Under the pieces are notes generated by a model. It searched no databases. It saw only the letters and a list, made by a program, of their open reading frames with translations, and was not told the origin of the DNA. Of a DNA stretch of 64,000 nt, positions 1 to 64,000 are shown piece by piece. Source of the DNA: Methylophilaceae bacterium. GTDB taxonomy: Bacteria > Pseudomonadota > Gammaproteobacteria > Burkholderiales > Methylophilaceae. A program made the translations under genes and the position numbers. Each line of letters starts with the position of its first letter. Within the stretch, counting starts at the first letter, position 1. The DNA is taken from assembly GCA_016778465.1 (NCBI GenBank), contig JADHPM010000001.1, forward strand, positions 124,001 to 188,000. The letters run 5' to 3'.

Positions 1-759
1 AATTGGATTCTCCATTTTTTCATCTTCCTCAAATGTTATGATAGTTCCCTCACCAGCAGCTTCAAAGCTGGAGAGAACTCTTAACTTTACTTTAAATTTA
101 CCCGCACATTCCACAGAACGAGTTTGCAATACTTTTGAACCTAAACTTGCTAATTCAAGCATTTCTTCAAAAGTAATTGATTTTAGTTTGCGTGCCTCAG
201 GCACCAGCCTTGGGTCAGTGGTATAAATACCATCAACATCAGTGTATATTTGACATTCATCGGCTTTGAGGGCGGCTGCAATTGCAACAGCCGTGGTATC
301 AGAGCCACCTCTTCCTAAAGTAGTGATGTCCCCATTTTTATCTACACCTTGAAACCCAGCTACTACAATGACGTACCCTTGCTCTAAATCAGTATTAATT
401 TTTTTATTATCTATACTTAGAATTCTTGCTTTGGTGTATGCATCATCAGTCAAAATTTTTATTTGATGACCAGCATAACTTTTTGCTTTAATACCTAAAT
501 TGATGAGCGCTAATGCAGTCAGACCTGATGTAACCTGTTCCCCTGAGGAGACAACAATGTCATATTCACGTGGATCAGGTTGAGTCATCATCTCTTGAGT
601 CAAGCTTACCAGTTTGTTGGTTTCACCTGACATGGCTGAAACTACCACAATAATGTCATGTCCTTGGCTTTTATATTTTGCTACCTTATCAGCAACAGCT
701 TTGATACGCTCCGGATTGGCTACAGAAGTACCACCAAATTTTTGAACAATTAAAGACAT
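1..759 (-). CDS. lysC: Aspartate kinase, 3' part cut by window edge
   Basis: Phosphorylates L-aspartate with ATP, the first committed step to lysine, threonine, methionine and diaminopimelate in the cytoplasm. The 253 visible residues run from the ATG at 757-759 to the window edge. They contain the N-terminal KFGGTS nucleotide/substrate motif (residues 7-12) and the [12 protein letters not shown] loop (about 147-158), so the kinase domain is essentially complete. The C-terminal ACT regulatory domains expected for the roughly 400-residue monofunctional enzyme lie outside the window. It follows alaS by 6 bases on the same strand, and no promoter is visible between them, so it is probably read from the recA-recX-alaS transcript. 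Confidence 0.95.
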
Positions 760-765
760 AATTTA

Positions 766-3384
766 TTATTGATTAAGATAATTTTTGATATCTGACAGAA
801 CTAGATCTAAAGAACTTATTTTTGACCCTCCAGCCATTGCCATATTATCTCGACCACCACCTTTCCCTCCTAGTTGCTCACCCATAATTTTTGCAATAGC
901 ACCAGCTTTGAATCTATCAGTTAAATCATCAGTGATACCAACAGCGAGTGATATTTTACTATTATCGTGAGTGGCCAGTATTATAACGGCTGTTTTAAGT
1001 TTTGTTTTAATTTTATCAATCATTTCTCTTAATTCGTTGGGCCCCGTATTTTCAACTTGTGCCGCAAGAAAATTGAAATCTTTAATTTTTATCGCACTTG
1101 AGGTTAAATCCTCTCCTTGATTGTTCATTAATTTGGTTTTAAGAGTACTGATGGCTTTTTCATTTTCTTTAAATTGGGTCAATAACTGACGCAATTTATC
1201 CATGACATCATTAGCGCTTGTGTTTAATTCTTTTGCAACATTTTCTAATAATGTTTGTTGATGATGTAAAAGATTAATCACGTTTAGTCCTGAAGTAGCC
1301 TCGATTCGACGAATCCCGGATGCGACACCAGACTCTGTTTGAATTTTGAATAGTCCAATATCCCCAGTTTGGCTTACGTGCGTTCCCCCACATAACTCTC
1401 TACTGTTTCCGATATCTAAAACCCTTACATTCTCATCATATTTTTCACCAAATAACATCATAGCGCCTTCTTTTTGCGCTTCTTTTATTGCCATCATTCT
1501 TGTTTGAGTAGCTTGATTTTTTAAAATCTCATTGTTAACAATTTTTTCAACTTCACTTTTTTCTATGTCAGTTAACCCTTTGGGGTGTGAAAAATCGAAA
1601 CGCGTTCTATCCTCTGTTACCAGAGAGCCTTTTTGTTCAACATGCTCACCTAAAACCATTTTTAGTGCCTTATGAAGCAAATGGGTGGCAGAGTGATTTC
1701 TCTTGATGGCTTCACGTCTGAAAACATCAATCGATGCTTGTGCATGGTCATTAATTTTTACATTACCTTTTTTAACAATACCTTCATGAACAAAAATGGT
1801 TTTGTTTACTTTTAAGGTAGTGGTCACTTCAAAAACAAAATTTTTGTTGCTTATGTGACCAGAGTCACCAATTTGACCACCTGACTCAGCGTAAAATGGG
1901 GTTTGATCAAGTATTAATAAGCCTTTGGCCCCCTCATCCATTTTATTTACAGACTCATTATTTACATATAAACCTATGATGGTTGATTCTGTTTCTGTTG
2001 CTTCATAACCAACAAAAATTGTATCTGGACCAGAAAAAGCAAAGGTTTCTAGAACTTTAAATTTTCCAAAGCTTCGCGCTCGAGTTTTTTGTTTTGCCAT
2101 TTCAGATTCAAATTCTTCATGATTTACGTCTATGCTATGTTCACGACAAATATCTGCCGTCAGATCGAGAGGAAAACCGAATGTATCATGGAGTTTAAAA
2201 GCTACTTTTCCGGAGAGAATTTTTTGCTTAGTTGTAATGACGCTATTTAAGGAATCATTTAGAATCGTCATGCCGTTATCAATCGTTTCAAAAAAACGAT
2301 TTTCCTCATTTAAGATTTCTTCCTCAATCATACTAATTTTGTCTTGCGATATACTGCAAGCATCACCCATAACCTCAGCAGTTACTTCAACTAGCTGATG
2401 GAAAAAAGCCTTCCGCATACCTAACTTATAGCCATGTCTTATTGCGCGTCGTAGGATTCTTCTTAACACATAACCTCTCCCCTCATTTGATGGCAGGATG
2501 CCATCATGAATTAGAAATGTTGTTGCGCGAATATGATCGGCAATGACCTTAAGGGAGGGATGATTCACATCTTTAGCATTTGTAATTTTTGCTGCACTGT
2601 CGATAAGAGTTTTAAATAAATCAATATCGTAATTTTGATGAACACCTTGAAGAACGGCAGCAATGCGCTCTAGACCCATTCCCGTATCCACAGAAGGTTT
2701 AGGTAGATCATGCATGATGCCTTTGTCATCACGGTTGTACTGCATAAAAACGAGATTCCAGATTTCAATGAATCTATCACCATCTTCATTTTTTGAGCCT
2801 GGAGGACCACCTGCAATTGCAGGGCCATGATCATAAAATATTTCGCTACAGGGTCCGCAAGGTCCAGTGTCTCCCATCATCCAAAAATTATCTGAAGCAT
2901 ATTTTTCACCTTTATTGTCTCCAATACGAATGATTTTATTTTCAGCAAGGCCAATAATTTTGTGCCAAATCTGATAGGCGTCTTCATCTTCTGCATAAAC
3001 CGTTACAATTAACTTCTCTTCTGGAATTTGATAAATGCTGGTAAGTAATTCCCATGCATAAGAGATGGCCTCTTTTTTGAAATAGTCGCCAAAACTGAAA
3101 TTACCAAGCATTTCAAAAAAAGTATGGTGCCTTGCTGTATAACCAACATTTTCTAGATCATTATGTTTTCCACCTGCTCGCACGCAGCGTTGACTTGTAC
3201 TGGCTGTATGGTAGTTTGTTTTTTCTGCTCCAAGAAAAATATCTTTAAACTGATTCATGCCAGCATTGGTAAATAAGAGTGTTGGGTCATCGCTTGGCAC
3301 AAGACTGCTTGACGGTAAAATTTTATGCCCCTTGCTCTTGAAGAATTTAAGAAATTCCGATCTAATTTCATTACTGCTTTTCAT
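766..3384 (-). CDS. alaS: Alanyl-tRNA synthetase
   Basis: Charges tRNA-Ala and edits mischarged Ser/Gly. The 872 residues match the usual full length. The class II catalytic core is at the N-terminus (RAGGKHNDLENVG around residue 75, then the FFEMLGNFSFGDYF motif). The editing domain has the zinc/editing histidines in HSATHLLH (about 560) and the CGGTH motif (about 662). The C-terminal C-Ala domain is present, with the GGKGGGR loop near the end. The start ATG lies 3 bases after the recX stop, so it is translationally close to recX in the recA-recX-alaS-lysC run. Nothing unusual is seen. Confidence 0.98.
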   Translation of the reverse strand: MKSSNEIRSEFLKFFKSKGHKILPSSSLVPSDDPTLLFTNAGMNQFKDIFLGAEKTNYHTASTSQRCVRAGGKHNDLENVGYTARHHTFFEMLGNFSFGDYFKKEAISYAWELLTSIYQIPEEKLIVTVYAEDEDAYQIWHKIIGLAENKIIRIGDNKGEKYASDNFWMMGDTGPCGPCSEIFYDHGPAIAGGPPGSKNEDGDRFIEIWNLVFMQYNRDDKGIMHDLPKPSVDTGMGLERIAAVLQGVHQNYDIDLFKTLIDSAAKITNAKDVNHPSLKVIADHIRATTFLIHDGILPSNEGRGYVLRRILRRAIRHGYKLGMRKAFFHQLVEVTAEVMGDACSISQDKISMIEEEILNEENRFFETIDNGMTILNDSLNSVITTKQKILSGKVAFKLHDTFGFPLDLTADICREHSIDVNHEEFESEMAKQKTRARSFGKFKVLETFAFSGPDTIFVGYEATETESTIIGLYVNNESVNKMDEGAKGLLILDQTPFYAESGGQIGDSGHISNKNFVFEVTTTLKVNKTIFVHEGIVKKGNVKINDHAQASIDVFRREAIKRNHSATHLLHKALKMVLGEHVEQKGSLVTEDRTRFDFSHPKGLTDIEKSEVEKIVNNEILKNQATQTRMMAIKEAQKEGAMMLFGEKYDENVRVLDIGNSRELCGGTHVSQTGDIGLFKIQTESGVASGIRRIEATSGLNVINLLHHQQTLLENVAKELNTSANDVMDKLRQLLTQFKENEKAISTLKTKLMNNQGEDLTSSAIKIKDFNFLAAQVENTGPNELREMIDKIKTKLKTAVIILATHDNSKISLAVGITDDLTDRFKAGAIAKIMGEQLGGKGGGRDNMAMAGGSKISSLDLVLSDIKNYLNQ

Positions 3385-3387
3385 TAT

Positions 3388-3849
3388 TTAATTTTTGTCT
3401 TTTCCCGAAATGATTTGGTGAATTAATGATAAATCAAAACCTCGACTTTGCAAAAATCGAATTTGTTTTAATTTTTCATCATTTGTTTTTGGAATTGTAT
3501 TAAATTTTTTTACCCATATGTTTTTGACAAAAAAGTATTCCTCATCTTTCAGAGGCATTAAGTTTTTTGCTATAAGCTCCTCATCAATACCCCTAGCAGA
3601 AAGCTCGTGAGAAATTTTTCTTGAGCCATATTTACTTTTTTTAGTATGAATAAATTGCTCAACGAAACGTTTATCAGAGAGCCAATCATTACTCTCTAGC
3701 TCATCAAGTAAAATTTCAATTTCTTTTTGCTCTATCTCCAATTCAAAGGCATACAAACGAAGTTTATTTGAAAGTTCATGGCGGGAGTATTCTCTTTTAC
3801 CAAGGTAGTAAAGAGCTCTTTTTTTAAGGAGCTTTAGTGAGTCATTAAT
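3388..3849 (-). CDS. recX: Regulatory protein RecX, probable ATT start
   Basis: RecX binds RecA filaments and modulates recombinase and coprotease activity. A reading frame without ATG covers the gene. The first conventional start is a TTG at 3754-3756, which would give only 122 residues and remove the first helical repeat. Reading upstream, the frame stays open and family-like (ALYYLGKREYSRHELSNKL) back to an ATT at 3847-3849. A GAGGA Shine-Dalgarno at 3858-3862 lies 8 bases before that ATT, and there is no ATG, GTG or TTG between ATT and the internal TTG. Starting at ATT gives 153 residues, the normal RecX length. The gene begins 4 bases after the recA stop. Identity is firm; the start codon is inferred. 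Confidence 0.85.
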   Translation of the reverse strand: MNDSLKLLKKRALYYLGKREYSRHELSNKLRLYAFELEIEQKEIEILLDELESNDWLSDKRFVEQFIHTKKSKYGSRKISHELSARGIDEELIAKNLMPLKDEEYFFVKNIWVKKFNTIPKTNDEKLKQIRFLQSRGFDLSLIHQIISGKDKN

Positions 3850-3853
3850 ATGC

Positions 3854-4900
3854 CTAATCCTCGGCAGTGTTTATTTCTGCAGCATCCTCAGATGTAATCA
3901 TTTCAGCATTAATGATGTTAGCTTTCTCCATAATTTTTTGTTCAATTTCTTGTGTAACTTTTTTATTGGATTTTAGGTACTCCCTAACATTGTCTTTGCC
4001 TTGTCCAATTTTTTCGCCATTGTAGCTGTACCATGACCCAGCCTTTTCAATTAAATCAAGGTTTACCGCTTGATCAATTATTTCTCCTTCACGAGAAATT
4101 CCCTCGCCGTAAAGTACATCAAATTCTGCTTGTCTGAAAGGAGGTGCTACTTTATTTTTAACCACTTTTACGCGAGTTTCTGCCCCTATAACCTCGTCAC
4201 CTTTTTTGATTGCCCCAATGCGTCTAATATCTAAGCGAACAGAGGAGTAAAACTTTAAGGCATTACCTCCTGTTGTTGTTTCAGGATTACCAAACATAAC
4301 CCCAATCTTCATACGAATTTGGTTAATAAAAATTAACATCGTGTTTGTTTTTTTAATATTACCGGTGAGCTTTCTTAAGGCCTGAGACATTAATCTTGCC
4401 TGTAAACCCATATGAGAGTCACCCATATCACCCTCAATCTCTGCCCGCGGAGTCAGAGCGGCAACCGAATCAATAACAACGATATCAACAGAACCGCTTC
4501 TAACTAACATATCGGTTATTTCAAGCGCTTGCTCCCCTGTATCAGGTTGAGATATGAGTAATTCCTGGACATTTACTCCAAGCTTAGCTGCATATTGCGT
4601 ATCAAGAGCATGCTCAGCATCAATGAATGCTGCGGTCCCACCTTTTTTTTGCATTTGAGCAATGACGGATAGCGTTAGCGATGTCTTTCCGGATGACTCT
4701 GGGCCATAAATTTCTACCACACGACCCCTCGGTAAGCCCCCAATCCCAAGAGCGATATCTAGCCCAAGTGAGCCGGTGGAAACTGCCTCAATTCCCTCAA
4801 TCACACTTGAGTCATCCATCTTCATGACGGAGCCTTTTCCAAATTGTTTTTCTATTTGCGCCAGAGCTGCATCAAGTGCTTTACGTTTATTATCATCCAT
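3854..4900 (-). CDS. recA: Recombinase RecA
   Basis: ATP-dependent DNA strand exchange protein central to homologous recombination and the SOS response. It has 348 residues, the normal length. The Walker A sequence GPESSGKT is at 66-73, the MAW/L1-L2 region includes [18 protein letters not shown] (around 204-221), and the acidic C-terminal tail is present (ending AED). The start ATG follows a 54-bp gap after pncC. I see no LexA-type CTG(N10)CAG box in that gap, only an A+T-only dyad (see 4914-4942). recX follows after 4 bases. Confidence 0.98.
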
Positions 4901-4913
4901 TAATGTGTGCCTA

Positions 4914-4942
4914 AATAATTAAAATTTCGAAGCTTAATTATT
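4914..4942 (-). promoter_or_regulatory. A+T-only inverted repeat in the recA leader
   Basis: A perfect 9-bp dyad AATAATTAA - 11 bases - TTAATTATT fills much of the 54-bp gap between pncC and recA and ends 13 bases before the recA start codon. It could be a protein-binding operator or a weak hairpin in the mRNA leader. It does not resemble the gamma/betaproteobacterial LexA box. In such A+T-rich sequence a chance dyad is not excluded. Confidence 0.35.
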
Positions 4943-4954
4943 TCATACTTGGCT

Positions 4955-5443
4955 CTATAAGGTAAGCTTCAGCAGTGTATTTATTGCAAAAATAACTGCA
5001 TGCTCGCGAATGATTCCACGATTACCTTCAAACAACACTTTACGTTCAAAAACAATCTGACCATTCCTTGCAACGGCAAAGTAAACTGTGCCCACAGGTT
5101 TAATTTTAGACCCTCCAGTCGGACCTGCTATGCCCGTGATACCGATACTCAGATTTGCGCTCGTTTTTTTTAAGGCTCCCAATGCCATCTGCGTTGCAAT
5201 TTGTGAGCTCACGGCACCAAACGCATCTATATCCTCTGCATTAATATCGAGGCAATCAATCTTTGCTGCATTACTGTATGTTACATAGCCTCTTTCAAAC
5301 CAATTTGAACTGCCATCGATATGCGTTATTGCTGCAGAAAGAAGACCGGCAGTGCAAGATTCAGCAGTCACAATCTTTATTCTATTGACCTCACACTGCC
5401 GACCTAAATTGACGCATAGAGTGGAAATTTCCTCAGAAAACAT
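4955..5443 (-). CDS. pncC: Stand-alone CinA C-terminal domain, nicotinamide-nucleotide amidase
   Basis: PncC deamidates nicotinamide mononucleotide to nicotinate mononucleotide for NAD salvage. The 162 residues equal the CinA C-terminal amidohydrolase domain alone, with the TAESCTAGLLS motif (about 25-35) carrying the catalytic Ser and the GITGIAGPTGG motif (about 101-111). The N-terminal molybdopterin-binding-like COG1058 half of full CinA is absent, as is common in proteobacteria. The ATG at 5443 overlaps the end of pgpA by 11 bases. The pgpA-cinA-recA order is common in betaproteobacteria; the classic competence-inducible label comes from that linkage. Confidence 0.92.
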   Translation of the reverse strand: MFSEEISTLCVNLGRQCEVNRIKIVTAESCTAGLLSAAITHIDGSSNWFERGYVTYSNAAKIDCLDINAEDIDAFGAVSSQIATQMALGALKKTSANLSIGITGIAGPTGGSKIKPVGTVYFAVARNGQIVFERKVLFEGNRGIIREHAVIFAINTLLKLTL

Positions 5444-5903
5444 AATATATAACTTGAAAAATTAGAAAACTAAATAATGCAGCCAAAATATCATCTAACA
5501 TGACACCAAAGCCATCATGGAATTTTTTTTCTGCCCATGAAATTGGAAATGGCTTAAAGATATCGAACAGCCTAAAAATAATAAACCCTAACACTAAGTT
5601 TTTAAGAGAGATTGGGATTAACAAGAGCAGCATTATAAGCGCAACAATCTCGTCGATAACGATACATGAGGGGTCCTTTAATTTTAAATTCTTACAGGTA
5701 ATATTCGAACTATGAATGCCAATAAAAAATAGGGTGATTAAAAAAAGCCATTGCATATAGCCATTAAAATTTATTATTAAAAAAAACAATGGAATGGCTA
5801 CCAACGAACCAGCAGTCCCGGGACCTTTTTTAAACAATCCAGCGCCAAAACCCAGAGCTATAAAATGATTGATATTTGCAAATAAAAATTTTCTATTTAT
5901 CAA
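5433..5903 (-). CDS. pgpA: Phosphatidylglycerophosphatase A
   Basis: Dephosphorylates phosphatidylglycerophosphate to phosphatidylglycerol at the inner membrane. The 156 residues start at a TTG (5901-5903). They carry the PgpA signature LGFGAGLFKKGPGTAGSL near residues 17-34, the acidic DEIVA metal-binding motif around 85, and several hydrophobic segments. It overlaps thiL upstream and pncC downstream by 11 bases each, so translation is probably coupled. The start codon is the least certain point. Confidence 0.93.
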   Translation of the reverse strand: MINRKFLFANINHFIALGFGAGLFKKGPGTAGSLVAIPLFFLIINFNGYMQWLFLITLFFIGIHSSNITCKNLKLKDPSCIVIDEIVALIMLLLLIPISLKNLVLGFIIFRLFDIFKPFPISWAEKKFHDGFGVMLDDILAALFSFLIFQVIYYVF

Positions 5904-6837
5904 AATGCAAAAAGCCTTTATTTAAATTTTTTAAAGGTATTCCATGTGTATCGAAGACTTTTAATTTTTTCCCATTGGTAATTTTACCAATACAGGTCAG
6001 TTTAATTTTCTCTTGCTTGGCTAATAATTCAATTTGACTTCTATTTTTTTGTGCTGCAGTTAGAATTAATTGGTAGTCATCTCCTCCATATAAAGCATAG
6101 TGATAGGCTTCATTTTTTTTTGTCCATGGATGAACAGGGAGTTGGTTGGAAAAAATTTCTGCGGATACCCCAGAGCTCTTTAAAATATGTGATAAGTCAG
6201 CAATTAAACCATCAGAAATATCAATAGCTGAATGAAATAATTTTTTTGCTTGCAAGCTGTAAATGTTGGATGGTTGGGGTTTATTTAAATATTCTATGAA
6301 AGTTTTTTTTAGACCATCTTTCATTGCTATCTTTTTTTTTACACAATCGAGTCCAATGGCAGCCAACCCAATTTTTCCAGTAACCCAAATATCGTCCTCT
6401 ACTTTAGCCGCATCTCTTTTTAGGACATTTTTTTTAAAAACACTTCCAATGATGGTGATGGAGATTGAGGTTGCTCCTCGAGTTGTATCTCCTCCGATAA
6501 TTTCTACTCCATATTTTTTTGCACATGCATGTAGGCCCTGAGAAAAGCCTTTGAGCCATTTCTCATTATGCTGATTTAAAGAGATAGATAATAATGCATA
6601 ATTAGGCTTGCCACCCATGGCATAAATATCAGAAACATTTACTGCAAGTGCCTTCCAGCCTAGTTCAACAGGAGGGGTATCGGAAGAAAAATGGGTATCA
6701 TTATTTAATGTGTCTTGAGATATCGCCCAAAATTCCCGTTTATTTTTATTAATGAGCGCAGCGTCATCTCCGATACCAAGCGGTACGTTGGTATTTTTTT
6801 TGAAATAGCGATTTATGATTTCAAACTCTAAAGTCAT
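5893..6837 (-). CDS. thiL: Thiamine-monophosphate kinase
   Basis: Phosphorylates thiamine monophosphate to the active cofactor thiamine diphosphate. The 314 residues contain the PurM-like ATPase motifs: IGDDAALI (about 22-29), VNVSDIYAMGGKP (about 67-79), GGDTTRG (about 117-123), DISDGLIADLSHI (about 207-219) and YGGDDYQLI (about 250-258). In the last one Asp replaces the usual Glu of GGEDYEL, a conservative change. The ATG overlaps the mogA stop in an ATGA, indicating coupled translation. Several long A runs in the coding strand are in frame and do not break it. Confidence 0.96.
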   Translation of the reverse strand: MTLEFEIINRYFKKNTNVPLGIGDDAALINKNKREFWAISQDTLNNDTHFSSDTPPVELGWKALAVNVSDIYAMGGKPNYALLSISLNQHNEKWLKGFSQGLHACAKKYGVEIIGGDTTRGATSISITIIGSVFKKNVLKRDAAKVEDDIWVTGKIGLAAIGLDCVKKKIAMKDGLKKTFIEYLNKPQPSNIYSLQAKKLFHSAIDISDGLIADLSHILKSSGVSAEIFSNQLPVHPWTKKNEAYHYALYGGDDYQLILTAAQKNRSQIELLAKQEKIKLTCIGKITNGKKLKVFDTHGIPLKNLNKGFLHFDK

Positions 6838-7409
6838 TTTTTGGGTCGAAATGATTTGACTATGGACTCATGTGTATCAATATGCGTACCACCAATTAAG
6901 TCTAAACAGTATGGAATAGCTGCAAAAATACCAGGCACGATGGTATTGTTTTCCGCATCTTTAAGTCCCTCAAGCGTCTGTTTAATTGCTTTGGGTTGCC
7001 CCGGAAGATTAATAACCAAGCTATTTTTTCTTATCACAGCAATTTGTCTTGATAAGATTGCGGTCGGCACAAAATTAAGACTAATTTGGCGCATTTGTTC
7101 GCCAAAGCCCGGTAATGTCTTATCAGCGATGGCAACTGTTGCTTCTGGTGTTACATCACGTTTTGATGGACCCGTGCCCCCAGTAGTAAAAATTAGCTCA
7201 CATTTTTTTTTATCGATAAATTCAACTAAGGTTTTTGTTATCAGTTCATACTCATCAGGGATGATTGATTCTTCAGAGTCGAAAGGCTCTTTAAGCGCTT
7301 CTTGCAGCCATGTTTTTAACGATGGCAAGCCTTTATCCTCATAGATACCTTGACTCGCTCTGTCACTTATTGAAATTAAGCCAATTTTAATGAATTTTTT
7401 TTCCTGCAT
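6834..7409 (-). CDS. mogA: Molybdopterin adenylyltransferase
   Basis: Adenylates molybdopterin before molybdenum insertion. The 191 residues closely follow E. coli MogA along their whole length, with TTGGTGPSKRDVTPEAT (about 75-91), PGFGEQMRQISLNFVPTAIL (about 99-118) and the LPGQPKAIKQTLEG motif (about 139-152). It is the first gene of the mogA-thiL-pgpA-pncC-recA run. The 53-bp gap to the divergent gene at 7463 must hold its promoter. Retention of a Moco step implies at least one molybdoenzyme outside the window. Confidence 0.95.
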   Translation of the reverse strand: MQEKKFIKIGLISISDRASQGIYEDKGLPSLKTWLQEALKEPFDSEESIIPDEYELITKTLVEFIDKKKCELIFTTGGTGPSKRDVTPEATVAIADKTLPGFGEQMRQISLNFVPTAILSRQIAVIRKNSLVINLPGQPKAIKQTLEGLKDAENNTIVPGIFAAIPYCLDLIGGTHIDTHESIVKSFRPKK

Positions 7410-7462
7410 AATGTCTTTTTGAGTAATATAAACTATATTATCATTTCTTTAAGGTCCCCTTC

Positions 7463-8209
7463 ATGATTAAACATCTCATTAATTTCTCTCTTATAATATT
7501 TGCAACCTTATCCTCGTTAGTCTATGCCGAAGAAAACCTCTTTGAGAAGAATTATCAATCCCAAAGCCCTAAAGGTTTTAAATCGTTTGTATCATCTCCA
7601 GACACAAAAATCATGCGGGGTTGGTCAAGGGAGTCTGACAATATAAAAATGTTGGAGGATGGTTACGATCTAATGGGTTTTAGTGGCTTCACAAGCACCA
7701 ATCTCCCTCCAGAGCTTGCCCTAGCTCATGGAAAATCAATACAAGCTGATATGGTTCTTATTTATGATAGACAAATTAATGAGAATACCCGAGCTACTGC
7801 AATCAAAAGAGCGCGTGAAAGTGTTCTAACTAAGCAGCTTGATAAAGACGGTAATACGACCGAGATTATTATTGATGAGAAAGATTTAGTGGACCCGAAT
7901 GCAAAGTATGAGTTCTATGCTTCCTATTGGGTAAAATTACCTAAGCCCACCTTTGGAACTCACTTCATTAAGCTTACAAATCAAAATACGGAAATTGAGA
8001 ATCCCGGTATTCAAATTATTGCTGTGATTAAAGACTCACCTGCCTTTAATGCAGGAATTTTACGTAAAGATAGCATTACAGCTGTGAACGATGTAAAAGT
8101 GAATGACCCAAGTGAATTTGTGAAAATCATTCAACAGAACAAAGGTAAATCTATAAAAGTTACATTTCTTCGCAAGGGTGAGGAGATGACTGTGATGGTA
8201 GGTATTTAG
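7463..8209 (+). CDS. Secreted PDZ-domain protein of unknown function
   Basis: I do not recognise a named family. The 248 residues begin with a signal peptide (hydrophobic run to about residue 22, likely cleaved after VYA). The middle section has a GYDLMGFSGFTS...ADMVLIYDR pattern (about 68-105). The last 80 residues form a PDZ-like domain with IIAVIKDSPAFNAGILRKDS (about 188-207) and a VKVTFLRKGEEM end strand. No protease catalytic domain is present, so it is not a DegP-type peptidase; a periplasmic binding or scaffolding role is inference. The ATG has an AAGG Shine-Dalgarno. It is divergent from mogA, and its TAG is shared with the stop of the convergent darP (TTAG at 8206-8209). Confidence 0.75.
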   Translation: MIKHLINFSLIIFATLSSLVYAEENLFEKNYQSQSPKGFKSFVSSPDTKIMRGWSRESDNIKMLEDGYDLMGFSGFTSTNLPPELALAHGKSIQADMVLIYDRQINENTRATAIKRARESVLTKQLDKDGNTTEIIIDEKDLVDPNAKYEFYASYWVKLPKPTFGTHFIKLTNQNTEIENPGIQIIAVIKDSPAFNAGILRKDSITAVNDVKVNDPSEFVKIIQQNKGKSIKVTFLRKGEEMTVMVGI

Positions 8210-8682
8210 TCTTTGATAATCTGATTGATTATTTTGAACAAACTCCTAGATGATTTAGGGGCTGAATTGTTCTCTTTCTCTGTTATAGCATTTTTTAGTA
8301 TGGAACGCAGTTGTTGAACGTCAGTTTTGGGATACTGATTGATGAAGTCGGTCATGGAATCTGGTGTTAAAATAAGCTTGTCGCGCCATTGCTCTGCTAA
8401 ATGAAATAACTGATGTGCGTGCTGCGAGTGATTCTTGATCACATCGTATTGCGCATGTGCCTTATCCAAATTAATTGCCCGCAATAATCGTCCAATAAAA
8501 AGTAGTTGCCTTTTTTTTGCGCTCAAAGACTTTATTTTTTTATATTCACTGATTGCGTCCACAATATCTTGAGGCAAGCCAAGTTTTTTTAGTTGGTCTT
8601 GACTTAACTGAGCAATCTCTTTGCCAAAGTTGATAACGTCTTGCGACTGTTTTTTTAGCTGTGTTTTACTTATTTCTTCCAT
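8206..8682 (-). CDS. darP: Ribosome-associated protein DarP (YjgA, DUF615)
   Basis: DarP binds late 50S subunit precursors and promotes assembly of the peptidyl-transferase region. The 158 residues from ATG 8680-8682 (a TTG 7 codons upstream at 8703 is also open) show the DUF615 pattern: SKTQLKKQSQDVINFGKEIA at the N-terminus, QLLFIGRLLR (about 55-65) and an almost all-helical C-terminus. It is convergent with the PDZ gene, sharing four bases at the stops, and divergent from pmbA. The darP-pmbA neighbourhood is conserved in proteobacteria. Confidence 0.9.
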   Translation of the reverse strand: MEEISKTQLKKQSQDVINFGKEIAQLSQDQLKKLGLPQDIVDAISEYKKIKSLSAKKRQLLFIGRLLRAINLDKAHAQYDVIKNHSQHAHQLFHLAEQWRDKLILTPDSMTDFINQYPKTDVQQLRSILKNAITEKENNSAPKSSRSLFKIINQIIKD

Positions 8683-8774
8683 ATGATTGGAACTTATACT
8701 CAATCTTATTTTTTAAATCACCTGTATCATAACAGTTTTATAATTTTAACTTTAGCCAATTGAAAACCACCATT

Positions 8775-10097
8775 ATGACCAACAATGATTTAAGTAACAT
8801 AGCTGCTTTTGCCCTTGAGAAGGCAAAATCAAATGGTGCTTCTGATGCGGAAGTAGAAATTAGCGTCGCCACTGGAAAAAGCATAACTGTCAGACTTTCT
8901 GAGCTTGAAACTATTGAGATGAATAATGATAAAAGTTTTTCTCTTTCAGTGTATTTTGGAAAAAAAAGGGGATTGGTTACTAGCTCTGATTTTAGTTTGC
9001 AGGCCATAGAAAATTGTGTTCTATCCGCTTGCCAAATCGCCAAATATACCCAAGAAGATGAAGGGTATGGTTTGGCTGATAAAAGTCTATTAGCAAAAGA
9101 TATCGCTGATTTAGAGGTTTATTTTCCTTTTGACCTTACAGAAAGTTTTATGATTGACCATGCCCTAGCCACTGAGGCTGAGGCATTAGGATTTAATAAA
9201 TTTATTAAAAATTCAGAGGGGGTTCAGTTTTCAAACTCCGAGGCAAACTTTATTTATGCAAATAGTAATGGTTTCGCTGGGGGGTTTCCATCCTCACGGA
9301 TTACCCTTAGTTGCTCAGTTATCGCAAATGATGACGGTCAAATGCAGCGTGATAGCCTATATACAACCGCACGGAATTTCTCTGACTTACGGAAGAATAT
9401 TGATCTGGGAAAGGAAACTGCAAGAAGAGCTGCTAGTAAATTAAATCCTAAAAAAATTAAGACTGGTCGATACCCAGTAATTTTTGAGGCACCAATAGCA
9501 ACATCATTAATATCAACCTTAGTATCAGCATTATCAGGTGGGAATCTATATCGTCAGAACTCTTTTTTTCTTGATGCATTGGGTAAAAGTATTGCTTCTT
9601 CACATTTGACTATCACTGAAAATCCTTTTTTGAAAAGGGGAAATGCAAGTACTTATTTTGACGATGACGGCGTTCGTGTAAGTGAGCGTAAAGTTGTGAA
9701 TCAAGGCCAACTTAATGGTTATTTTCTATCAACTTATACGGCTAGTAAACTAAATTTAACTTCCACCGGGAACGCAGGAGGTGCACATAATTTGATTATA
9801 GAAACATCCAATGTAAGCTTTGATGATATGTTAAAAAATATGGGGACAGGACTTCTTGTCACTGATATTTTAGGGCATGGAACCAATATGGTCACTGGAG
9901 ATTATTCTAGAGGGGCATCTGGTTTTTGGGTAGAGAACGGTGAAATCGCATTTCCCGTTGAAGAAATTACGGTGGCAGGAAATCTTAAAAATATTTATAA
10001 AGATATTCGATTGATTGCAAACGACGTATACCTAAATAGCTCTAAATATACCGGATCAATACTCATTAACGAAATGACTGTGGGATCAAATAATTAG
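8775..10097 (+). CDS. pmbA: PmbA/TldE, inactive partner subunit of the TldD/TldE metallopeptidase
   Basis: The TldD/TldE heterodimer degrades or matures modified peptides and the CcdA antitoxin; PmbA lacks the zinc HExxxH, which is supplied by TldD (not in this window). The frame opens at a TTG (8760), but the ATG at 8775 gives MTNNDLSNIAAFALEKAK and is preferred (440 residues). Family motifs include the GYGLADKSLL region (about 97), the GASGFWVENGEIAFPVEEIT motif (about 376-395) and the TNMVTGDYS loop before it. It abuts the convergent mlaA stop exactly (TAG then TAA on the other strand). Confidence 0.93.
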   Translation: MTNNDLSNIAAFALEKAKSNGASDAEVEISVATGKSITVRLSELETIEMNNDKSFSLSVYFGKKRGLVTSSDFSLQAIENCVLSACQIAKYTQEDEGYGLADKSLLAKDIADLEVYFPFDLTESFMIDHALATEAEALGFNKFIKNSEGVQFSNSEANFIYANSNGFAGGFPSSRITLSCSVIANDDGQMQRDSLYTTARNFSDLRKNIDLGKETARRAASKLNPKKIKTGRYPVIFEAPIATSLISTLVSALSGGNLYRQNSFFLDALGKSIASSHLTITENPFLKRGNASTYFDDDGVRVSERKVVNQGQLNGYFLSTYTASKLNLTSTGNAGGAHNLIIETSNVSFDDMLKNMGTGLLVTDILGHGTNMVTGDYSRGASGFWVENGEIAFPVEEITVAGNLKNIYKDIRLIANDVYLNSSKYTGSILINEMTVGSNN

Positions 10098-10946
10098 TTA
10101 TTTTGTAGGCGAGGTGTATGAAACTTTTTCTGACCCTGATAAGTTATCTTCTTTCATGTTAATTTCTTCATCGGATAGATATAGCTCATATTCGCTTAAA
10201 TTTGTAGAATCTTCAGATTCACCATTTCCCTGTTTACTTAACATGTTGTAATCTCCATAGAGGTCTTGTTCTTCTTCATCGTTTATCAATCGCTCACGGT
10301 ATTGAAGGTACGAGTCACGTTGGAAGGCATATGGGTCGAGTGCTGCTTCGTCTAAAATCGCAGTAGCGTTCAAGAGTTCTGCTCGGGCATCAATGAATTG
10401 TACAACTCTAATAGCATTTCTTACCCTAACATTTTCAATATATGAAATGGGATCAAAGAATAGTGAGTCGACGAGAAGGCCACCAGTATCTCTTACGGTT
10501 GAGGGGCCTAGAAGCGGAAGCACAAAGTAAGCACTATTTTCCCATCCATAGAAGGCAAGTGTTTGACCAAAATCTTCTTTTCTTCTCTCGCCACCATTCA
10601 TCGAATGTACATCAATAAAACCAAGTAAACCTATCGTTGTATTAACTACAACACGGCCACCGTCGTTAATTGCATGCTCACCTTTGAGCTGCAAAATATC
10701 GTTGATAAAAGTAATGAAGTCCCTGATGTTATTAAAGAAGTTATTAATGCCCTTCACGACGGGTTCTGGGGCCACTGCAACATAGGCCTTAGCCACGGGT
10801 TCAGCTACATATTCATCTGCAGTCTCGTTAAATGCAAAAATTGCACGGTTGTATCCCTCCATGGGATCTTTATCATCGACGGTTGCACAACCGGTCAAAA
10901 GCCCAAAAAGGATTATAAAAAGATACGAGTGAAGTTTTTTAATCAT
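10098..10946 (-). CDS. mlaA: Outer-membrane lipoprotein MlaA (VacJ)
   Basis: MlaA sits in the outer membrane and removes mislocalised phospholipids from the outer leaflet, passing them to the Mla pathway. The 282 residues carry a lipoprotein signal with lipobox LLTGC (Cys20), then the VacJ core: DPMEGYNRAIFAFNE (about 27-41), the hydrophobic ridge around 93-110, and the FGQTLAFYGWENSAYFVLP motif (about 126-144). After the core at about residue 215 there is an acidic, Ser/Glu-rich tail of about 65 residues that I cannot assign. The mlaFEDCB genes are not in the window. Confidence 0.92.
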   Translation of the reverse strand: MIKKLHSYLFIILFGLLTGCATVDDKDPMEGYNRAIFAFNETADEYVAEPVAKAYVAVAPEPVVKGINNFFNNIRDFITFINDILQLKGEHAINDGGRVVVNTTIGLLGFIDVHSMNGGERRKEDFGQTLAFYGWENSAYFVLPLLGPSTVRDTGGLLVDSLFFDPISYIENVRVRNAIRVVQFIDARAELLNATAILDEAALDPYAFQRDSYLQYRERLINDEEEQDLYGDYNMLSKQGNGESEDSTNLSEYELYLSDEEINMKEDNLSGSEKVSYTSPTK

Positions 10947-11029
10947 ATACTATCCAATTATCCTCGAATGTTGTGTTTGAGTCTACAAATTTTCGCTTTA
11001 GGGGCCTTAATTCAGTTATGGTGTTGCAT

Positions 11030-12463
11030 TTAAACAACATGCTTAAGATCATACATTTTTAAAGCTTTGTCACGTTGTTCCTTGTGGTTGATAATCGGGA
11101 ATGGATACTCTTTACCTAAATGAACCCCAAAGTTTATTGGATCTTTTTCAAAAGGGACCCATGGTGCGTGAATCTGTTTGGCATTAAGCGATGATAGATT
11201 GGGGATATATTTTTTTATAAACTTTCCCTCACTATCAAATTTTTCAGATTGCAAAATTGGATTAAAAATTCTAAACCACGGCTGCGCATCACAACCTGTT
11301 GACGCAGCCCATTGCCAACCCCCGTTGTTTGCTGAAAAATCATAATCAATCAACTTTTCTGCAAAATAGGCCTCACCCCAACGCCAATCAATCAAAAGAT
11401 CTTTAACTAAAAAAGAGGCGACAACCATTCTTAGACGATTATGCATGAAGCCAGTTTGATTTAATTGCAGCATTGCTGAATCAATAATAGGAAAACCTGT
11501 TTTTGCATTCTTCCATGCATCAAAGAAATCCGCATCATTTTCATATTTCACTTGATCAAATTGTTGTTTGAAACTTTTACCTTCATTTATATGTGGAAAG
11601 TTCGCAAGAATTTGAAAATAAAAATCCCGCCAAATAAGTTCATTTAACCAAGCTGAGGCCCCATGGCTTTGTTGATCTATGGCTAGCCTTGCCAAATGTC
11701 TAATCGAAACCGTTCCAAATCGATTATGAACAGAGAGATATGAGACTCCCTTCGTAGCTGGAAAATCTCTTTTATCTTTGTAATGGTGTATTCGATGTTT
11801 AAAATCTTCGAGAAGCTTATTTGCTCCCATAGTACCAAATTCAATTTTTAATGAACGAAGATTCGTTTGCTGAAAACCCATCTCCTCCAATGAAATTAGT
11901 TTTTTTTGCGCTATTTTAGCTAAACGATTCCTATTTTTTTCACAATCAAATTGTTGAATCCCTTCAAAGGTAATTTTTTTTAATACATTGTTTCTATAAG
12001 GTGAAAAAACAGTATATGGGTTTCCATTCGCCGTAAGAATTTCTTTTTCTTCAAACAAAACTTGGTCTTTATATTTAAATAAAGCTTTATTTTGACTCAA
12101 TAGTTTGGAGGCAACCTCATTATCTCTGTCAATTGCATAGCCTTCATAATCTTTATTAATAAATAGCGCATCACAATTAAGGTTTTCTACAAGTTTAGGA
12201 ATTAAATTTTTTGGGTCTCCGTATTCAACAAAAATATCTGAGCCAAGAGTATTCAAGTGTTCTTTTAAGCAGCGAATTGATTCCCAAATAAATTCGACTC
12301 GACGGTCTTTTTTGTTCTTAAGATTATTTAGTATATTTACATCAAAAATAAAGCAACAAAAAACAGATTCTGAGCGTTCTAGTGCATGAAATAGCGCGGC
12401 ATTGTCGTAGAGACGAAGATCACGACGGAACCAAACTAAACTTTTTTTTAAATCATTATTCAC
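11030..12463 (-). CDS. phrB: Deoxyribodipyrimidine photolyase (class I CPD)
   Basis: Uses blue light and reduced FAD to reverse cyclobutane pyrimidine dimers. The 477 residues match the family length. The N-terminal Rossmann antenna domain starts SLVWFRRDLRLYDNAAL (about 8-24). The FAD-binding domain contains ELIWRDFYFQ (about 275), the MHNRLRM helix (about 340) and the NNGGWQWAASTGCDAQPWFR signature (about 373-392). Tryptophans of the electron-transfer chain are visible in the last motif. It overlaps rlmH by 8 bases. Keeping this gene in a compact genome fits a sunlit habitat (inference). Confidence 0.95.
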   Translation of the reverse strand: MNNDLKKSLVWFRRDLRLYDNAALFHALERSESVFCCFIFDVNILNNLKNKKDRRVEFIWESIRCLKEHLNTLGSDIFVEYGDPKNLIPKLVENLNCDALFINKDYEGYAIDRDNEVASKLLSQNKALFKYKDQVLFEEKEILTANGNPYTVFSPYRNNVLKKITFEGIQQFDCEKNRNRLAKIAQKKLISLEEMGFQQTNLRSLKIEFGTMGANKLLEDFKHRIHHYKDKRDFPATKGVSYLSVHNRFGTVSIRHLARLAIDQQSHGASAWLNELIWRDFYFQILANFPHINEGKSFKQQFDQVKYENDADFFDAWKNAKTGFPIIDSAMLQLNQTGFMHNRLRMVVASFLVKDLLIDWRWGEAYFAEKLIDYDFSANNGGWQWAASTGCDAQPWFRIFNPILQSEKFDSEGKFIKKYIPNLSSLNAKQIHAPWVPFEKDPINFGVHLGKEYPFPIINHKEQRDKALKMYDLKHVV

Positions 12464-12914
12464 GATGGTATGGGTGATTTTTTAAAATACAAAAAGCTCT
12501 GTATATTTGTTCAATAATTATTACCTTAGCAAGGTGATGCGGAAGAGTCAGGGTAGATAGACTCATTACCAAGTTTGCTCTTTTAATAAATTCATTATCA
12601 AGACCATCTGCACCTCCAATCACAAAAGCTATTTTTGAAAAATTTTCCAACGTTTTTTGCAGTTTTTCTGAGAATTTTCTGGAAGAGTAAGACTTGCCAT
12701 TTTCATCGAGTGCAACAGTAAAGAATCCTGATACATATTTATTGATAATTTCAGCTTCTTTTGATTTCTTCTTCTTATTCTCAATTAAATGACAAGGTTT
12801 TATTTCAATCAGTTCAATACTGATTTCAGATGAAAGTTGTTTTAAATAGCTTTTGCATGACTCAGTCACCCAATTAGGTGTTGAATTGTTTACCGATATT
12901 ATCTTTATAAACAA
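12456..12914 (-). CDS. rlmH: 23S rRNA (pseudouridine-1915-N3)-methyltransferase
   Basis: SPOUT methyltransferase that modifies pseudouridine 1915 in helix 69 of assembled 70S ribosomes. The 152 residues show the SAM-binding FVIGGADGLD loop (about 98-107) and the C-terminal LPHHLAKVIIIEQIYRAFCI then HPYHRE ending. The start is a TTG (12912-12914) without a clear Shine-Dalgarno; alignment to family N-termini (MKIxxVxNSTPNWV-like) supports it. It lies 6 bases after rsfS, the classic rsfS-rlmH pair. Confidence 0.94.
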   Translation of the reverse strand: MFIKIISVNNSTPNWVTESCKSYLKQLSSEISIELIEIKPCHLIENKKKKSKEAEIINKYVSGFFTVALDENGKSYSSRKFSEKLQKTLENFSKIAFVIGGADGLDNEFIKRANLVMSLSTLTLPHHLAKVIIIEQIYRAFCILKNHPYHRE

Positions 12915-12920
12915 TTTATT

Positions 12921-13244
12921 TTATACTGACCAGAGTTCTTCAAGATTGTAGTAGGCGCGTGTTGTTGGTGTCATTATGTGGACTATGATATCGCCAAAGT
13001 CTACAAGTACCCAATCGCCCTCGGTTTCCCCCTCAATACCTACGATATCAATTTTTGATTGCTTAAGTTTCTCTTGAACATTTTCTGCTAGAGCTTTTGC
13101 TTGTCTAGATGAACTTGCACTAGCTATAACCATGAAATCTGCAATTGAACTAATCTTTCTTACATCTAGTGAGACAATATCAAAAGCTTTGATGTCCTCA
13201 AGAGCACTGATTACCTCTTGCTTTATTTGTTCTACCGAAATCAA
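12921..13244 (-). CDS. rsfS: Ribosomal silencing factor RsfS
   Basis: Binds L14 on the 50S subunit and blocks subunit joining during starvation. The 107 residues have the RsfS core: DVRKISSIADFMVIASASSSRQAKALA from about residue 27 and the EGETEGDWVLVDFGDIIVHI segment (about 75-94). The start appears to be a TTG (13242-13244), 7 bases after panD. In many relatives nadD precedes rsfS; here panD does, so nadD has moved or is absent from this locus. Confidence 0.94.
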   Translation of the reverse strand: MISVEQIKQEVISALEDIKAFDIVSLDVRKISSIADFMVIASASSSRQAKALAENVQEKLKQSKIDIVGIEGETEGDWVLVDFGDIIVHIMTPTTRAYYNLEELWSV

Positions 13245-13251
13245 TCGAAAA

Positions 13252-13632
13252 TTAGGCTACCTGCATAGCAATTGAATTTTTACTTATTGTGATTTGATTT
13301 TTTTTGTCCACATAAACGAGCTGCGGCCTGTATGATTTAAGTTCTAACTCATTGTAATTGCCATATGTTGCAATAATTAGCATATCACCCGGATTTGCTT
13401 TATGTGCAGCCGCACCATTAATTGAAATAATTCCAGAATTCGGCTCAGCCGAAATGGCATAAGTTGTAAAACGCTCCCCATTAGTGATGTTATATATACT
13501 AATCTGTTCATATTCTTGAATATCCGCAGCCTTAAGAAGCTCGGTATCAATTGCACAAGAACCTTCATATTCGAGTTCGGCATGAGTAACTGTTACTCGG
13601 TGTAATTTAGACTTAAGCATTTTACGGTGCAT
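13252..13632 (-). CDS. panD: Aspartate 1-decarboxylase proenzyme
   Basis: Pyruvoyl enzyme making beta-alanine from aspartate for pantothenate synthesis. The 126 residues align end to end with E. coli PanD. The self-cleavage site is the Gly-Ser in YEGSCAID (Gly24-Ser25), where Ser25 becomes the pyruvoyl group. The [10 protein letters not shown] and INGAAAH motifs follow. The ATG at 13630-13632 (MHRKML...) matches the E. coli start. It follows panC by 45 bases and sits with panC and panB in one minus-strand block. Confidence 0.97.
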
Positions 13633-13677
13633 ATTTTCTTTCCATATAAATAATCGTGATCATTATAGTCAGTAAGC

Positions 13678-14505
13678 TCATTCTATGCAAAATTCTATGT
13701 TATCAATAAGTCTAATTTTATCAAAATATGCTGCAGCTAAAATAATTAATGCTTTGTCATCTAAATTTGGTTGAGTAAGTTTTTTTCGTGTTTTAACCTC
13801 GAGGTAATCGACATGCCAATTTTTTTGCAACAGTTTCTCTTTTGCAAGATAGGTTTGTTCCTCAATATCTGCTATAGATTTTATTTTTAAGCTAGCTTCA
13901 AAAAGAATTTGAAAGAGATCTGCTGCTTTTAATTTATCTTCCAGTAAATTATTTCTAGAGCTCAAAGCTAAATTGTTTTTATCTCTGACAGTATCAACTG
14001 AAATGATATTTACTTCTGGGTAGGCTATCTTGCAAAATTTTTCAATAATACAGAGTTGTTGATAATCTTTTTTTCCAAGGATCAAATAAGATGGCCCAAT
14101 CATTTCAAGGAGAATATCAATGACATTAATTACACCATTAAAATGACCAGGACGAAATTTTCCACAAAGCTCATGAGCAATACTGCCTAATTCATAATTT
14201 TTTTTTGATGAATTTGGATATATTTCTTTCTCTGTGGGAATAAAAACTTTTGCAGAGGGAAAATTTTCTGCAATAAGTGATAAATCTTCAGTGATTGTGC
14301 GTGGATAATTACGAAAATCGTTCTGGTCATTGAATTGCGTCGGATTTATAAAAATAGAAATAATCATTTCATGACTTTTTTTAAATGCCACATTAAAGAG
14401 TGCAAGGTGACCATTATGCAAATTACCCATGGTTGGCACGAAACTTATTTTTTTATGTTCTTTAACGTGTTCTTGTAATTCAATAGAGGTCTCAATTATT
14501 TGCAT
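13678..14505 (-). CDS. panC: Pantothenate synthetase
   Basis: Condenses pantoate and beta-alanine with ATP to pantothenate via pantoyl-adenylate. The 275 residues retain the active-site motifs: PTMGNLHNGH (about 24-33, the HIGH-like element), SIFINPTQF (about 50), FRPGHFNGV (about 117), GKKDYQQL with the catalytic Lys (about 144-151), and LALSSRN (about 178-184). It lies 5 bases after panB. Because PanC and PanD look fully functional, the pathway is probably in use, which matters when judging the odd PanB upstream. Confidence 0.97.
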   Translation of the reverse strand: MQIIETSIELQEHVKEHKKISFVPTMGNLHNGHLALFNVAFKKSHEMIISIFINPTQFNDQNDFRNYPRTITEDLSLIAENFPSAKVFIPTEKEIYPNSSKKNYELGSIAHELCGKFRPGHFNGVINVIDILLEMIGPSYLILGKKDYQQLCIIEKFCKIAYPEVNIISVDTVRDKNNLALSSRNNLLEDKLKAADLFQILFEASLKIKSIADIEEQTYLAKEKLLQKNWHVDYLEVKTRKKLTQPNLDDKALIILAAAYFDKIRLIDNIEFCIE

Positions 14506-14510
14506 GGAGT

Positions 14511-15233
14511 CTATTTATTAACAGATTCAATAAATTGATTGAGAAGGTTCTTTACTGGTAATGCAGAAATACCATTTGGAAAGGTTTTTGGAGAGGAAAG
14601 GTTTTTGGAGAGACCTAAAATATCATATAGAATTTCAACGGCTCCATCACAGTTTTTTGATGAGCGGAAACCAATAGTTGGAATATTTAAATTATTCGTT
14701 ACAAGCTTATCAATATTCGCATCCGTCATTGACAAAACTATCATGCATGCACCGCTTACCTCGAGTGATTTTGCTTTTCCTAGGTAATCTTCAGGATTTT
14801 TTAACCTTTTTATTTTTGGAGAAATTTGTGGGGTATATCCTATATGCGCGCAAACATAAATTTCATTTTGATATAAAAATGAGACGATGTCATAAATTTC
14901 TTTATCGCCTTCAATTTTTATAATGTCGGCTCCAGCAGCAATTAATTTTCTGGCATTTTTTAATGCTAGCGCTTTGGTTTTGTAGGAATTAATGGGCAAG
15001 TCAGCAATTATGGGTGTTTTAGTCGCACCTTGCCTGACAGCTTTGGTATGGTAAATCATTTCATCAAGCGTTACATTGTGAGTATTTTTTTCCCCTTTAA
15101 TTGTCAAACCAAGTGAGTCACCTACAAGAATTGCATCGCATTTCGTCTGCTGAATCAAGTTAGCAAAAGTTGCGTCATAACATGTAAGAATTGCAATTTT
15201 TTTTGTCTTAAGAAGTTTCTTTATATTTCTCAT
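14511..15233 (-). CDS. panB: Ketopantoate hydroxymethyltransferase, divergent PanB
   Basis: PanB transfers a one-carbon unit from 5,10-methylene-THF to alpha-ketoisovalerate, giving ketopantoate. The 240 residues (E. coli has 264) keep the metal ligands in VGDSLG (Asp39), IADLP (Asp78) and KIEG (Glu108), and the His in CAHIG (His130). An ungapped alignment from memory to E. coli places Ser168 where the annotated proton-acceptor Glu181 should be (VLSMTD against VLECVP). The GIGAG loop is GFRSS. The C-terminus is about 20 residues shorter. The gene lies between a nucleoside kinase and panC in a tight operon and shows no frameshift. It is either an active enzyme with altered chemistry or one losing function. 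Confidence 0.85.
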   Translation of the reverse strand: MRNIKKLLKTKKIAILTCYDATFANLIQQTKCDAILVGDSLGLTIKGEKNTHNVTLDEMIYHTKAVRQGATKTPIIADLPINSYKTKALALKNARKLIAAGADIIKIEGDKEIYDIVSFLYQNEIYVCAHIGYTPQISPKIKRLKNPEDYLGKAKSLEVSGACMIVLSMTDANIDKLVTNNLNIPTIGFRSSKNCDGAVEILYDILGLSKNLSSPKTFPNGISALPVKNLLNQFIESVNK

Positions 15234-15235
15234 TT

Positions 15236-15883
15236 CTAAATTAAGCTTGGATTAAAATATTCTCGAATACTTGAGATTTGATTAATTCGATCAATTAAAA
15301 TATTTAGAGCTGATTTATCCTCAAGGAGATCAATATTTTCATTATTAACAATCAATACATTCGAATCATGATTGTTATGAAAGTAACTACTATAAGACTC
15401 TGCGATTTTCTCTAGGTATTCTCGAGTTATTCTCTGCTCATAGTTAATATTTCTTTTTTGTACTCTTTGTCTTAACAGCTCAACGGGGGTTTGCAGATAA
15501 ATAACAAGATCTGGTGTGGGAGCTTTAAGCTCTAAATGTTGATATATCTGGTGGTACAGTTTAAATTCCTCATCATCAAGATTTAGTTTTGCAAAGATAG
15601 GATCTTTTTGTAAAAAGAAGTCTGCGATCACACCGCTGCTAAAAAAATCTTTTTGGTTAAGTTCGCTAATTTGATTTGCGCGCTGGAACAGAAAAAAAAG
15701 CTGAGTGGGGAGGGCATAGTGCTGCATATCCTCATAAAATTTAGGTAAAAAAGGATTACGCTCGGCCTTTTCTGAAAACATATTTGCATGATATTCATTG
15801 GCTAGTAGTTTTGCCAATGTAGATTTACCTGAACCTATTGGACCCTCAACAACTATGTAGGGGTACCTATTAAAAATATTCAA
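15236..15883 (-). CDS. Deoxynucleoside kinase (dGK/dAK family)
   Basis: Phosphorylates deoxynucleosides for dNTP salvage. The 215 residues have the P-loop GPIGSGKSTLAKLL (about 15-28), the FFLFQRANQ helix (about 62), an ADFFLQKDPIFAKLNL segment in the position of the DRS-type base motif (about 88-103), and a C-terminal RxxxR lid region (QRVQKRNINYEQR, about 134-146). The exact base preference cannot be read from sequence. The start overlaps the folK stop by 4 bases and panB follows after 2, the usual folK-dNK-panB order of betaproteobacteria. Confidence 0.88.
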   Translation of the reverse strand: MNIFNRYPYIVVEGPIGSGKSTLAKLLANEYHANMFSEKAERNPFLPKFYEDMQHYALPTQLFFLFQRANQISELNQKDFFSSGVIADFFLQKDPIFAKLNLDDEEFKLYHQIYQHLELKAPTPDLVIYLQTPVELLRQRVQKRNINYEQRITREYLEKIAESYSSYFHNNHDSNVLIVNNENIDLLEDKSALNILIDRINQISSIREYFNPSLI

Positions 15884-16359
15884 TTTTCCACCTTTTTTAT
15901 TCCGTCATAGCTCAATTGACTCAGTAGTTTTTTTATTGGCATTTTGTTGATAAAAATATTTGGTGCTATTTCTTCTAGAGGCAATAAAACAAAAATTCTT
16001 TCCATCATTCTAGGGTGAGGGATCGAAAGATTATTATCATTAATTACCAATGTATTAAATAATAGTATATCTAGATCAAGTATTCTTGGCCCATTTTTTT
16101 TATCACGCACTCGACCGAAAAGTTTCTCAATTCTTAAGAGTTCATTTAATAATTTTTCGGGAGTGTCATCATATTCAATTTCAATTACTGCGTTAATAAA
16201 GTCAGGTTGATTTACTATACCTATCGGCTTTGTTTGATAAAAGCTTGATTTTTTGATTAGTTTAAAATCCTTATGATCATCTAAATGATCAATCGCTTTT
16301 TTTAATTGGTAAACAGGGTTATTAAGATTACTGCCGATTGCGATATAAATTTTATTCAT
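15880..16359 (-). CDS. folK: 6-hydroxymethyl-7,8-dihydropterin pyrophosphokinase
   Basis: Transfers pyrophosphate from ATP to hydroxymethyl-dihydropterin in folate synthesis. The 159 residues carry the IAIGSNLNNP start motif (about 6-15), FYQTKPIGIVNQPDFINAV (about 41-59), and the signature GPRILDLDILLF (about 91-102) with the two Mg-binding aspartates. It begins one base from the pcnB stop and overlaps the next gene by 4 bases, so pcnB-folK-dNK-panBCD is one transcription unit by spacing. Confidence 0.96.
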   Translation of the reverse strand: MNKIYIAIGSNLNNPVYQLKKAIDHLDDHKDFKLIKKSSFYQTKPIGIVNQPDFINAVIEIEYDDTPEKLLNELLRIEKLFGRVRDKKNGPRILDLDILLFNTLVINDNNLSIPHPRMMERIFVLLPLEEIAPNIFINKMPIKKLLSQLSYDGIKKVEN

Positions 16360-16360
16360 A

Positions 16361-17584
16361 TTATTGCTCTGTTATTTTTTTTCTGCCACCATCATCAGCC
16401 TCAACAAAATTTGTCCACCAAGTTACTAATTTCATATCCACTTCATTTTCCTCTCCTCTTAAAAGCATAAAATCATAGGCAGCCCTAAATCTTGGGTGAG
16501 AAAAAAGTCTAAAAACTCTTTTTTTATTTAGGTTTTCAAATCTGGGTTGTAATCGCCATATCTCTGTCATTGTGGTTATGAATCTTTTTTGTATTGGAAA
16601 AACTTTGTTTTGCTTTATTAATGTGATCTCTATGGCATCATTTAACGCAGTAATTGGATATTTTGATTTTTTTTGGAAATTATTGCGTAAATTATTTACA
16701 TCTTTCCATAGAAAAACAGCGAGTAAATAACCTGGATTAATGGGTTTGCCAATCCGAATTCTATCATCGGTTTTTTTTAAACCTCTTAGAACGAAATTGT
16801 TAACTTCCTCAGAACTTGTGTTTAGGGATGGGAAAAAAATATCTGATAAATTGAAATTTATGAATAAGTTAAGACTTTTTTCAGCATGACCCGTTAGAAA
16901 AATTTTTAGTACTTCATCAAAAATTCTCGAATAAGGAATTTTTTTTAGTTCAGGAAGTACCTTTATAATTTGCTGCTTAAGTTTAAAATCGATTTCAAAA
17001 TTCAGCTTCGCTGAAAATCTAATAGCACGTATGGCCCTAACGGGGTCTTCTGCCAACCTTTTTTTAGGGTCACCTATCATCTTTAGTTGCTGAGTTTCAA
17101 GATCATTTATACCACCATAAAAATCAAAAATTTTATTTTTAATTGGGTCAAAATATAGGGCATTACAGGTAAAGTCTCTTCTTTCGGCGTCCTCTTCAAT
17201 CGTACCGAACGCATTATCTTTCTGTACGCCATTTTTTAGCCTTTCAATCTTTTCTGGCTTTGCTCTGAATGTTGAGACCTCAATTAATTCTCTACCAAAA
17301 AAAATATGAACCAGTCTAAAGCGCCTACCAATAATTCTGGAATTTTTAAATAATTGACGGATTTCCTCAGGGGTGGCATTAGTCACAATATCAAAATCTT
17401 TTGGGGCCAAAGAAATTAAGATATCTCTAATTGCTCCACCTACGATATAGGCCTTAAAATTATGTTTCTGTAATTTTTCGATAATCTCCAGTGCATTTTT
17501 GGAAATAAAATCTTTGCTAATTATCTCTTTTGAAAAAAACTGATGGTATGCGGCTTTAACACTATTTAAAATTTTTTTTTGCAT
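16361..17584 (-). CDS. pcnB: Poly(A) polymerase I
   Basis: Adds poly(A) tails to RNA 3' ends, promoting decay. The 407 residues have the class II nucleotidyltransferase head YIVGGAIRDILI (about 46-57), the catalytic KDFDIVT (about 62-68), and EEDAERRDFTCNALYFDP (about 130-147). The long region after 250 matches the betaproteobacterial poly(A) polymerase arm rather than a CCA-adding enzyme. The linkage to folK is the same as in E. coli, supporting PcnB over Cca. The C-terminal basic extension typical of E. coli is short here. Confidence 0.92.
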   Translation of the reverse strand: MQKKILNSVKAAYHQFFSKEIISKDFISKNALEIIEKLQKHNFKAYIVGGAIRDILISLAPKDFDIVTNATPEEIRQLFKNSRIIGRRFRLVHIFFGRELIEVSTFRAKPEKIERLKNGVQKDNAFGTIEEDAERRDFTCNALYFDPIKNKIFDFYGGINDLETQQLKMIGDPKKRLAEDPVRAIRAIRFSAKLNFEIDFKLKQQIIKVLPELKKIPYSRIFDEVLKIFLTGHAEKSLNLFINFNLSDIFFPSLNTSSEEVNNFVLRGLKKTDDRIRIGKPINPGYLLAVFLWKDVNNLRNNFQKKSKYPITALNDAIEITLIKQNKVFPIQKRFITTMTEIWRLQPRFENLNKKRVFRLFSHPRFRAAYDFMLLRGEENEVDMKLVTWWTNFVEADDGGRKKITEQ

Positions 17585-17591
17585 TAAAATA

Positions 17592-18137
17592 TCAAATATT
17601 TTTTTGCCAAAAGGTGTCGTTCACTTTTTTTTCTCTATTAATTTCTCTGGCAAGTACAAATAGAAAATCCGATAAACGATTTAAATATTGAAGTGAAATT
17701 GAGTTTATTTTTTCCATCTCATTAAGACGAAATAGAGATCTTTCTGCTCTTCGACAGACGGTCCTTGCCTGGTGGCAAAGTGCTGACTCAAAAGAGCCGC
17801 CTGGTAAGATAAATTCTTTTAAAGGTGAGAGATTTTTATTAATAGCATCAATATTTTTTTCAATAAATTCAATCTTTTCAGTATCAATCTTACGAAGATT
17901 TGGAATGGACAGCTCACCACCAATATCAAAGAGATGATGTTGAACAATTTTGAGTATTTTATGTAAGTCTTTATTTATATCGGTAGTTAAGATAATTCCA
18001 ATTATGGAATTAAATTCATCAACATTACCTAAAGCTTCAACTCGCAGGTGATGTTTATCAACTCGAGTGCCATCCCCTAGGGAAGTTTTTCCCTCGTCTC
18101 CAGTTTTTGTATAAATATGTGTTAATCTATTTGCCAT
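17592..18137 (-). CDS. PduO-type cob(I)alamin adenosyltransferase
   Basis: Transfers the adenosyl group from ATP to cob(I)alamin to make adenosylcobalamin. From the ATG at 18137 it has 181 residues (an in-frame ATG at 18155 adds six). The N-terminal ATP-binding motif is TKTGDEGKTSLGDGTRVDKH (about 10-29), followed by ALGNVDEFNS. The family signature RTVCRRAERSLFRL is near residue 125. It is divergent from murI with overlapping upstream sequence. It implies B12 use or salvage somewhere in the genome; no B12 enzyme is in the window. Confidence 0.92.
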   Translation of the reverse strand: MANRLTHIYTKTGDEGKTSLGDGTRVDKHHLRVEALGNVDEFNSIIGIILTTDINKDLHKILKIVQHHLFDIGGELSIPNLRKIDTEKIEFIEKNIDAINKNLSPLKEFILPGGSFESALCHQARTVCRRAERSLFRLNEMEKINSISLQYLNRLSDFLFVLAREINREKKVNDTFWQKNI

Positions 18138-18202
18138 AATTTTTCTCAAAATCATTGTACATTAACCCATTGCAAATGCATGCGAAAAAAACGAATTTAG
18201 CT

Positions 18203-19000
18203 ATGAATAACTTATCGCCAATCGGTATTTTTGATTCAGGAGTTGGTGGTCTTTCAGTTGTCAATAATATTGTAAATCTATTACCCTTTGAGAATTTAGT
18301 TTATGTAGCTGATTCTAAATATGCTCCCTATGGATCAAGATCCAAGGAAGAGATCTTTGATAGATCATGTGTAATAATAAATTATTTAATTCAAAGTTAT
18401 AATATCAAGGCTATTGTGGTTGCATGTAATACTGCAACAGCTGCCTGTATAAATGAATTACGAGTGTTATTTTCGATTCCCATTATTGGCATGGAGCCCG
18501 CTATAAAGCCTGCGAATAGATTGAGTAAAAATAAACGCATTGGCATTTTAGCGACATCGGGAACGTTAAAGAGCTCAAAGTTTATTGCGTTATTAAGTCA
18601 TTATGAGGGCAATTCAGAATTTTTTTCCCAGCCTTGCCATGGGCTTGTTGAGGAAATTGAAAAGGGTTTAATTGATACCTCCAAAACACGTGCAATTATC
18701 AATAAAAATTTATCTGTATTAAAAAGAAAAAAAATTGATGTAATTATCCTCGGCTGTACCCATTTTGTTTTTATTAGGCATCTAATCAAGGAATTTTTTA
18801 ATGAAGATATTCCAATAATTGACACAGGTCTTGCCGTAGCAAAACGCTTGTTAAGCCAATTAGAGGAAAATAATTTATTAATGAATCGATCTTTGAGGGG
18901 TAAATTAATAATATGCACTAATGATGATAGTAAGCAGCCACAACAAACACTTAAAACTCTCGCGCCAGATTTAAAATATAAGCTAATAACTTTTAACTAG
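18203..19000 (+). CDS. murI: Glutamate racemase
   Basis: Interconverts L- and D-glutamate for peptidoglycan. The catalytic motifs are GIFDSGVGGLSVV near the N-terminus, VACNTATA with the first catalytic Cys, and ILGCTHF with the second. The frame is open from TTG 18155 and has an ATG at 18176, but the ATG at 18203 gives MNNLSPIGIFDSG, which matches the usual start (265 residues). No strong Shine-Dalgarno distinguishes them. The last 8 bases overlap the convergent zinc-finger gene. Confidence 0.94.
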   Translation: MNNLSPIGIFDSGVGGLSVVNNIVNLLPFENLVYVADSKYAPYGSRSKEEIFDRSCVIINYLIQSYNIKAIVVACNTATAACINELRVLFSIPIIGMEPAIKPANRLSKNKRIGILATSGTLKSSKFIALLSHYEGNSEFFSQPCHGLVEEIEKGLIDTSKTRAIINKNLSVLKRKKIDVIILGCTHFVFIRHLIKEFFNEDIPIIDTGLAVAKRLLSQLEENNLLMNRSLRGKLIICTNDDSKQPQQTLKTLAPDLKYKLITFN

Positions 19001-19178
19001 CGATCTTAAATTTTGTTCCACAATAAGGGCAAGTAGCTACCCCCATGTTATCAGGCTCTAAATAGACTCTTGGATGCATTGCCCAAAACGTTTTATCTTT
19101 AGGAGGGCAGAAGATAGGCAAACCTTTGTTAGATACTGATATTACTTTTTTAGTCAATGTAGGTGAGCCAATTTTCAT
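18993..19178 (-). CDS. Small CHCC-type zinc-finger protein
   Basis: A 61-residue protein of the zf-CHCC family, related to the mitochondrial complex I subunit NDUFS6. The metal ligands are visible as Cys24 (IFCPP), His35 (MHPRVYL), Cys50 and Cys53 (CPYCGTKF). Its molecular job in bacteria is not established. The start lies inside the end of ilvE (29-base overlap), the conserved ilvE/zf-CHCC order in betaproteobacteria. It is read on the ilvE transcript. Confidence 0.85.
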   Translation of the reverse strand: MKIGSPTLTKKVISVSNKGLPIFCPPKDKTFWAMHPRVYLEPDNMGVATCPYCGTKFKIAS

Positions 19179-20085
19179 ATTCTTTACTTGTACCTTTTAC
19201 CGTATCAAAATATATTGATTGTAATTTTTCAGTTATTACTCCTCTGCTACCATTACCAATGGCTCGCATATCTAATTCCTTAATAGGGGTAATTTCCGCA
19301 GCCGTTCCAGTAAAAAAAGCCTCATCTGCAGTATATACTTCATCGCGGGTAATATTTTTTTCTATAACCTCTAATCCTTCATTGTTAGCTATTGTGATTA
19401 CCGAATCCCGAGTGATTCCATCTAGCGCGCTAGTAAGGGTTGGGGTAAATAATTTCCCTTTTTTTACGATAAAAATGTTTTCTCCAGATCCTTCGGTAAC
19501 ATAGCCTTGGGTATCAAGAAGGAGTGCTTCATGGTAACCATCATTTGTTGCCTCTTGATGAGCTAAAATTGAATTCATGTAGTTTCCATTCGCTTTGGCC
19601 TTACACATCGTAACATTTACGTGATGTCTTGAAAAAGATGATGTTTTAACATCAATTCCTTTTTCGATTGCTTCTTGTCCCATATAGGCACCCCAGCTCC
19701 AAGCTGCAACAATAACGTGTGTGGATAATTTCTTTGCTGAAATACCCATACCCTCTGCCCCATAAAATGCCATTGGTCTTATGTAAGCTGATTTAAGTTT
19801 ATTTTCTTTTACAGCTTTTTTTTGGGCGCTATTTAATTCCTCTTTCGTATAAGGTATTTTCATTCCTACGATATGTGCTGAATTAAAGAGTCGATCGGTA
19901 TGATCATTTAATCTAAAAATAGCAGTACCTTTGTTCGTTTCATAAGCTCGTACGCCCTCAAAAACACCTAAGCCATAATGAAGGGTGTGGGTTAGAACAT
20001 GAGTTTTTGCTTCTCGCCATGCAACCATCTGTTTGTCATACCAAATGACTCCATCACGATCTTCCATTGATTGAGGTATTGCCAT
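19150..20085 (-). CDS. ilvE: Branched-chain amino acid aminotransferase
   Basis: PLP enzyme interconverting Leu/Ile/Val and their keto acids. The 311 residues show the class IV fold with HYGLGVFEGVRAY (about 37-49), the PLP lysine region (CKAKANGNYMNSILAHQEA, about 161-179, Lys near 162-164), and the EGSGENIFIVKKG motif (about 198-210). AAAGGA upstream of the ATG is a good Shine-Dalgarno. It is divergent from the SCO1 gene, with a 77-bp shared promoter region. It supplies and uses alpha-ketoisovalerate, the PanB substrate. Confidence 0.96.
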   Translation of the reverse strand: MAIPQSMEDRDGVIWYDKQMVAWREAKTHVLTHTLHYGLGVFEGVRAYETNKGTAIFRLNDHTDRLFNSAHIVGMKIPYTKEELNSAQKKAVKENKLKSAYIRPMAFYGAEGMGISAKKLSTHVIVAAWSWGAYMGQEAIEKGIDVKTSSFSRHHVNVTMCKAKANGNYMNSILAHQEATNDGYHEALLLDTQGYVTEGSGENIFIVKKGKLFTPTLTSALDGITRDSVITIANNEGLEVIEKNITRDEVYTADEAFFTGTAAEITPIKELDMRAIGNGSRGVITEKLQSIYFDTVKGTSKEYENWLTYID

Positions 20086-20162
20086 GTAAATCCTTTAATT
20101 ATTTGAGGATAATATCTATAAAGATACCATGATAAAATGAAAACCTTTTTTGAGAAACCATT

Positions 20163-20744
20163 ATGTTTAAAAAATTTTTAATTCTTGTCTTATCTTCCTT
20201 GTTAATTTCTTGCGGAGACGATGTTTCTAATGAATTTACTGGGTCTGACATTTCTGCTGCAAATTTAGACGCAAGCTTTTCATTAATGAATCAATTCGGT
20301 GAGAGGGTATCGCTTGACACATATAAAAATAAAGTGATCGCGGTTTTTTTTGGGTTTACTAATTGCCCAGATATTTGCCCAACCTCTCTGCAAGAACTTA
20401 AATTTATTAAGCAGAAGCTTGGAGATTTGGGTGAGAGTTTTCAAGTTTTGTTTGTTACTTTAGATCCTGAGAGAGATACACAGGAGAAGTTGAAATTATT
20501 TATACCCTCATTTGATCCGACCTTTATAGGTCTATATGGCACTAATAAGGAAATTAATAAAATTGCTAGTCAATACAAAGTCTTTCACCAAAAAGTAGAG
20601 CAGGGCGATTCTTACACTATTGATCATTCATCCGGAATTTATTTTATCGATCGTCAGGGGAAAATAAGAATTCGACACCCCTACGGGTCACCAGTTGAGG
20701 GAATCATCAGTGATGTTCGTAAACTTTTATCCGAATCGATATAA
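20163..20744 (+). CDS. SCO1/SenC copper chaperone lipoprotein
   Basis: Thioredoxin-fold protein that helps assemble the CuA centre of cytochrome c oxidase or acts as a periplasmic thiol/copper protein. The 193 residues have a lipoprotein signal (lipobox ISCG, Cys17). The copper-binding CxxxC is in NCPDICP (Cys68, Cys72), and the distal His lies in TIDHSSG (about 157). It is membrane anchored. Its last 18 bases overlap the end of the convergent metallopeptidase gene. Confidence 0.93.
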   Translation: MFKKFLILVLSSLLISCGDDVSNEFTGSDISAANLDASFSLMNQFGERVSLDTYKNKVIAVFFGFTNCPDICPTSLQELKFIKQKLGDLGESFQVLFVTLDPERDTQEKLKLFIPSFDPTFIGLYGTNKEINKIASQYKVFHQKVEQGDSYTIDHSSGIYFIDRQGKIRIRHPYGSPVEGIISDVRKLLSESI

Positions 20745-21440
20745 AGAAATCCCTTGTTGTTTCAGTTCTTTCGATAGGGATTTGTAGTTTGGACAAAGCT
20801 CCTCGACTAACGACCAAAATTTACTTGAATGATTCATGTGGGTTAAATGCGATAATTCGTGACAAATAACGTAATTAACAATTTCTGGCCTACTTAAAAT
20901 TAGCCTCCAATTTAATCTAATCACTCCTTTGCCGTTGCATGTTCCCCAGCGTGTTTTGGCGTTTGAAATTTTCACACTTCTGTAGCTGAAGCCATGAAGC
21001 ATCGCCAAACGACGAGTTTTTTCTTCAAAAAAATTTAGTGCGAAGTTTTTTAGCCAATTGATAAATAATATCTCAATATATTTTGCATCGCCTAAGATCT
21101 TTGTTTGTATCCAACACGTACCATCTTTTAAAAAGACTTTATTTTTTCCTTTGATAATTTTGACTGTATAGCATTGATTAAGAATACTAATGACTAAATT
21201 ATTCTCCAGCTTACTTTTTTGATTTTTTTGATTAAACCAATTTATTTTTGTTAGGACCCAATTCCTTTTTTGGAAAATCAATTCATCGATACGATTTTTA
21301 CTTACTATGAAGGGCGCGTTAATGAGCAATCCATTCTCGTTTACTCTAAGGGTAATGGTTTTTCGTAAAGTTTTTATTAGGGTATAGGAAATAATTTCAT
21401 TATTTAAAGAAATACTCTCTCTGGTCTCTCTTTTAAACAT
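20727..21440 (-). CDS. YgjP-like M48-family metallopeptidase (DUF45)
   Basis: Cytoplasmic zinc-metallopeptidase-like protein. The 237 residues end in a minigluzincin-like domain with CHELSHLTHMNH (HExxH variant HELSH, about 189-193) followed by the third-ligand region FWSLVEELCPNYK (about 206). TRWGTCNGKGVIRLNWRL (about 160) is the conserved DUF45 motif. The physiological substrate is unknown for the family. The ATG overlaps the end of plsC by 8 bases; it is the last gene of the miaB-to-plsC run. Confidence 0.88.
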   Translation of the reverse strand: MFKRETRESISLNNEIISYTLIKTLRKTITLRVNENGLLINAPFIVSKNRIDELIFQKRNWVLTKINWFNQKNQKSKLENNLVISILNQCYTVKIIKGKNKVFLKDGTCWIQTKILGDAKYIEILFINWLKNFALNFFEEKTRRLAMLHGFSYRSVKISNAKTRWGTCNGKGVIRLNWRLILSRPEIVNYVICHELSHLTHMNHSSKFWSLVEELCPNYKSLSKELKQQGISLYRFG

Positions 21441-22143
21441 TTAATTCGGTCATTTTATTCTCAATCCATTCTTTTGATATTTGATTGAGTTTTTCGGGTG
21501 TATTTTGCCCTGAGGAAATAGGTTGGCCAATAACTACTTTTATTACCCCTGGTTTTCTTAAAAAAGAATTCTTTTGCCAAAAAAAACCTGCATTATGCGC
21601 GACGGGAATAATATCCAACTTTAATTCATGTGCCAGCCAGGCTCCTCCGATATGATACTTTCCGACCTCCCCGGGCTTAACCCTTGTTCCCTCAGGAAAA
21701 ATGACTATATTGAATCTTTTGTTAATTCTGTCAAGGCCCTGAGTTTTCATTTGATCAAGAGCTTTTCTGCCAGCGGCCCTGTTAATTGCTATAGGGGATG
21801 TCATTGCTAGCCCCCAGCCAAAAAATGGGATCCATAATAGCTCTTTCTTTAAAACCCATACTTGTGGAGGAAAAATTTTTTGAAAAACTAAGGTTTCCCA
21901 TGCAGACTGGTGCTTTGAGAGAATCATAAATGGTTTATTTGGAATATTTTCTAACCCAATAGCCTCATAAGATAAATTGCACGTGATTTTAAGCCAATGC
22001 AACATAGATTTGGCCCATAATGAAATGACTTTGTATCTTGTTATAGGGCTTAATGGAAATAAAAATAGGCACAGCAGGGTAAAGGGAATAGTAAATAACC
22101 ACATACCTAATTGAAAAATAAAGGATCTAAGATAGAGCATCAA
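21433..22143 (-). CDS. plsC: 1-acyl-sn-glycerol-3-phosphate acyltransferase
   Basis: Acylates lysophosphatidic acid to phosphatidic acid at the inner membrane. The 236 residues start with hydrophobic segments (about 7-30). Block I of the acyltransferase fold is KHQSAWET, where the usual HX4D acid is Glu, a variant normal for this lineage. Block III is FPEGTRVKPGE (about 151-161). The ATG overlaps the gmhB stop by 4 bases. Confidence 0.93.
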   Translation of the reverse strand: MMLYLRSFIFQLGMWLFTIPFTLLCLFLFPLSPITRYKVISLWAKSMLHWLKITCNLSYEAIGLENIPNKPFMILSKHQSAWETLVFQKIFPPQVWVLKKELLWIPFFGWGLAMTSPIAINRAAGRKALDQMKTQGLDRINKRFNIVIFPEGTRVKPGEVGKYHIGGAWLAHELKLDIIPVAHNAGFFWQKNSFLRKPGVIKVVIGQPISSGQNTPEKLNQISKEWIENKMTELNV

Positions 22144-22679
22144 TAATTGGCTACTATAAATTCAGCAGCGTGAAATAAATTCTCAAAAATTAAAGTATTT
22201 TTAGGATATTTTTTTTCCAATATGGTTTTTTCCCCATTTCCAGTTTTTACAAGCATTGGTTGCGCTCCAATGCCTTTGAAAGCCTTAAGATCTCTAGCTG
22301 AATCGCCAATAGCAGGTATTTTTTTTAGGCTGCTGCTAAATCTTTTTTCAATTTCTTCAAGCATACCAATTTTTGGTTTACGACAATTACAATTATCTTC
22401 ATCAGTATGGGGGCAGAAAAATATAGCATCAATTGAACCTCCTACGTCTTGTAACATCTTATTCATCTTATTGTGGATTTGATTTAAGACTTCCACATTG
22501 TAAAGTCCACGACCAACACCAGACTGATTGGTAGCAATAATGACGTAAAAGTTGTTTTGTTTTAACAAAGCAATTGCTTCTAAGCTCTGTGGTATAGGGA
22601 TCCATTCGTTTGGATTCTTTATGTAGTTGGCACTATCTTCATTAATAACGCCATCGCGATCAAGAATAACTATTTTCAT
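22140..22679 (-). CDS. gmhB: D-glycero-beta-D-manno-heptose-1,7-bisphosphate 7-phosphatase
   Basis: HAD phosphatase in ADP-heptose synthesis for the LPS inner core. The 179 residues have the HAD nucleophile motif LDRDGVIN (Asp7, Asp9), ATNQSGVGRG (about 49-58), the zinc-binding cysteines in FFCPHTDEDNCNCRKP (about 89-104) and the AIGDSARDLKAF acid motif (about 120-131). It sits between glyS and plsC with one- and four-base overlaps. Its presence indicates a Gram-negative LPS core. Confidence 0.94.
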   Translation of the reverse strand: MKIVILDRDGVINEDSANYIKNPNEWIPIPQSLEAIALLKQNNFYVIIATNQSGVGRGLYNVEVLNQIHNKMNKMLQDVGGSIDAIFFCPHTDEDNCNCRKPKIGMLEEIEKRFSSSLKKIPAIGDSARDLKAFKGIGAQPMLVKTGNGEKTILEKKYPKNTLIFENLFHAAEFIVANY

Positions 22680-24766
22680 TATGTAGAGAGTTTAGATATA
22701 TCTGCGACTCTGTTCAATACTTGATGGAGCATACGTAGCATGTTGTGCCGGTTCTTTTTTAATTTTGCATCCTCAGCATTCACCATAACCTTATCAAAAA
22801 AATCATCAATGGGACTCTTGAGTTGGACAAGCTTTGCAAGAGCGTCGATATATTTTTGACTACCAACATCCTCTCTTACAACCTTATCAAGTTTTAAAAG
22901 TAATACATAAAGTTTTTCCTCAACATCTTCGATAAAAAGTTTTTGATTTATTGTTAAATCATCATCAAACGAGTACTTCTTGATGATATTGCCTACTCGT
23001 TTATTAGATGCAGCTAAATGGCTAGCATCTTCAAGTTTTGAAAATGTTTGAATTGCTAATAGTTTATCAATAATTGTATTAAACTCATCAGGCAAGTCGG
23101 TAGTTACCGCATCTACTTCTTGGGCAGTAAATTTTTGCTCGCGCAAGAAATTAATTAATCTATCTTTTAAAAAAGTTAAAAGGTCATCAAAATTTTTGTT
23201 GTTTGAGGAAAAGTGTTTAATTGTCCCAATAATTTTTAGCGGCAAGTTTTTTTCTATTAAAATTCTGATTATTCCAATAGCAGTTCGTCTTAATGCAAAT
23301 GGGTCTTTATCTCCCGTTGGGATTTCTCCAATGGAAAAAAGACTGGTTAAGGTTTCAATTTTATCTGCCAGTGATAAGCCTAATCCCAGTGAATTTCTTG
23401 GGAGATTATCACCAGAAAATTTGGGGCAGTAATGATCCTCTATGGCTTCACAAAATATTTTATCTTCGCCGTCATAATTGGCATAATAATTTCCCATAAC
23501 TCCCTGTAATTCTGGAAATTCACCGACCATGAGACTTGATAAGTCTGCTTTTGATGCAAGAGCAAGTTTTTCAAAATCAACTTTATTATTGAATTGAAGT
23601 TCATGGTCAATGTAGCTATGAATTTTTGCTACCCGAAGTGCGCGATCATGCTGTGTACCTAATTTATTATGGTAAGTAACATGCTGTAATTTTTTTGCAA
23701 GCACAGAGAGTGATTCTTGTTTATCTTTTTCGAAAAAGAATTCTGCATCAGCAAGTCTTGGTCGTATAACCTTTTCATTTCCCTCAACAATATAATCAAT
23801 TTTTCTAGGAGATAAATTAGCCACAATGACAAAAAGATTTGTCATGTTATTCTCGGCATCAAGAATTGGAAAATATTTTTGATTTGATTTCATCGTTAAC
23901 TCCAGGCATTGATGAGGTATTGTAAGAAATTTTTGTTCGAATTTTCCTATTAAGATGTTTGGCATCTCAACAAGCGCTGTAACCTCATTTAGAAGATCAT
24001 CATCATCTTTTACATGGTATTTTTTGCCTAGAGCTTTTAAATTAGCTTGAATATTCTGCCAAATTTTATTTTTTCTTTTGTCAAAATTAACTATTACATT
24101 TCCTTTTTCTAGGATTTCTGTCTCATATTGGTCTGCGTTAGATATCTTTATTCTTTCCTTTGTGGATTCAAACCGATGACCCATTGTCGTGTCAGTTGAT
24201 CTTAAACCAAGCACCATAATCTCAAGTGGTTTATTACCATAAAGCGTTAGGATATTTTTTGCTGGCCGGACAAAATTAACGGTAGTCCAACCATCTTCTA
24301 ATTGGTAACTCATTGTTTTTGCTATGGGCAACTTATTAATACTGTCCTCAATTACGCTCTCAATAATATCCTCAAGTTTATAACCCTCAAATTTTTTCTC
24401 AAGATATAAGATTTCCTGATTTGATTCTACTAATGTTTTTAGTTGGCTTGTAATTGATTCATCTTCACCTAAAGCATTCAATTTTTTGAGTAAAGGTGGC
24501 GTAATTGAATTATTACTATCGAAGCCCACTTTTTTTGGCATTAATTTAATTAACTTTAGTTCTGAGTCAGCTTGTTCTAACACCCCATAGATAATAACCG
24601 CTAAGCGACGAGGGGTGGAAAACGTATCATATTTGATGCTTTCAGTTAAATTATATTCGTGAAGTTTTTTTGCGATATGGCTACCAAAATGTTCACTTAA
24701 TATTTTCTGAGAGCTGGGAGGTAATTCTTCTGTCAAGATCTCGATGAGAAAATTATTTTTTTTCAT
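22679..24766 (-). CDS. glyS: Glycyl-tRNA synthetase beta subunit
   Basis: Beta subunit of the alpha2-beta2 glycyl-tRNA synthetase; binds tRNA-Gly. The 695 residues are full length. They contain the [11 protein letters not shown] start motif (about 7-17), the TTMGHRFE segment (about 193), NQKYFPI (about 282) and an HD-like region followed by [19 protein letters not shown] (about 493-511). The start overlaps glyQ by 14 bases, favouring equal subunit synthesis. The last base overlaps the gmhB start codon. Confidence 0.97.
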
Positions 24767-25676
24767 TTTTATCCATTATATTTATTGTCTCTTGCGCGTG
24801 AATTTTGTTTGCAAGAGGAAAGCCAATTTTTTTTCTACTATCAAGATATGCGTGAGCTACTTTTCTAGAGAGTGTTCTTATTCTCCCAATGTAATCTGCC
24901 CTTTCTGTAACACTTATTACTCCTCTAGCATCAAGAAGATTAAATATGTGAGCGGCTTTTAAAACTTGCTCGTAAGCTGGAAGGGCTAGATGCTGATCAA
25001 CTAAAAGCGAAACTTGTTTTTCATGGGAATTGAAGGCGAGCAACAAAAAATCAGGATCACTAAACTCGAAATTATATGCACTTTGCTCTACTTCGTTTTG
25101 AAAAAAAACATCACCGTAAGTTAAATTCTTTGTCCATTGAATATCATAAATACTCTCAACCCCTTGAATGTACATTGCCAACCGTTCAATACCATAAGTA
25201 ATTTCCCCTGTAATCGGTTTACATGCAATGCCGCCAACTTGCTGAAAATAGGTAAATTGGGTTATTTCCATACCGTTGAGCCATACTTCCCAACCCAGCC
25301 CCCATGCACCTAAGGTTGGGTTTTCCCAATTGTCCTCAACCAACCTGACATCGTTTTCTTTCAAATTAAAGCCTAATGCGTTAAGGGATTCCATATATAA
25401 ATCAACAATATTCTCCGGTGAAGGCTTCAGAACAACTTGAAATTGATAGTAATGCTGTAATCGATTAGGATTTTCGCCATAGCGACCATCTTTTGGTCTT
25501 CTGCTCGGTTGAACGTAGGCAGCTCGCCACGGTTCAGGTCCAAGTGAACGAAGAAAAGTGGCGGTATGCGATGTTCCAGCTCCAACTTCCATATCATATG
25601 GCTGAATAATGGCACAATTATGATTTGACCAAAATTGTTGAAGTTTTGAGATTATCTCTTGAAAAGTGAGTTTCAT
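24753..25676 (-). CDS. glyQ: Glycyl-tRNA synthetase alpha subunit
   Basis: Catalytic subunit that activates glycine and aminoacylates tRNA-Gly. The 307 residues are typical. Class II motifs are clear: [19 protein letters not shown] (about 25-43), [24 protein letters not shown]-type motif 2 region (about 51-72), and [19 protein letters not shown] (about 133-151). It follows lnt by 51 bases and overlaps glyS. Confidence 0.97.
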
Positions 25677-25727
25677 TATTTATGATTTAATAATTAATCG
25701 TGCATTTTACTGGTTTTTTAAAAGACA

Positions 25728-27197
25728 TTAAAGTTTAGTTTTACCCCTGAGTCCAACAAGCACTCCCAAGATTGATATAATAATTATTAAATAATTACCA
25801 TATTGGGCGTAAGGGGTTAATCCTTTAAACCCTTGCGCATCTCCCTCTAATACCCCCTCGGTAAAATGTGGAAGTTGGGAGATGACTGTTCCGTCATTAT
25901 TTATTATTGCAGTTGCTCCAGTGTTGGTTGCTCTTAACATCATTCGACCAGTCTCTATTGCCCTAGCTTGAGAGATTTGTAAGTGTTGATAGGCGGCATT
26001 GGATTGCCCGTACCAAGCATCATTACTTATATTAATAAGCATAGTTGCGTTTGGTAGCGATCTAATAATCTCGTTGCCAAAAACATCTTCGTAACAAATA
26101 TTTGGGGCTAATTGGTTATTTTTGAAATTAAATAATTCTTGCTTTTCCGAGCCACGGGACAAGTCATTAAAGGGAATTTGCAGCCACTCATCATAAATAA
26201 AACCAATAAATTCACGAAGCGGAATGAATTCACCAAATGGGACTAAGTGATGTTTATGATAAACACTTGTTTTATCATCATCTAAAAAAATTGCACTATT
26301 GTAGTAATTAGAATTTTCATTATAAATGGCACCTAAAATAATTTTTGAGCCATCAACCTTTATTTTCTCCTGAAGGTTCAAAAGAAAATTTTGTGGAATT
26401 TTTTGGTATACGAGTGGCACCGAAGTCTCCGGCAGAATAATTAATTCTCCATTGGATTTAGATATTAAATCTAGATATTTTTCTAGACTTAATTGGATGG
26501 AGCTTTTATCCCATTTAATTGACTGATCGATATTCCCTTGAATTAGGCTTACCTTAATGGGGTTACCAACCGGTTTCGTCCAGTTGATTTTTTTAAGAAA
26601 AATCCCACCAACCCAAATTAGTAAAAGTATTATTATAATTGTGACGCTCTTGTACCAATTCCTTGTAAAACATTGAAGCATTAAAGTTACCGTTAAAATT
26701 AATAAGAAGGTAACACCATGAATACCAAGAATAGGTAAAAATCCAGCTAAGGGGCCGTTTGGAATTTGACTGTAACCTAATGACAGCCATGGAAATCCAG
26801 TAAAGATAAAGCTTCTAATCCACTCAAAGATAGTAAATGATGATGCTACTAAGATCGCTGAGGGGATATTATTTTTATAAAAATTTAAAGGTAAAAAAAA
26901 TAAGGAGAGAAAAATACATAAAGTTATTGTTGATAAAATTGCGCCAACATATGGCATTTGACCAAAGGTATTAAGAGCAATTGTAATCCAGTGGATCCCA
27001 AAGAAAAAAAACCCAAATCCAAAAAATATGACTGATTTTGTATTTTGTGTTTTGTTTAATAAAAGTAGACCAGCAAAGGGGATGAGTATTAGCGGAAAAT
27101 AGTAGTATGGGGCAAAAGCAAAGCAAGATATAGCACCTAAGAGAAAGGCAAAAATCTTATGCAGATGTTGAGATGTTTTATTAGAGAAAGGGAGCAT
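25728..27197 (-). CDS. lnt: Apolipoprotein N-acyltransferase
   Basis: Inner-membrane enzyme that adds the third acyl chain to the N-terminal Cys of lipoproteins. The 489 residues have about six N-terminal membrane segments (to about 200), a nitrilase-type periplasmic domain and a final membrane helix. The catalytic triad is visible: Glu in ILPETSVPL (about 255), Lys in the region before HLVPFGEF (about 315) and Cys in NICYEDVFG (about 367). It serves the lipoproteins in this window (MlaA, LolB, SCO1). Confidence 0.95.
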   Translation of the reverse strand: MLPFSNKTSQHLHKIFAFLLGAISCFAFAPYYYFPLILIPFAGLLLLNKTQNTKSVIFFGFGFFFFGIHWITIALNTFGQMPYVGAILSTITLCIFLSLFFLPLNFYKNNIPSAILVASSFTIFEWIRSFIFTGFPWLSLGYSQIPNGPLAGFLPILGIHGVTFLLILTVTLMLQCFTRNWYKSVTIIIILLLIWVGGIFLKKINWTKPVGNPIKVSLIQGNIDQSIKWDKSSIQLSLEKYLDLISKSNGELIILPETSVPLVYQKIPQNFLLNLQEKIKVDGSKIILGAIYNENSNYYNSAIFLDDDKTSVYHKHHLVPFGEFIPLREFIGFIYDEWLQIPFNDLSRGSEKQELFNFKNNQLAPNICYEDVFGNEIIRSLPNATMLINISNDAWYGQSNAAYQHLQISQARAIETGRMMLRATNTGATAIINNDGTVISQLPHFTEGVLEGDAQGFKGLTPYAQYGNYLIIIISILGVLVGLRGKTKL

Positions 27198-27233
27198 GCA
27201 TAAGATTGTACATGCTGATTAAAATGCTTGAAA

Positions 27234-27644
27234 CTAGATCATCTTGTCGTTATTTTTTGGGACCTCATATTTGTTACCTTCGAAATTAGAGTTTTCATCC
27301 ACTTCATTCATAAAGACCACAGACTCAACATATCCGTCAATGATATCAAGCTCAGTTGTAGGAAAGTAGTTACCAGCGTCGTCCGTGTTTAGATTGTGAT
27401 AATACCAAGTACTGGCAATAACGTCATTTGAGGATTTCATGCGTATATCAATTTTTTTGGCTGGTTCACCCAAAATTGCAACAATCTCATCTGCAGTCAC
27501 GAGGCCAATAATTTCTACAAAATCGCTGTAAAAAGTAGGGAGCTCTGTCACGAGAGGAGCTGCTTGCTCTATATTATTTTCATCTTGTGGATTTGCAAAA
27601 ACTACGTTACTTACTAAAAATAATATCGGTATAAATCTAAACAT
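27234..27644 (-). CDS. Small exported protein, possible BamE-like fold
   Basis: No named family is certain. The 136 residues start with a signal peptide (cleavage probably after VFA, residue 17). The core has a TADEIVAILGEPAKKIDI helix-turn (about 50-67), then TWYYHNL (about 78) and DGYVESVVFMNE (about 103). The helix-loop-GxP followed by a W-x-Y strand and a final V-x-x-V-x-F strand resembles the BamE/SmpA fold, but there is no lipobox, so it would be soluble in the periplasm. A GAGG Shine-Dalgarno precedes the ATG. It is inserted between corC and lnt in an otherwise conserved operon. Confidence 0.65.
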   Translation of the reverse strand: MFRFIPILFLVSNVVFANPQDENNIEQAAPLVTELPTFYSDFVEIIGLVTADEIVAILGEPAKKIDIRMKSSNDVIASTWYYHNLNTDDAGNYFPTTELDIIDGYVESVVFMNEVDENSNFEGNKYEVPKNNDKMI

Positions 27645-27695
27645 ATTAACCTCTGAATAATTATTAAATATATGAGAAATAGCGTTGAGTTAAGT

Positions 27696-28532
27696 TCATT
27701 TATTTTTTTTCCCAAGTTCAGATAAATTAACCTCAGCAAGTAAGGTATGCACTTGTCTGCTGTCAGCTCGAAGGATTTTTACGAGAAAACCATCAAATTC
27801 GATTTGATCTTCTCTTTCTGGGAGATAACCAAATTTATGAGTAACAAGCCCACCAATCGTTGAAAATTCATCATCACTGTAATCAGTGCCGAAATATTCA
27901 TTGAAATCATCTAATTCAGTGCTCGCCTTAATTCTGTAGAAACCTTCTTTTTCTTCAATAATGTTGTCTTCAGTTTCATCATAGTCATATTCATCCTCGA
28001 TATCACCCACAATTTGTTCAAGCACATCCTCAATTGTCACCATGCCACATACCCCGCCATATTCATCTACAACAATAGCAATATGATTTCTATTTTTTCG
28101 AAATTCTTTTAATAAAACATTGAGTCGCTTCGATTCTGGAATAAAAATTGCCGGCCTTAATCGATCGCGAAGCTCAAATTCTTCTCCCATGTTGAATCTC
28201 AAAAGATCCTTAGCAAGAAGAATTCCAATAACGTCGTTAACATTTTCTTCAATAACTGGAAATCTCGAATGAGAGGTCTCGACAACAAATGGAATAAATT
28301 CTTCTGGTTTCTTGGAAATATCAATGACATCCATTTGAGATCTCGGAATCATTATTTCACGAACTTGCATTTCAGAAACATTCATAACACCTTCAAGCAT
28401 CATAAGAGAGTCAGAATCAATAAGATGTTGGTCAAAGGCAAGTTTAAGCACTTCTGATATTTGCTTTTTATCTTTCGGTTTAAATAAAAAACGCTTTAAT
28501 TTTTTTATTAATCTTGTTTTTTTGTCTTTCAT
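27696..28532 (-). CDS. corC: CorC/HlyC-family CBS-domain protein
   Basis: Cytoplasmic CBS-pair protein linked to magnesium/cobalt efflux in enterobacteria. The 278 residues have a short basic N-terminus, two CBS domains (about 60-185, with VREIMIPRSQMDVI and VDEYGGVCGMVTIEDVLEQI) and a C-terminal CorC_HlyC transporter-associated domain (about 195-275). There is no membrane domain, so it is the short form encoded in the ybeY-corC-lnt operon. It abuts ybeY. Confidence 0.92.
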   Translation of the reverse strand: MKDKKTRLIKKLKRFLFKPKDKKQISEVLKLAFDQHLIDSDSLMMLEGVMNVSEMQVREIMIPRSQMDVIDISKKPEEFIPFVVETSHSRFPVIEENVNDVIGILLAKDLLRFNMGEEFELRDRLRPAIFIPESKRLNVLLKEFRKNRNHIAIVVDEYGGVCGMVTIEDVLEQIVGDIEDEYDYDETEDNIIEEKEGFYRIKASTELDDFNEYFGTDYSDDEFSTIGGLVTHKFGYLPEREDQIEFDGFLVKILRADSRQVHTLLAEVNLSELGKKNK

Positions 28533-28976
28533 TTAATTTTTGACAAGGTAGGGGTTAGGAATACCAATTTTTTTAAGAATTTTAATTTCCATGGCCTCCA
28601 TCTTAACAGCATCTGTATTTAATTCATGATCATAACCCAAAAGATGAAGGCAGCCATGAATTATTAAATGCGCGTAATGATCTTCGAGCCTTTTTTTTTG
28701 TTCAAGCGCTTCTTGTTTAATTATTTCATGACAAAGAATGATGTCACCTACTAATGGTTTATTTTCAATCAAAAAGGAAAGCACATTAGTCGGTGCGTTG
28801 ATTTTCCTAAAGTCAGAGTTTAGCTGCTGTGATTCAGCCGGCATAACAATACGTATGGTGATAGATGAGGTTTTCTTGAGAAAATAATTCAGCCAAGCGA
28901 GGACCTTTTTCTTGGGCAGCAGTTTTTTTTTATGAACATTATCTTGAATCGTAAGATGTATTTGTGGGATGTTCAT
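28533..28976 (-). CDS. ybeY: Endoribonuclease YbeY
   Basis: Zinc-dependent single-strand RNase needed for 16S rRNA 3' maturation and ribosome quality control. The 147 residues contain the signature HGCLHLLGYDHE (about 109-120) with three metal-binding histidines, and the APTNVLSFL motif (about 60-68). It abuts phoH (one-base junction) and corC, the conserved phoH-ybeY-corC order. Confidence 0.97.
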   Translation of the reverse strand: MNIPQIHLTIQDNVHKKKLLPKKKVLAWLNYFLKKTSSITIRIVMPAESQQLNSDFRKINAPTNVLSFLIENKPLVGDIILCHEIIKQEALEQKKRLEDHYAHLIIHGCLHLLGYDHELNTDAVKMEAMEIKILKKIGIPNPYLVKN

Positions 28977-29915
28977 TTAATTATCTTGATATTTTTCATA
29001 TGCATTAATAATTTTTTGTACCAAAGGATGCCTTACAACATCTTTAGATTTAAATTGAGTGAATTCAATTCCAGCAACATTTCTGAGAATTTTTTGAATT
29101 TCTATTAAGCCGCTCAATTGTCCCTTTGGTAAATCTATTTGGGTAATATCACCTGTAATCACTGCTTTGGTCCCAAACCCAATTCGTGTCAAAAACATCT
29201 TCATTTGTTCGGGGGTGGTGTTTTGTGCTTCATCAAGAATAATAAAGCTTTGGTTAAGGGTTCGCCCCCTCATGTAGGCGAGTGGTGCTACTTCAAGAAT
29301 TCCTTTTTCAAATAATTTGGTTACTAAATCATAGCCAGCTAAATCATAAAGGGCATCATAAAGTGGCCTTAAGTATGGATCCACCTTTTGAGCAAGATCC
29401 CCTGGTAAAAAACCCAATCTCTCACCAGCTTCAACTGCAGGTCGAACAAGCACAATACGTTTTATTTTTTCACGATTAAGTGCATCCACTGCCGAAGCAA
29501 CAGCCAAATATGTTTTTCCAGTTCCAGCAGGCCCGATACCAAAGTTGATATCAAAATTTTGAATACGATCAAGATACTTTATTTGATTTTCAGTTCGTCC
29601 TTGGATATCGTTTTTCTTTGTTATTAATTGAATATAATTCGAGTTTTCAAAATCAGGTAATTTTTGATATTCAACTAAGCTGAGCTGAATCTCTTCGGGT
29701 GTTATAGGGCTAATTGATTTTTTATAAAAAGATTGAATCAATTTAGATGCAAGTTTGATTTTTTTTTCTTCTCCATCAAAAATAAAATTTGCACCATTTC
29801 TCTTTATTGAAACCTCAAAACCATTTGCAATTTGCTTTAAGTTTTCATCTAAAACGCCACAAAGATTAGCTAGTTTTTTGTTATCACTATCAGGTAAGGT
29901 CAAGTTAATCTTCAC
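28977..29915 (-). CDS. ybeZ: PhoH-like ATPase (YbeZ)
   Basis: PhoH-family P-loop ATPase that partners YbeY in rRNA processing. The 312 residues have an N-terminal KH/RNA-binding-like region (about 1-110), then the ATPase with GPAGTGKTYLAVASAV (about 132-147), the FIILDEAQNTTPEQMKMFLT Walker B region (about 224-243) and GDITQIDLP (about 254-262). It overlaps the miaB stop by 11 bases. Confidence 0.94.
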   Translation of the reverse strand: MKINLTLPDSDNKKLANLCGVLDENLKQIANGFEVSIKRNGANFIFDGEEKKIKLASKLIQSFYKKSISPITPEEIQLSLVEYQKLPDFENSNYIQLITKKNDIQGRTENQIKYLDRIQNFDINFGIGPAGTGKTYLAVASAVDALNREKIKRIVLVRPAVEAGERLGFLPGDLAQKVDPYLRPLYDALYDLAGYDLVTKLFEKGILEVAPLAYMRGRTLNQSFIILDEAQNTTPEQMKMFLTRIGFGTKAVITGDITQIDLPKGQLSGLIEIQKILRNVAGIEFTQFKSKDVVRHPLVQKIINAYEKYQDN

Positions 29916-31239
29916 TTTTTAATACTTCACCCATTAAGTTTTTTCCTAAAAATCCTTTTATCTCAACATCGACCATTTGATTAAACAAATTTTCATCATA
30001 TTTGATTTCAACTACTCTGTTGTTGTCGGTCTTACCTTTCATGTATCCTTTTTCAAAACTTGAAAGGCTGTCGATTAAAATTCTTTGCTTAGTTCCAATC
30101 ATTTGATTAGTGTAATTTTTTCCCTGTTGATTGTTTAACGTTTGGAATTCTTTCAGCCTTGCTTCTTTAACTTCCTTTGAAATATTGTCCTTAATGAAAG
30201 ATGCAGGCGTCCCAGGACGAGCACTATACAAAAAGCTGAAACTATAATCGAAATTAATTTCTTGAAGTATTTGCTTGGTTTGTGCAAATTCTTCATCAGT
30301 TTCATTTGGAAAACCAATAATAAAATCCGAGCTTAAAGTTATTTGAGGACAACTTTTTTTTAATTTTCGAATAATCGACTTATATTCTAGAGCAGTATAA
30401 TTTCTTTTCATTGCAGATAAAACTCTATCTGAGCCAGATTGTATTGGTAAGTGTAAAAATTTGGAGAGCTTATCAATTTGTTTGAAGCAGTCTATTAGAC
30501 CATCAGTCATTTCATTTGGATGGCTTGTCGTGAATCGTATTCGTTTAACCTCCTCAATTGAGGCAACATATTCCAATAACATAGCAAAATCGGCAATCTT
30601 GCCGTCAGACCTTAACCCCCTGTATGCATTTACGTTTTGTCCCAATAAAGTAATTTCCTTTACGCCACTGAGTGTTAACCTAATAATTTCTTCGATAACA
30701 TCGTCGAGTGGGCGAGATATTTCCTCACCTCGCGTATAGGGAACAACGCAAAAGGAACAATATTTACTGCAGCCCTCCATAATGGAGACAGATGCGCTTG
30801 GGCCATTATTTTTTAAAGCAGGCAACTTATCAAATTTCTCAATTTCAGGGAAAGAAATATCTATCTGAGGTATTCCTTGCAGCTCTCTTTGTTTTAACAT
30901 TTCTGGAAGTCGATGCAGTGTTTGAGGACCAAAAACCAGATCAACAAAAGGTGATTGTTTGATTATATTCTCGCCTTCTTGACTGGCAACGCAGCCACCG
31001 ACCGCAATTCTAAGATTTGGATTGACTTCTTTGAGTTTTCTGTAGCGTCCAAGATCGCTATAAACTTTTACTTCGGCTTTTTCACGAATAGAACAGGTAT
31101 TAAGCACAATAAGATCAGCTTCGTCAGCAGATTGAGTGAGTGATAAATTATTTTCACCTTCAAGGAGCTGCTCAATTTTTTCTGAGTCATACTCGTTCAT
31201 CTGACAACCAAATGTTTTTAGGTAAAGTTTTCTTTTCAT
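29905..31239 (-). CDS. miaB: tRNA-2-methylthio-N6-isopentenyladenosine synthase
   Basis: Radical-SAM methylthiotransferase that converts i6A37 to ms2i6A37 in tRNAs. The 444 residues bind two [4Fe-4S] clusters: the auxiliary cluster by Cys12, Cys49 and Cys83, and the radical-SAM cluster by Cys157, Cys161 and Cys164 (CSKYCSFC). A C-terminal TRAM domain spans about 377-440. It heads the minus-strand run down to 20.7 kb; a TATAAT lies at 31263-31268. Confidence 0.97.
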   Translation of the reverse strand: MKRKLYLKTFGCQMNEYDSEKIEQLLEGENNLSLTQSADEADLIVLNTCSIREKAEVKVYSDLGRYRKLKEVNPNLRIAVGGCVASQEGENIIKQSPFVDLVFGPQTLHRLPEMLKQRELQGIPQIDISFPEIEKFDKLPALKNNGPSASVSIMEGCSKYCSFCVVPYTRGEEISRPLDDVIEEIIRLTLSGVKEITLLGQNVNAYRGLRSDGKIADFAMLLEYVASIEEVKRIRFTTSHPNEMTDGLIDCFKQIDKLSKFLHLPIQSGSDRVLSAMKRNYTALEYKSIIRKLKKSCPQITLSSDFIIGFPNETDEEFAQTKQILQEINFDYSFSFLYSARPGTPASFIKDNISKEVKEARLKEFQTLNNQQGKNYTNQMIGTKQRILIDSLSSFEKGYMKGKTDNNRVVEIKYDENLFNQMVDVEIKGFLGKNLMGEVLKSED

Positions 31240-31262
31240 AGTTAAATTTTTAAATTTTAATC

Positions 31263-31268
31263 ATTATA
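31263..31268 (-). promoter_or_regulatory. Candidate -10 element for the miaB operon
   Basis: A perfect TATAAT on the minus strand ends 24 bases upstream of the miaB start codon, in the 95-bp gap shared with divergent cysG. No good -35 hexamer lies at 16-18 bp, so strength or dependence on an activator is unclear. Confidence 0.5.
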
Positions 31269-31334
31269 ACTTTTTTACTTAAAAACTAATATCGCATTCT
31301 AGGTAATAACCGCGCATTGGAGTAACATTTTGGT

Positions 31335-32711
31335 ATGGATAATTTCCCTATTTTTATTGATTTAAAAGAAAAATCAGTCCTTGTTGTCGGTGCAGGTGAT
31401 ATAGCTTTACGAAAGCTTATATTGCTAGTTAAGGCTGGGAAAAAAATTACGATCATTGCAAAAAATATTTGTCCTGAAATGAAAGAATTAGTTACACAAT
31501 ATTCTTTAGTCTTTCACCGAAGGGAATTTAGAGATACTGATATATTAAATCAAGACCTAGTTATTGCTGCAACAAATGATCAAGAGATAAACGCCAAAAT
31601 ATCAAAAATTGCTCAAGCGCAAAAAGTACTTGTAAATGTTGTTGATCAGCCCGAATTATGTACTTTTACCATGGGTTCAATTGTTGAACGTGATTCATTG
31701 GTTATCGCAATCTCTAGTGCGGGTAAGGCGCCAGTTTTAGTAAGGCTTCTTCGTGAAAAAATTGAGACATTAATTCCTTCTTATTATGCGTTTGCTGTGA
31801 ACTACGCAGGTGAGGTAAGAAAAGATATTAAAAAAAGGTTTAAATCATTAAAAAAAAGAAGACTTTTTTGGGAAGCCTTTTTTGAAAATGATTCTGTTTT
31901 AAAAAAAATACAATTATTGAAAAGACCAAGTTCAGCGTCGTTAAAAAATATCATAAGTCTTTTATCTAAAAGGAGAGTCGGGGAGGTATATTTAGTTGGT
32001 GCGGGACCTGGAGAAAGGGATTTATTAACACTCAGAGCGCTTCATTTAATGCAAAAATGTGATGTCTGTATATACGATAATTTGGTTTCAAAAGAGATTC
32101 TGGAATTAGTAAGGAGGGACGCAGATAAAATTTATGCAGGTAAAAAAAGAGATCAACATACTATTGAGCAGCACAAAATAAACGAATTGTTAATTCAATA
32201 TGCAAAGGAGGGTAAGTCAGTTCTCCGACTCAAAGGTGGCGACCCTTTTATCTTTGGACGAGGAGGTGAAGAGATTGAAAGCTTATTAAAAAATAATATT
32301 AGTTTTCAAGTAGTACCTGGCATCACTGCAGCTAATGGCATTTCGGCTTATTCAGGTATTCCCTTAACGCATAGGGATTATGCTCAGAGTTGTTTATTTT
32401 TAACAGGACATCTTAAAGAGGGGGTCTTGAAATTTGATTGGCCAAAACTTATAACAGAACAACAGACATTGGTTGTATATATGGGTTTATTAAGCCTGCC
32501 AGAATTTATTTTACAATTAGTAAAACACGGGATGGCAAAATCTACCCCTATAGCAGTTATCGAAAGTGGTACATTAAAAAAACAAAAAGTTATAACTGGT
32601 GAGTTGAGAAATATCGTCAAAAAAATTCATTTAGCAGAAATTAAATCCCCAGCACTTATCATTATTGGTGAAGTAGTCAAATTAAGAACTAAATTAAAGT
32701 GGTTTTCCTAG
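31335..32711 (+). CDS. cysG: Siroheme synthase, fused CysG
   Basis: Bifunctional enzyme: the C-terminal part methylates uroporphyrinogen III twice, and the N-terminal part oxidises precorrin-2 and inserts iron to make siroheme. The 458 residues have the N-terminal Rossmann motif VLVVGAGDIALRKL (about 15-28), the AISSAGKAPVLVRLLRE loop (about 125-141), and the methyltransferase half from about 215 with GAGPGERDLLTLRAL (about 222-236) and LKGGDPFIFGRGGEE (about 302-316). Siroheme serves sulfite or nitrite reductase, neither of which is in the window. Its TAG shares CTAG (32708-32711) with the envZ stop. Confidence 0.96.
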   Translation: MDNFPIFIDLKEKSVLVVGAGDIALRKLILLVKAGKKITIIAKNICPEMKELVTQYSLVFHRREFRDTDILNQDLVIAATNDQEINAKISKIAQAQKVLVNVVDQPELCTFTMGSIVERDSLVIAISSAGKAPVLVRLLREKIETLIPSYYAFAVNYAGEVRKDIKKRFKSLKKRRLFWEAFFENDSVLKKIQLLKRPSSASLKNIISLLSKRRVGEVYLVGAGPGERDLLTLRALHLMQKCDVCIYDNLVSKEILELVRRDADKIYAGKKRDQHTIEQHKINELLIQYAKEGKSVLRLKGGDPFIFGRGGEEIESLLKNNISFQVVPGITAANGISAYSGIPLTHRDYAQSCLFLTGHLKEGVLKFDWPKLITEQQTLVVYMGLLSLPEFILQLVKHGMAKSTPIAVIESGTLKKQKVITGELRNIVKKIHLAEIKSPALIIIGEVVKLRTKLKWFS

Positions 32712-34036
32712 CCTAGATTTAATGGAATAGTGATCTTGGCTTCAAGACCTCCCTTTTTTAAATTTATGAGTTCGAGTTTACCTGAATGTGCTTTTGCGAT
32801 TCGATCAGCTATAGACAGGCCTAGACCACTTCCACCAATATTTCCCCTTGCCTCATCAACTCGCTCAAAAGGCTTTAATAGCCTTAATTTTTGATTCTCA
32901 GGAATGCCAGGACCATCATCAATAATGCTTACTGAAAAACTTTCTTCAAGTAATGTGGCATGAACTTCAACGCCCCCATTTGAATAAAAGAAAGCGTTAT
33001 TAATTAAGTTATCAAGGCATCGCTGAAAAGCGGACACCCTTAAATCAATAAATAAGTTTTTAGGAATAGTTGATCGTATATTTTTTTTTCTAAGTTTAAA
33101 ATGTTGCTCCATCCTTGAATGCTTTTGTTGTATTTCTTTTAAAAATTTACCTAAGTTCACAGCTACAATCGGCTCATCTTCGAATCCGCGTGCAAAATCA
33201 AGAAATTGATTAATAATTTCATTTATCTCTTTGATATCCTGCTCCATACTCTCTTTGATGTCATTTGATTGGCTAGGAAGCATCTCTGAAGCAATCCTGA
33301 GTCTCGTCAGTGGAGTACGAATATCATGCGACACACTCGCTAGTAAAAATCTTCTTTCTTCTGAAATTCTAGACAAATTTTCCGACATCTCATTAAATGC
33401 TTCACTCACCTCTCTAAATTCAACAACATTGTCGATAGGTAATAAATCTACCTTGCCCCCTCGTTTAATTTGTTCTGCAGCACGACTTAATCTATTGAGT
33501 GGCATACTAATACGCCTTGTTGAAATATATGCCCCTACTAAGGCGATAGTAAAAATGACAACTCCCCAGCCGATCCAATGCCATGGGAAAGGTCGGTCAA
33601 TGAGAGTACGCGGCATGACTAGCCAAAATAATTCAGAGTCGATTTCGAAGCTTACCCATATGCCAGGAATGTCATAATGATTCACTGTAATGAACGTGCC
33701 TGTCGGTAGCCTTTTTTTAATATTTTCAACAACAAGCTTTAAGAAGGGGTCATCAGGAATAGGTTCAAGAGGCTCGAAATAGTTAGCAGGATAAATACTT
33801 ACATCACCCATACCAGATAATTCAGAGAGTAATTTAAGCCTTTTATTGCTTGCGGCAGCCTCAATCGAAGCTTTTGTGAAGTTAACAACTGTGCTGATTT
33901 CAGTTGCTAATGCCTTAGCCCTCATATCCCTTTCAAAATAATCAAAAATTTTTATAGAGGCGATTTGAGCGACTAATAAGAGTGCTGAAATAAGTAAAAT
34001 AAAACGTGCCAGAAGTGTTTGAGGAAGAAATTTCAA
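32708..34036 (-). CDS. envZ: EnvZ-type sensor histidine kinase
   Basis: Inner-membrane sensor kinase paired with the adjacent response regulator. The 442 residues have membrane helix 1 (about 10-27), a periplasmic domain of about 125 residues, helix 2 (about 153-171), a HAMP linker (to about 225), the HisKA helix with His237 in SVSHDIRTP, and the HATPase domain with N box, DDGPGIPEN and GGSGLGLSI. The start is a TTG (34034-34036) supported by AGGAGG at 34044-34049, 7 bases upstream and inside the end of ompR. The signal sensed is unknown; EnvZ is named by domain order and pairing. Confidence 0.9.
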   Translation of the reverse strand: MKFLPQTLLARFILLISALLLVAQIASIKIFDYFERDMRAKALATEISTVVNFTKASIEAAASNKRLKLLSELSGMGDVSIYPANYFEPLEPIPDDPFLKLVVENIKKRLPTGTFITVNHYDIPGIWVSFEIDSELFWLVMPRTLIDRPFPWHWIGWGVVIFTIALVGAYISTRRISMPLNRLSRAAEQIKRGGKVDLLPIDNVVEFREVSEAFNEMSENLSRISEERRFLLASVSHDIRTPLTRLRIASEMLPSQSNDIKESMEQDIKEINEIINQFLDFARGFEDEPIVAVNLGKFLKEIQQKHSRMEQHFKLRKKNIRSTIPKNLFIDLRVSAFQRCLDNLINNAFFYSNGGVEVHATLLEESFSVSIIDDGPGIPENQKLRLLKPFERVDEARGNIGGSGLGLSIADRIAKAHSGKLELINLKKGGLEAKITIPLNLG

Positions 34037-34039
34037 ATT

Positions 34040-34753
34040 CTAGCCTCCTTCTGGATTAAAGATATAACCATATCCCCATTTTGTCTGTAAAAATTTTGGT
34101 TTATTAGGGTCCTGTTCAATAATCTTTCTTAATCTTGAAATTTGTACGTCAATACTTCTATCAAAAACATCAAGCTCTTTGCCTTTGGCAAGCTGCATTA
34201 ATTGATCACGAGATAGTGGTTGTTTTGGGCGCTCAGTAAAAACTCTCAATAAATCATACTCTCCACTAGTAATCGATATTTCGACACCATTTTTTGTTAA
34301 GCTACGATTTTTTATATCAAAGATAAAAGCACCAAATTTGGTAGATTCGACCATATCTTTTTTGTCAGATATAGTGGTTTGTCTTCTTAGGATTGCGTTT
34401 ATTCTTGCGAGTAATTCTCTTGGGTTAAAAGGTTTAGGAAGATAATCATCTGCCCCCATTTCTAACCCAACAATACGGTCTACCTCATCCCCTTTCGCTG
34501 TCAACATAATTATTGGAATCGTAATATTATTTACGCGAAGTCGCTGACATATCGAAAGACCAGATTCCTCAGGCATCATCAAGTCAAGGACAATGAGTGA
34601 TATCTTTTTCATCTCTAAAACTTTATCAAGCGCTTTTCCGCTCTCAGCTGTACAGACTTGAAGACCTTGATCCCTTAAGTACTTTGCAGTTAAATCACGA
34701 ATCTTCGGATCATCATCGACCAAGACGATTTCTTGCTTCATTTTTTCACTCAT
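34040..34753 (-). CDS. ompR: OmpR-family response regulator
   Basis: DNA-binding regulator phosphorylated by the adjacent kinase. The 237 residues have a receiver domain with the acidic pocket (VDDD, about 12-15), phospho-acceptor Asp57 in VLDLMMPEESG, the conserved Lys in YLPKPFNPREL (about 106) and a C-terminal winged helix (about 140-235) with LLRVFTERP and SRLRKIIEQDP. The ATG at 34753 faces a 141-bp divergent region full of TTACA half-sites (see 34801-34890), consistent with autoregulation. Confidence 0.93.
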   Translation of the reverse strand: MSEKMKQEIVLVDDDPKIRDLTAKYLRDQGLQVCTAESGKALDKVLEMKKISLIVLDLMMPEESGLSICQRLRVNNITIPIIMLTAKGDEVDRIVGLEMGADDYLPKPFNPRELLARINAILRRQTTISDKKDMVESTKFGAFIFDIKNRSLTKNGVEISITSGEYDLLRVFTERPKQPLSRDQLMQLAKGKELDVFDRSIDVQISRLRKIIEQDPNKPKFLQTKWGYGYIFNPEGG

Positions 34754-34771
34754 TTCATTGAACTCTAGACA

Positions 34772-34777
34772 ATTATA
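34772..34777 (-). promoter_or_regulatory. Candidate -10 element for ompR-envZ
   Basis: A perfect TATAAT on the minus strand ends 18 bases before the ompR start codon. The sequence 17 bp upstream (TCAATT) is a poor -35, but a GTTACA at 34801-34806 sits just upstream of it, the arrangement of an activator-dependent promoter. Confidence 0.5.
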
Positions 34778-34800
34778 ATGCTCATCTTAACAAGAATTGA

Positions 34801-34890
34801 TGTAACAATTCATTTACAAATTCCTATTTTTTTGTAATATTACATTTACAAATTATTAGGATACTGTGTAACCGTTAGTAAAAGTGTAAT
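34801..34890. promoter_or_regulatory. Cluster of TTACA/TGTAA half-sites between ompR and the EF-hand gene
   Basis: Seven TTACA or TGTAA pentamers occur in 90 bp (34801, 34814, 34833, 34840, 34846, 34867, 34885). They include a perfect palindrome TGTAATATTACA (34833-34844) and a 12-bp direct repeat CATTTACAAATT (34811-34822 and 34843-34854) spaced 32 bp, about three helical turns. GTTACA is the core half-site of E. coli OmpR boxes. The simplest reading is an operator array for the adjacent regulator acting on both divergent genes; this is inference. Confidence 0.5.
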
Positions 34891-34894
34891 ATTA

Positions 34895-35383
34895 ATGCAT
34901 TTAAAACTATATTCTTTAATGTTTTTTCTTTTTTCGCTCATAAATCCAGCTTTAGCTGAAGTTAAGGGTGATAATTATAGAGAAACTAATCAAAACATAG
35001 AAAATACCTCTGATCTTGATGAGATCCATGAGGCCCTCACAGAGTTTTCCAAATTAAACCGTGAAAAAACCCTACGGTATGAGCAAAAACGCAGAGAGAT
35101 GCTTGCAAGTGTTGAAGAGAGATTTTACGCTTGTGACATGGACAGCGATGATACACTTGATGTGTTTGAAACTACACAATGTTTACCGCAAGTCGCTAGG
35201 CAATTCAGGGAGGTAGACATTAATAATGATAACGTTATCTCCCTAGACGAAATTTCTTTGCTCGCAAAAGATTATTCGAATAAACAATACGCAGAAAAAC
35301 CCAAAAAAAATAGTACTAGCGCTGAAGCTTCTCTCAAAAAAAAACCCTCAAGTAAGTCAGACAAAAATGACACTTCGCTTTAA
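34895..35383 (+). CDS. Secreted EF-hand calcium-binding protein
   Basis: A 162-residue protein with a signal peptide (cleavage after ALA, residue 21). Two EF-hand loops follow: residues 81-92 (DMDSDDTLDVFE) and 108-119 (DINNDNVISLDE). Both have ligand-type residues at positions 1, 3, 5, 9 and 12, but the near-invariant Gly at position 6 is Asp or Asn. Cys80 and Cys96 bracket loop 1 and could form a disulfide. The C-terminus (about 134-160) is Lys/Ser-rich and probably disordered. No enzyme domain is seen. It is divergent from ompR across the TTACA cluster, so it may be a target or sensor partner of that system. Confidence 0.75.
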   Translation: MHLKLYSLMFFLFSLINPALAEVKGDNYRETNQNIENTSDLDEIHEALTEFSKLNREKTLRYEQKRREMLASVEERFYACDMDSDDTLDVFETTQCLPQVARQFREVDINNDNVISLDEISLLAKDYSNKQYAEKPKKNSTSAEASLKKKPSSKSDKNDTSL

Positions 35384-35416
35384 TTAGCCTAATCTTTGAA
35401 GTAAACTGATAGTGAT

Positions 35417-36550
35417 ATGTTAGAAATCAGTTGTGTTAATTCTTTTAAAAATATCCCTATAAATTCACAATTATTTGAATCCAAAAGTATTTTTTTGAAT
35501 CCTGCATTTCTTGAGTCGCTAGAGGTATCTAACTCAGTGGGTCAAAAAACAGGATGGCAGCCATTTTACTTATTGGCTCTTAGAGATAAAAAACTAGTAG
35601 GCTTCATGCCAACATATATCAAAGACCATTCTTATGGTGAGTATGTCTTTGATTGGGCATGGGCTGATGCATTCCATCGATATGGATTAAATTATTACCC
35701 AAAAATATTGTGCGCCATTCCTTTTACGCCATTGACTGGAACACGACTTCTTGCTGAAGATAATTTTATTAAAGAGCAGATGATACGTGGTTTAGAGACG
35801 ATACTTAAAGATAATAATTTATCTTCATGCCATATTTTATTTTTAAATAATGACAATCACGACTTATTTAAGTCCTTTGGCTGGATGACAAGAAGGGGGG
35901 TTCAGTTCAGATGGGTAAATAATGCTTACAAGTCATTTGAAAACTTTATAAGCCACCTCTCACACAATAAAAGAAAAAAAATAAAGCAGGAAAGGGCAAA
36001 GATAAAAAAAGCCAATATTGAAATTATTCAAAAGATAGGCTCAGATATTGAGCGAGAGGATATTGAATTTTTTTATGAATGTTACTGCAATACCTATTTT
36101 CAGCATCACTCCCGCCCATATTTAACAAGAGAGTTTTTCGTTCAGCTGCATAAAAAAATTCCAGAGAAATTATTATTTGTTATAGCCAATAGAGACTCAA
36201 GATCAATTGCTGTGGCTCTTAACATAATGGATAAGGATACTTTATACGGTAGGTATTGGGGGGCACTCGAGTATATCCCAAACTTACATTTTGAGCTGTG
36301 TTATTACCAAGGGCAAGAGTTTTGCATTCAAAATAATATTAAATTTTTCGAAGGTGGTGCCCAAGGTGAGCATAAATTAGCCAGGGGTTTTGAAGCATTT
36401 GACACCTTTTCTTGCCATTATATTGTCGATGAAAAATTTAGAGAAGCAATAAAGGATTTTTTAGCAAAAGAATCAGAGCAAATGGAGCTTTACACGAATG
36501 AGCTCGACATTAGAAAACCATTTAAAAAAATTAGTCATAATTTAAAATAA
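35417..36550 (+). CDS. FemAB-like GNAT-fold acyltransferase (DUF482)
   Basis: The 377 residues match the DUF482/FemAB_like family of proteobacterial proteins predicted to transfer amino acids or acyl groups in cell-envelope synthesis; no substrate is established. Recognisable segments are NPAFLESLEVSNSVGQKTGWQP (residues about 26-46), VFDWAWADAFHRYGLNYYPK (about 77-96), SHNKRKKIKQERAKI (about 184-198) and the C-terminal FFEGGAQGEHKLARGF (about 313-328). No signal peptide is seen. It follows the EF-hand gene by 33 bases and overlaps the convergent DUF2970 gene by 20 bases. Confidence 0.85.
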   Translation: MLEISCVNSFKNIPINSQLFESKSIFLNPAFLESLEVSNSVGQKTGWQPFYLLALRDKKLVGFMPTYIKDHSYGEYVFDWAWADAFHRYGLNYYPKILCAIPFTPLTGTRLLAEDNFIKEQMIRGLETILKDNNLSSCHILFLNNDNHDLFKSFGWMTRRGVQFRWVNNAYKSFENFISHLSHNKRKKIKQERAKIKKANIEIIQKIGSDIEREDIEFFYECYCNTYFQHHSRPYLTREFFVQLHKKIPEKLLFVIANRDSRSIAVALNIMDKDTLYGRYWGALEYIPNLHFELCYYQGQEFCIQNNIKFFEGGAQGEHKLARGFEAFDTFSCHYIVDEKFREAIKDFLAKESEQMELYTNELDIRKPFKKISHNLK

Positions 36551-36725
36551 AACTAACGAAAAAGTAAAGAATAATTAAAAAAATAAATGTAAGCAGGAAG
36601 CCAAATATTAAAAAGTATTTAACTCCGTATTTTTCGACAAAAGCGTCATCCTCAGCCATTTTTTTATCATTTTGCACACCGAAAAAAGCGGCGATAATAC
36701 TTTGAAATATTTTTACTATTTTCAT
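36531..36725 (-). CDS. Small DUF2970 membrane protein
   Basis: A 64-residue protein with an N-terminal amphipathic stretch (FQSIIAAFFGVQNDKKMAEDD, the DUF2970 hallmark around residues 8-27) and one strong membrane helix (about 37-60). Its function is unknown. It lies 30 bases downstream of tRNA-Met on the same strand with no terminator between, so it may be read from the tRNA promoter. Its last 20 bases overlap the convergent FemAB-like gene. Confidence 0.75.
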   Translation of the reverse strand: MKIVKIFQSIIAAFFGVQNDKKMAEDDAFVEKYGVKYFLIFGFLLTFIFLIILYFFVSFILNYD

Positions 36726-36755
36726 TGCCGAACTTTATTTAAGAAGGTTGTTAAA

Positions 36756-36832
36756 TGGTGGTGATGGAGAGACTTGAACTCTCGACCTCAGGATTATGAA
36801 TCCTGCGCTCTAACCAGCTGAGCTACATCACC
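36756..36832 (-). tRNA. tRNA-Met (CAT)
   Basis: A 77-base tRNA cloverleaf with encoded CCA. The acceptor GGTGATG pairs with CATCACC. The anticodon arm CAGGA-TTCATAA-TCCTG shows anticodon CAT. The T arm is GAGAG-TTCAAGT-CTCTC. The first base pair G-C and normal pairing argue for elongator Met rather than initiator; a lysidine-modified Ile tRNA is less likely from the body sequence. A near-consensus promoter lies directly upstream. Confidence 0.95.
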
Positions 36833-36851
36833 AGAGTATAATGAGCGTGTG

Positions 36852-36880
36852 ATTATATTTTTTAAAGCTTAATAAGTCAA
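36852..36880 (-). promoter_or_regulatory. Near-consensus sigma-70 promoter of tRNA-Met
   Basis: On the minus strand TTGACT (36875-36880), a 17-bp spacer and TATAAT (36852-36857) precede the tRNA by about 20 bases. This is the best-matched promoter I found in the window and predicts transcription starting near 36845. Confidence 0.85.
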
Positions 36881-36887
36881 AGAAAAA

Positions 36888-37973
36888 TCAGACATTAAAC
36901 CTAAAGTGAATAACGTCACCATCTTGTACGATATAAGCTTTTCCCTCTAACCGCATTTTTCCAGATGCTTTTGATTTCTGCTCACCGTCATAAGTAACAT
37001 AATCTTCATAGCTTATGATTTCTGCACGAATAAAACCTTTTTGAAAGTCTGTGTGAATTACGCCTGCTGCTTCAGGAGCCGTCGCCCCTTTTTTGGTTGT
37101 CCATGCCCTCACTTCTTTTTCTCCTGCGGTAAAATAGGTTTGCAGTCCCAATAGGTTGTACGCATTTCTAATTACCCTATTTAAACCTGGTTCTGTTAGA
37201 TTTAAATCTGCCAAGAAAATTAATTTTTCTTCGTTATCAAGATCTGAAATTTCAGATTCAATTTTGGCGCATACGGCGATGACAGGGGCGTTGGTTTTAT
37301 TTGCAAAATCCTTAACTGCGTTGAGTAAGATATTATTTTCAAAACCATTCTCATCGACATTAGCAACAAACATCGTTGGTTTGATTGTGATTAAACAAAG
37401 AGGTTTTATAAGAAGCTTTTCATCTTTGTCTAACTCTATGGAGCTTGCAGGTAACCCCTCATTAAATCCCTTTTCAATTTTTGCATAAATCTCAATGAGT
37501 TTTTTTGCCTCTTTATCACCCGACTTTGTTTTTTTTGATTCCCTAAGAATAGCTTTTTCAAGTGTCTCCATATCTGACAGAATTAGCTCTGTATTGATGG
37601 TTTCAATATCGCTAATCGGATTAATCTTGCCATCAACATGAACGATATTGTCATCTTCAAAACAACGGACAACATGCATAATTGCATCCGTTTCACGAAT
37701 ATTGGTTAAAAATTTATTTCCTAACCCTTCCCCTTTTGATGCTCCTGCAACAAGACCTGCGATATCAACAAACTCAACTATAGCAGGCTGGATTTTTTCT
37801 GGATTTGCAATTCTTGCAAGCTCAAGAAGTCTTACATCAGGAACTTCTACAATGCCAATATTTGGCTCAATTGTACAAAAGGGGTAATTTTCTGCATCAA
37901 TACCAGATTTTGTAATCGCGTTAAAAAGTGTAGACTTTCCGACGTTAGGAAGACCAACAATCCCACATTTCAT
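36888..37973 (-). CDS. ychF: Redox-responsive ATPase YchF (Obg family)
   Basis: Obg-like P-loop protein that binds ribosomes and prefers ATP. The 361 residues carry [15 protein letters not shown] (about 7-21), the switch DIAGLV (about 69-74), the family-specific NVDE in place of NKxD (about 205-208), and a C-terminal TGS domain ending in the IHFRFNV motif. It follows pth by 15 bases, the conserved pth-ychF pair. Confidence 0.97.
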
Positions 37974-37988
37974 ATTATATTTCCAATT

Positions 37989-38564
37989 TTAGGTTACAGA
38001 ATGAAGATTTAGCATTGCCTTTTCAAATTGCCCAAGCACAATATAAGAGAAGACCTTATAACTATTTAAGATCGCTTCTTGAATAAGGTTTTCTTCAATT
38101 TTTGTTGGCTTGTTTAAAACAAAGTTGCTGACTTTATTTTTATCTCCTGGATGACCAATACCAAGTCTTAGACGCCAAAAATTTTTTGAGCCTATTGAGG
38201 ACTCAATACTTTTTAATCCGTTATGACCTCCATGACCACCTCCAAGCTTTAATTTCGCAATACCCGGATGAATATCAAGCTCATCATGAATGACTAAAAT
38301 TTCTTCAGGTTTGATTTTGTAAAAATTTATTAGAGCTTGCACGGACTTCCCGCTCTCATTCATAAAAGTTGCTGGTTTTAGAAAAAAAATATCACCATCA
38401 TCATTATGCTTACAATATTGCCCAAAATATTTTTTTGAATTTACTAGGGACAATTTGTGACTTTGGCAAATAAAATCAACCCACCAAAATCCAGCATTGT
38501 GTCGTGTGTCGCAATACTGCTCTCCTGGATTACCTAATCCAACAAAAAGCCTTATCTTATTCAT
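37989..38564 (-). CDS. pth: Peptidyl-tRNA hydrolase
   Basis: Releases tRNA from peptidyl-tRNA drop-off products. The 191 residues include FVGLGNPGEQY (about 7-17), the catalytic His22 in TRHNAGF, FLKPATFMNESG (about 56-67), the DELDIHPG acid (about 94-101) and GGGHGGHNGLKSI (about 107-119). An intrinsic terminator-like hairpin sits just upstream of its start (38575-38593), so its expression depends on read-through from rplY or a start in that gap. Confidence 0.97.
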   Translation of the reverse strand: MNKIRLFVGLGNPGEQYCDTRHNAGFWWVDFICQSHKLSLVNSKKYFGQYCKHNDDGDIFFLKPATFMNESGKSVQALINFYKIKPEEILVIHDELDIHPGIAKLKLGGGHGGHNGLKSIESSIGSKNFWRLRLGIGHPGDKNKVSNFVLNKPTKIEENLIQEAILNSYKVFSYIVLGQFEKAMLNLHSVT

Positions 38565-38574
38565 GAAAAAAGAA

Positions 38575-38593
38575 AGCCCTCTTTAAGAGGGCT
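38575..38593 (-). terminator. Intrinsic terminator after rplY
   Basis: On the minus strand AGCCCTC-TTAAA-GAGGGCT forms a 7-bp G+C-rich stem with a 5-base loop, followed by TTCTTTTTT. It lies 19 bases after the rplY stop and 11 bases before the pth start. It is the only textbook intrinsic terminator I noticed in the window and could be partial (attenuator-like), because pth has little room for its own promoter. Confidence 0.85.
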
Positions 38594-38611
38594 AAATATG
38601 GATAAAAAAAA

Positions 38612-39310
38612 TTAAGATTCGCTTGCAGCATCATCGGTAGATGAATCAGAACCTGAGTCTTCTGAACTTTCGGAATCAGAAGATTCATCTGCAGAGGCTT
38701 CAAGACCTTCTTCACCTACAACTGGATCGGTTTCTACAACAACCTTAGGTTTCGTGATTGAGGTTACTGCAGCATCATTGCCATGCGTTAAGGGGGTTAA
38801 TTCAATACCCTCTGCAATTTGAATTTGTGATAGATGAATTGATTCGCCCATATTCAAAGCACCCAGATCAACTTCAATATATTGGGGTAAATCTTTTGGT
38901 AAACATGCGATATCAACTTCAGTCATAATATGTGACACAATACCACCTTCTAACTTAACGCCTGGCGCTGTTTCTTCATTGATAAAATGGAATGGAACTT
39001 TTACATGTAATTTTTCTTTTTCATTAATTCTTTGAAAATCAACATGAAGTAAATTATTTTTAACTGGATCTAATTGATAGTCACGTAGAATAACAGATTC
39101 TTTTTCTCCACCAACTTCCAGCGTAAGAATGGATGCATGAAATGCTTCATGCTTAAATTGCATAAGCAATTCTTTGTTATCAAATTCAATACTTTTAGCA
39201 TCTTTATGATTGCCGTAAAGGATACCAGGGATTTTGCCTGAGTGACGAAGACGGCGGCTCGCACCCGTTCCCTTTACCACTCGCTCATTGGCTTTTATTG
39301 CTATTTTCAT
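38612..39310 (-). CDS. rplY: 50S ribosomal protein L25, long CTC/TL5 form
   Basis: Binds 5S rRNA in the large subunit. The 232 residues have the N-terminal L25 domain (GASRRLRHSGKIPGILYG, about 16-33), the C-terminal beta domain typical of the general stress protein CTC, then a Ser/Asp/Glu-only tail of about 27 residues at the end. A GGAG Shine-Dalgarno precedes the ATG. The tail is unusually acidic and low-complexity. The prs-rplY-pth-ychF order is standard. Confidence 0.96.
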   Translation of the reverse strand: MKIAIKANERVVKGTGASRRLRHSGKIPGILYGNHKDAKSIEFDNKELLMQFKHEAFHASILTLEVGGEKESVILRDYQLDPVKNNLLHVDFQRINEKEKLHVKVPFHFINEETAPGVKLEGGIVSHIMTEVDIACLPKDLPQYIEVDLGALNMGESIHLSQIQIAEGIELTPLTHGNDAAVTSITKPKVVVETDPVVGEEGLEASADESSDSESSEDSGSDSSTDDAASES

Positions 39311-39364
39311 TTTTTAGTACTCCATAAAAAATACACTCGCGACCAAGTATATTTGTTGTAAAAA

Positions 39365-40315
39365 TTAGTCCATGAATAAAGAGCTAACTGAGTCCTCATG
39401 ACTAATACGTCTAATTGTTTCCGCCATAATCTTTGCTACAGACACTTGTCTGATTTTTTTTGATTTTATTGAATTTTGGCGAAGCGTAATTGTATCAGTA
39501 ATTACAATTTCATCAAGCTCTGAGGCGTCTATAGAATCTATTGCATCGCCTGAAAAAATGGAGTGTGTAGCGTAGGCAACAACCTTACTTGCACCTTGTT
39601 TTTTTAAAGCTGCTGCAGCTTCACAAAGCGTGTTGGCTGTATCAACAATATCATCGATAATCACGCAGGTTCTATTAGAAACATCGCCAATGATATTCAT
39701 GACCTCAGATACATTAGGTTTAGGCCGTCTCTTATCAATAATGGCAAGATCGGAACCTAAGATTTTTGCACAGGCACGAGCTCTAACAACGCCCCCAACA
39801 TCGGGCGACACAATTACTAAATTTTCATGACCTTTTTTCATCAAATCATCTAATAATACGGGGGTGGCGTAAATATTATCAACAGGTATATCAAAAAAAC
39901 CCTGAATTTGATCGGAGTGCAGGTCCATAGTTAAGAGTCGATTTACTCCAACACTTGTCAGCATATTAGCAACAACTTTTGCTGTAATTGCAACACGAGC
40001 AGAGCGGGGTCTTCTATCTTGCCTTGAGTAGCCCAGGTAGGGTATTGCTGCTGTAATTCGTGCAGCAGAGGAGCGTCGTAATGCGTCGACCATAACCATA
40101 ATTTCCATCAAGTGGTCGTTTGTTGGGTGACTTGTGGATTGAAGCACAAAGACATCCTTGCCACGAACATTTTCCAGTAACTCAACCATAGTTTCGCCAT
40201 CGCTAAAACGACCAACCGTAGCTTTTCCTAACTTTATGTTCAGATGTTCAGCAACTTTTTCAGCTAGGTGTACGTTTGCGCTACCCGCAAATACCATGAG
40301 GTCTTTTGTATTCAA
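39365..40315 (-). CDS. prs: Ribose-phosphate pyrophosphokinase
   Basis: Makes PRPP from ribose-5-phosphate and ATP for nucleotide, His, Trp and NAD synthesis. The frame opens at a TTG (40327), but GGAGG at 40321-40325 lies 5 bases before a TTG at 40313-40315, which I take as the start (316 residues, [14 protein letters not shown]). Motifs: GRFSDGE (about 36-42), [12 protein letters not shown] (about 91-102), the PRPP loop [14 protein letters not shown] (about 212-225). tRNA-Gln ends 18 bases upstream. Confidence 0.96.
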
Positions 40316-40333
40316 TATCGCCTCCAAAAAAGT

Positions 40334-40410
40334 TGGCTGGGGAGGAAGGATTCGAACCTTCGCATGCAGGGATCAAAACCCTGTGCCTTAACCAGCTTGG
40401 CGACTCCCCA
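40334..40410 (-). tRNA. tRNA-Gln (TTG)
   Basis: A 77-base cloverleaf with encoded CCA. The acceptor TGGGGAG pairs with CTCCCCA. The anticodon arm CAGGG-TTTTGAT-CCCTG gives anticodon TTG. The T arm is GAAGG-TTCGAAT-CCTTC. It lies one base after the ispE stop and just before prs, so it must be cut out of an ispE-prs transcript. Confidence 0.97.
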
Positions 40411-40411
40411 A

Positions 40412-41266
40412 TTAATCGATTTCGTAGAAAGGGTGAATCGATAAACCCCTTACTTTTAATAGCGTAATTTTATCAGGTTTAGTAATGGTTTTACTTTCAA
40501 GTTTATTATTATCTAACTTACAAAAAAGTGCTGAACCTGTACCGGTCATCTTAACCTGCCCGAACTGCGACATCCAATCATAGGTTTGACGCATTTCTGG
40601 ATACAAACCAAAACATACATCTTGAAGATCATTCTTGCTTGATTTGTATAAATTATCATCTAACGAGGTCGCTATTTTCATAGGAATTGTTTCTTTTGTC
40701 AATTTGATTGCTTGAAATATTTTTTTTGTCGATATTTCAAGTTTTTTAGTGGCTAGAAGGTAATAATTATTTTTAATTTTTATTTCGCTTAAAATATTTC
40801 CTGTCCCTTCACCCCATGCATTCTTACCATAAACAAAAAAAGGTACATCAGCACCAATACTTGAGGCAATATCGATTAATTTTTTTTGACTTAACTTTAA
40901 ATTAAATATTTTATTTAGTACCATTAATGTCAGTGCGGCGTCAGAGCTCCCACCTCCAAGTCCTGCGCCCATGGGAATATTTTTTTTTAGAATAATATCA
41001 ATGCCATATGGGGTGTTTTCAAGTATCTTCTTTGCGGATCTAACAATTAGATTATCATCAATATTTTGTTCGTCATCACAAAAGATTTTTGCATCTTTTC
41101 TGGGACGAAAATATAATTCATCATAAAGGCTAATTAGATGAAAAACAGTTTGAATATCATGAAAGCCATCTGGTCTTTTTGATAGCACCTTTAGAAAGAT
41201 ATTTATTTTTGCAGGAGCTAAATACTTAAAAAAACCCTTGGTTTGAAGGTTAGTTAATTTACCCAT
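40412..41266 (-). CDS. ispE: 4-diphosphocytidyl-2-C-methylerythritol kinase
   Basis: GHMP kinase of the MEP isoprenoid pathway. The 284 residues show APAKINIFLKV (about 17-27), the ATP loop PMGAGLGGGSSDAALTL (about 93-109) and the C-terminal MTGTGSALFC (about 241-250). The start overlaps the end of lolB by 13 bases. The lolB-ispE-tRNA-Gln-prs-rplY-pth-ychF order is the usual betaproteobacterial one. Confidence 0.95.
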   Translation of the reverse strand: MGKLTNLQTKGFFKYLAPAKINIFLKVLSKRPDGFHDIQTVFHLISLYDELYFRPRKDAKIFCDDEQNIDDNLIVRSAKKILENTPYGIDIILKKNIPMGAGLGGGSSDAALTLMVLNKIFNLKLSQKKLIDIASSIGADVPFFVYGKNAWGEGTGNILSEIKIKNNYYLLATKKLEISTKKIFQAIKLTKETIPMKIATSLDDNLYKSSKNDLQDVCFGLYPEMRQTYDWMSQFGQVKMTGTGSALFCKLDNNKLESKTITKPDKITLLKVRGLSIHPFYEID

Positions 41267-41796
41267 GAGATAAAAAGTAATTCAAGGCGGATATTACCTT
41301 TTTTAAATATTATTTTTTTTGTTCTATTGTTAGGTAGTGAGTCGTGATATGTGATTTTCCACTCGTTATTAATGATAGCGATATCCTTATTTTCGGATAA
41401 AGGTCGTTTTAGGCTAAACTCGCGCATAAGAAAGATATTATCATTTCTCCTCAGAAAGGCATTTAGGTTTTCAAGATTTTTGTCGTTATCTTTAACGAAA
41501 ATTGAAAATTTTTTCTGCAGAGCATCCAATTTAATTTTGGCAACTACGGTGTTAAAGGGATTAAGGAGAAATATAGTGTCCTTATTATTATTTGATTTCC
41601 AAGTTAACTTACCGCTAAAACCTTTATTTTCTATAAAGAAGATAAATTTTCCAGTTGCATTGAAATCTTTTATAGAACCAGGGGAGGTTGACGCCTTGTA
41701 TTCATCATAACTCATTGTGCTCACATCACCTTGAAGCCCCAAGCTAGCACAACCAGTGAGCAGCTGAATGATTAATAGGGCGAGGACGAGTCTCAT
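41254..41796 (-). CDS. lolB: Outer-membrane lipoprotein receptor LolB
   Basis: Accepts lipoproteins from LolA and inserts them in the outer membrane. From the ATG at 41794-41796 (180 residues) the protein begins MRLVLALLIIQLLTGC, a lipoprotein signal with lipobox LTGC (Cys16); an upstream in-frame start at 41826 would put ten polar residues before it. The core has the LolB pattern FNATGKFIF, FSGKLTWKS and IRLELLFISW. The gene overlaps the end of the TPR protein gene only if the upstream start is used. Confidence 0.88.
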   Translation of the reverse strand: MRLVLALLIIQLLTGCASLGLQGDVSTMSYDEYKASTSPGSIKDFNATGKFIFFIENKGFSGKLTWKSNNNKDTIFLLNPFNTVVAKIKLDALQKKFSIFVKDNDKNLENLNAFLRRNDNIFLMREFSLKRPLSENKDIAIINNEWKITYHDSLPNNRTKKIIFKKGNIRLELLFISWVN

Positions 41797-41800
41797 TAAT

Positions 41801-43486
41801 TCATTGTAATCTTTGTGATGTTTCAACTAAAACTGTATTGGAGGGATTGATTGTTAGTGACTCATTCCATATTCTTTTGGCTTCAATTTGCTTCCCTTGT
41901 TTCCATAGAATTTCACCAAGATGCGCAGCAATCTCTGGGTCTGCCTTAATATCATATGCTTTTTTGACAAATTGGTAGGCGATATCAAGATCACCTAAGC
42001 GGAAATACACCCACCCCATGCTGTCTAAAATATAGTGGTTATTTGGTTGAATTGATAAAGCAATCTCGATATATTTTTTCGCTTCTTGTAATTTTATATT
42101 TCTGTCTGCGTATGAATACCCTAGAGCATTGTAAGCAAGTGCATAATCAGGTTTTAATTTAATTGCTTCTTTTAACAATTGCTCCATTAGCAGAGTGTTA
42201 CCCATTTTTTCTGAAAGAAGTGCATAATCAAATTTGAATTCTGGAACATTTTTGAAATTTTCTTCCTCTTTCGCCATCAGCGTCCATGCATCTTGTGCAC
42301 GGTTATTATTGAAATAAAGGGCTGTTTTGGCTTGCAAAAATTTTAATTTTTCTTGCTCATTAAGATTTTTATATTGGTCCAAAGAATTTACGGCGTCATC
42401 GACTGATTGGCTTTTTGAAATAATTTCTGCGGCATAAAGTTTAGCGTCCATAAAAAATTCACCAGAGGCCACTTTATCCAAGTAAGAAAGTGCCTTTTTT
42501 GCTTCACCACGTTCATCATGAATGCGAGCTAAATACAGATAAATTCTGTCAGGTTGATTATAGCCCCGCTCTAAACTTTGATTAAGATACTCTTCAGCAA
42601 GTTTTGAATCTTCCAATTCAACCGCAAGCAATGCAACTGTTAAGCTAATTTCAGGGGAGGCAAGCGAACCATTAACAAGCTTTAAAAACTCCTGCTTTGC
42701 TAGCGCAAACTTTTTTAAGCTGGTCAGCACCTTGGCATATTCTAATCTCACCTCGTTTGCATCGGGATATTTTTCTAAATAGTTACGGTAAAACTCCACA
42801 GCTTTTTCAGGCCACTCTTGAGATAAAATAAAACCTTGAAAAAGTGCGGCAGTTTGCCAATCTGGTTTTAAGGAATTAACAATGTTTAATTCTTTTTTCG
42901 CTAATTTTTTATCGCCTGCAAAAAAAGCTGCATGAGCGATGCTGAAATGAGCCTCAGCTAATTTAGGATAAGGTTTTGCGATATTTATAATAAAGCGTAA
43001 TGCATTTTTTTTATTTTCAACTTTTGCTAGAAGGCCATTAAGATATAAAAAGCCGTCAGCCCGAGTTTGCTCTTTCTGTAATAATTCTTCAATGAGAGGC
43101 TTTGCTTTTGCTAAATTACCGCTGGCAATAAGAAGTTCGGCTAAAATTTGTTTAGCTTCAATTGAATTTTGGTCAAGCTCACTCCAAACTTGAGCAGAGT
43201 CCATGGCCAGGCGCCCATTTCTTGCGAAACCTGCAATATCAGTCGCCCGCCTAGCAATGGTTAAATCTTTTGTTAGCTTAGCTAAATCTAAATAAATGTG
43301 ACCAGCAGAATTAAGATCACCTCTTTGAGCAGCAATTTCTGCAAGCAAAAATTTATAAACGAATTCAGGAGTTGTGTGCTGAATTTTTGCGGGAAGGGTT
43401 ACATCAAATTTTTCATCTTCTTCAGCAAAAATTGTGACGGGTAAAATGAAAATAATGAAGAGTAATTTCAATAATATTTTTTGCAT
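41801..43486 (-). CDS. Exported TPR-repeat protein
   Basis: A 561-residue protein with a signal peptide (cleavage near residue 21, after IFAE). The rest is almost entirely helical TPR-like repeats, clearest at about 440-540: ALAYNALGYSYADRN, HYILDSMGWVYFRLGD and IAAHLGEILWKQG. It is the first gene of the lolB-ispE run, where relatives also carry a TPR protein. It probably acts in the periplasm or at the outer membrane as a protein-interaction scaffold; the partner is unknown. Confidence 0.85.
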   Translation of the reverse strand: MQKILLKLLFIIFILPVTIFAEEDEKFDVTLPAKIQHTTPEFVYKFLLAEIAAQRGDLNSAGHIYLDLAKLTKDLTIARRATDIAGFARNGRLAMDSAQVWSELDQNSIEAKQILAELLIASGNLAKAKPLIEELLQKEQTRADGFLYLNGLLAKVENKKNALRFIINIAKPYPKLAEAHFSIAHAAFFAGDKKLAKKELNIVNSLKPDWQTAALFQGFILSQEWPEKAVEFYRNYLEKYPDANEVRLEYAKVLTSLKKFALAKQEFLKLVNGSLASPEISLTVALLAVELEDSKLAEEYLNQSLERGYNQPDRIYLYLARIHDERGEAKKALSYLDKVASGEFFMDAKLYAAEIISKSQSVDDAVNSLDQYKNLNEQEKLKFLQAKTALYFNNNRAQDAWTLMAKEEENFKNVPEFKFDYALLSEKMGNTLLMEQLLKEAIKLKPDYALAYNALGYSYADRNIKLQEAKKYIEIALSIQPNNHYILDSMGWVYFRLGDLDIAYQFVKKAYDIKADPEIAAHLGEILWKQGKQIEAKRIWNESLTINPSNTVLVETSQRLQ

Positions 43487-43652
43487 GCAAACTTCCGTAT
43501 TTGTTGAATTCTAAAAGTTTAAACCATAACTATTTAATAATACCAGTTTCAATGACACCTTTTTTTGCATATAATTCAGTGTTCTTGAATTTTTGTAAAC
43601 TTTTTGAATTAATAATAATCCCTTAACAGCGAGTAACTGAAGCAATATTAAT
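43487..43652. promoter_or_regulatory. Divergent promoter region, TPR protein and Gld-like ABC operon
   Basis: This 166-bp A+T-rich gap is the longest gene-free stretch. On the plus strand a perfect TATAAT (43570-43575) lies about 78 bases before the ABC ATPase gene, with a weak TTTCAA 17 bp upstream. On the minus strand TTGAAA near 43550 has only a poor -10 at the right distance. No operator or hairpin stood out. Confidence 0.4.
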
Positions 43653-44573
43653 ATGACAATAACATTAGAGGCAAAAAATCTATCGAGGCAATTTGGGCCT
43701 AACTTTGCAGTGAAGGATGTTTCATTCAATCTTGAACAAGGAGAAGTGCTAGGTTTCCTCGGGCCTAATGGTGCTGGTAAATCGACTACCATGCGGATGC
43801 TTACTGGTAATCTTGCACCTTCTGAGGGGGTGGTAAAAATTGGTCCATATGATATTTTGGAGGAGCCCAAACAAGCAAAGTCGCTTATAGGATATTTACC
43901 GGAAGTAAGACCGCTTTACAAAGAGCTTACTGTTGACGAATTTTTAACAATTGCAGCTAGGTTTCATAATGTTGGTTCCAAAAATCTCAAACAGGCTGTG
44001 GATTCTGCGAAAGATCGTTGTGGTCTCATGCACATGAGTAAGAGATTGATTGAAAATTTATCAAATGGATACCAGCAACGAGTAGGCATCGCTCAGGCAA
44101 TAATTCATAGTCCAGAAATTGTTATCCTTGATGAACCTACTGTTGGTTTGGACCCTATTCAAATTAGAGAGATTCGGAAGCTCATAAAAGAGATAGGAAA
44201 AAATCATAGTGTAATCTTATCCACCCATATTTTGCCCGAGGTAGAAATGGTCTGTGATCGTGTTCAAATCATTAATCAAGGAAGCCTTGTTTTCCATGGG
44301 TCTATTGATGAGCTCAAGCAACAAAGAATTGGAAATAAACTACAGGTTGGTTTATCAAAGGCGCCGACATTGAAGGAGCTCTCTTCCATCGACTTTATTA
44401 ATAAGGTTGAAAAAATTGAAAATAATCTATATCGATTTCATTTTAAGAAAATTGTAGACGCAGAAAAGCTAGCTGCACTCTGTTTTAAAAATAAATGGGG
44501 TCTTTACCATATTGCCCCAGACGTAACAAGTTTAGAGGATATTTTTGCTCAATTAACCATGTTGGGAAATTAA
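43653..44573 (+). CDS. ABC transporter ATPase, GldA-like
   Basis: ATPase of an ABC-2 type exporter. The 306 residues contain Walker A GPNGAGKSTT (about 38-47), the Q loop around GYLPEVRPLY (about 80-89), signature LSNGYQQRVGIAQA (about 136-149), Walker B VILDEP (about 158-163) and the H loop LSTHILPE (about 190-197). The C-terminal 80 residues are the extra domain typical of GldA-like and NatA-like ATPases. It is the first gene of a four-gene operon ending before mutM. Confidence 0.92.
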   Translation: MTITLEAKNLSRQFGPNFAVKDVSFNLEQGEVLGFLGPNGAGKSTTMRMLTGNLAPSEGVVKIGPYDILEEPKQAKSLIGYLPEVRPLYKELTVDEFLTIAARFHNVGSKNLKQAVDSAKDRCGLMHMSKRLIENLSNGYQQRVGIAQAIIHSPEIVILDEPTVGLDPIQIREIRKLIKEIGKNHSVILSTHILPEVEMVCDRVQIINQGSLVFHGSIDELKQQRIGNKLQVGLSKAPTLKELSSIDFINKVEKIENNLYRFHFKKIVDAEKLAALCFKNKWGLYHIAPDVTSLEDIFAQLTMLGN

Positions 44574-44577
44574 GAAT

Positions 44578-45324
44578 ATGATTTTTAATATCGTTAGAAA
44601 AGAATTAAAAAGTATCTTCGCCTCACCGATGGGCTGGATCATTCTCGCTTTGCTCATGTTTGGTTTTGGGACTCAATACTTGAGTGGTATGGATAATTAC
44701 TTTCAAGTAATGTCGGGAGCTATTCGCCCTGCCGAAAGGGTTGGCGTAACTATTTTTGTTGGCGGCCAAATTTATGGTAACGCAGCTTTCCTAATGTCAT
44801 TTGCTATACCCATTCTTACAATGAAATTAATCAGCGAAGAAAGACGTGGAATGACATTACCTTTCTTATTCAGCGCACCTATGTCTATTTCAGAGATTGT
44901 GATTGGAAAATTTTTAGGCTTGCTTATATTTCTTGGTATTTTGGTGGTATATATTTTTCTCATGCTATCTACCATGAACATATGGGCAGATATTGATTTT
45001 GGATATTTACTGGCGAACTCTTTTGGGTTGATCTTATTAATTTCATCCTTTGTAGCACTTGGTACATTTTTTTCATCCTTAACCAGTCAGCCTATAATTT
45101 CAGCTGTATTAAGCTTTATTGCGCTCATAGCACTTATGATGGCGGGAAGATATTATGCTAGCGCACCTGATCATTGGTTTAATCATATTTCTTTGCTCAA
45201 GCATTACCAATCATTCTCAAAAGGTATAATTGACAGCGCCGATATTGTCTATTTCCTCTTATTCACACTAACCTTTTTATTGCTTACAATTCGTCGCCTA
45301 GATTCTGATCGGTTAAGAGGGTAA
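44578..45324 (+). CDS. ABC-2 type permease, GldF-like
   Basis: Inner-membrane permease of 248 residues with about six membrane helices. It begins IFNIVRKELKSIFASPMGWI, the typical GldF/ABC2_membrane start; KLISEERRGMTLPFLFSAPM (about 83-102) is the conserved cytoplasmic loop after helix 2. It lies 4 bases after the ATPase gene and 2 bases before the GldG-like gene. The cargo is unknown. Confidence 0.9.
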   Translation: MIFNIVRKELKSIFASPMGWIILALLMFGFGTQYLSGMDNYFQVMSGAIRPAERVGVTIFVGGQIYGNAAFLMSFAIPILTMKLISEERRGMTLPFLFSAPMSISEIVIGKFLGLLIFLGILVVYIFLMLSTMNIWADIDFGYLLANSFGLILLISSFVALGTFFSSLTSQPIISAVLSFIALIALMMAGRYYASAPDHWFNHISLLKHYQSFSKGIIDSADIVYFLLFTLTFLLLTIRRLDSDRLRG

Positions 45325-45326
45325 AT

Positions 45327-46712
45327 ATGAAAGCCAGCAAAAAACTTAAATTACAACTATTGATGCAAAACAGTTTTTTTGTAATTATTTTTATTGCATT
45401 AATCATTTTGCTTGGTTTTTTATCTAAGCAATATACCCATACTACTGACATAACTCAGGCTAATAGAAGTGTTTTAACAAAAGGCAGCATTGAGATTTTA
45501 AAAAACATGCAAGGGCCCGTTAATTTAACTGTCTTTGCAACGAATGACAACGTCAGTCAAAACGATACGTTCCGCCAAAGTATGATTAATTTTGTCCAAA
45601 AATATCAAAGAGAGAAACCTGATATCACCATAAAATTTATTAACCCTACAGAGGAACCAAAACTTGCCCAAGACTTGGGAATCAGAACTGATGGTGAGGT
45701 TATCGTTGAATACAACAAGAGGACAGAGCATATTGTCCCACCCTTTGCGGAACAAGAGCTTACTAATTTGTTAGTTCGTTTATCTCGCACTAATGAGAAA
45801 CCTATTATGTACCTTGATGGCCATGGTGAAAAAAATCTTCTTGGACTTAAGAATAATGATTTGGGTGAGTTTGGGAAGCAATTAGAAAAAAGAGGTTTTA
45901 AGTTTTCAAATCCAGATTTAACAGTACTCACAGATATTCCTAAAGAAGGTTCCATGTTCGTTGTTGCAAGCCCCCAAGTACCAGTCACCGAGGTAGAGGC
46001 GCAAAAAATTGTCAATTACCTTGATAACGGAGGCAATCTGTTGTGGCTTTTGGATGACTCAAACTTACAGGGTCTCGAGGATGTTGCTAAATATATTGGC
46101 CTTGAAGTTTCACAAACTAAAGTTGTAGATCCAGGCTCATTGCAATTTGGTGGTAATGAGGACATGACCTTTGCCCTTGCATATGGCAATCACCCTATCA
46201 CCCAGAACTTTATGCTGCGAACACAATATATGAATGCCCATGAAGTTAATGCTGTCGGAACCTATGAAAATGGTTGGGAGGTATCCAGTCTTATTGAAGT
46301 AGGGGCCACGGGGTGGCTTCCATCTAATACCAAACCCTTACGCGATAAGTTAATTTTTGACGGAAGTATTGATAAGGCAGGCCCAATCAATATTGCCGTG
46401 GCATTAAATAGAAAATATGGCGAGAAAGGACAGCGAGTGGTTGTTGTGGGTAATGCCTCATTCTTATCCAACTATTATATAACCTCGGGTGGAAATTTAG
46501 ATTTAGGAATTAATATGGTCAATTGGTTAGTTGGTGATGATTCATTGATTACTATCCAGCCATCACCGTTAAAGGATGTTAACGTTACTATACCTAGTGA
46601 TGCAAAATCAGTTTTTGTTGCTTGGACAGTATTTCATATGTTCCAATATTTTATTCCAATTGGTCTCTTTATTTTAGGCTTCTTATTTTGGTTTAGACGA
46701 AGAAAAGCATAG
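45327..46712 (+). CDS. GldG-like auxiliary ABC transporter protein
   Basis: A 461-residue protein with an N-terminal membrane helix (about 13-33), a large periplasmic domain of the ABC_transp_aux/GldG type, including a glutamine-amidotransferase-like fold segment GKQLEKRGFKFSNPDL then IVNYLDNGGNLLWLLDDSN, and a C-terminal membrane helix (about 435-455). In gliding Bacteroidetes GldAFG act together; here there is no gliding machinery. It probably couples the exporter to an envelope substrate. Confidence 0.88.
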   Translation: MKASKKLKLQLLMQNSFFVIIFIALIILLGFLSKQYTHTTDITQANRSVLTKGSIEILKNMQGPVNLTVFATNDNVSQNDTFRQSMINFVQKYQREKPDITIKFINPTEEPKLAQDLGIRTDGEVIVEYNKRTEHIVPPFAEQELTNLLVRLSRTNEKPIMYLDGHGEKNLLGLKNNDLGEFGKQLEKRGFKFSNPDLTVLTDIPKEGSMFVVASPQVPVTEVEAQKIVNYLDNGGNLLWLLDDSNLQGLEDVAKYIGLEVSQTKVVDPGSLQFGGNEDMTFALAYGNHPITQNFMLRTQYMNAHEVNAVGTYENGWEVSSLIEVGATGWLPSNTKPLRDKLIFDGSIDKAGPINIAVALNRKYGEKGQRVVVVGNASFLSNYYITSGGNLDLGINMVNWLVGDDSLITIQPSPLKDVNVTIPSDAKSVFVAWTVFHMFQYFIPIGLFILGFLFWFRRRKA

Positions 46713-46714
46713 CT

Positions 46715-47614
46715 ATGAAGCTGAATTGGACAGTAAACGTTGTTCTCTTGCTGGTAGTAGTTGCTGGAGGTTTTTACGCGTGGAATATTTCCCAAAAAGA
46801 GCCTGTAAACGATAATCGTATTGAAATTTCCAACCTTAAGCTGTCTGACTTTAGCAAAATTGACATCGAATTCCCCTCTCGACAACCAACCCAATTTCAT
46901 TTGACCGACAAAGGTTGGAGGATGCTCAATCCCTATAAAGCGCGTGCAGATGAATTGTATGTTTATAGAATTTTAGGTATTTTGGCAACAACCAGTCCTG
47001 TCAAGTTGCCTGCAGATGAACTTGAAAAATATGGCCTAGCAAAGCCAGAACTAAAAATTACCTTTTCAAATAAAGTAGAGGAGGTTACTTTCTTATTCGG
47101 AACATACAATCCGGTGAATGAGGACCAATATATCTTATTTAATGACCATGTTTATCTAATCAGTGGTGGCTTTTCAGAAACTGCTACTTTTCAACCATTA
47201 GAGTTAATCGACAAAAATCCAATTGCCCGTTTTGAAAAAATTAAGGGCTTTGATTTTTCTAGACTAGAGCAGTGGCAAGAAAATCGTTTAAAAGTGAACA
47301 AAAGCTACAATGAATGGAGTGTTGAAGGCGACAACGTAGGTGTGGAATCAATTCAGATGGACGACTGGTTTGAGATCACTTGGGAAAAGTTGATAGCAAC
47401 CTCAGTTGAGCCCTACAAAATGGATGCAAGAATAGGCTACAAGAGTTTTGATATAACAACCGAAGACAATCATAAAATTACTTTTTACAGAATTCAAGAG
47501 TCTCCCGAGCTAACTCTCTTTAGAAAAGATGAGGGCTTACTTTACCGCTTTCCAGGCGACTTAGGTTTTACGATGTTAAATCCACATGTAAAAATTGAAG
47601 AGAAAAACAATTAA
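46715..47614 (+). CDS. DUF4340 periplasmic protein of the ABC operon
   Basis: A 299-residue protein anchored by one N-terminal membrane helix (about 5-23), with the rest predicted periplasmic. The pattern of repeated short beta segments, such as ADELEKYGLAKPELKITFSN (about 96-115) then FLFGTYNPVNEDQYILF, is that of DUF4340. It is consistently encoded after GldG-like genes in such operons, so it probably forms part of the same export complex. It abuts mutM with no gap. Confidence 0.87.
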   Translation: MKLNWTVNVVLLLVVVAGGFYAWNISQKEPVNDNRIEISNLKLSDFSKIDIEFPSRQPTQFHLTDKGWRMLNPYKARADELYVYRILGILATTSPVKLPADELEKYGLAKPELKITFSNKVEEVTFLFGTYNPVNEDQYILFNDHVYLISGGFSETATFQPLELIDKNPIARFEKIKGFDFSRLEQWQENRLKVNKSYNEWSVEGDNVGVESIQMDDWFEITWEKLIATSVEPYKMDARIGYKSFDITTEDNHKITFYRIQESPELTLFRKDEGLLYRFPGDLGFTMLNPHVKIEEKNN

Positions 47615-48430
47615 ATGCCTGAACTGCCAGAAGTTGAGACAACTCGGCGCGGACTCCTTCCCTTAGTTGGGCATAAAATTTCAAATGTTCAAATACGTAA
47701 TAGTTCACTTAGGTGGCCCATAAATCCGAATATAAAAAGATTTCTTGCAGACAAGATTATCTTGTCAGTTGAGAGACGAGCGAAATACCTTTTTTTAAAT
47801 TTTGATAATGGGGCCTTAATAATTCATTTGGGCATGTCAGGCCGAATGCAAATTACCCCTCAAAATGAAGAATTAAAGAAACATGACCATGTAATATTTG
47901 AGTTTGCAGGGGTTAAAAAAATGTTACGCTACCATGATCCACGAAGGTTTGGATCTATCCATTGGCATAAGGATAATATCAACACACATTTTTTAATTCA
48001 GTCATTGGGACCAGAACCACTGAGCAATGATTTTAACCAAGAATATTTGTATAAACGTCTCAGAAATAAAAAACAGTGTATTAAAAATAGTATTATGGAC
48101 TCTCGCCTGGTGGTCGGGGTTGGAAATATATATGCAAGTGAGGCATTATTTTTATCAAAAATTTGCCCACAGAAAAGCTCTTCCAAGCTTACAAAGAGAG
48201 ATGTACATGAGTTAGTTGAGTCAATTAAAATAGTAATCAATGATGCAATTCAAAAAGGGGGAAGTTCCTTGAATGACTTTGCTGCAGTTGATGGGAAGTT
48301 GGGTTATTTCCAGCAAGAGCATAGAGTTTACGGAAGGGAAAATTTGCCTTGTTATAGATGCCAAGAGCCAATAAAGAAGATCCTTCTAGGACAGCGATCC
48401 AGTTTTTTTTGTAAAAGGTGCCAAAAATAA
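47615..48430 (+). CDS. mutM: Formamidopyrimidine-DNA glycosylase
   Basis: Removes 8-oxoguanine and formamidopyrimidines from DNA. The 271 residues begin MPELPEVETTRRGL, where Pro2 is the catalytic nucleophile and Glu3 the acid. The helix-two-turn-helix region includes VVGVGNIYASEALF (about 167-180), and a C-terminal zinc finger has four Cys (CYRCQEP ... CKRCQK, about 247-270). It abuts the convergent symporter gene exactly (TAATTA junction). It is translated from the ABC operon message by spacing. Confidence 0.97.
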   Translation: MPELPEVETTRRGLLPLVGHKISNVQIRNSSLRWPINPNIKRFLADKIILSVERRAKYLFLNFDNGALIIHLGMSGRMQITPQNEELKKHDHVIFEFAGVKKMLRYHDPRRFGSIHWHKDNINTHFLIQSLGPEPLSNDFNQEYLYKRLRNKKQCIKNSIMDSRLVVGVGNIYASEALFLSKICPQKSSSKLTKRDVHELVESIKIVINDAIQKGGSSLNDFAAVDGKLGYFQQEHRVYGRENLPCYRCQEPIKKILLGQRSSFFCKRCQK

Positions 48431-49861
48431 TTAATGATTCAAATGAAATTTAACGGGATATTTTTCTTGCGTTAATAAAGAAGTGCTGATCATGGCAATC
48501 ATACTTACAAGCAAGCCAATAAGTTGAGCGGGGATAAGTATATCTTCTCCGAATATCAACTCCATGGCTATCCAAGTGCCAACCCCACCAATAATTGAGC
48601 AGAGTGCACCGAAGTCATTTGCCTTCTTCCAGAAAATACCAAAAACTAGAGGTGTAAAGGCGCCAGCTAAGGTAATTTTGTATGCTGACTCAACCATATG
48701 AAAAATACTTAATTCAGACAAGGAGGCATAAATTAAAACGATAATGGAAAAGCATACTAAGCATAGACGCATCACATTTAAAAATTGTTTATCGCTCATG
48801 TTAGGATAAAAATTACGCACAATATTTTCAGCAAATGTTACTGATGGTGCCAGAAGGGTTGCGGAGGAACAACTCATAATTGCAGAAATAACTGCACCAA
48901 AGAAGATCGCTTGTGCAAAAAGAGGAGTGTAATTTGTAATCAGGTGCGGTAAAACCCTTTGCGAATCTGTTTGCGTTAACTCTTGATAAAACTCAGGATT
49001 TATCATTGTTGCAGCATAGGCAATAAACATCGGGACAAAAGTGAAACAAAAATAAATTGATGCACCAAAAATTGAACCCCAAAGTGCAATTTTTGCACTT
49101 TTAGCTGAGGTAATTCTCTGAAATACATCTTGTTGTGGGATTGACCCCAGCATCATAGTCATCCATGTTCCTATGAATGTAATCCAAACCCATATATTTC
49201 CCTTTGGGAAAAAATCGAGACGACCTTTGTCATAAGCGTTATCAAGGACTGGCTGAATACCACCTGTTAACCCAGAGACTATATAGCCAATAAAAAGTAA
49301 CCCACTTATGACAACTAACATTTGAATGAAATCCAGAATAGCAACAGAAAGCATGCCACCAAGTGTGGTATAGGTAAGCACAATAAAAGTACCTAAAATC
49401 ATACCCATTTGCTCTGAAATTGCACCATCTGAAACAATATTGAGTATCAATCCTAGGGCTTTGATTTGTGCTGCAACCCAGCCTAAATATGAAACTAAAA
49501 TGGCTAGCGTAGTAAGTACCTCAATGGTCCTGCCATACCTCTTTCGATAGAAGTCACCTAAAGTAATAATATTTAGTTTGTAGAGATATTTAGAAAATAG
49601 TATGCCGGCGATGATAAGACACAAGCTGGCACCAAAAGGGTCTGCTACAACACCAGTTAAACCTTCCTCGACGAATGTCGATGAGACCCCGAAAATTGCT
49701 TCTGCACCAAACCATGTAGCAAAAACCGTGGCAATGACAACAGGCAAGGGTAAGTGCCTCCCAGCAATAGCGAAATCTCTTGTATTTTTTACCTTTGTTG
49801 CCACAAAGAGCCCTATACCCACGGAGAAAAGGATATACAAAAGTACAAACCAGAAAAGCAT
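48431..49861 (-). CDS. Sodium:solute symporter (SSS family)
   Basis: An inner-membrane symporter of 476 residues with about 13 membrane helices. Features of the SSS family include FAIAGRHLPLPVVIATVFATWFG-type helix 1 region (from about residue 29), GDFYRKRYGRTIEVLT (about 103-118) and the sodium-site helix with ISAIMSCSSATLLAPSVTFAEN (about 308-329). Substrate cannot be read from sequence. It lies 8 bases after ubiB on the same strand. Confidence 0.9.
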   Translation of the reverse strand: MLFWFVLLYILFSVGIGLFVATKVKNTRDFAIAGRHLPLPVVIATVFATWFGAEAIFGVSSTFVEEGLTGVVADPFGASLCLIIAGILFSKYLYKLNIITLGDFYRKRYGRTIEVLTTLAILVSYLGWVAAQIKALGLILNIVSDGAISEQMGMILGTFIVLTYTTLGGMLSVAILDFIQMLVVISGLLFIGYIVSGLTGGIQPVLDNAYDKGRLDFFPKGNIWVWITFIGTWMTMMLGSIPQQDVFQRITSAKSAKIALWGSIFGASIYFCFTFVPMFIAYAATMINPEFYQELTQTDSQRVLPHLITNYTPLFAQAIFFGAVISAIMSCSSATLLAPSVTFAENIVRNFYPNMSDKQFLNVMRLCLVCFSIIVLIYASLSELSIFHMVESAYKITLAGAFTPLVFGIFWKKANDFGALCSIIGGVGTWIAMELIFGEDILIPAQLIGLLVSMIAMISTSLLTQEKYPVKFHLNH

Positions 49862-49868
49862 TATAATT

Positions 49869-51395
49869 TTAAAAAATTAGAAGATAAAATTGAATAATAA
49901 ACAAAATAAAAATAATGGTCCAGATTATTTTTACATATTTATTTGAGTTTTTTAGGGCCTTGATATCTTGCTGATATTTTTTAATTTCAAGCGCTGATTC
50001 TAAGCTATTATTTTTCAGATAAGCTTCAACTAATTTAGGAAATTTTGGGAGAATTTCTATGATTTGTGGCATTTCTTTTTTTAATGATTGAATTATTTTT
50101 TTTGGTCCTGTTTGCTCTCTTAACCATTTCTCAAGAAATGGTCTGGCTGTAACCCAAAGATCTAAATTTGGATCAAGCTCGCGACCCAGCCCTTCAATAT
50201 TGAGTAAAGTTTTTTGGAGCATAGTTAATTGCGGTTGAATTTCCATATTAAATTGACGCGAGGTTTGAAAGAGACGAATGAGTAATTTCCCAAATGATAT
50301 ATCTTTCAAAGGTTTATTGAAAATTGGTTCACATACTGAGCGAATCGCATTTTCAAATTCATCAACAGAGGTGTTTTTTGGGACCCATCCAGACTCCAAA
50401 TGAGCTTCGGCAACACCTCGATAATCTTTTTTGAAAAAACATACAAAATTCCTTGCCAAGTAATGTTTGTCACTCTCATTCAGAGTTCCCATAATGCCAA
50501 AATCTAGAGCGATATAACGCCCATCTTTTGCGACTTGAATATTACCCGGATGCATGTCAGCATGAAAAAAACCATCGCGAAAGACTTGCGTAAAAAAAAT
50601 ATCTACCCCGTCTCTTGCGAGTTTTGGAATATCAATTTTATGTTTCTTTAATTCTTTAATATTGCTTACTGGAATTCCATCCATTCTTTCCATTACCATA
50701 ATATTTTCATGACAAAAGTCCCAAAAAACTTCAGGCACAATTAAAAGTTTTTTATCTTGAAAGTTTTCATACAAATGAGAGCAATGCCCTGCCTCTAAAA
50801 GTAAGTTAAGTTCAGTCGTCGTATGTTTGCTAAATTCAGTTACAACTTCTTTTGGCCTTAACCTTTTTCCATCTGCCCATATAAACTCCAATATAGAAGC
50901 AATCCAGTATAGAAGCTGTATATCTCTTTTAACTTGTTGTTTAATATTGGGACGAAGTATCTTAACTGCAACTTCTTTGCCATCAATTAACTCTGCATAA
51001 TGAACTTGAGCAACCGATGCGCTGGCCACAGGTAATTTTTCAAAATTCCTAAACTGTTTTTCAATGGTAGTTTTGTAAGTTGTTTCCACAATTTTTTTTA
51101 CATCTTGATACTCAAAGGGTGGAACTTGATCCTGTAGCTTTGCAAGTTCGTCAGCAATATCAGTTGGAAGTAAATCTCTGCGTGTTGATAACATTTGCCC
51201 AAATTTCACGAAAATTGGACCTAGTGATTCAAGTGAAATTCTTAAACGCTCCGCTCGATTTAATTTTGTAAAACTTATGAGCCTTAAGGGGGCGAGAATA
51301 AATTGAATTACCTTTATGGTTCTTGAAGAAAAAAATTGGTCAAGGCGATACTTGAGAGCTATGTAAATGATATAAATAAACCGAAATAAACTCAT
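49869..51395 (-). CDS. ubiB: Ubiquinone biosynthesis accessory kinase-like protein UbiB
   Basis: Atypical ADCK/ABC1-family kinase-like ATPase needed for ubiquinone synthesis. The 508 residues have the KxGQ motif in GPIFVKFGQMLSTRRDLLP (about 54-72), the A-rich loop VASASVAQVHYAEL (about 121-134), HADMHPGNIQV as the catalytic loop (about 287-297) and DFGIMG (about 308-313). A C-terminal membrane anchor spans about 488-507. The start overlaps ubiJ by 4 bases. Confidence 0.96.
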   Translation of the reverse strand: MSLFRFIYIIYIALKYRLDQFFSSRTIKVIQFILAPLRLISFTKLNRAERLRISLESLGPIFVKFGQMLSTRRDLLPTDIADELAKLQDQVPPFEYQDVKKIVETTYKTTIEKQFRNFEKLPVASASVAQVHYAELIDGKEVAVKILRPNIKQQVKRDIQLLYWIASILEFIWADGKRLRPKEVVTEFSKHTTTELNLLLEAGHCSHLYENFQDKKLLIVPEVFWDFCHENIMVMERMDGIPVSNIKELKKHKIDIPKLARDGVDIFFTQVFRDGFFHADMHPGNIQVAKDGRYIALDFGIMGTLNESDKHYLARNFVCFFKKDYRGVAEAHLESGWVPKNTSVDEFENAIRSVCEPIFNKPLKDISFGKLLIRLFQTSRQFNMEIQPQLTMLQKTLLNIEGLGRELDPNLDLWVTARPFLEKWLREQTGPKKIIQSLKKEMPQIIEILPKFPKLVEAYLKNNSLESALEIKKYQQDIKALKNSNKYVKIIWTIIFILFIIQFYLLIF

Positions 51396-51967
51396 ATACT
51401 TTTTCTTTGTATTAATTTCTCAAGCCTTGCTTCAATTCTATCTGCCTCTTCAGATAAGCAATCTACATCCTTAATAAAATCATTAACATCTTCTTTTCTT
51501 GATAAGATTTTATTTTCCTCTTGCCAGAATTCAACAAGTGCCTCAGATACTTCCTTGAGATTTCTTTTGCTTTGATAAATAAATGATTTTCCAGCCTGGG
51601 TAATTTCATGGCCAACAATATCCCCAAAAATCAAACTTAAGTCATCCTCTAAATCCCATTCGATATGATTTAATATCTCAGAGAAATCTTTGGCGAAATC
51701 AATATCGCCATCAATTTTAATCCCTTTCTTTTCTTTTAATATAATGGTCTTAAAAAAGGCATCAAAGCTCATTTGAATTATTGTGTCTGCATGCTCGGGA
51801 TTTTCAATAAGTCTCAATTCACCCCTATCTCCCACGATGAAATTAATCTCAACAAAACCAATTTTAACTTTAATGACTTTTTTTTTGTGATTTACTAATT
51901 TGGATGGGATCCAATCATTTTGATTTAAAATGTGCGCGATAAATGAGTTTCTAAATCTCAATATCAT
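51392..51967 (-). CDS. ubiJ: Ubiquinone biosynthesis accessory factor UbiJ
   Basis: SCP2-like lipid-binding protein that organises the Ubi complex. The 191 residues have an N-terminal SCP2 domain (about 10-110, including IKIDGDIDFAKDFSEIL) and a C-terminal coiled-coil (about 150-190). It lies between ubiE and ubiB with 4-base overlaps on both sides, the diagnostic ubiE-ubiJ-ubiB arrangement. Confidence 0.93.
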   Translation of the reverse strand: MILRFRNSFIAHILNQNDWIPSKLVNHKKKVIKVKIGFVEINFIVGDRGELRLIENPEHADTIIQMSFDAFFKTIILKEKKGIKIDGDIDFAKDFSEILNHIEWDLEDDLSLIFGDIVGHEITQAGKSFIYQSKRNLKEVSEALVEFWQEENKILSRKEDVNDFIKDVDCLSEEADRIEARLEKLIQRKSI

Positions 51968-52698
51968 GTTTTGTAACCCTTATGAATCGAAACAATCCCA
52001 GCATTTAAATTGTTATAAGACACATCATAAAAACCAATCTGTTCCATCATTTTTTTTAGTTCTTCCTGGCTAGGATGGACTCTAATTGATTCAACAAGAT
52101 ACTGATAACTTGCCCTGTCTTTTGCGATAAGATCACCGAGAACGGGAATAACTTTAAATGAAAATACATCATAAATTTTTCTAAGAGGTTCCCAAACCTT
52201 GGAAAATTCGAGAATTAATAATTTACCCCCTGGGGTCAAAACACGATAGGCCTCCGCAATAGCATTTAATTTGTGAGTCATATTTCGCAATCCAAAACCG
52301 ATAGTTACGCAATCAAAAAAATTATCCTGAAAGGGTAGGGATTCACAGTCACATACTATCGATGGAAGAATAATTCCGTGATCAATCAATTTTTTTCTGC
52401 CTTCATCCAGCATGGTTTGATTGATATCAGAGTGAATTATTGAAAAAGTCTTATTTTTCTTCGCGAATGCTAGCGATATATCAGCGGTTCCACCAGCAAT
52501 ATCAAGAATTTTTGCATCATTTCTTAAATTGGCGGTTTCAATAAAATATTTCTTCCAAGCTCGATGAAGGCCTAGGGACATAAAATCATTCATAAGGTCA
52601 TAATTTGTGGATACAGAGTTAAATATACTTTCAACCTTTTTTGATTTTTCTGACTCATTAACTTGGGTAAACCCAAACTGTGTTTTTTTATTTTTCAT
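51964..52698 (-). CDS. ubiE: Demethylmenaquinone/ubiquinone C-methyltransferase
   Basis: SAM-dependent C-methylation in ubiquinone (and menaquinone) synthesis. The 244 residues include the UbiE motif YDLMNDFMSLGLHRAWK (about 33-49), SAM motif I ILDIAGGTADISL (about 64-76), and GFGLRNM (about 134-140). It overlaps the DUF971 gene by 11 bases and ubiJ by 4. Confidence 0.96.
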   Translation of the reverse strand: MKNKKTQFGFTQVNESEKSKKVESIFNSVSTNYDLMNDFMSLGLHRAWKKYFIETANLRNDAKILDIAGGTADISLAFAKKNKTFSIIHSDINQTMLDEGRKKLIDHGIILPSIVCDCESLPFQDNFFDCVTIGFGLRNMTHKLNAIAEAYRVLTPGGKLLILEFSKVWEPLRKIYDVFSFKVIPVLGDLIAKDRASYQYLVESIRVHPSQEELKKMMEQIGFYDVSYNNLNAGIVSIHKGYKT

Positions 52699-53059
52699 TG
52701 ATAATTCTTTTTATGCCGGCCGCATCTAACTTTCCAAGATATTCAATCCAAAGCTGCTCATAATTTTCCGCTAATCGATAAAGATAGTCCCAAGAGTATA
52801 GGCCTGTGTCATGACCATCTGAAAAAGTAATTTTTACTGCGTAATTCCCAACGGGCTCTATATTTGAAATATTTACTTTTTCCTTGCCAATTTGAAGGAC
52901 TGCTTGACTTGGGGAATGACCCTGGACTTCAGCTGAAGGAGAGTAGACTCGAAGAAACTCGCACGATAAAGAGCATTCGGTATTGTTATCAAATTTTATT
53001 TCTAATAATCGAGATTCTTGATGAAGCTTAATCTCAACGGGGCTGGGATTTTTAGTCAT
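52688..53059 (-). CDS. DUF971 protein (GBBH-like N-terminal domain)
   Basis: A 123-residue protein of the DUF971 family, homologous to the N-terminal domain of gamma-butyrobetaine hydroxylase. The hallmark segments are LSCEFLRVYSPSAEVQGH (about 29-46), the ISNIEPVGNYAVKITFSDGH stretch (about 64-83) and GLYSWDYLYRL (about 86-96). Family members occur beside ubiE and folate or iron-sulfur genes; function is not established. It heads the ubiE-ubiJ-ubiB unit. Confidence 0.88.
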   Translation of the reverse strand: MTKNPSPVEIKLHQESRLLEIKFDNNTECSLSCEFLRVYSPSAEVQGHSPSQAVLQIGKEKVNISNIEPVGNYAVKITFSDGHDTGLYSWDYLYRLAENYEQLWIEYLGKLDAAGIKRIINEK

Positions 53060-53117
53060 TTTTAAAAAAAAGTATCTTAAAGACGAATTCTAACAGAATG
53101 CCTTTATTTTTTTTCCT

Positions 53118-53972
53118 TTATGACTCTGATGAGATAAGTAATTTAATTTTACTCATCGCAGCTTGTTCAATCTGTCTAATTCGTTCTGGAGATACTTGGT
53201 GTTCGTCTGCTAAATCATGGAGTGTTTTAGGCTTACCATCAGTTAACCATCGGGCCTCAATTATGGCTCGACTTCTTGCATCCAATTTTTTAAGTGCTAA
53301 TTGCAGACTGACGGAAGAATTTGATTCATCCTCCTCTGCAGATAACTTATCAGATGGCCCAGGTGCATCATCCTTTAAGTAAGAAATAGGTCGAAATTGA
53401 TCCTCATCATGATCATCATCAGAATAATCTATGGCAATTTCTTGGCCGGAAAAACGATATTCCATTTCTTTAACTTCATCTTCTCTAACATTTAACTCTT
53501 TAGCTATTGCTTCAATTTCATCTGATCTTAAGGGTTTAAGTGTTTTTTTAAGGCTTCTTAAATTAAAAAAAAGCTTTCGCTGCGCCTTAGTTGTGGCAGT
53601 TTTTACCAAACGCCAGTTCTTTACAACATATTCTTGTATCTCTGCTTTTATCCAATAGATGGCAAACGAAACAAGCCGAACCCCTCTTTCAGGGTCAAAT
53701 CTTTTGACAGCCTTCATTAGGCCAATATTACCTTCTTGAACAAGGTCGGCATGAGGGAGATTATAACCGCTGTATGAGCGAGCAATTTTGATGACTAACT
53801 TTAAGTGGGATAAGATTAATTGCTTGGCAGCTTCCAGATCATTATTCTTTTTTAACCGCATACCGAGTTCATACTCCTCCTCAGGGGTTAAAGAGGGGAA
53901 TGCATTGATGGTCTGCTGATAAATATTGTAATCATCAGTAGGATTAAAATTTGTTATTGATAAATTATTCAT
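53118..53972 (-). CDS. rpoH: Heat-shock sigma factor RpoH (sigma-32)
   Basis: Directs RNA polymerase to heat-shock promoters. From the ATG at 53970-53972 it has 284 residues, the usual length; a GTG at 53993 is also open but lies inside the CIRCE palindrome. Region 2 contains DLVQEGNIGLMKAVKRFD (about 74-91), the RpoH box QRKLFFNLR is at about 131-139, and region 4 ends with HQVSPERIRQIEQ. It follows ftsX, the conserved ftsYEX-rpoH order. The CIRCE and a probable promoter lie directly upstream. Confidence 0.96.
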   Translation of the reverse strand: MNNLSITNFNPTDDYNIYQQTINAFPSLTPEEEYELGMRLKKNNDLEAAKQLILSHLKLVIKIARSYSGYNLPHADLVQEGNIGLMKAVKRFDPERGVRLVSFAIYWIKAEIQEYVVKNWRLVKTATTKAQRKLFFNLRSLKKTLKPLRSDEIEAIAKELNVREDEVKEMEYRFSGQEIAIDYSDDDHDEDQFRPISYLKDDAPGPSDKLSAEEDESNSSVSLQLALKKLDARSRAIIEARWLTDGKPKTLHDLADEHQVSPERIRQIEQAAMSKIKLLISSES

Positions 53973-53986
53973 ATTTAAATTATATT

Positions 53987-54013
53987 TTAGCACTCATAGC
54001 ATGAGAGTGCTAA
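53987..54013. promoter_or_regulatory. CIRCE operator (HrcA-binding inverted repeat) upstream of rpoH
   Basis: TTAGCACTC - 9 bases - GAGTGCTAA is a perfect match to the CIRCE consensus bound by the heat-shock repressor HrcA. It lies 14 bases before the rpoH ATG and overlaps the predicted transcription start of the promoter at 54016-54044, so HrcA bound here should block rpoH. CIRCE usually marks groESL or hrcA-dnaK operons. hrcA is not in this window. Confidence 0.92.
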
Positions 54014-54015
54014 TT

Positions 54016-54044
54016 TTAATAAAAAGTTTCAAAAAATACAACAA
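54016..54044 (-). promoter_or_regulatory. Candidate rpoH promoter
   Basis: On the minus strand TTGTTG (54039-54044), a 17-bp spacer and TATTAA (54016-54021) place transcription start near 54009, within the CIRCE. The -35 overlaps the last few bases before the ftsX stop. The match is moderate; the position relative to the operator adds weight. Confidence 0.5.
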
Positions 54045-54045
54045 G

Positions 54046-54957
54046 TTAGTAATTTTTTTCTAGTTTATGTATAGCTTGTTTCGCCGCTATATAAGAGGCA
54101 ATCCATCCAGCAAACATTGCGATAATTATTATAAATATTGACTGCTCTACCGAAAAGGTATTGAGTGTGATGTTGCCTCCGATTAAATTTTCAACACGAT
54201 CTGCAACTAAATTAAAAGACACAAGGATAATTTTCAAAATTCCCAGAGTAACAAGACCGCCGCCTAAACCATAAATAAGTCCTGTGTATTCAAAAGGTCT
54301 CTGAATGAAAGCGTTTGTAGCCCCGATTAGACGACTAACTTCAATTTCATTTTGATAAGTAAGTGTTTGCAGTCGGACGGTATTCGTTATCACAACGACG
54401 AGGACAGTAATAAGTAAACAGCCAAGGATAACAATACCAATCTTAATAAGATATAAAATAGATCTTAATTTTTTCACCCAACCACCATCCAGAACAATTT
54501 CTTCGATACCCTCAAGTGCCTTAAGATCGCTAACAAAACTATCAATTTTTTTTGTTTCTAAAGTATTTAAGGAGATAAAAAAAGCATCTGGGAGAGGGTT
54601 TTTTGAAACGCCATCCTCAATTGATGATAGGTTAAGTTGTGCTTGAAGTTTTTCCCAAGCAACAAGTTTAGGCTCGAAATGTATTTTTTTAACTAAGCTA
54701 TTTTTTTTTAATGCAGAATGCAAAAAATCAACTTGTTCAGCCTTAATTTCTTTATCGAGGAATATACTCAATTCAGCTTCGTACTGAATCTTGTTTGAAA
54801 TTTGCGATGCATTCTGAATCAAGAGGAATCCTGTAGTAGGTAAAGAAAGTGTTATCCCAATAACAAGAAACATCATAACGGAGCCAATCCAATTCGCTCT
54901 AATACGAATTAACCCCTGAATAAGTGCATGATAGTGGTTATGTAAGAAGCGGAACAT
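54046..54957 (-). CDS. ftsX: Cell division protein FtsX
   Basis: Permease-like partner of FtsE that activates septal peptidoglycan hydrolases. The 303 residues have an N-terminal membrane helix (about 25-48), a periplasmic domain (about 50-165) and three C-terminal helices (about 172-195, 225-250, 272-293). The ANTVRLQTLTYQNEIEVSRLIGATNAFI-type motif is at about 190-217. The start overlaps ftsE by 20 bases. Confidence 0.95.
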   Translation of the reverse strand: MFRFLHNHYHALIQGLIRIRANWIGSVMMFLVIGITLSLPTTGFLLIQNASQISNKIQYEAELSIFLDKEIKAEQVDFLHSALKKNSLVKKIHFEPKLVAWEKLQAQLNLSSIEDGVSKNPLPDAFFISLNTLETKKIDSFVSDLKALEGIEEIVLDGGWVKKLRSILYLIKIGIVILGCLLITVLVVVITNTVRLQTLTYQNEIEVSRLIGATNAFIQRPFEYTGLIYGLGGGLVTLGILKIILVSFNLVADRVENLIGGNITLNTFSVEQSIFIIIIAMFAGWIASYIAAKQAIHKLEKNY

Positions 54958-55603
54958 TATTGAGGCTACCTTTGGAGATATGAAGTTCTTTGTATTTCAT
55001 TTTTGTTGGAGGTATTTCGTGGCTTGAAATAATTACAGTAACGCCTACTTGCTGGAAACTGTAAAAAATATTCATTATTTCGTCTGCATACCCACGATCT
55101 AAGTTAGCTGTAGGCTCATCTGCAATTAAAACTGAAGGTCTTGAAACGATTGCTCTTGCAATTGCCAGCCTTTGTTGTTCACCTCCAGAGAGGGTGATAG
55201 GCATAAGCTTTTCTTTTTCAAGTAAGCCGACTTTGTTTAGTGCCGCTCTTACGCGTCGCCCTATATCCGAAGGATCACTATCATTAATTGCAAGTGGTAG
55301 TAAGACATTATCAAAACAAGTCCTATCATATAGCAACTTATGATCTTGGAAGATCATACCAAATTTTCTTCGCAGAAACGGCATTTCATTTTTTTTTAGG
55401 TAACTTAGATTTTGATTTTCAAAAAAGATAGTTCCGGAGGTTGGTTTTTCGACAGCTGAAATTAATTTTAATAAAGTTGATTTTCCAGCACCAGATGAAC
55501 CTGTAACAAAAACTAATTCTCCGGCGTTAATTGCAAGAGAAATATCTTGTAGCACATCCATCTCACCGGGATATCTCTTATAAACGTTTGTAAATTTAAT
55601 CAC
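54938..55603 (-). CDS. ftsE: Cell division ATP-binding protein FtsE
   Basis: ABC-type ATPase of the FtsEX complex. The 221 residues have Walker A GSSGAGKSTLLKLI (about 35-48), the Q loop GMIFQDHKLLYDR (about 82-94), signature LSGGEQQRLAIARAI (about 138-152) and Walker B VLIADEPTANLD (about 157-168). It overlaps ftsY by 4 bases and ftsX by 20. Confidence 0.97.
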   Translation of the reverse strand: MIKFTNVYKRYPGEMDVLQDISLAINAGELVFVTGSSGAGKSTLLKLISAVEKPTSGTIFFENQNLSYLKKNEMPFLRRKFGMIFQDHKLLYDRTCFDNVLLPLAINDSDPSDIGRRVRAALNKVGLLEKEKLMPITLSGGEQQRLAIARAIVSRPSVLIADEPTANLDRGYADEIMNIFYSFQQVGVTVIISSHEIPPTKMKYKELHISKGSLNNVPLLT

Positions 55604-56742
55604 TCAAACATGGCCTCAACATAATCTTCTGCTGAAAACACCTTTAAGTCATCAATTCCCTCGCCAAGTCCAATGAATCGAATAGGTGTGGGAAGCTCTT
55701 TTGCAATGGCGGCGACTATACCGCCTTTGGCAGTTCCATCTAGTTTAGTAATAATCAAACCAGTGACCCCTAAAGCTTCATTAAAAACTTTGAGTTGATT
55801 TATTGCATTTTGCCCAGTATTTGCATCAATAACCAACAAAATTTCTTGTGGACCAGGTTGATGGCATTTGGTTATAACTCTTTTTATTTTTGTAATTTCA
55901 TCAATTAGATTTTTTTGTGTTGGAAGTCTCCCAGCCGTATCGGCAATAACAACATTTATTTTTTTTGCTTTAGCTGAATTAACTGCATCAAAAATAACCG
56001 CACTTGGATCACCCTTTTTTTGAGCGATAACAGAAACTTGATTTCGATCACCCCAAACCGAAAGCTGTTCCGATGCGGCAGCACGAAAAGTATCACCTGC
56101 AGCGATAAGGACTGTTTTGTTATCTTCAAGCAATAATTTTGTTAACTTCCCAATGGTGGTTGTTTTACCAGTTCCATTAACCCCAACCATCATAATAATA
56201 AAAGGATGGTTACCCGCGATTTGTAAAGGTGACTCGATTGTCTTAAGAAGTGTAATTAGTTCACTTTTTAAAATATCTTTTAATTGGCTAGGTTCTTGAA
56301 GCCCATCTTTTTTTACCTTATCTTTTACTTGTGAGATTAGCATTTCAGTAGCGTTAATTCCAACATCTGCTGTTAATAAAATCATTTCAAGTTCGTCGTA
56401 GAAAGTGTCATCAATTTTATTGCCAGTGAAGAGATGAGTGAGTTGAGAATTTAATTTTTCTCTGGTCTTAGCTAATCCAGATTGAATCTTTGCAGCAAAT
56501 GAAAAAAAACCTTTTTTTTCATTTTTTTGATTACCACTATCTTTTGCTATTTGATCCGCATAAGTTTTCGGTGCTTTAGGTTTCGCCGGTGCTTTAGGTT
56601 TCGCCGGTGCTTTAGGTTTCGCCGGTGCTTTAGGTTTCGCCGGTGCTTTAGGTTTCGCCGGTGCTTTAGGTTTCGCCGGTGCTTTAGGTTTCGCCGGTGC
56701 TTTAGGATCTTTCTTAATTAATTTTTTTAAAAAATCAAACAT
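55600..56742 (-). CDS. ftsY: Signal recognition particle receptor FtsY with repeat-rich N-terminus
   Basis: SRP receptor GTPase that docks ribosome-nascent-chain complexes at the membrane. The 380 residues have an N-terminal linker of seven perfect PKAPAK-type hexapeptide repeats plus one partial (about residues 12-59), then the NG domain: [14 protein letters not shown] (about 188-201), DTAGRLPTQ (about 272-280) and [10 protein letters not shown] (about 333-342). E. coli has an acidic A domain where this basic Pro/Ala/Lys linker lies. It heads the ftsY-ftsE-ftsX unit. Confidence 0.96.
56570..56706. repeat. 18-bp perfect tandem repeat inside ftsY
   Basis: The unit GGTGCTTTAGGTTTCGCC occurs seven times without a mismatch, followed by an 11-base partial copy. 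It encodes the hexapeptide PKAPAK on the minus strand. The unit length keeps the frame, so copy-number change would only lengthen or shorten the FtsY linker. The perfect identity at the DNA level, including wobble bases, indicates recent expansion. Confidence 0.97.
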
Positions 56743-56823
56743 TAGGGTGGATTAAGAACTAAATTAAATTATCATGGTCATTCACTGTAATCATTATACA
56801 AGTTTATAACTAAAGGACTGCAA

Positions 56824-58185
56824 GTGTTATTCAAAAAAATATTTATCTTTTTATTATTATTTCCAACATTCGCCATAGCTCAGGTACATCAAACAATTTT
56901 AGAAAACGGTATGAAAGTCATTGTAAAGGAAGATCATAGGTCCCCTGTAGTGATCTCCCAAGTTTGGTACCGTGCAGGGAGTATTGATGAGGTAAATGGA
57001 AAAACTGGTGTTGCACATGTTTTGGAACACATGATGTTTAAAGGCACAAAAACAATAAAGCCAGGTGAATTTTCAGAAATTATTGCTGCTGCTGGAGGCA
57101 GAGAAAATGCTTTCACCGGTGCTGACTATACTTGTTATTTCCAACGTATTGAAAAAAGCAATCTCCCGTTAGTCATAAAAATGGAAGCCGATCGGATGCA
57201 AAATCTTGTTATTTTAGAAGAAGAATTTAATAAAGAAATTCAAGTTGTTATGGAAGAGAGAAGATGGCGCACAGACGATAAACCAAATGCTCAGGTTAAC
57301 GAACTCATGCAATCTCTCGCTTTTGTTTCACACCCTTACGGAAGACCTGTTGTTGGTTGGATGAATGACCTCGAGAATATGACATATGAGGATGCTCTAG
57401 AGTGGTATAACGACTGGTATTCACCAAGTAATGCAGTGTTAGTTGTAGCTGGCGATGTCATGCCTGAAGATGTGTTTGCACTTGCAAAAGAATATTTTGG
57501 ACCAATTCCTGCAAAAAAAATTAAGAACCGAAAACCTCAGATTGAGGCAGAACAAGCTGGAGTTAGAAGAGCTGAAGTAAAGGCGCCTAGCCAACTAAGC
57601 TATATTCAGATGGCTTACAAAGTGCCTGCACTTGATAGAGATTTATCAAAAAATAGTTCTGATGTTTATGCGTTGGAGGTAATGGCTGGAGTCCTATCCA
57701 ATACCAGTGCTGCCCGTTTGAATCAAAGCTTGGTGAACGAGCAAAGTTTAGCTATTGGTGCAGGTGCAGGTTACACAATGATCACGCGAGGTGGCCTAAG
57801 CTTGTTTGAGTTTTATGCTACCCCCAGTGAGGGGGTTTCAACCAACATCGTTGAGGAAGCAATCAAAAAAGAAATTAAAAAAATTGCGGAACATGGAGTT
57901 ACGCAAGACGAGCTAAATCGAATTAAAACAAGTGTTATTGCGAACGAAGTTTATGAAAAAGATTCAGTTTTTTATCAAGCGATGTTAATTGGGCAGCTAG
58001 AGACTATGGGCTACCCTTACACGCTAATGGATCAATATATTGAAAATATTAAAAAAGTTACCTCAGATCAGATACAAGAAGTTGCAAAGAAATATTTTCT
58101 TGATGACCGATTAACAGTAGTGTCGCTCAATCCGCAACCCTTAGACCCAAACAAAAAACCACAAGGAAGGCCTCATGTTCATTAA
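56824..58185 (+). CDS. M16 zinc peptidase, active subunit, exported
   Basis: Insulinase-family peptidase of 453 residues with a signal peptide (cleavage after IAQ or AIA, about residue 19). The inverted zinc motif HVLEH (His65, Glu68, His69) and the downstream Glu in VVMEERRWR (about 143) make it catalytically competent. A GTG start (56824-56826) follows AAAGGA by about six bases. The next gene is its inactive partner, overlapping by 11 bases. Confidence 0.92.
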   Translation: MLFKKIFIFLLLFPTFAIAQVHQTILENGMKVIVKEDHRSPVVISQVWYRAGSIDEVNGKTGVAHVLEHMMFKGTKTIKPGEFSEIIAAAGGRENAFTGADYTCYFQRIEKSNLPLVIKMEADRMQNLVILEEEFNKEIQVVMEERRWRTDDKPNAQVNELMQSLAFVSHPYGRPVVGWMNDLENMTYEDALEWYNDWYSPSNAVLVVAGDVMPEDVFALAKEYFGPIPAKKIKNRKPQIEAEQAGVRRAEVKAPSQLSYIQMAYKVPALDRDLSKNSSDVYALEVMAGVLSNTSAARLNQSLVNEQSLAIGAGAGYTMITRGGLSLFEFYATPSEGVSTNIVEEAIKKEIKKIAEHGVTQDELNRIKTSVIANEVYEKDSVFYQAMLIGQLETMGYPYTLMDQYIENIKKVTSDQIQEVAKKYFLDDRLTVVSLNPQPLDPNKKPQGRPHVH

Positions 58186-59464
58186 ATACATTTTTTTACT
58201 AATTGTTACCTTCTCTTTTCATGCAAATGCTGCAATTAAGATTGACAGCTGGTTCACAGATAAAGGCTCCAAGGTATTTTTTGTCCAAAATAACGACCTA
58301 CCTATTGTGGATGTGGAGGTAAGTTTTATGGCAGGGAGTGCCTACGATAAAGATGAAAGTGCGGGTAGGGCCTCCCTTACAAATCATATGATGTTATTAG
58401 GATCAGGCAATTTAAAACAAGAAGAAATAATTAATCAATTTTCTGAAATTGGTGCTGAAATTAGTAGTGGATTCGACGAAGACAAAAGCTCTTTTAGTTT
58501 AAGAACTTTGTCTGAGAAGAAGGAAGAGGCTTTTAAGCTTTTTCAAACTGTTTTGCATAGACCAAATTTTGATGGAGAGGTGCTAAATAGAGAAAAGAAA
58601 AGATATTTATCTAGTATAAAGCAGTCTGACACACTTCCAGATTCTATCGGTAACAAAGCATTCATGAAGGCAATCTATGGCGAGCATAGTTATGCGATTC
58701 CGAGCTCGGGAACCCTCGATTCTATCGAAACCATTACCAAAAATACGCTTATTCGTTTTTATGAAAGCGCCTATTCAGCAAAATCTGCGGTGATAGTTAT
58801 TGTTGGGGATCTATCAAAAAAAGAAGCATTTGATTTTGCTAATCAAACCAGTAACGATTTGCCGTCAAATGGGCAGTTGAGGTCTATAGAAAAGGTTAAG
58901 TTGACTCCAAGCCAAACAATTAAAATTGAACATCCATCATCACAAGCTCATCTGCATTATGGTTACCCAATCATGAAGCGTGGTGATGAGGATTTCTTCC
59001 CACTTTACGTCGGTAATTACATACTCGGTGGAGGAGGCTTTGTTTCGAGACTAACTGAGGAGGTTAGAGAAAAAAAAGGCTATGTGTATTCAGTCTACAG
59101 CTACTTTATGCCTATGCAAGAAAAAGGACCATTTCAGATAGGTCTTCAAACTAAAAAAGAGCAAATTGATGAAGCTTTTAAATTAGTGCGAAAGGTTGTG
59201 AAAGACTTCATTGATAATGGGCCTACGGAGAGTGAATTAGCTGCTGCGAAAAGTAATATGATTGGTGGCTTCCCTCTGAGGCTTGATAGTAATAAAAAAA
59301 TAATGAATTATATTTCAATGATGGCATTTTATAATTATCCCTTAGATTATCTAGACACATTTTCAGATAAAGTTAATTCTGTAACTACCGAGCAAATTAA
59401 AGATGCCTTTCAAAGAAGAGTTATACTTGAGGAATTTACCACGGTAATTGTTGGAGCAAGTTAA
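58175..59464 (+). CDS. M16 family, catalytically inactive partner subunit, exported
   Basis: A 429-residue M16 paralogue with signal peptide (to about residue 19). In the zinc-motif position it reads SLTNH (Ser67, Asn70, His71), so the first His and the Glu of HxxEH are lost. The C-terminal REKKGYVYSVYSYF motif (about 297-310), which supplies the Arg/Tyr pair in two-chain M16 peptidases, is present. The pair probably forms an active heterodimer in the periplasm, as with bacterial and mitochondrial processing peptidases. Confidence 0.9.
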   Translation: MFIKYIFLLIVTFSFHANAAIKIDSWFTDKGSKVFFVQNNDLPIVDVEVSFMAGSAYDKDESAGRASLTNHMMLLGSGNLKQEEIINQFSEIGAEISSGFDEDKSSFSLRTLSEKKEEAFKLFQTVLHRPNFDGEVLNREKKRYLSSIKQSDTLPDSIGNKAFMKAIYGEHSYAIPSSGTLDSIETITKNTLIRFYESAYSAKSAVIVIVGDLSKKEAFDFANQTSNDLPSNGQLRSIEKVKLTPSQTIKIEHPSSQAHLHYGYPIMKRGDEDFFPLYVGNYILGGGGFVSRLTEEVREKKGYVYSVYSYFMPMQEKGPFQIGLQTKKEQIDEAFKLVRKVVKDFIDNGPTESELAAAKSNMIGGFPLRLDSNKKIMNYISMMAFYNYPLDYLDTFSDKVNSVTTEQIKDAFQRRVILEEFTTVIVGAS

Positions 59465-59476
59465 ATTAAAAAGAAT

Positions 59477-59998
59477 TTGGTCAAAATTATTGGTGGCCAG
59501 TGGAAAAGAAAAAACATCTTTTTTTATGAGCAAGATGGCTTAAGGCCCTCATTAGGCAGAGTAAGAGAAACTGTTTTTAATTGGTTAGGCCAAGACTTGA
59601 GAGGTAAAAGCTGCCTTGATCTGTTTTCCGGAAGTGGTGCTCTTGGATTTGAGTCGTTATCTCGAGGAGCGGATTCCTGTATTTTTGTTGAAAAAAATAA
59701 ACTTGTATATGAAACTTTAAAAAAAAACAAACTTGATTTAAATGCAGAAAAAGCAGAAGTTGTTCGTTCTGATGCCAAAGAATTCCTAAAAAATAATGCA
59801 CTCTGTTTCGATGTTATATTTTATGACCCACCCTTTAACGATAAAGATAACACTGCATTACTGGATAGTTTGGCTATCTATTTGAGGCAAAATGGATGCA
59901 TATACCTAGAAACAAGAAATAGGTATTCGGGCCCAGATTATAAAATTTTCAAAGAGTCCCATGCTGGTCAGGTATACTTTTACCTACTAACAAAATAA
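59477..59998 (+). CDS. rsmD: 16S rRNA (guanine-966-N2)-methyltransferase
   Basis: Methylates G966 of 16S rRNA on assembled 30S particles. The 173 residues have KIIGGQWKRKNI (about 3-14), the LRPSLGRVRETVFNWLG segment (about 22-38), the SAM motif DLFSGSGALGFE (about 48-59) and the catalytic FYDPPF (about 115-120). The start is a TTG (59477-59479), because no ATG precedes the conserved N-terminus. It lies 12 bases after the M16 gene. Confidence 0.95.
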   Translation: MVKIIGGQWKRKNIFFYEQDGLRPSLGRVRETVFNWLGQDLRGKSCLDLFSGSGALGFESLSRGADSCIFVEKNKLVYETLKKNKLDLNAEKAEVVRSDAKEFLKNNALCFDVIFYDPPFNDKDNTALLDSLAIYLRQNGCIYLETRNRYSGPDYKIFKESHAGQVYFYLLTK

Positions 59999-60007
59999 TT
60001 TTATAAA

Positions 60008-60729
<722 letters not shown>

Positions 60730-60739
60730 AAGGACCTAT

Positions 60740-61129
60740 ATGAGAATTTTGCATACAATGTTGCGTGTCAACAATCTTGAGCAATCAATAAATTTTTATA
60801 AAAATTTTTTTGGCATGAATTTATTAAGACAGCATGATTATCCTGATGGCAAATTTTCACTAGCTTTTATTGGTTATGGCTCGGAAGCATCAGACACTGT
60901 TATTGAATTGACTCATAATTGGGAAACTGAAAGTTACGAGCACGGGGCAGCGTTTGGACACATCGCTATTGAGGTTGATGACGCTTATAAAACATGTAAG
61001 GAAATTAAAGCCAAAGGAGGCAAAGTTCTTAGGGAGGCCGGTCCAATGATGCATGGTTCGACTATTATTGCCTTTATTGAGGACCCGAACGGCTATAAAA
61101 TTGAATTAATCCAAAAAGGGACTTTTTAA
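60740..61129 (+). CDS. gloA: Lactoylglutathione lyase (glyoxalase I)
   Basis: Converts the methylglyoxal-glutathione hemithioacetal to S-lactoylglutathione. The 129 residues are close to E. coli GloA throughout. The metal ligands are His5, Glu56, His74-equivalent in FGHIAIEV, and Glu122 in YKIELI. AAAGGA lies 7-8 bases before the ATG. Its TAA shares TTAA (61126-61129) with the dnaJ stop. Confidence 0.96.
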
Positions 61130-62250
61130 TCAAAAAACTCTTTGACCTTATCTAGCCAGCCTTTTGATCTAGGGCTATGCTTACTTTGGTTTTTCTGATT
61201 TAGAGCCTCTATTTCTTCAAACAATTTTTTTTGATTATCATTTAGATTAACCGGTGTCTCTACTACAATGTGACAATGTAAGTCTCCATTTTGGCTTTCT
61301 CTTACTGGTTTTATTCCCTTTCCTCGTAGCCTAAAAACCGCACCAGTTTGTGTTCCAGCAGGAATTTTTATTTTAGCTGTTCCATCTAATGTTGGAACCT
61401 TAATTTCACCGCCTAGAGCTGCTATTGTTATACTTACAGGCATTTCACAATGCAAGTTACCACCATCACGTTCAAACAACTCATGAGATTTCATGCTAAT
61501 GACGACATAAAGATCTCCTGATGGCCCACCATTTAATCCAGCCTCACCTTCGCCGCTTAATCTTATTCGATCCCCTTCATCGACACCCGCAGGAATTTTA
61601 ACCGACAAAGTTTTGGATTCCTTAATGCGACCTGAGCCATTACAATCACCACAAGGGTCCTTAATTACCTTTCCTGAGCCTTGGCAATCGGGACATGTTT
61701 GCTGAACAGAAAAAAAACCTTGTTGCATTCTGACTTGTCCATGACCCTGGCATGTTCCGCAGGTTGATGGTTGGGTACCTTTTTTTGCACCCGACCCTGA
61801 GCATGTTTTACAACCAACCATAACGGGTATTTTGATTTTGGTTTCAGTTCCTTTGAAAGCCTGTTCGAGACTAATTGCCATGTTATATCTGAGGTCAGCC
61901 CCACGATAAACATTGGATTTATTATTTGACCGACCGCCTCCAAAAATATCTCCAAAAATATCTCCAAACGCGTCACCAAAATCAGAAAAATCACCAAAAC
62001 CTGAGCCCCCACCCATATTTTGATTTACGCCCGCATGGCCAAATTGATCATAGGCAGCTTTTTTTTGCGGATCTGAGAGAATATCGTAAGCTTCTTTAGC
62101 TTCTTTGAACTGCTCCTCAGCTTTGGGGTTATCTGGATTTCGATCTGGATGAAACTTCATTGCAAGCTTTTTAAAAGCTTTTTTTATTTCTTCGTTGGAT
62201 GCATCTCGGCCGAGGCCGAGTATCTCGTAGTAGTCTCTATTCGTTGCCAT
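61126..62250 (-). CDS. dnaJ: Chaperone DnaJ
   Basis: Hsp40 co-chaperone that delivers substrates to DnaK and stimulates its ATPase. From the ATG at 62248-62250 it has 374 residues; an in-frame start at 62280 lies in a hairpin and is unlikely. It has the J domain with HPD (KFHPDRNP, about 32), the Gly/Phe region (about 77-110), four CxxCxGxG-type zinc repeats (about 142-205; the first is CKTCSGSG, the last CGDCNGSG) and the C-terminal domains. It follows dnaK by 38 bases. Confidence 0.97.
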
Positions 62251-62259
62251 AAGAAATAT

Positions 62260-62281
62260 CATGGAGCCTTTTGGCCCCATG
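62260..62281 (-). promoter_or_regulatory. Hairpin between dnaK and dnaJ
   Basis: On the minus strand CATGGGGCC-AAAA-GGCTCCATG forms a 9-bp stem (one G-T pair) with a 4-base loop, 9 bases before the dnaJ ATG and 7 bases after the dnaK stop. There is no U-run after it, so it is more likely an mRNA processing, stability or translation-tuning element than a terminator. Confidence 0.6.
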
Positions 62282-62288
62282 ATCTTGG

Positions 62289-64000
62289 TTATTTATCGGA
62301 TTTACCTTCAGTTTTTGTTTCTTGATCGTCTTTCACTTCTTCAAAATCTGCATCAACTACTTCCGCATCAACAGTTTTTTCTTGTTTGTCTCCCTTTTCA
62401 GAGCCTGCGGCATTTTGCTGTGCTTGTTGCTCAGCATATACTTTTTCTCCGAGTTTTTGCGATGATTCTGCCAAAGCTTTATTTTTGGCTTCAATTTCAT
62501 CTTTACTATTTGATTTGATTGCCTCTTGCAGGTCTTTTATTGATGCTTCAATTTTCTCTTTCTCAGCTTTATCGAGTTTATCTCCATGATCTTTCATTGA
62601 TTTCTCAACAGAATGAATCATAGCTTCTGCCATATTTTTTGCATCAACTAATTCTTTAAGCTTTTTATCTTCTTCTGCGAATCGCTCTGCATCCTCTTCC
62701 ATTTTTTTAATTTCCTCATCTGATAAGCCACCGTTCGCCTTGATCGTAATTTTATTTTCTTTACCAGTGGCTTTATCTTTTGCATTTACGTGCAATATAC
62801 CGTTCGCATCGATATCAAAAGACACTTCGATTTGGGGTGTGCCTCGAGGTGCAGCAGGGATATCTGTTAAATTAAATTGTCCAAGGCTCTTGTTTCCTGT
62901 TGCCATTTCTCTTTCACCTTGTAAAACGTGAATGGTTACTGCGTTTTGATTATCTTCTGCAGTAGAGAACACTTGAGACGCTTTGGTTGGAATAGTCGTA
63001 TTCTTTTTAATTAACTTGGTCATTACACCTCCAAGTGTCTCAATACCAAGGCTCAAGGGCGTAACATCGAGCAGAAGGACATCTTTTACATCACCTTGCA
63101 AAACACCACCTTGAACCGCTGCACCAATTGCCACGGCCTCATCGGGATTAATATCTTTGCGAGCTTCAACACCAAATATTTCTTTAACTTTTTCTTGTAC
63201 TTTTGGCATTCTAGTTTGACCGCCGACAAGGATTACATCAGATATTTCAGATGCCGATAACCCAGAGTCCTTAATTGCCGTTTGACATGGGGCAACGGTT
63301 CTCTCGATTAATTCATCCACAAGAGACTCTAATTTTGCGCGAGTTAGCTTAACAACTAAGTGTTTAGGGCCAGATGCATCTGCAGTAATGTAAGGTAAGT
63401 TTATTTCAGTTTGTGTGCTACTCGATAATTCAATTTTAGCTTTTTCTGCAGCCTCTTTAAGTCTTTGTTTGGCCAGCATATCTTTTGTGAGATCTACACT
63501 GTTTTCTTTTTTAAATTCCTCTGCAAGAAAGTCAATAATTCGATTATCAAAATCTTCACCACCTAAAAAGGTATCGCCATTGGTTGATAAAACCTCAAAT
63601 TGATGCTCACCATCAACGCTACTAATTTCAATGATAGAAATATCAAATGTACCGCCACCAAGATCATAAACTGCAATTTTTCTATCACCTTCTTTTTTAT
63701 CCAAACCGAAGGCTAATGCAGCAGCAGTAGGTTCATTGATAATTCTTTTAACATCAAGACCTGCAATGCGGCCTGCATCTTTGGTTGCTTGTCGTTGACT
63801 GTCATTAAAATACGCAGGAACTGTAATTACAGCTTCTGTAACCTTTTCTCCCAAATAGTCTTCAGCAGTCTTTTTCATCTTTCGGAGAATTTCAGCCGAA
63901 ATTTGTGGAGGAGCCATTTTTTCACCCTTGACTTCAACCCAGGCATCTCCGTTATCTGCTTTAGTAATTGTGTATGGCATGAGGTCGATATCTTTTTGCA
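62289..64000 (-). CDS. dnaK: Chaperone DnaK, 5' part cut by window edge
   Basis: Hsp70 chaperone. About 570 residues are visible; the frame is open to the right edge, with [11 protein letters not shown] at the edge, so roughly 80 N-terminal residues are missing. Motifs: [20 protein letters not shown] (Hsp70 signature region), [27 protein letters not shown], and the substrate domain with [13 protein letters not shown]. The C-terminus has the EEVKDD motif followed by 11 extra polar residues ([11 protein letters not shown]). dnaJ follows. Upstream regulation is outside the window. Confidence 0.98.

Follow-up and report, generated by a model that had tools for sequence, protein, structure and literature searches.

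A CIRCE palindrome conserved upstream of rpoH in a Methylophilaceae bacterium and its relatives overlaps candidate sigma-E and extended -10 promoter elements

Introduction

In Bacillus and other bacteria, GroEL maintains the activity of HrcA. A related arrangement has been described for Geobacter sulfurreducens, where a perfect CIRCE was predicted upstream of rpoH, as well as upstream of groESL and hrcA-grpE-dnaKJ (Rodionov et al. 2004, PMC545781). Transcription of rpoH by sigma-E has been described in two other systems: in Bordetella bronchiseptica, SigE transcribes in vitro the promoter of rpoH (fam), located just upstream of the gene, and the P3 promoter of Escherichia coli rpoH is reported in the same paper to be sigma-E dependent (PMC3490749). 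Here we examine the rpoH locus in a stretch of 64,000 nucleotides (hereafter, the window) from a Methylophilaceae genome of 1.24 Mb and 99% completeness, in which a perfect CIRCE overlaps candidate elements of two promoters.

Materials and methods

Upstream regions were compared in several sets. The named set comprises the best 80 of 586 confirmed rpoH loci. The order set derives from 61 genomes (the source genome, 30 from its genus, 6 from its family and 24 from its order), six of which (G002, G004, G009, G025, G028 and G042) were left out for want of an RpoH above the cut-off, giving 55 regions; in G021, RpoH is a contig-end fragment that scores below the cut-off. The class sample comprises 149 genomes, including the source genome, and its table was obtained by matching by hand the full list of HrcA-positive genomes to the CIRCE matches. 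The 31 class genomes used for site-by-site analysis are those among the matches listed, of 110 with CIRCE, and constitute a non-random draw. Motif counts exclude regions without a CIRCE at four or fewer mismatches, amounting to 5 of 80 in the named set, 2 of 55 in the order set (G055 and G029, leaving 53), 1 of 40 in the groES set (G055, leaving 39) and 3 of 31 regions in the class set (G194, G084 and the second rpoH of G090, leaving 28). The named set and the genome sets overlap in part (L004 resembles both G008 and G020), and sequences from relatives are non-independent. Sigma-E promoters were scanned for as GGAACTT-N16/17-TCnnA, with at most one mismatch in the -35. The GGAACTT and TCnnA elements are a simplification of the published consensus, GAACTT-16/17-TCCAAA, which has the same spacing and -35 as the scanned motif (PMC4336711).

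Results

The rpoH gene, encoding the sigma-32 heat-shock sigma factor, lies on the minus strand at 53118-53972 (TIGR02392, 375.9 bits; cut-off, 323.1), with its ATG at 53972-53970. Within the best 80 of 586 named loci, its closest RpoH matches are from Methylophilaceae, such as Methylopumilus (69% identity). The product contains the sequence QRKLFFNLR, which we take to be an intact RpoH box, so that chaperone and protease control of the RpoH protein may remain. The initial annotation had claimed a perfect CIRCE before this gene, and the scan bears this out: TTAGCACTC-N9-GAGTGCTAA is found at 53987-54013 on the minus strand, with no mismatches and 14 bases from the ATG. We annotate it as a putative HrcA operator on the basis of its perfect match to the consensus and its conservation before rpoH. 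No other site in the window matches with three or fewer mismatches; shuffled windows average 0.03 at that threshold, and a perfect CIRCE is expected by chance, given base composition, 1.5e-5 times per whole genome. The complete source genome contains two CIRCE at up to three mismatches, before rpoH and groES, each without mismatches, and a reversed-pattern control run at this threshold yields one match. The groES CIRCE begins 83 bases 5' of the groES match, which is followed by a groEL-like open reading frame.

The 5' neighbor of rpoH on the same strand is ftsX (54046-54957, minus strand; TIGR00439, 231.7 bits, below the cut-off of 255), and the minus-strand gene order is ftsY, ftsE, ftsX and rpoH, with ftsY and ftsE named from reading of the open reading frames. 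It is possible that transcription from ftsX reads through into rpoH. The FtsY-like open reading frame (55600-56742, minus strand), named in the same way, carries a long KAPAKP repeat close to its N-terminus. No clear Shine-Dalgarno sequence is apparent by eye at 53972-53992, upstream of rpoH.

The presence of hrcA, which the initial annotation had listed as a check on its reading, is confirmed in the source genome (PF01628, 212.4 bits; 211.5 bits in a second profile search), with the DNA-binding domain of the product giving a match to PF03444 over residues 4-74 that, at 20.8 bits, falls just short of the cut-off of 21. Its upstream region contains neither a CIRCE nor a sigma-32-type promoter at up to four mismatches. 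The window also encodes dnaJ and a 5'-truncated dnaK (61126-63998, minus strand; both named from open reading frames), with grpE, identified by Pfam, lying just past the right edge of the window; the three genes are assumed to form a single operon. No CIRCE was found upstream of grpE (best match, eight mismatches), and the gene is preceded by a perfect sigma-32-type sequence, CTTGAA-N14-CCCCAT. A sigma-32-type sequence with one mismatch precedes groES. A promoter of this type was also considered for rpoH and rejected, as none is present there at up to three mismatches. The genome encodes rpoE as well (TIGR02939, 300.5 bits; cut-off, 236.15).

A second check set by the initial annotation, the presence of the palindrome in related genomes, revealed conservation in close and distant relatives alike. 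CIRCE with at most two mismatches precedes rpoH in 75 of the 80 named loci (the best 80 of 586), the five loci without it belonging to Halomonas, Salinicola and Vreelandella, and in 52 of the 55 order-level regions, the source region included; the remaining three have a site with four mismatches, a site with five and none, respectively. Across the 61 genomes of this level, CIRCE and HrcA are each detected in 58, with CIRCE absent in G025, G042 and G055, and HrcA absent in G022, G028 and G055. Four of these genomes (G022, G025, G028 and G042) are rated 61 to 81% complete, and G055 is rated 100% complete. In G055, which keeps rpoH and groES, there is no match for HrcA, for CIRCE at either gene or for RpoE, a pattern suggestive of natural loss of the HrcA/CIRCE/RpoE layer in its entirety. 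In G045 (C2:225133 upstream region, L131), the rpoH CIRCE has four mismatches and the groES CIRCE one, and no RpoE scores over the cut-off.

At the class level, CIRCE and HrcA were each detected in 110 of the 149 genomes. Both are present in 106 and neither in 35, with eight discordant genomes divided equally between HrcA alone and CIRCE alone (four each); the two thus co-occur (Fisher P = 4e-25, uncorrected for relatedness), and the reversed-pattern control matched in a single genome (G101). Among the 31 class genomes drawn from the matches listed, CIRCE precedes rpoH in 28 of the 30 genomes with rpoH, groES in 30 of 31, and hrcA in 14 of the 30 having hrcA (for instance, G175, G162 and G084, which thus differ from the source genome in carrying a third site). 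These three genes account for 72 of the 73 CIRCE sites in these genomes (28, 30 and 14 sites, respectively), and the one left over lies in G139, where no rpoH was found. Judged from these predicted sites, rpoH is nearly as constant a target of HrcA as groES, and a more constant one than hrcA, in the 31-genome class set. One genome, G090, has two rpoH genes over the cut-off (C325:258-1058 and C289:38617-39417), with a CIRCE upstream of just one of them in the stretch read.

Scanning of the flanking sequence identified a sigma-E-type motif overlapping the palindrome. The rpoH upstream region reads GAAACTT-N17-TCTCA on the minus strand, combining a putative -35 (54024-54030) with one mismatch to GGAACTT and, after a spacer of 17 that falls within the spacer peak described below, a putative -10 (54002-54006) located inside CIRCE, at its positions 8-12. 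With at most one mismatch, the motif accompanies the rpoH CIRCE in 40 of 75 named sites (from the best 80 of 586), 26 of 53 order sites and 18 of 28 class sites (31 genomes among the matches listed), and none of the 39 groES sites, with shuffled flanks averaging 0.08 to 0.23. Even at two mismatches it is absent from 27 of 75, 23 of 53 and 7 of 28 sites in the same three rpoH sets. When spacers of 8 to 25 were tested on the pooled rpoH sets, matches concentrated at 16 (56 matches) and 17 (28), followed by 18 (6), with 0 to 2 at every other length. The -10 begins inside CIRCE in 29 of 40 named (best 80 of 586), 26 of 26 order and 15 of 18 class sites (among the matches listed), and the others lie upstream of it, mostly within ten bases, apart from one outlier at -20 and another at -35. 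Since the -10 is made up in part of CIRCE letters, most of the weight of the test falls on the -35 and the spacer length. The position of the -10 appears to shift with that of the -35: TC occupies CIRCE positions 10-11 in 11 of 11 sites where the AAC of the -35 begins at -12 or -13 from CIRCE, in 21 of 72 with an AAC beginning at -14 to -17 and in neither of the two at -9 or -10, as if the spacing were being preserved. The bare core GAAC or GAAAC is found near 38 of 75 named (best 80 of 586) and 43 of 53 order rpoH sites, versus 5 of 39 groES sites. The motif is also present in three of the five Halomonas-type rpoH loci devoid of CIRCE, which suggests that the sigma-E promoter is independent of the presence of CIRCE. 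Twelve named loci from Massilia, Duganella, Janthinobacterium, Herbaspirillum and similar genera (L017, L023, L024, L028, L033, L038, L039, L040, L051, L055, L058 and L068), which we take to be Oxalobacteraceae, lack the sigma-E motif and mostly present, by eye, an ATAG...CTAT inverted repeat some 20-45 bases 5' of CIRCE, possibly the site of another regulator.

Elements of housekeeping type are present at the same locus. The right arm of CIRCE, extended by AAT, forms a putative extended -10, TGC-TAAAAT (53984-53992, minus strand), the diagnostic feature of which is AT at CIRCE positions 29-30 (TGCTAAnAT). This dinucleotide is found in 71 of 75 named (best 80 of 586), 45 of 53 order and 20 of 28 class rpoH sites (31 genomes among the matches listed), versus 5 of 39 groES sites, and counting one site per genus leaves 25 of 29 for rpoH versus 5 of 28 for groES. 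Conversely, TTGAA is found 16 to 45 bases 5' of CIRCE at 34 of 39 groES sites. At rpoH, the corresponding counts are 8 of 75 in the named set (best 80 of 586) and 1 of 53 in the order set; the groES sites hence bear a predicted sigma-32-type box. The differing motifs at rpoH and groES suggest that one and the same operator has been placed on a different promoter at each gene. In some members of the genus (G014, G017, G019, G022 and G023), the rpoH ATG lies only six bases past TAAAAT, a gap so short that an extended -10 promoter would there yield a leaderless rpoH mRNA. A possible sigma-70 -35 at the genus level, TTGTAT (54036-54041, minus strand), lies 17 bases from a TAAAAT at 54018-54013; it is a weaker candidate than the sigma-E and extended -10 elements. 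The initial annotation had instead proposed TTGTTG-N17-TATTAA as the promoter. Both hexamers are present (54044-54039 and 54021-54016, minus strand) and 17 bases apart, but the -35 lacks conservation: of 25 same-genus sequences, that of the source genome alone has TTG at the given offset, and 23 have a TTG three bases nearer CIRCE, at the offset of TTGTAT. The exact sigma-70 promoter is therefore unsupported.

Discussion

The presence of hrcA, the conservation of the palindrome and the co-occurrence of CIRCE with hrcA make HrcA control of rpoH the best reading of this locus, and we consider it likely that the palindrome is an HrcA operator acting on an rpoH promoter. That the promoter under this operator is of the sigma-E type appears somewhat more probable than the alternatives to it, judging from motif and spacing. 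Repression of rpoH by HrcA, as put forward in the initial annotation, is hence likely, but not as a peculiarity of this organism, since the arrangement is found in most of the betaproteobacterial and many of the gammaproteobacterial genomes examined. For the source organism, we infer HrcA binding, repression and sigma-E use from sequence comparison, and modulation by GroEL from work on Bacillus and other bacteria. In the unstressed cell, GroEL would keep HrcA active, and HrcA would block RNA polymerase at rpoH, and likewise at groESL; sitting on CIRCE, it would cover both -10 elements, sigma-E and extended, and so stop both promoters. When unfolded protein ties up GroEL, HrcA would become inactive and groESL and rpoH would be released together, after which the RpoH produced would transcribe groESL again, along with the CIRCE-less grpE-dnaK-dnaJ genes. 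Such a circuit would constitute a feed-forward loop with GroEL feedback and, with a sigma-E promoter and an extended -10 housekeeping promoter side by side, rpoH could sense envelope stress and GroEL load jointly.

Several other readings of the locus were weighed against this one. HrcA could be repressing a plain sigma-70 promoter, either the extended -10 TGCTAAAAT or, within the genus, TTGTAT-N17-TAAAAT, with GAACTT persisting as a decaying relic in this lineage; the HrcA part is common to both explanations, which differ in the sigma factor alone. The AT at positions 29-30 is indeed steadier across the named sites (71 of 75, versus 40 of 75 for the sigma-E motif, from the best 80 of 586), TTG is present at -28 in 23 of 25 same-genus sequences, and the -35 of the source genome reads GAAACTT. 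Moreover, the AAC of the -35 is lost in G018 and G010, and some same-genus members keep GAACTT and lack a fitting TCnnA. Set against this is the persistence of GAACTT near the same position, counted by eye, in 14 of the 18 different upstream sequences from the genus, in flanks of 17% G+C, and the retention of rpoE in the source genome. We regard a purely sigma-70 promoter as possible, if doubtful.

The other alternatives bear on the palindrome itself. The initial annotation saw in it a special series wiring of a small genome, acting through TTGTTG-N17-TATTAA and replacing a lost RNA thermosensor. The CIRCE, hrcA and both hexamers are real, and folding at four temperatures from 20 to 42 C predicts a more open start codon region for this rpoH than for that of E. 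coli (unpaired fraction of 0.50-0.67 versus 0.16-0.32), a difference that low G+C alone may explain and that is too weak to speak for or against a thermosensor. The thermosensor claim is, however, unsupported, and a small-genome explanation is contradicted by the generality of the site, which precedes rpoH in genomes ranging from 0.7 to 6.2 Mb, while the proposed -35 is found, within the genus, in the source sequence alone (1 of 25); we deem this account very unlikely. An equally slim chance attaches to the palindrome working mainly as a hairpin in rpoH mRNA, affecting stability or translation, rather than as an HrcA operator. An inverted repeat beside the start codon could conceivably form such a hairpin in transcripts reading through from ftsX, but across the 75 named sites (from the best 80 of 586) it is the letters of the arms that are kept, and not just their pairing, with positions 4-6, 8-9, 20 and 22-26 invariant. 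The presence of CIRCE follows that of hrcA, and transcripts initiated at the predicted starts, inside or beyond the palindrome, would miss the full repeat. With 1.5e-5 perfect matches expected per genome and the site conserved, the probability of a chance palindrome is negligible.

Extending HrcA control of a sigma-E-type rpoH promoter beyond the source genome, we tentatively propose, as a model with a little less than an even chance of being correct, that the core HrcA regulon of HrcA-bearing beta- and gammaproteobacteria comprises groESL and rpoH, that the rpoH operator and a sigma-E promoter form a single fused 45-base element computing "envelope stress and chaperonin shortage", and that E. 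coli is derived, having lost the HrcA layer and kept the sigma-E promoter. If so, the view of two parallel systems, with HrcA in charge of groE and sigma-32 of the rest, would fail for much of the beta/gamma lineage, and HrcA would stand above sigma-32. The DnaK branch, too, would come under the control of GroEL load, which would in addition gate the response to envelope stress, and the E. coli arrangement would be explained as an outcome of HrcA loss, with predictions testable in common laboratory betaproteobacteria. Permina and Gelfand surveyed beta-, gamma- and epsilon-proteobacteria in 2003, and rpoH may well appear there among the targets of HrcA. In the literature searched, mostly outside subscription journals, we recognized no paper that brings together HrcA/CIRCE and a sigma-E promoter at rpoH. 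The HrcA half of the proposal may thus already be in print, and the fused sigma-E/CIRCE element is the part worth testing.

Compared with the systems described to date, the locus shares with Geobacter a CIRCE of the same consensus at rpoH; the Geobacter case is a prediction for one genome, described without mention of a sigma-E promoter in the text examined (PMC545781), and the hrcA and grpE genes of the Methylophilaceae genome differ from their Geobacter counterparts in having no upstream CIRCE. With B. bronchiseptica, likewise a betaproteobacterium, the parallel lies in the sigma factor, HrcA having no occurrences in the main text of that report (PMC3490749). At the locus of another Bordetella included here (L060), the -10 abuts CIRCE, by eye, instead of lying inside it as in the source rpoH. 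The rpoH gene of E. coli, which is not among the HrcA-positive control genomes, has no CIRCE upstream (best match, eight mismatches), and the same sigma-E rule finds its P3 promoter as TGAACTT-N16-TCTGA, with a geometry like that of the element in the Methylophilaceae genome.
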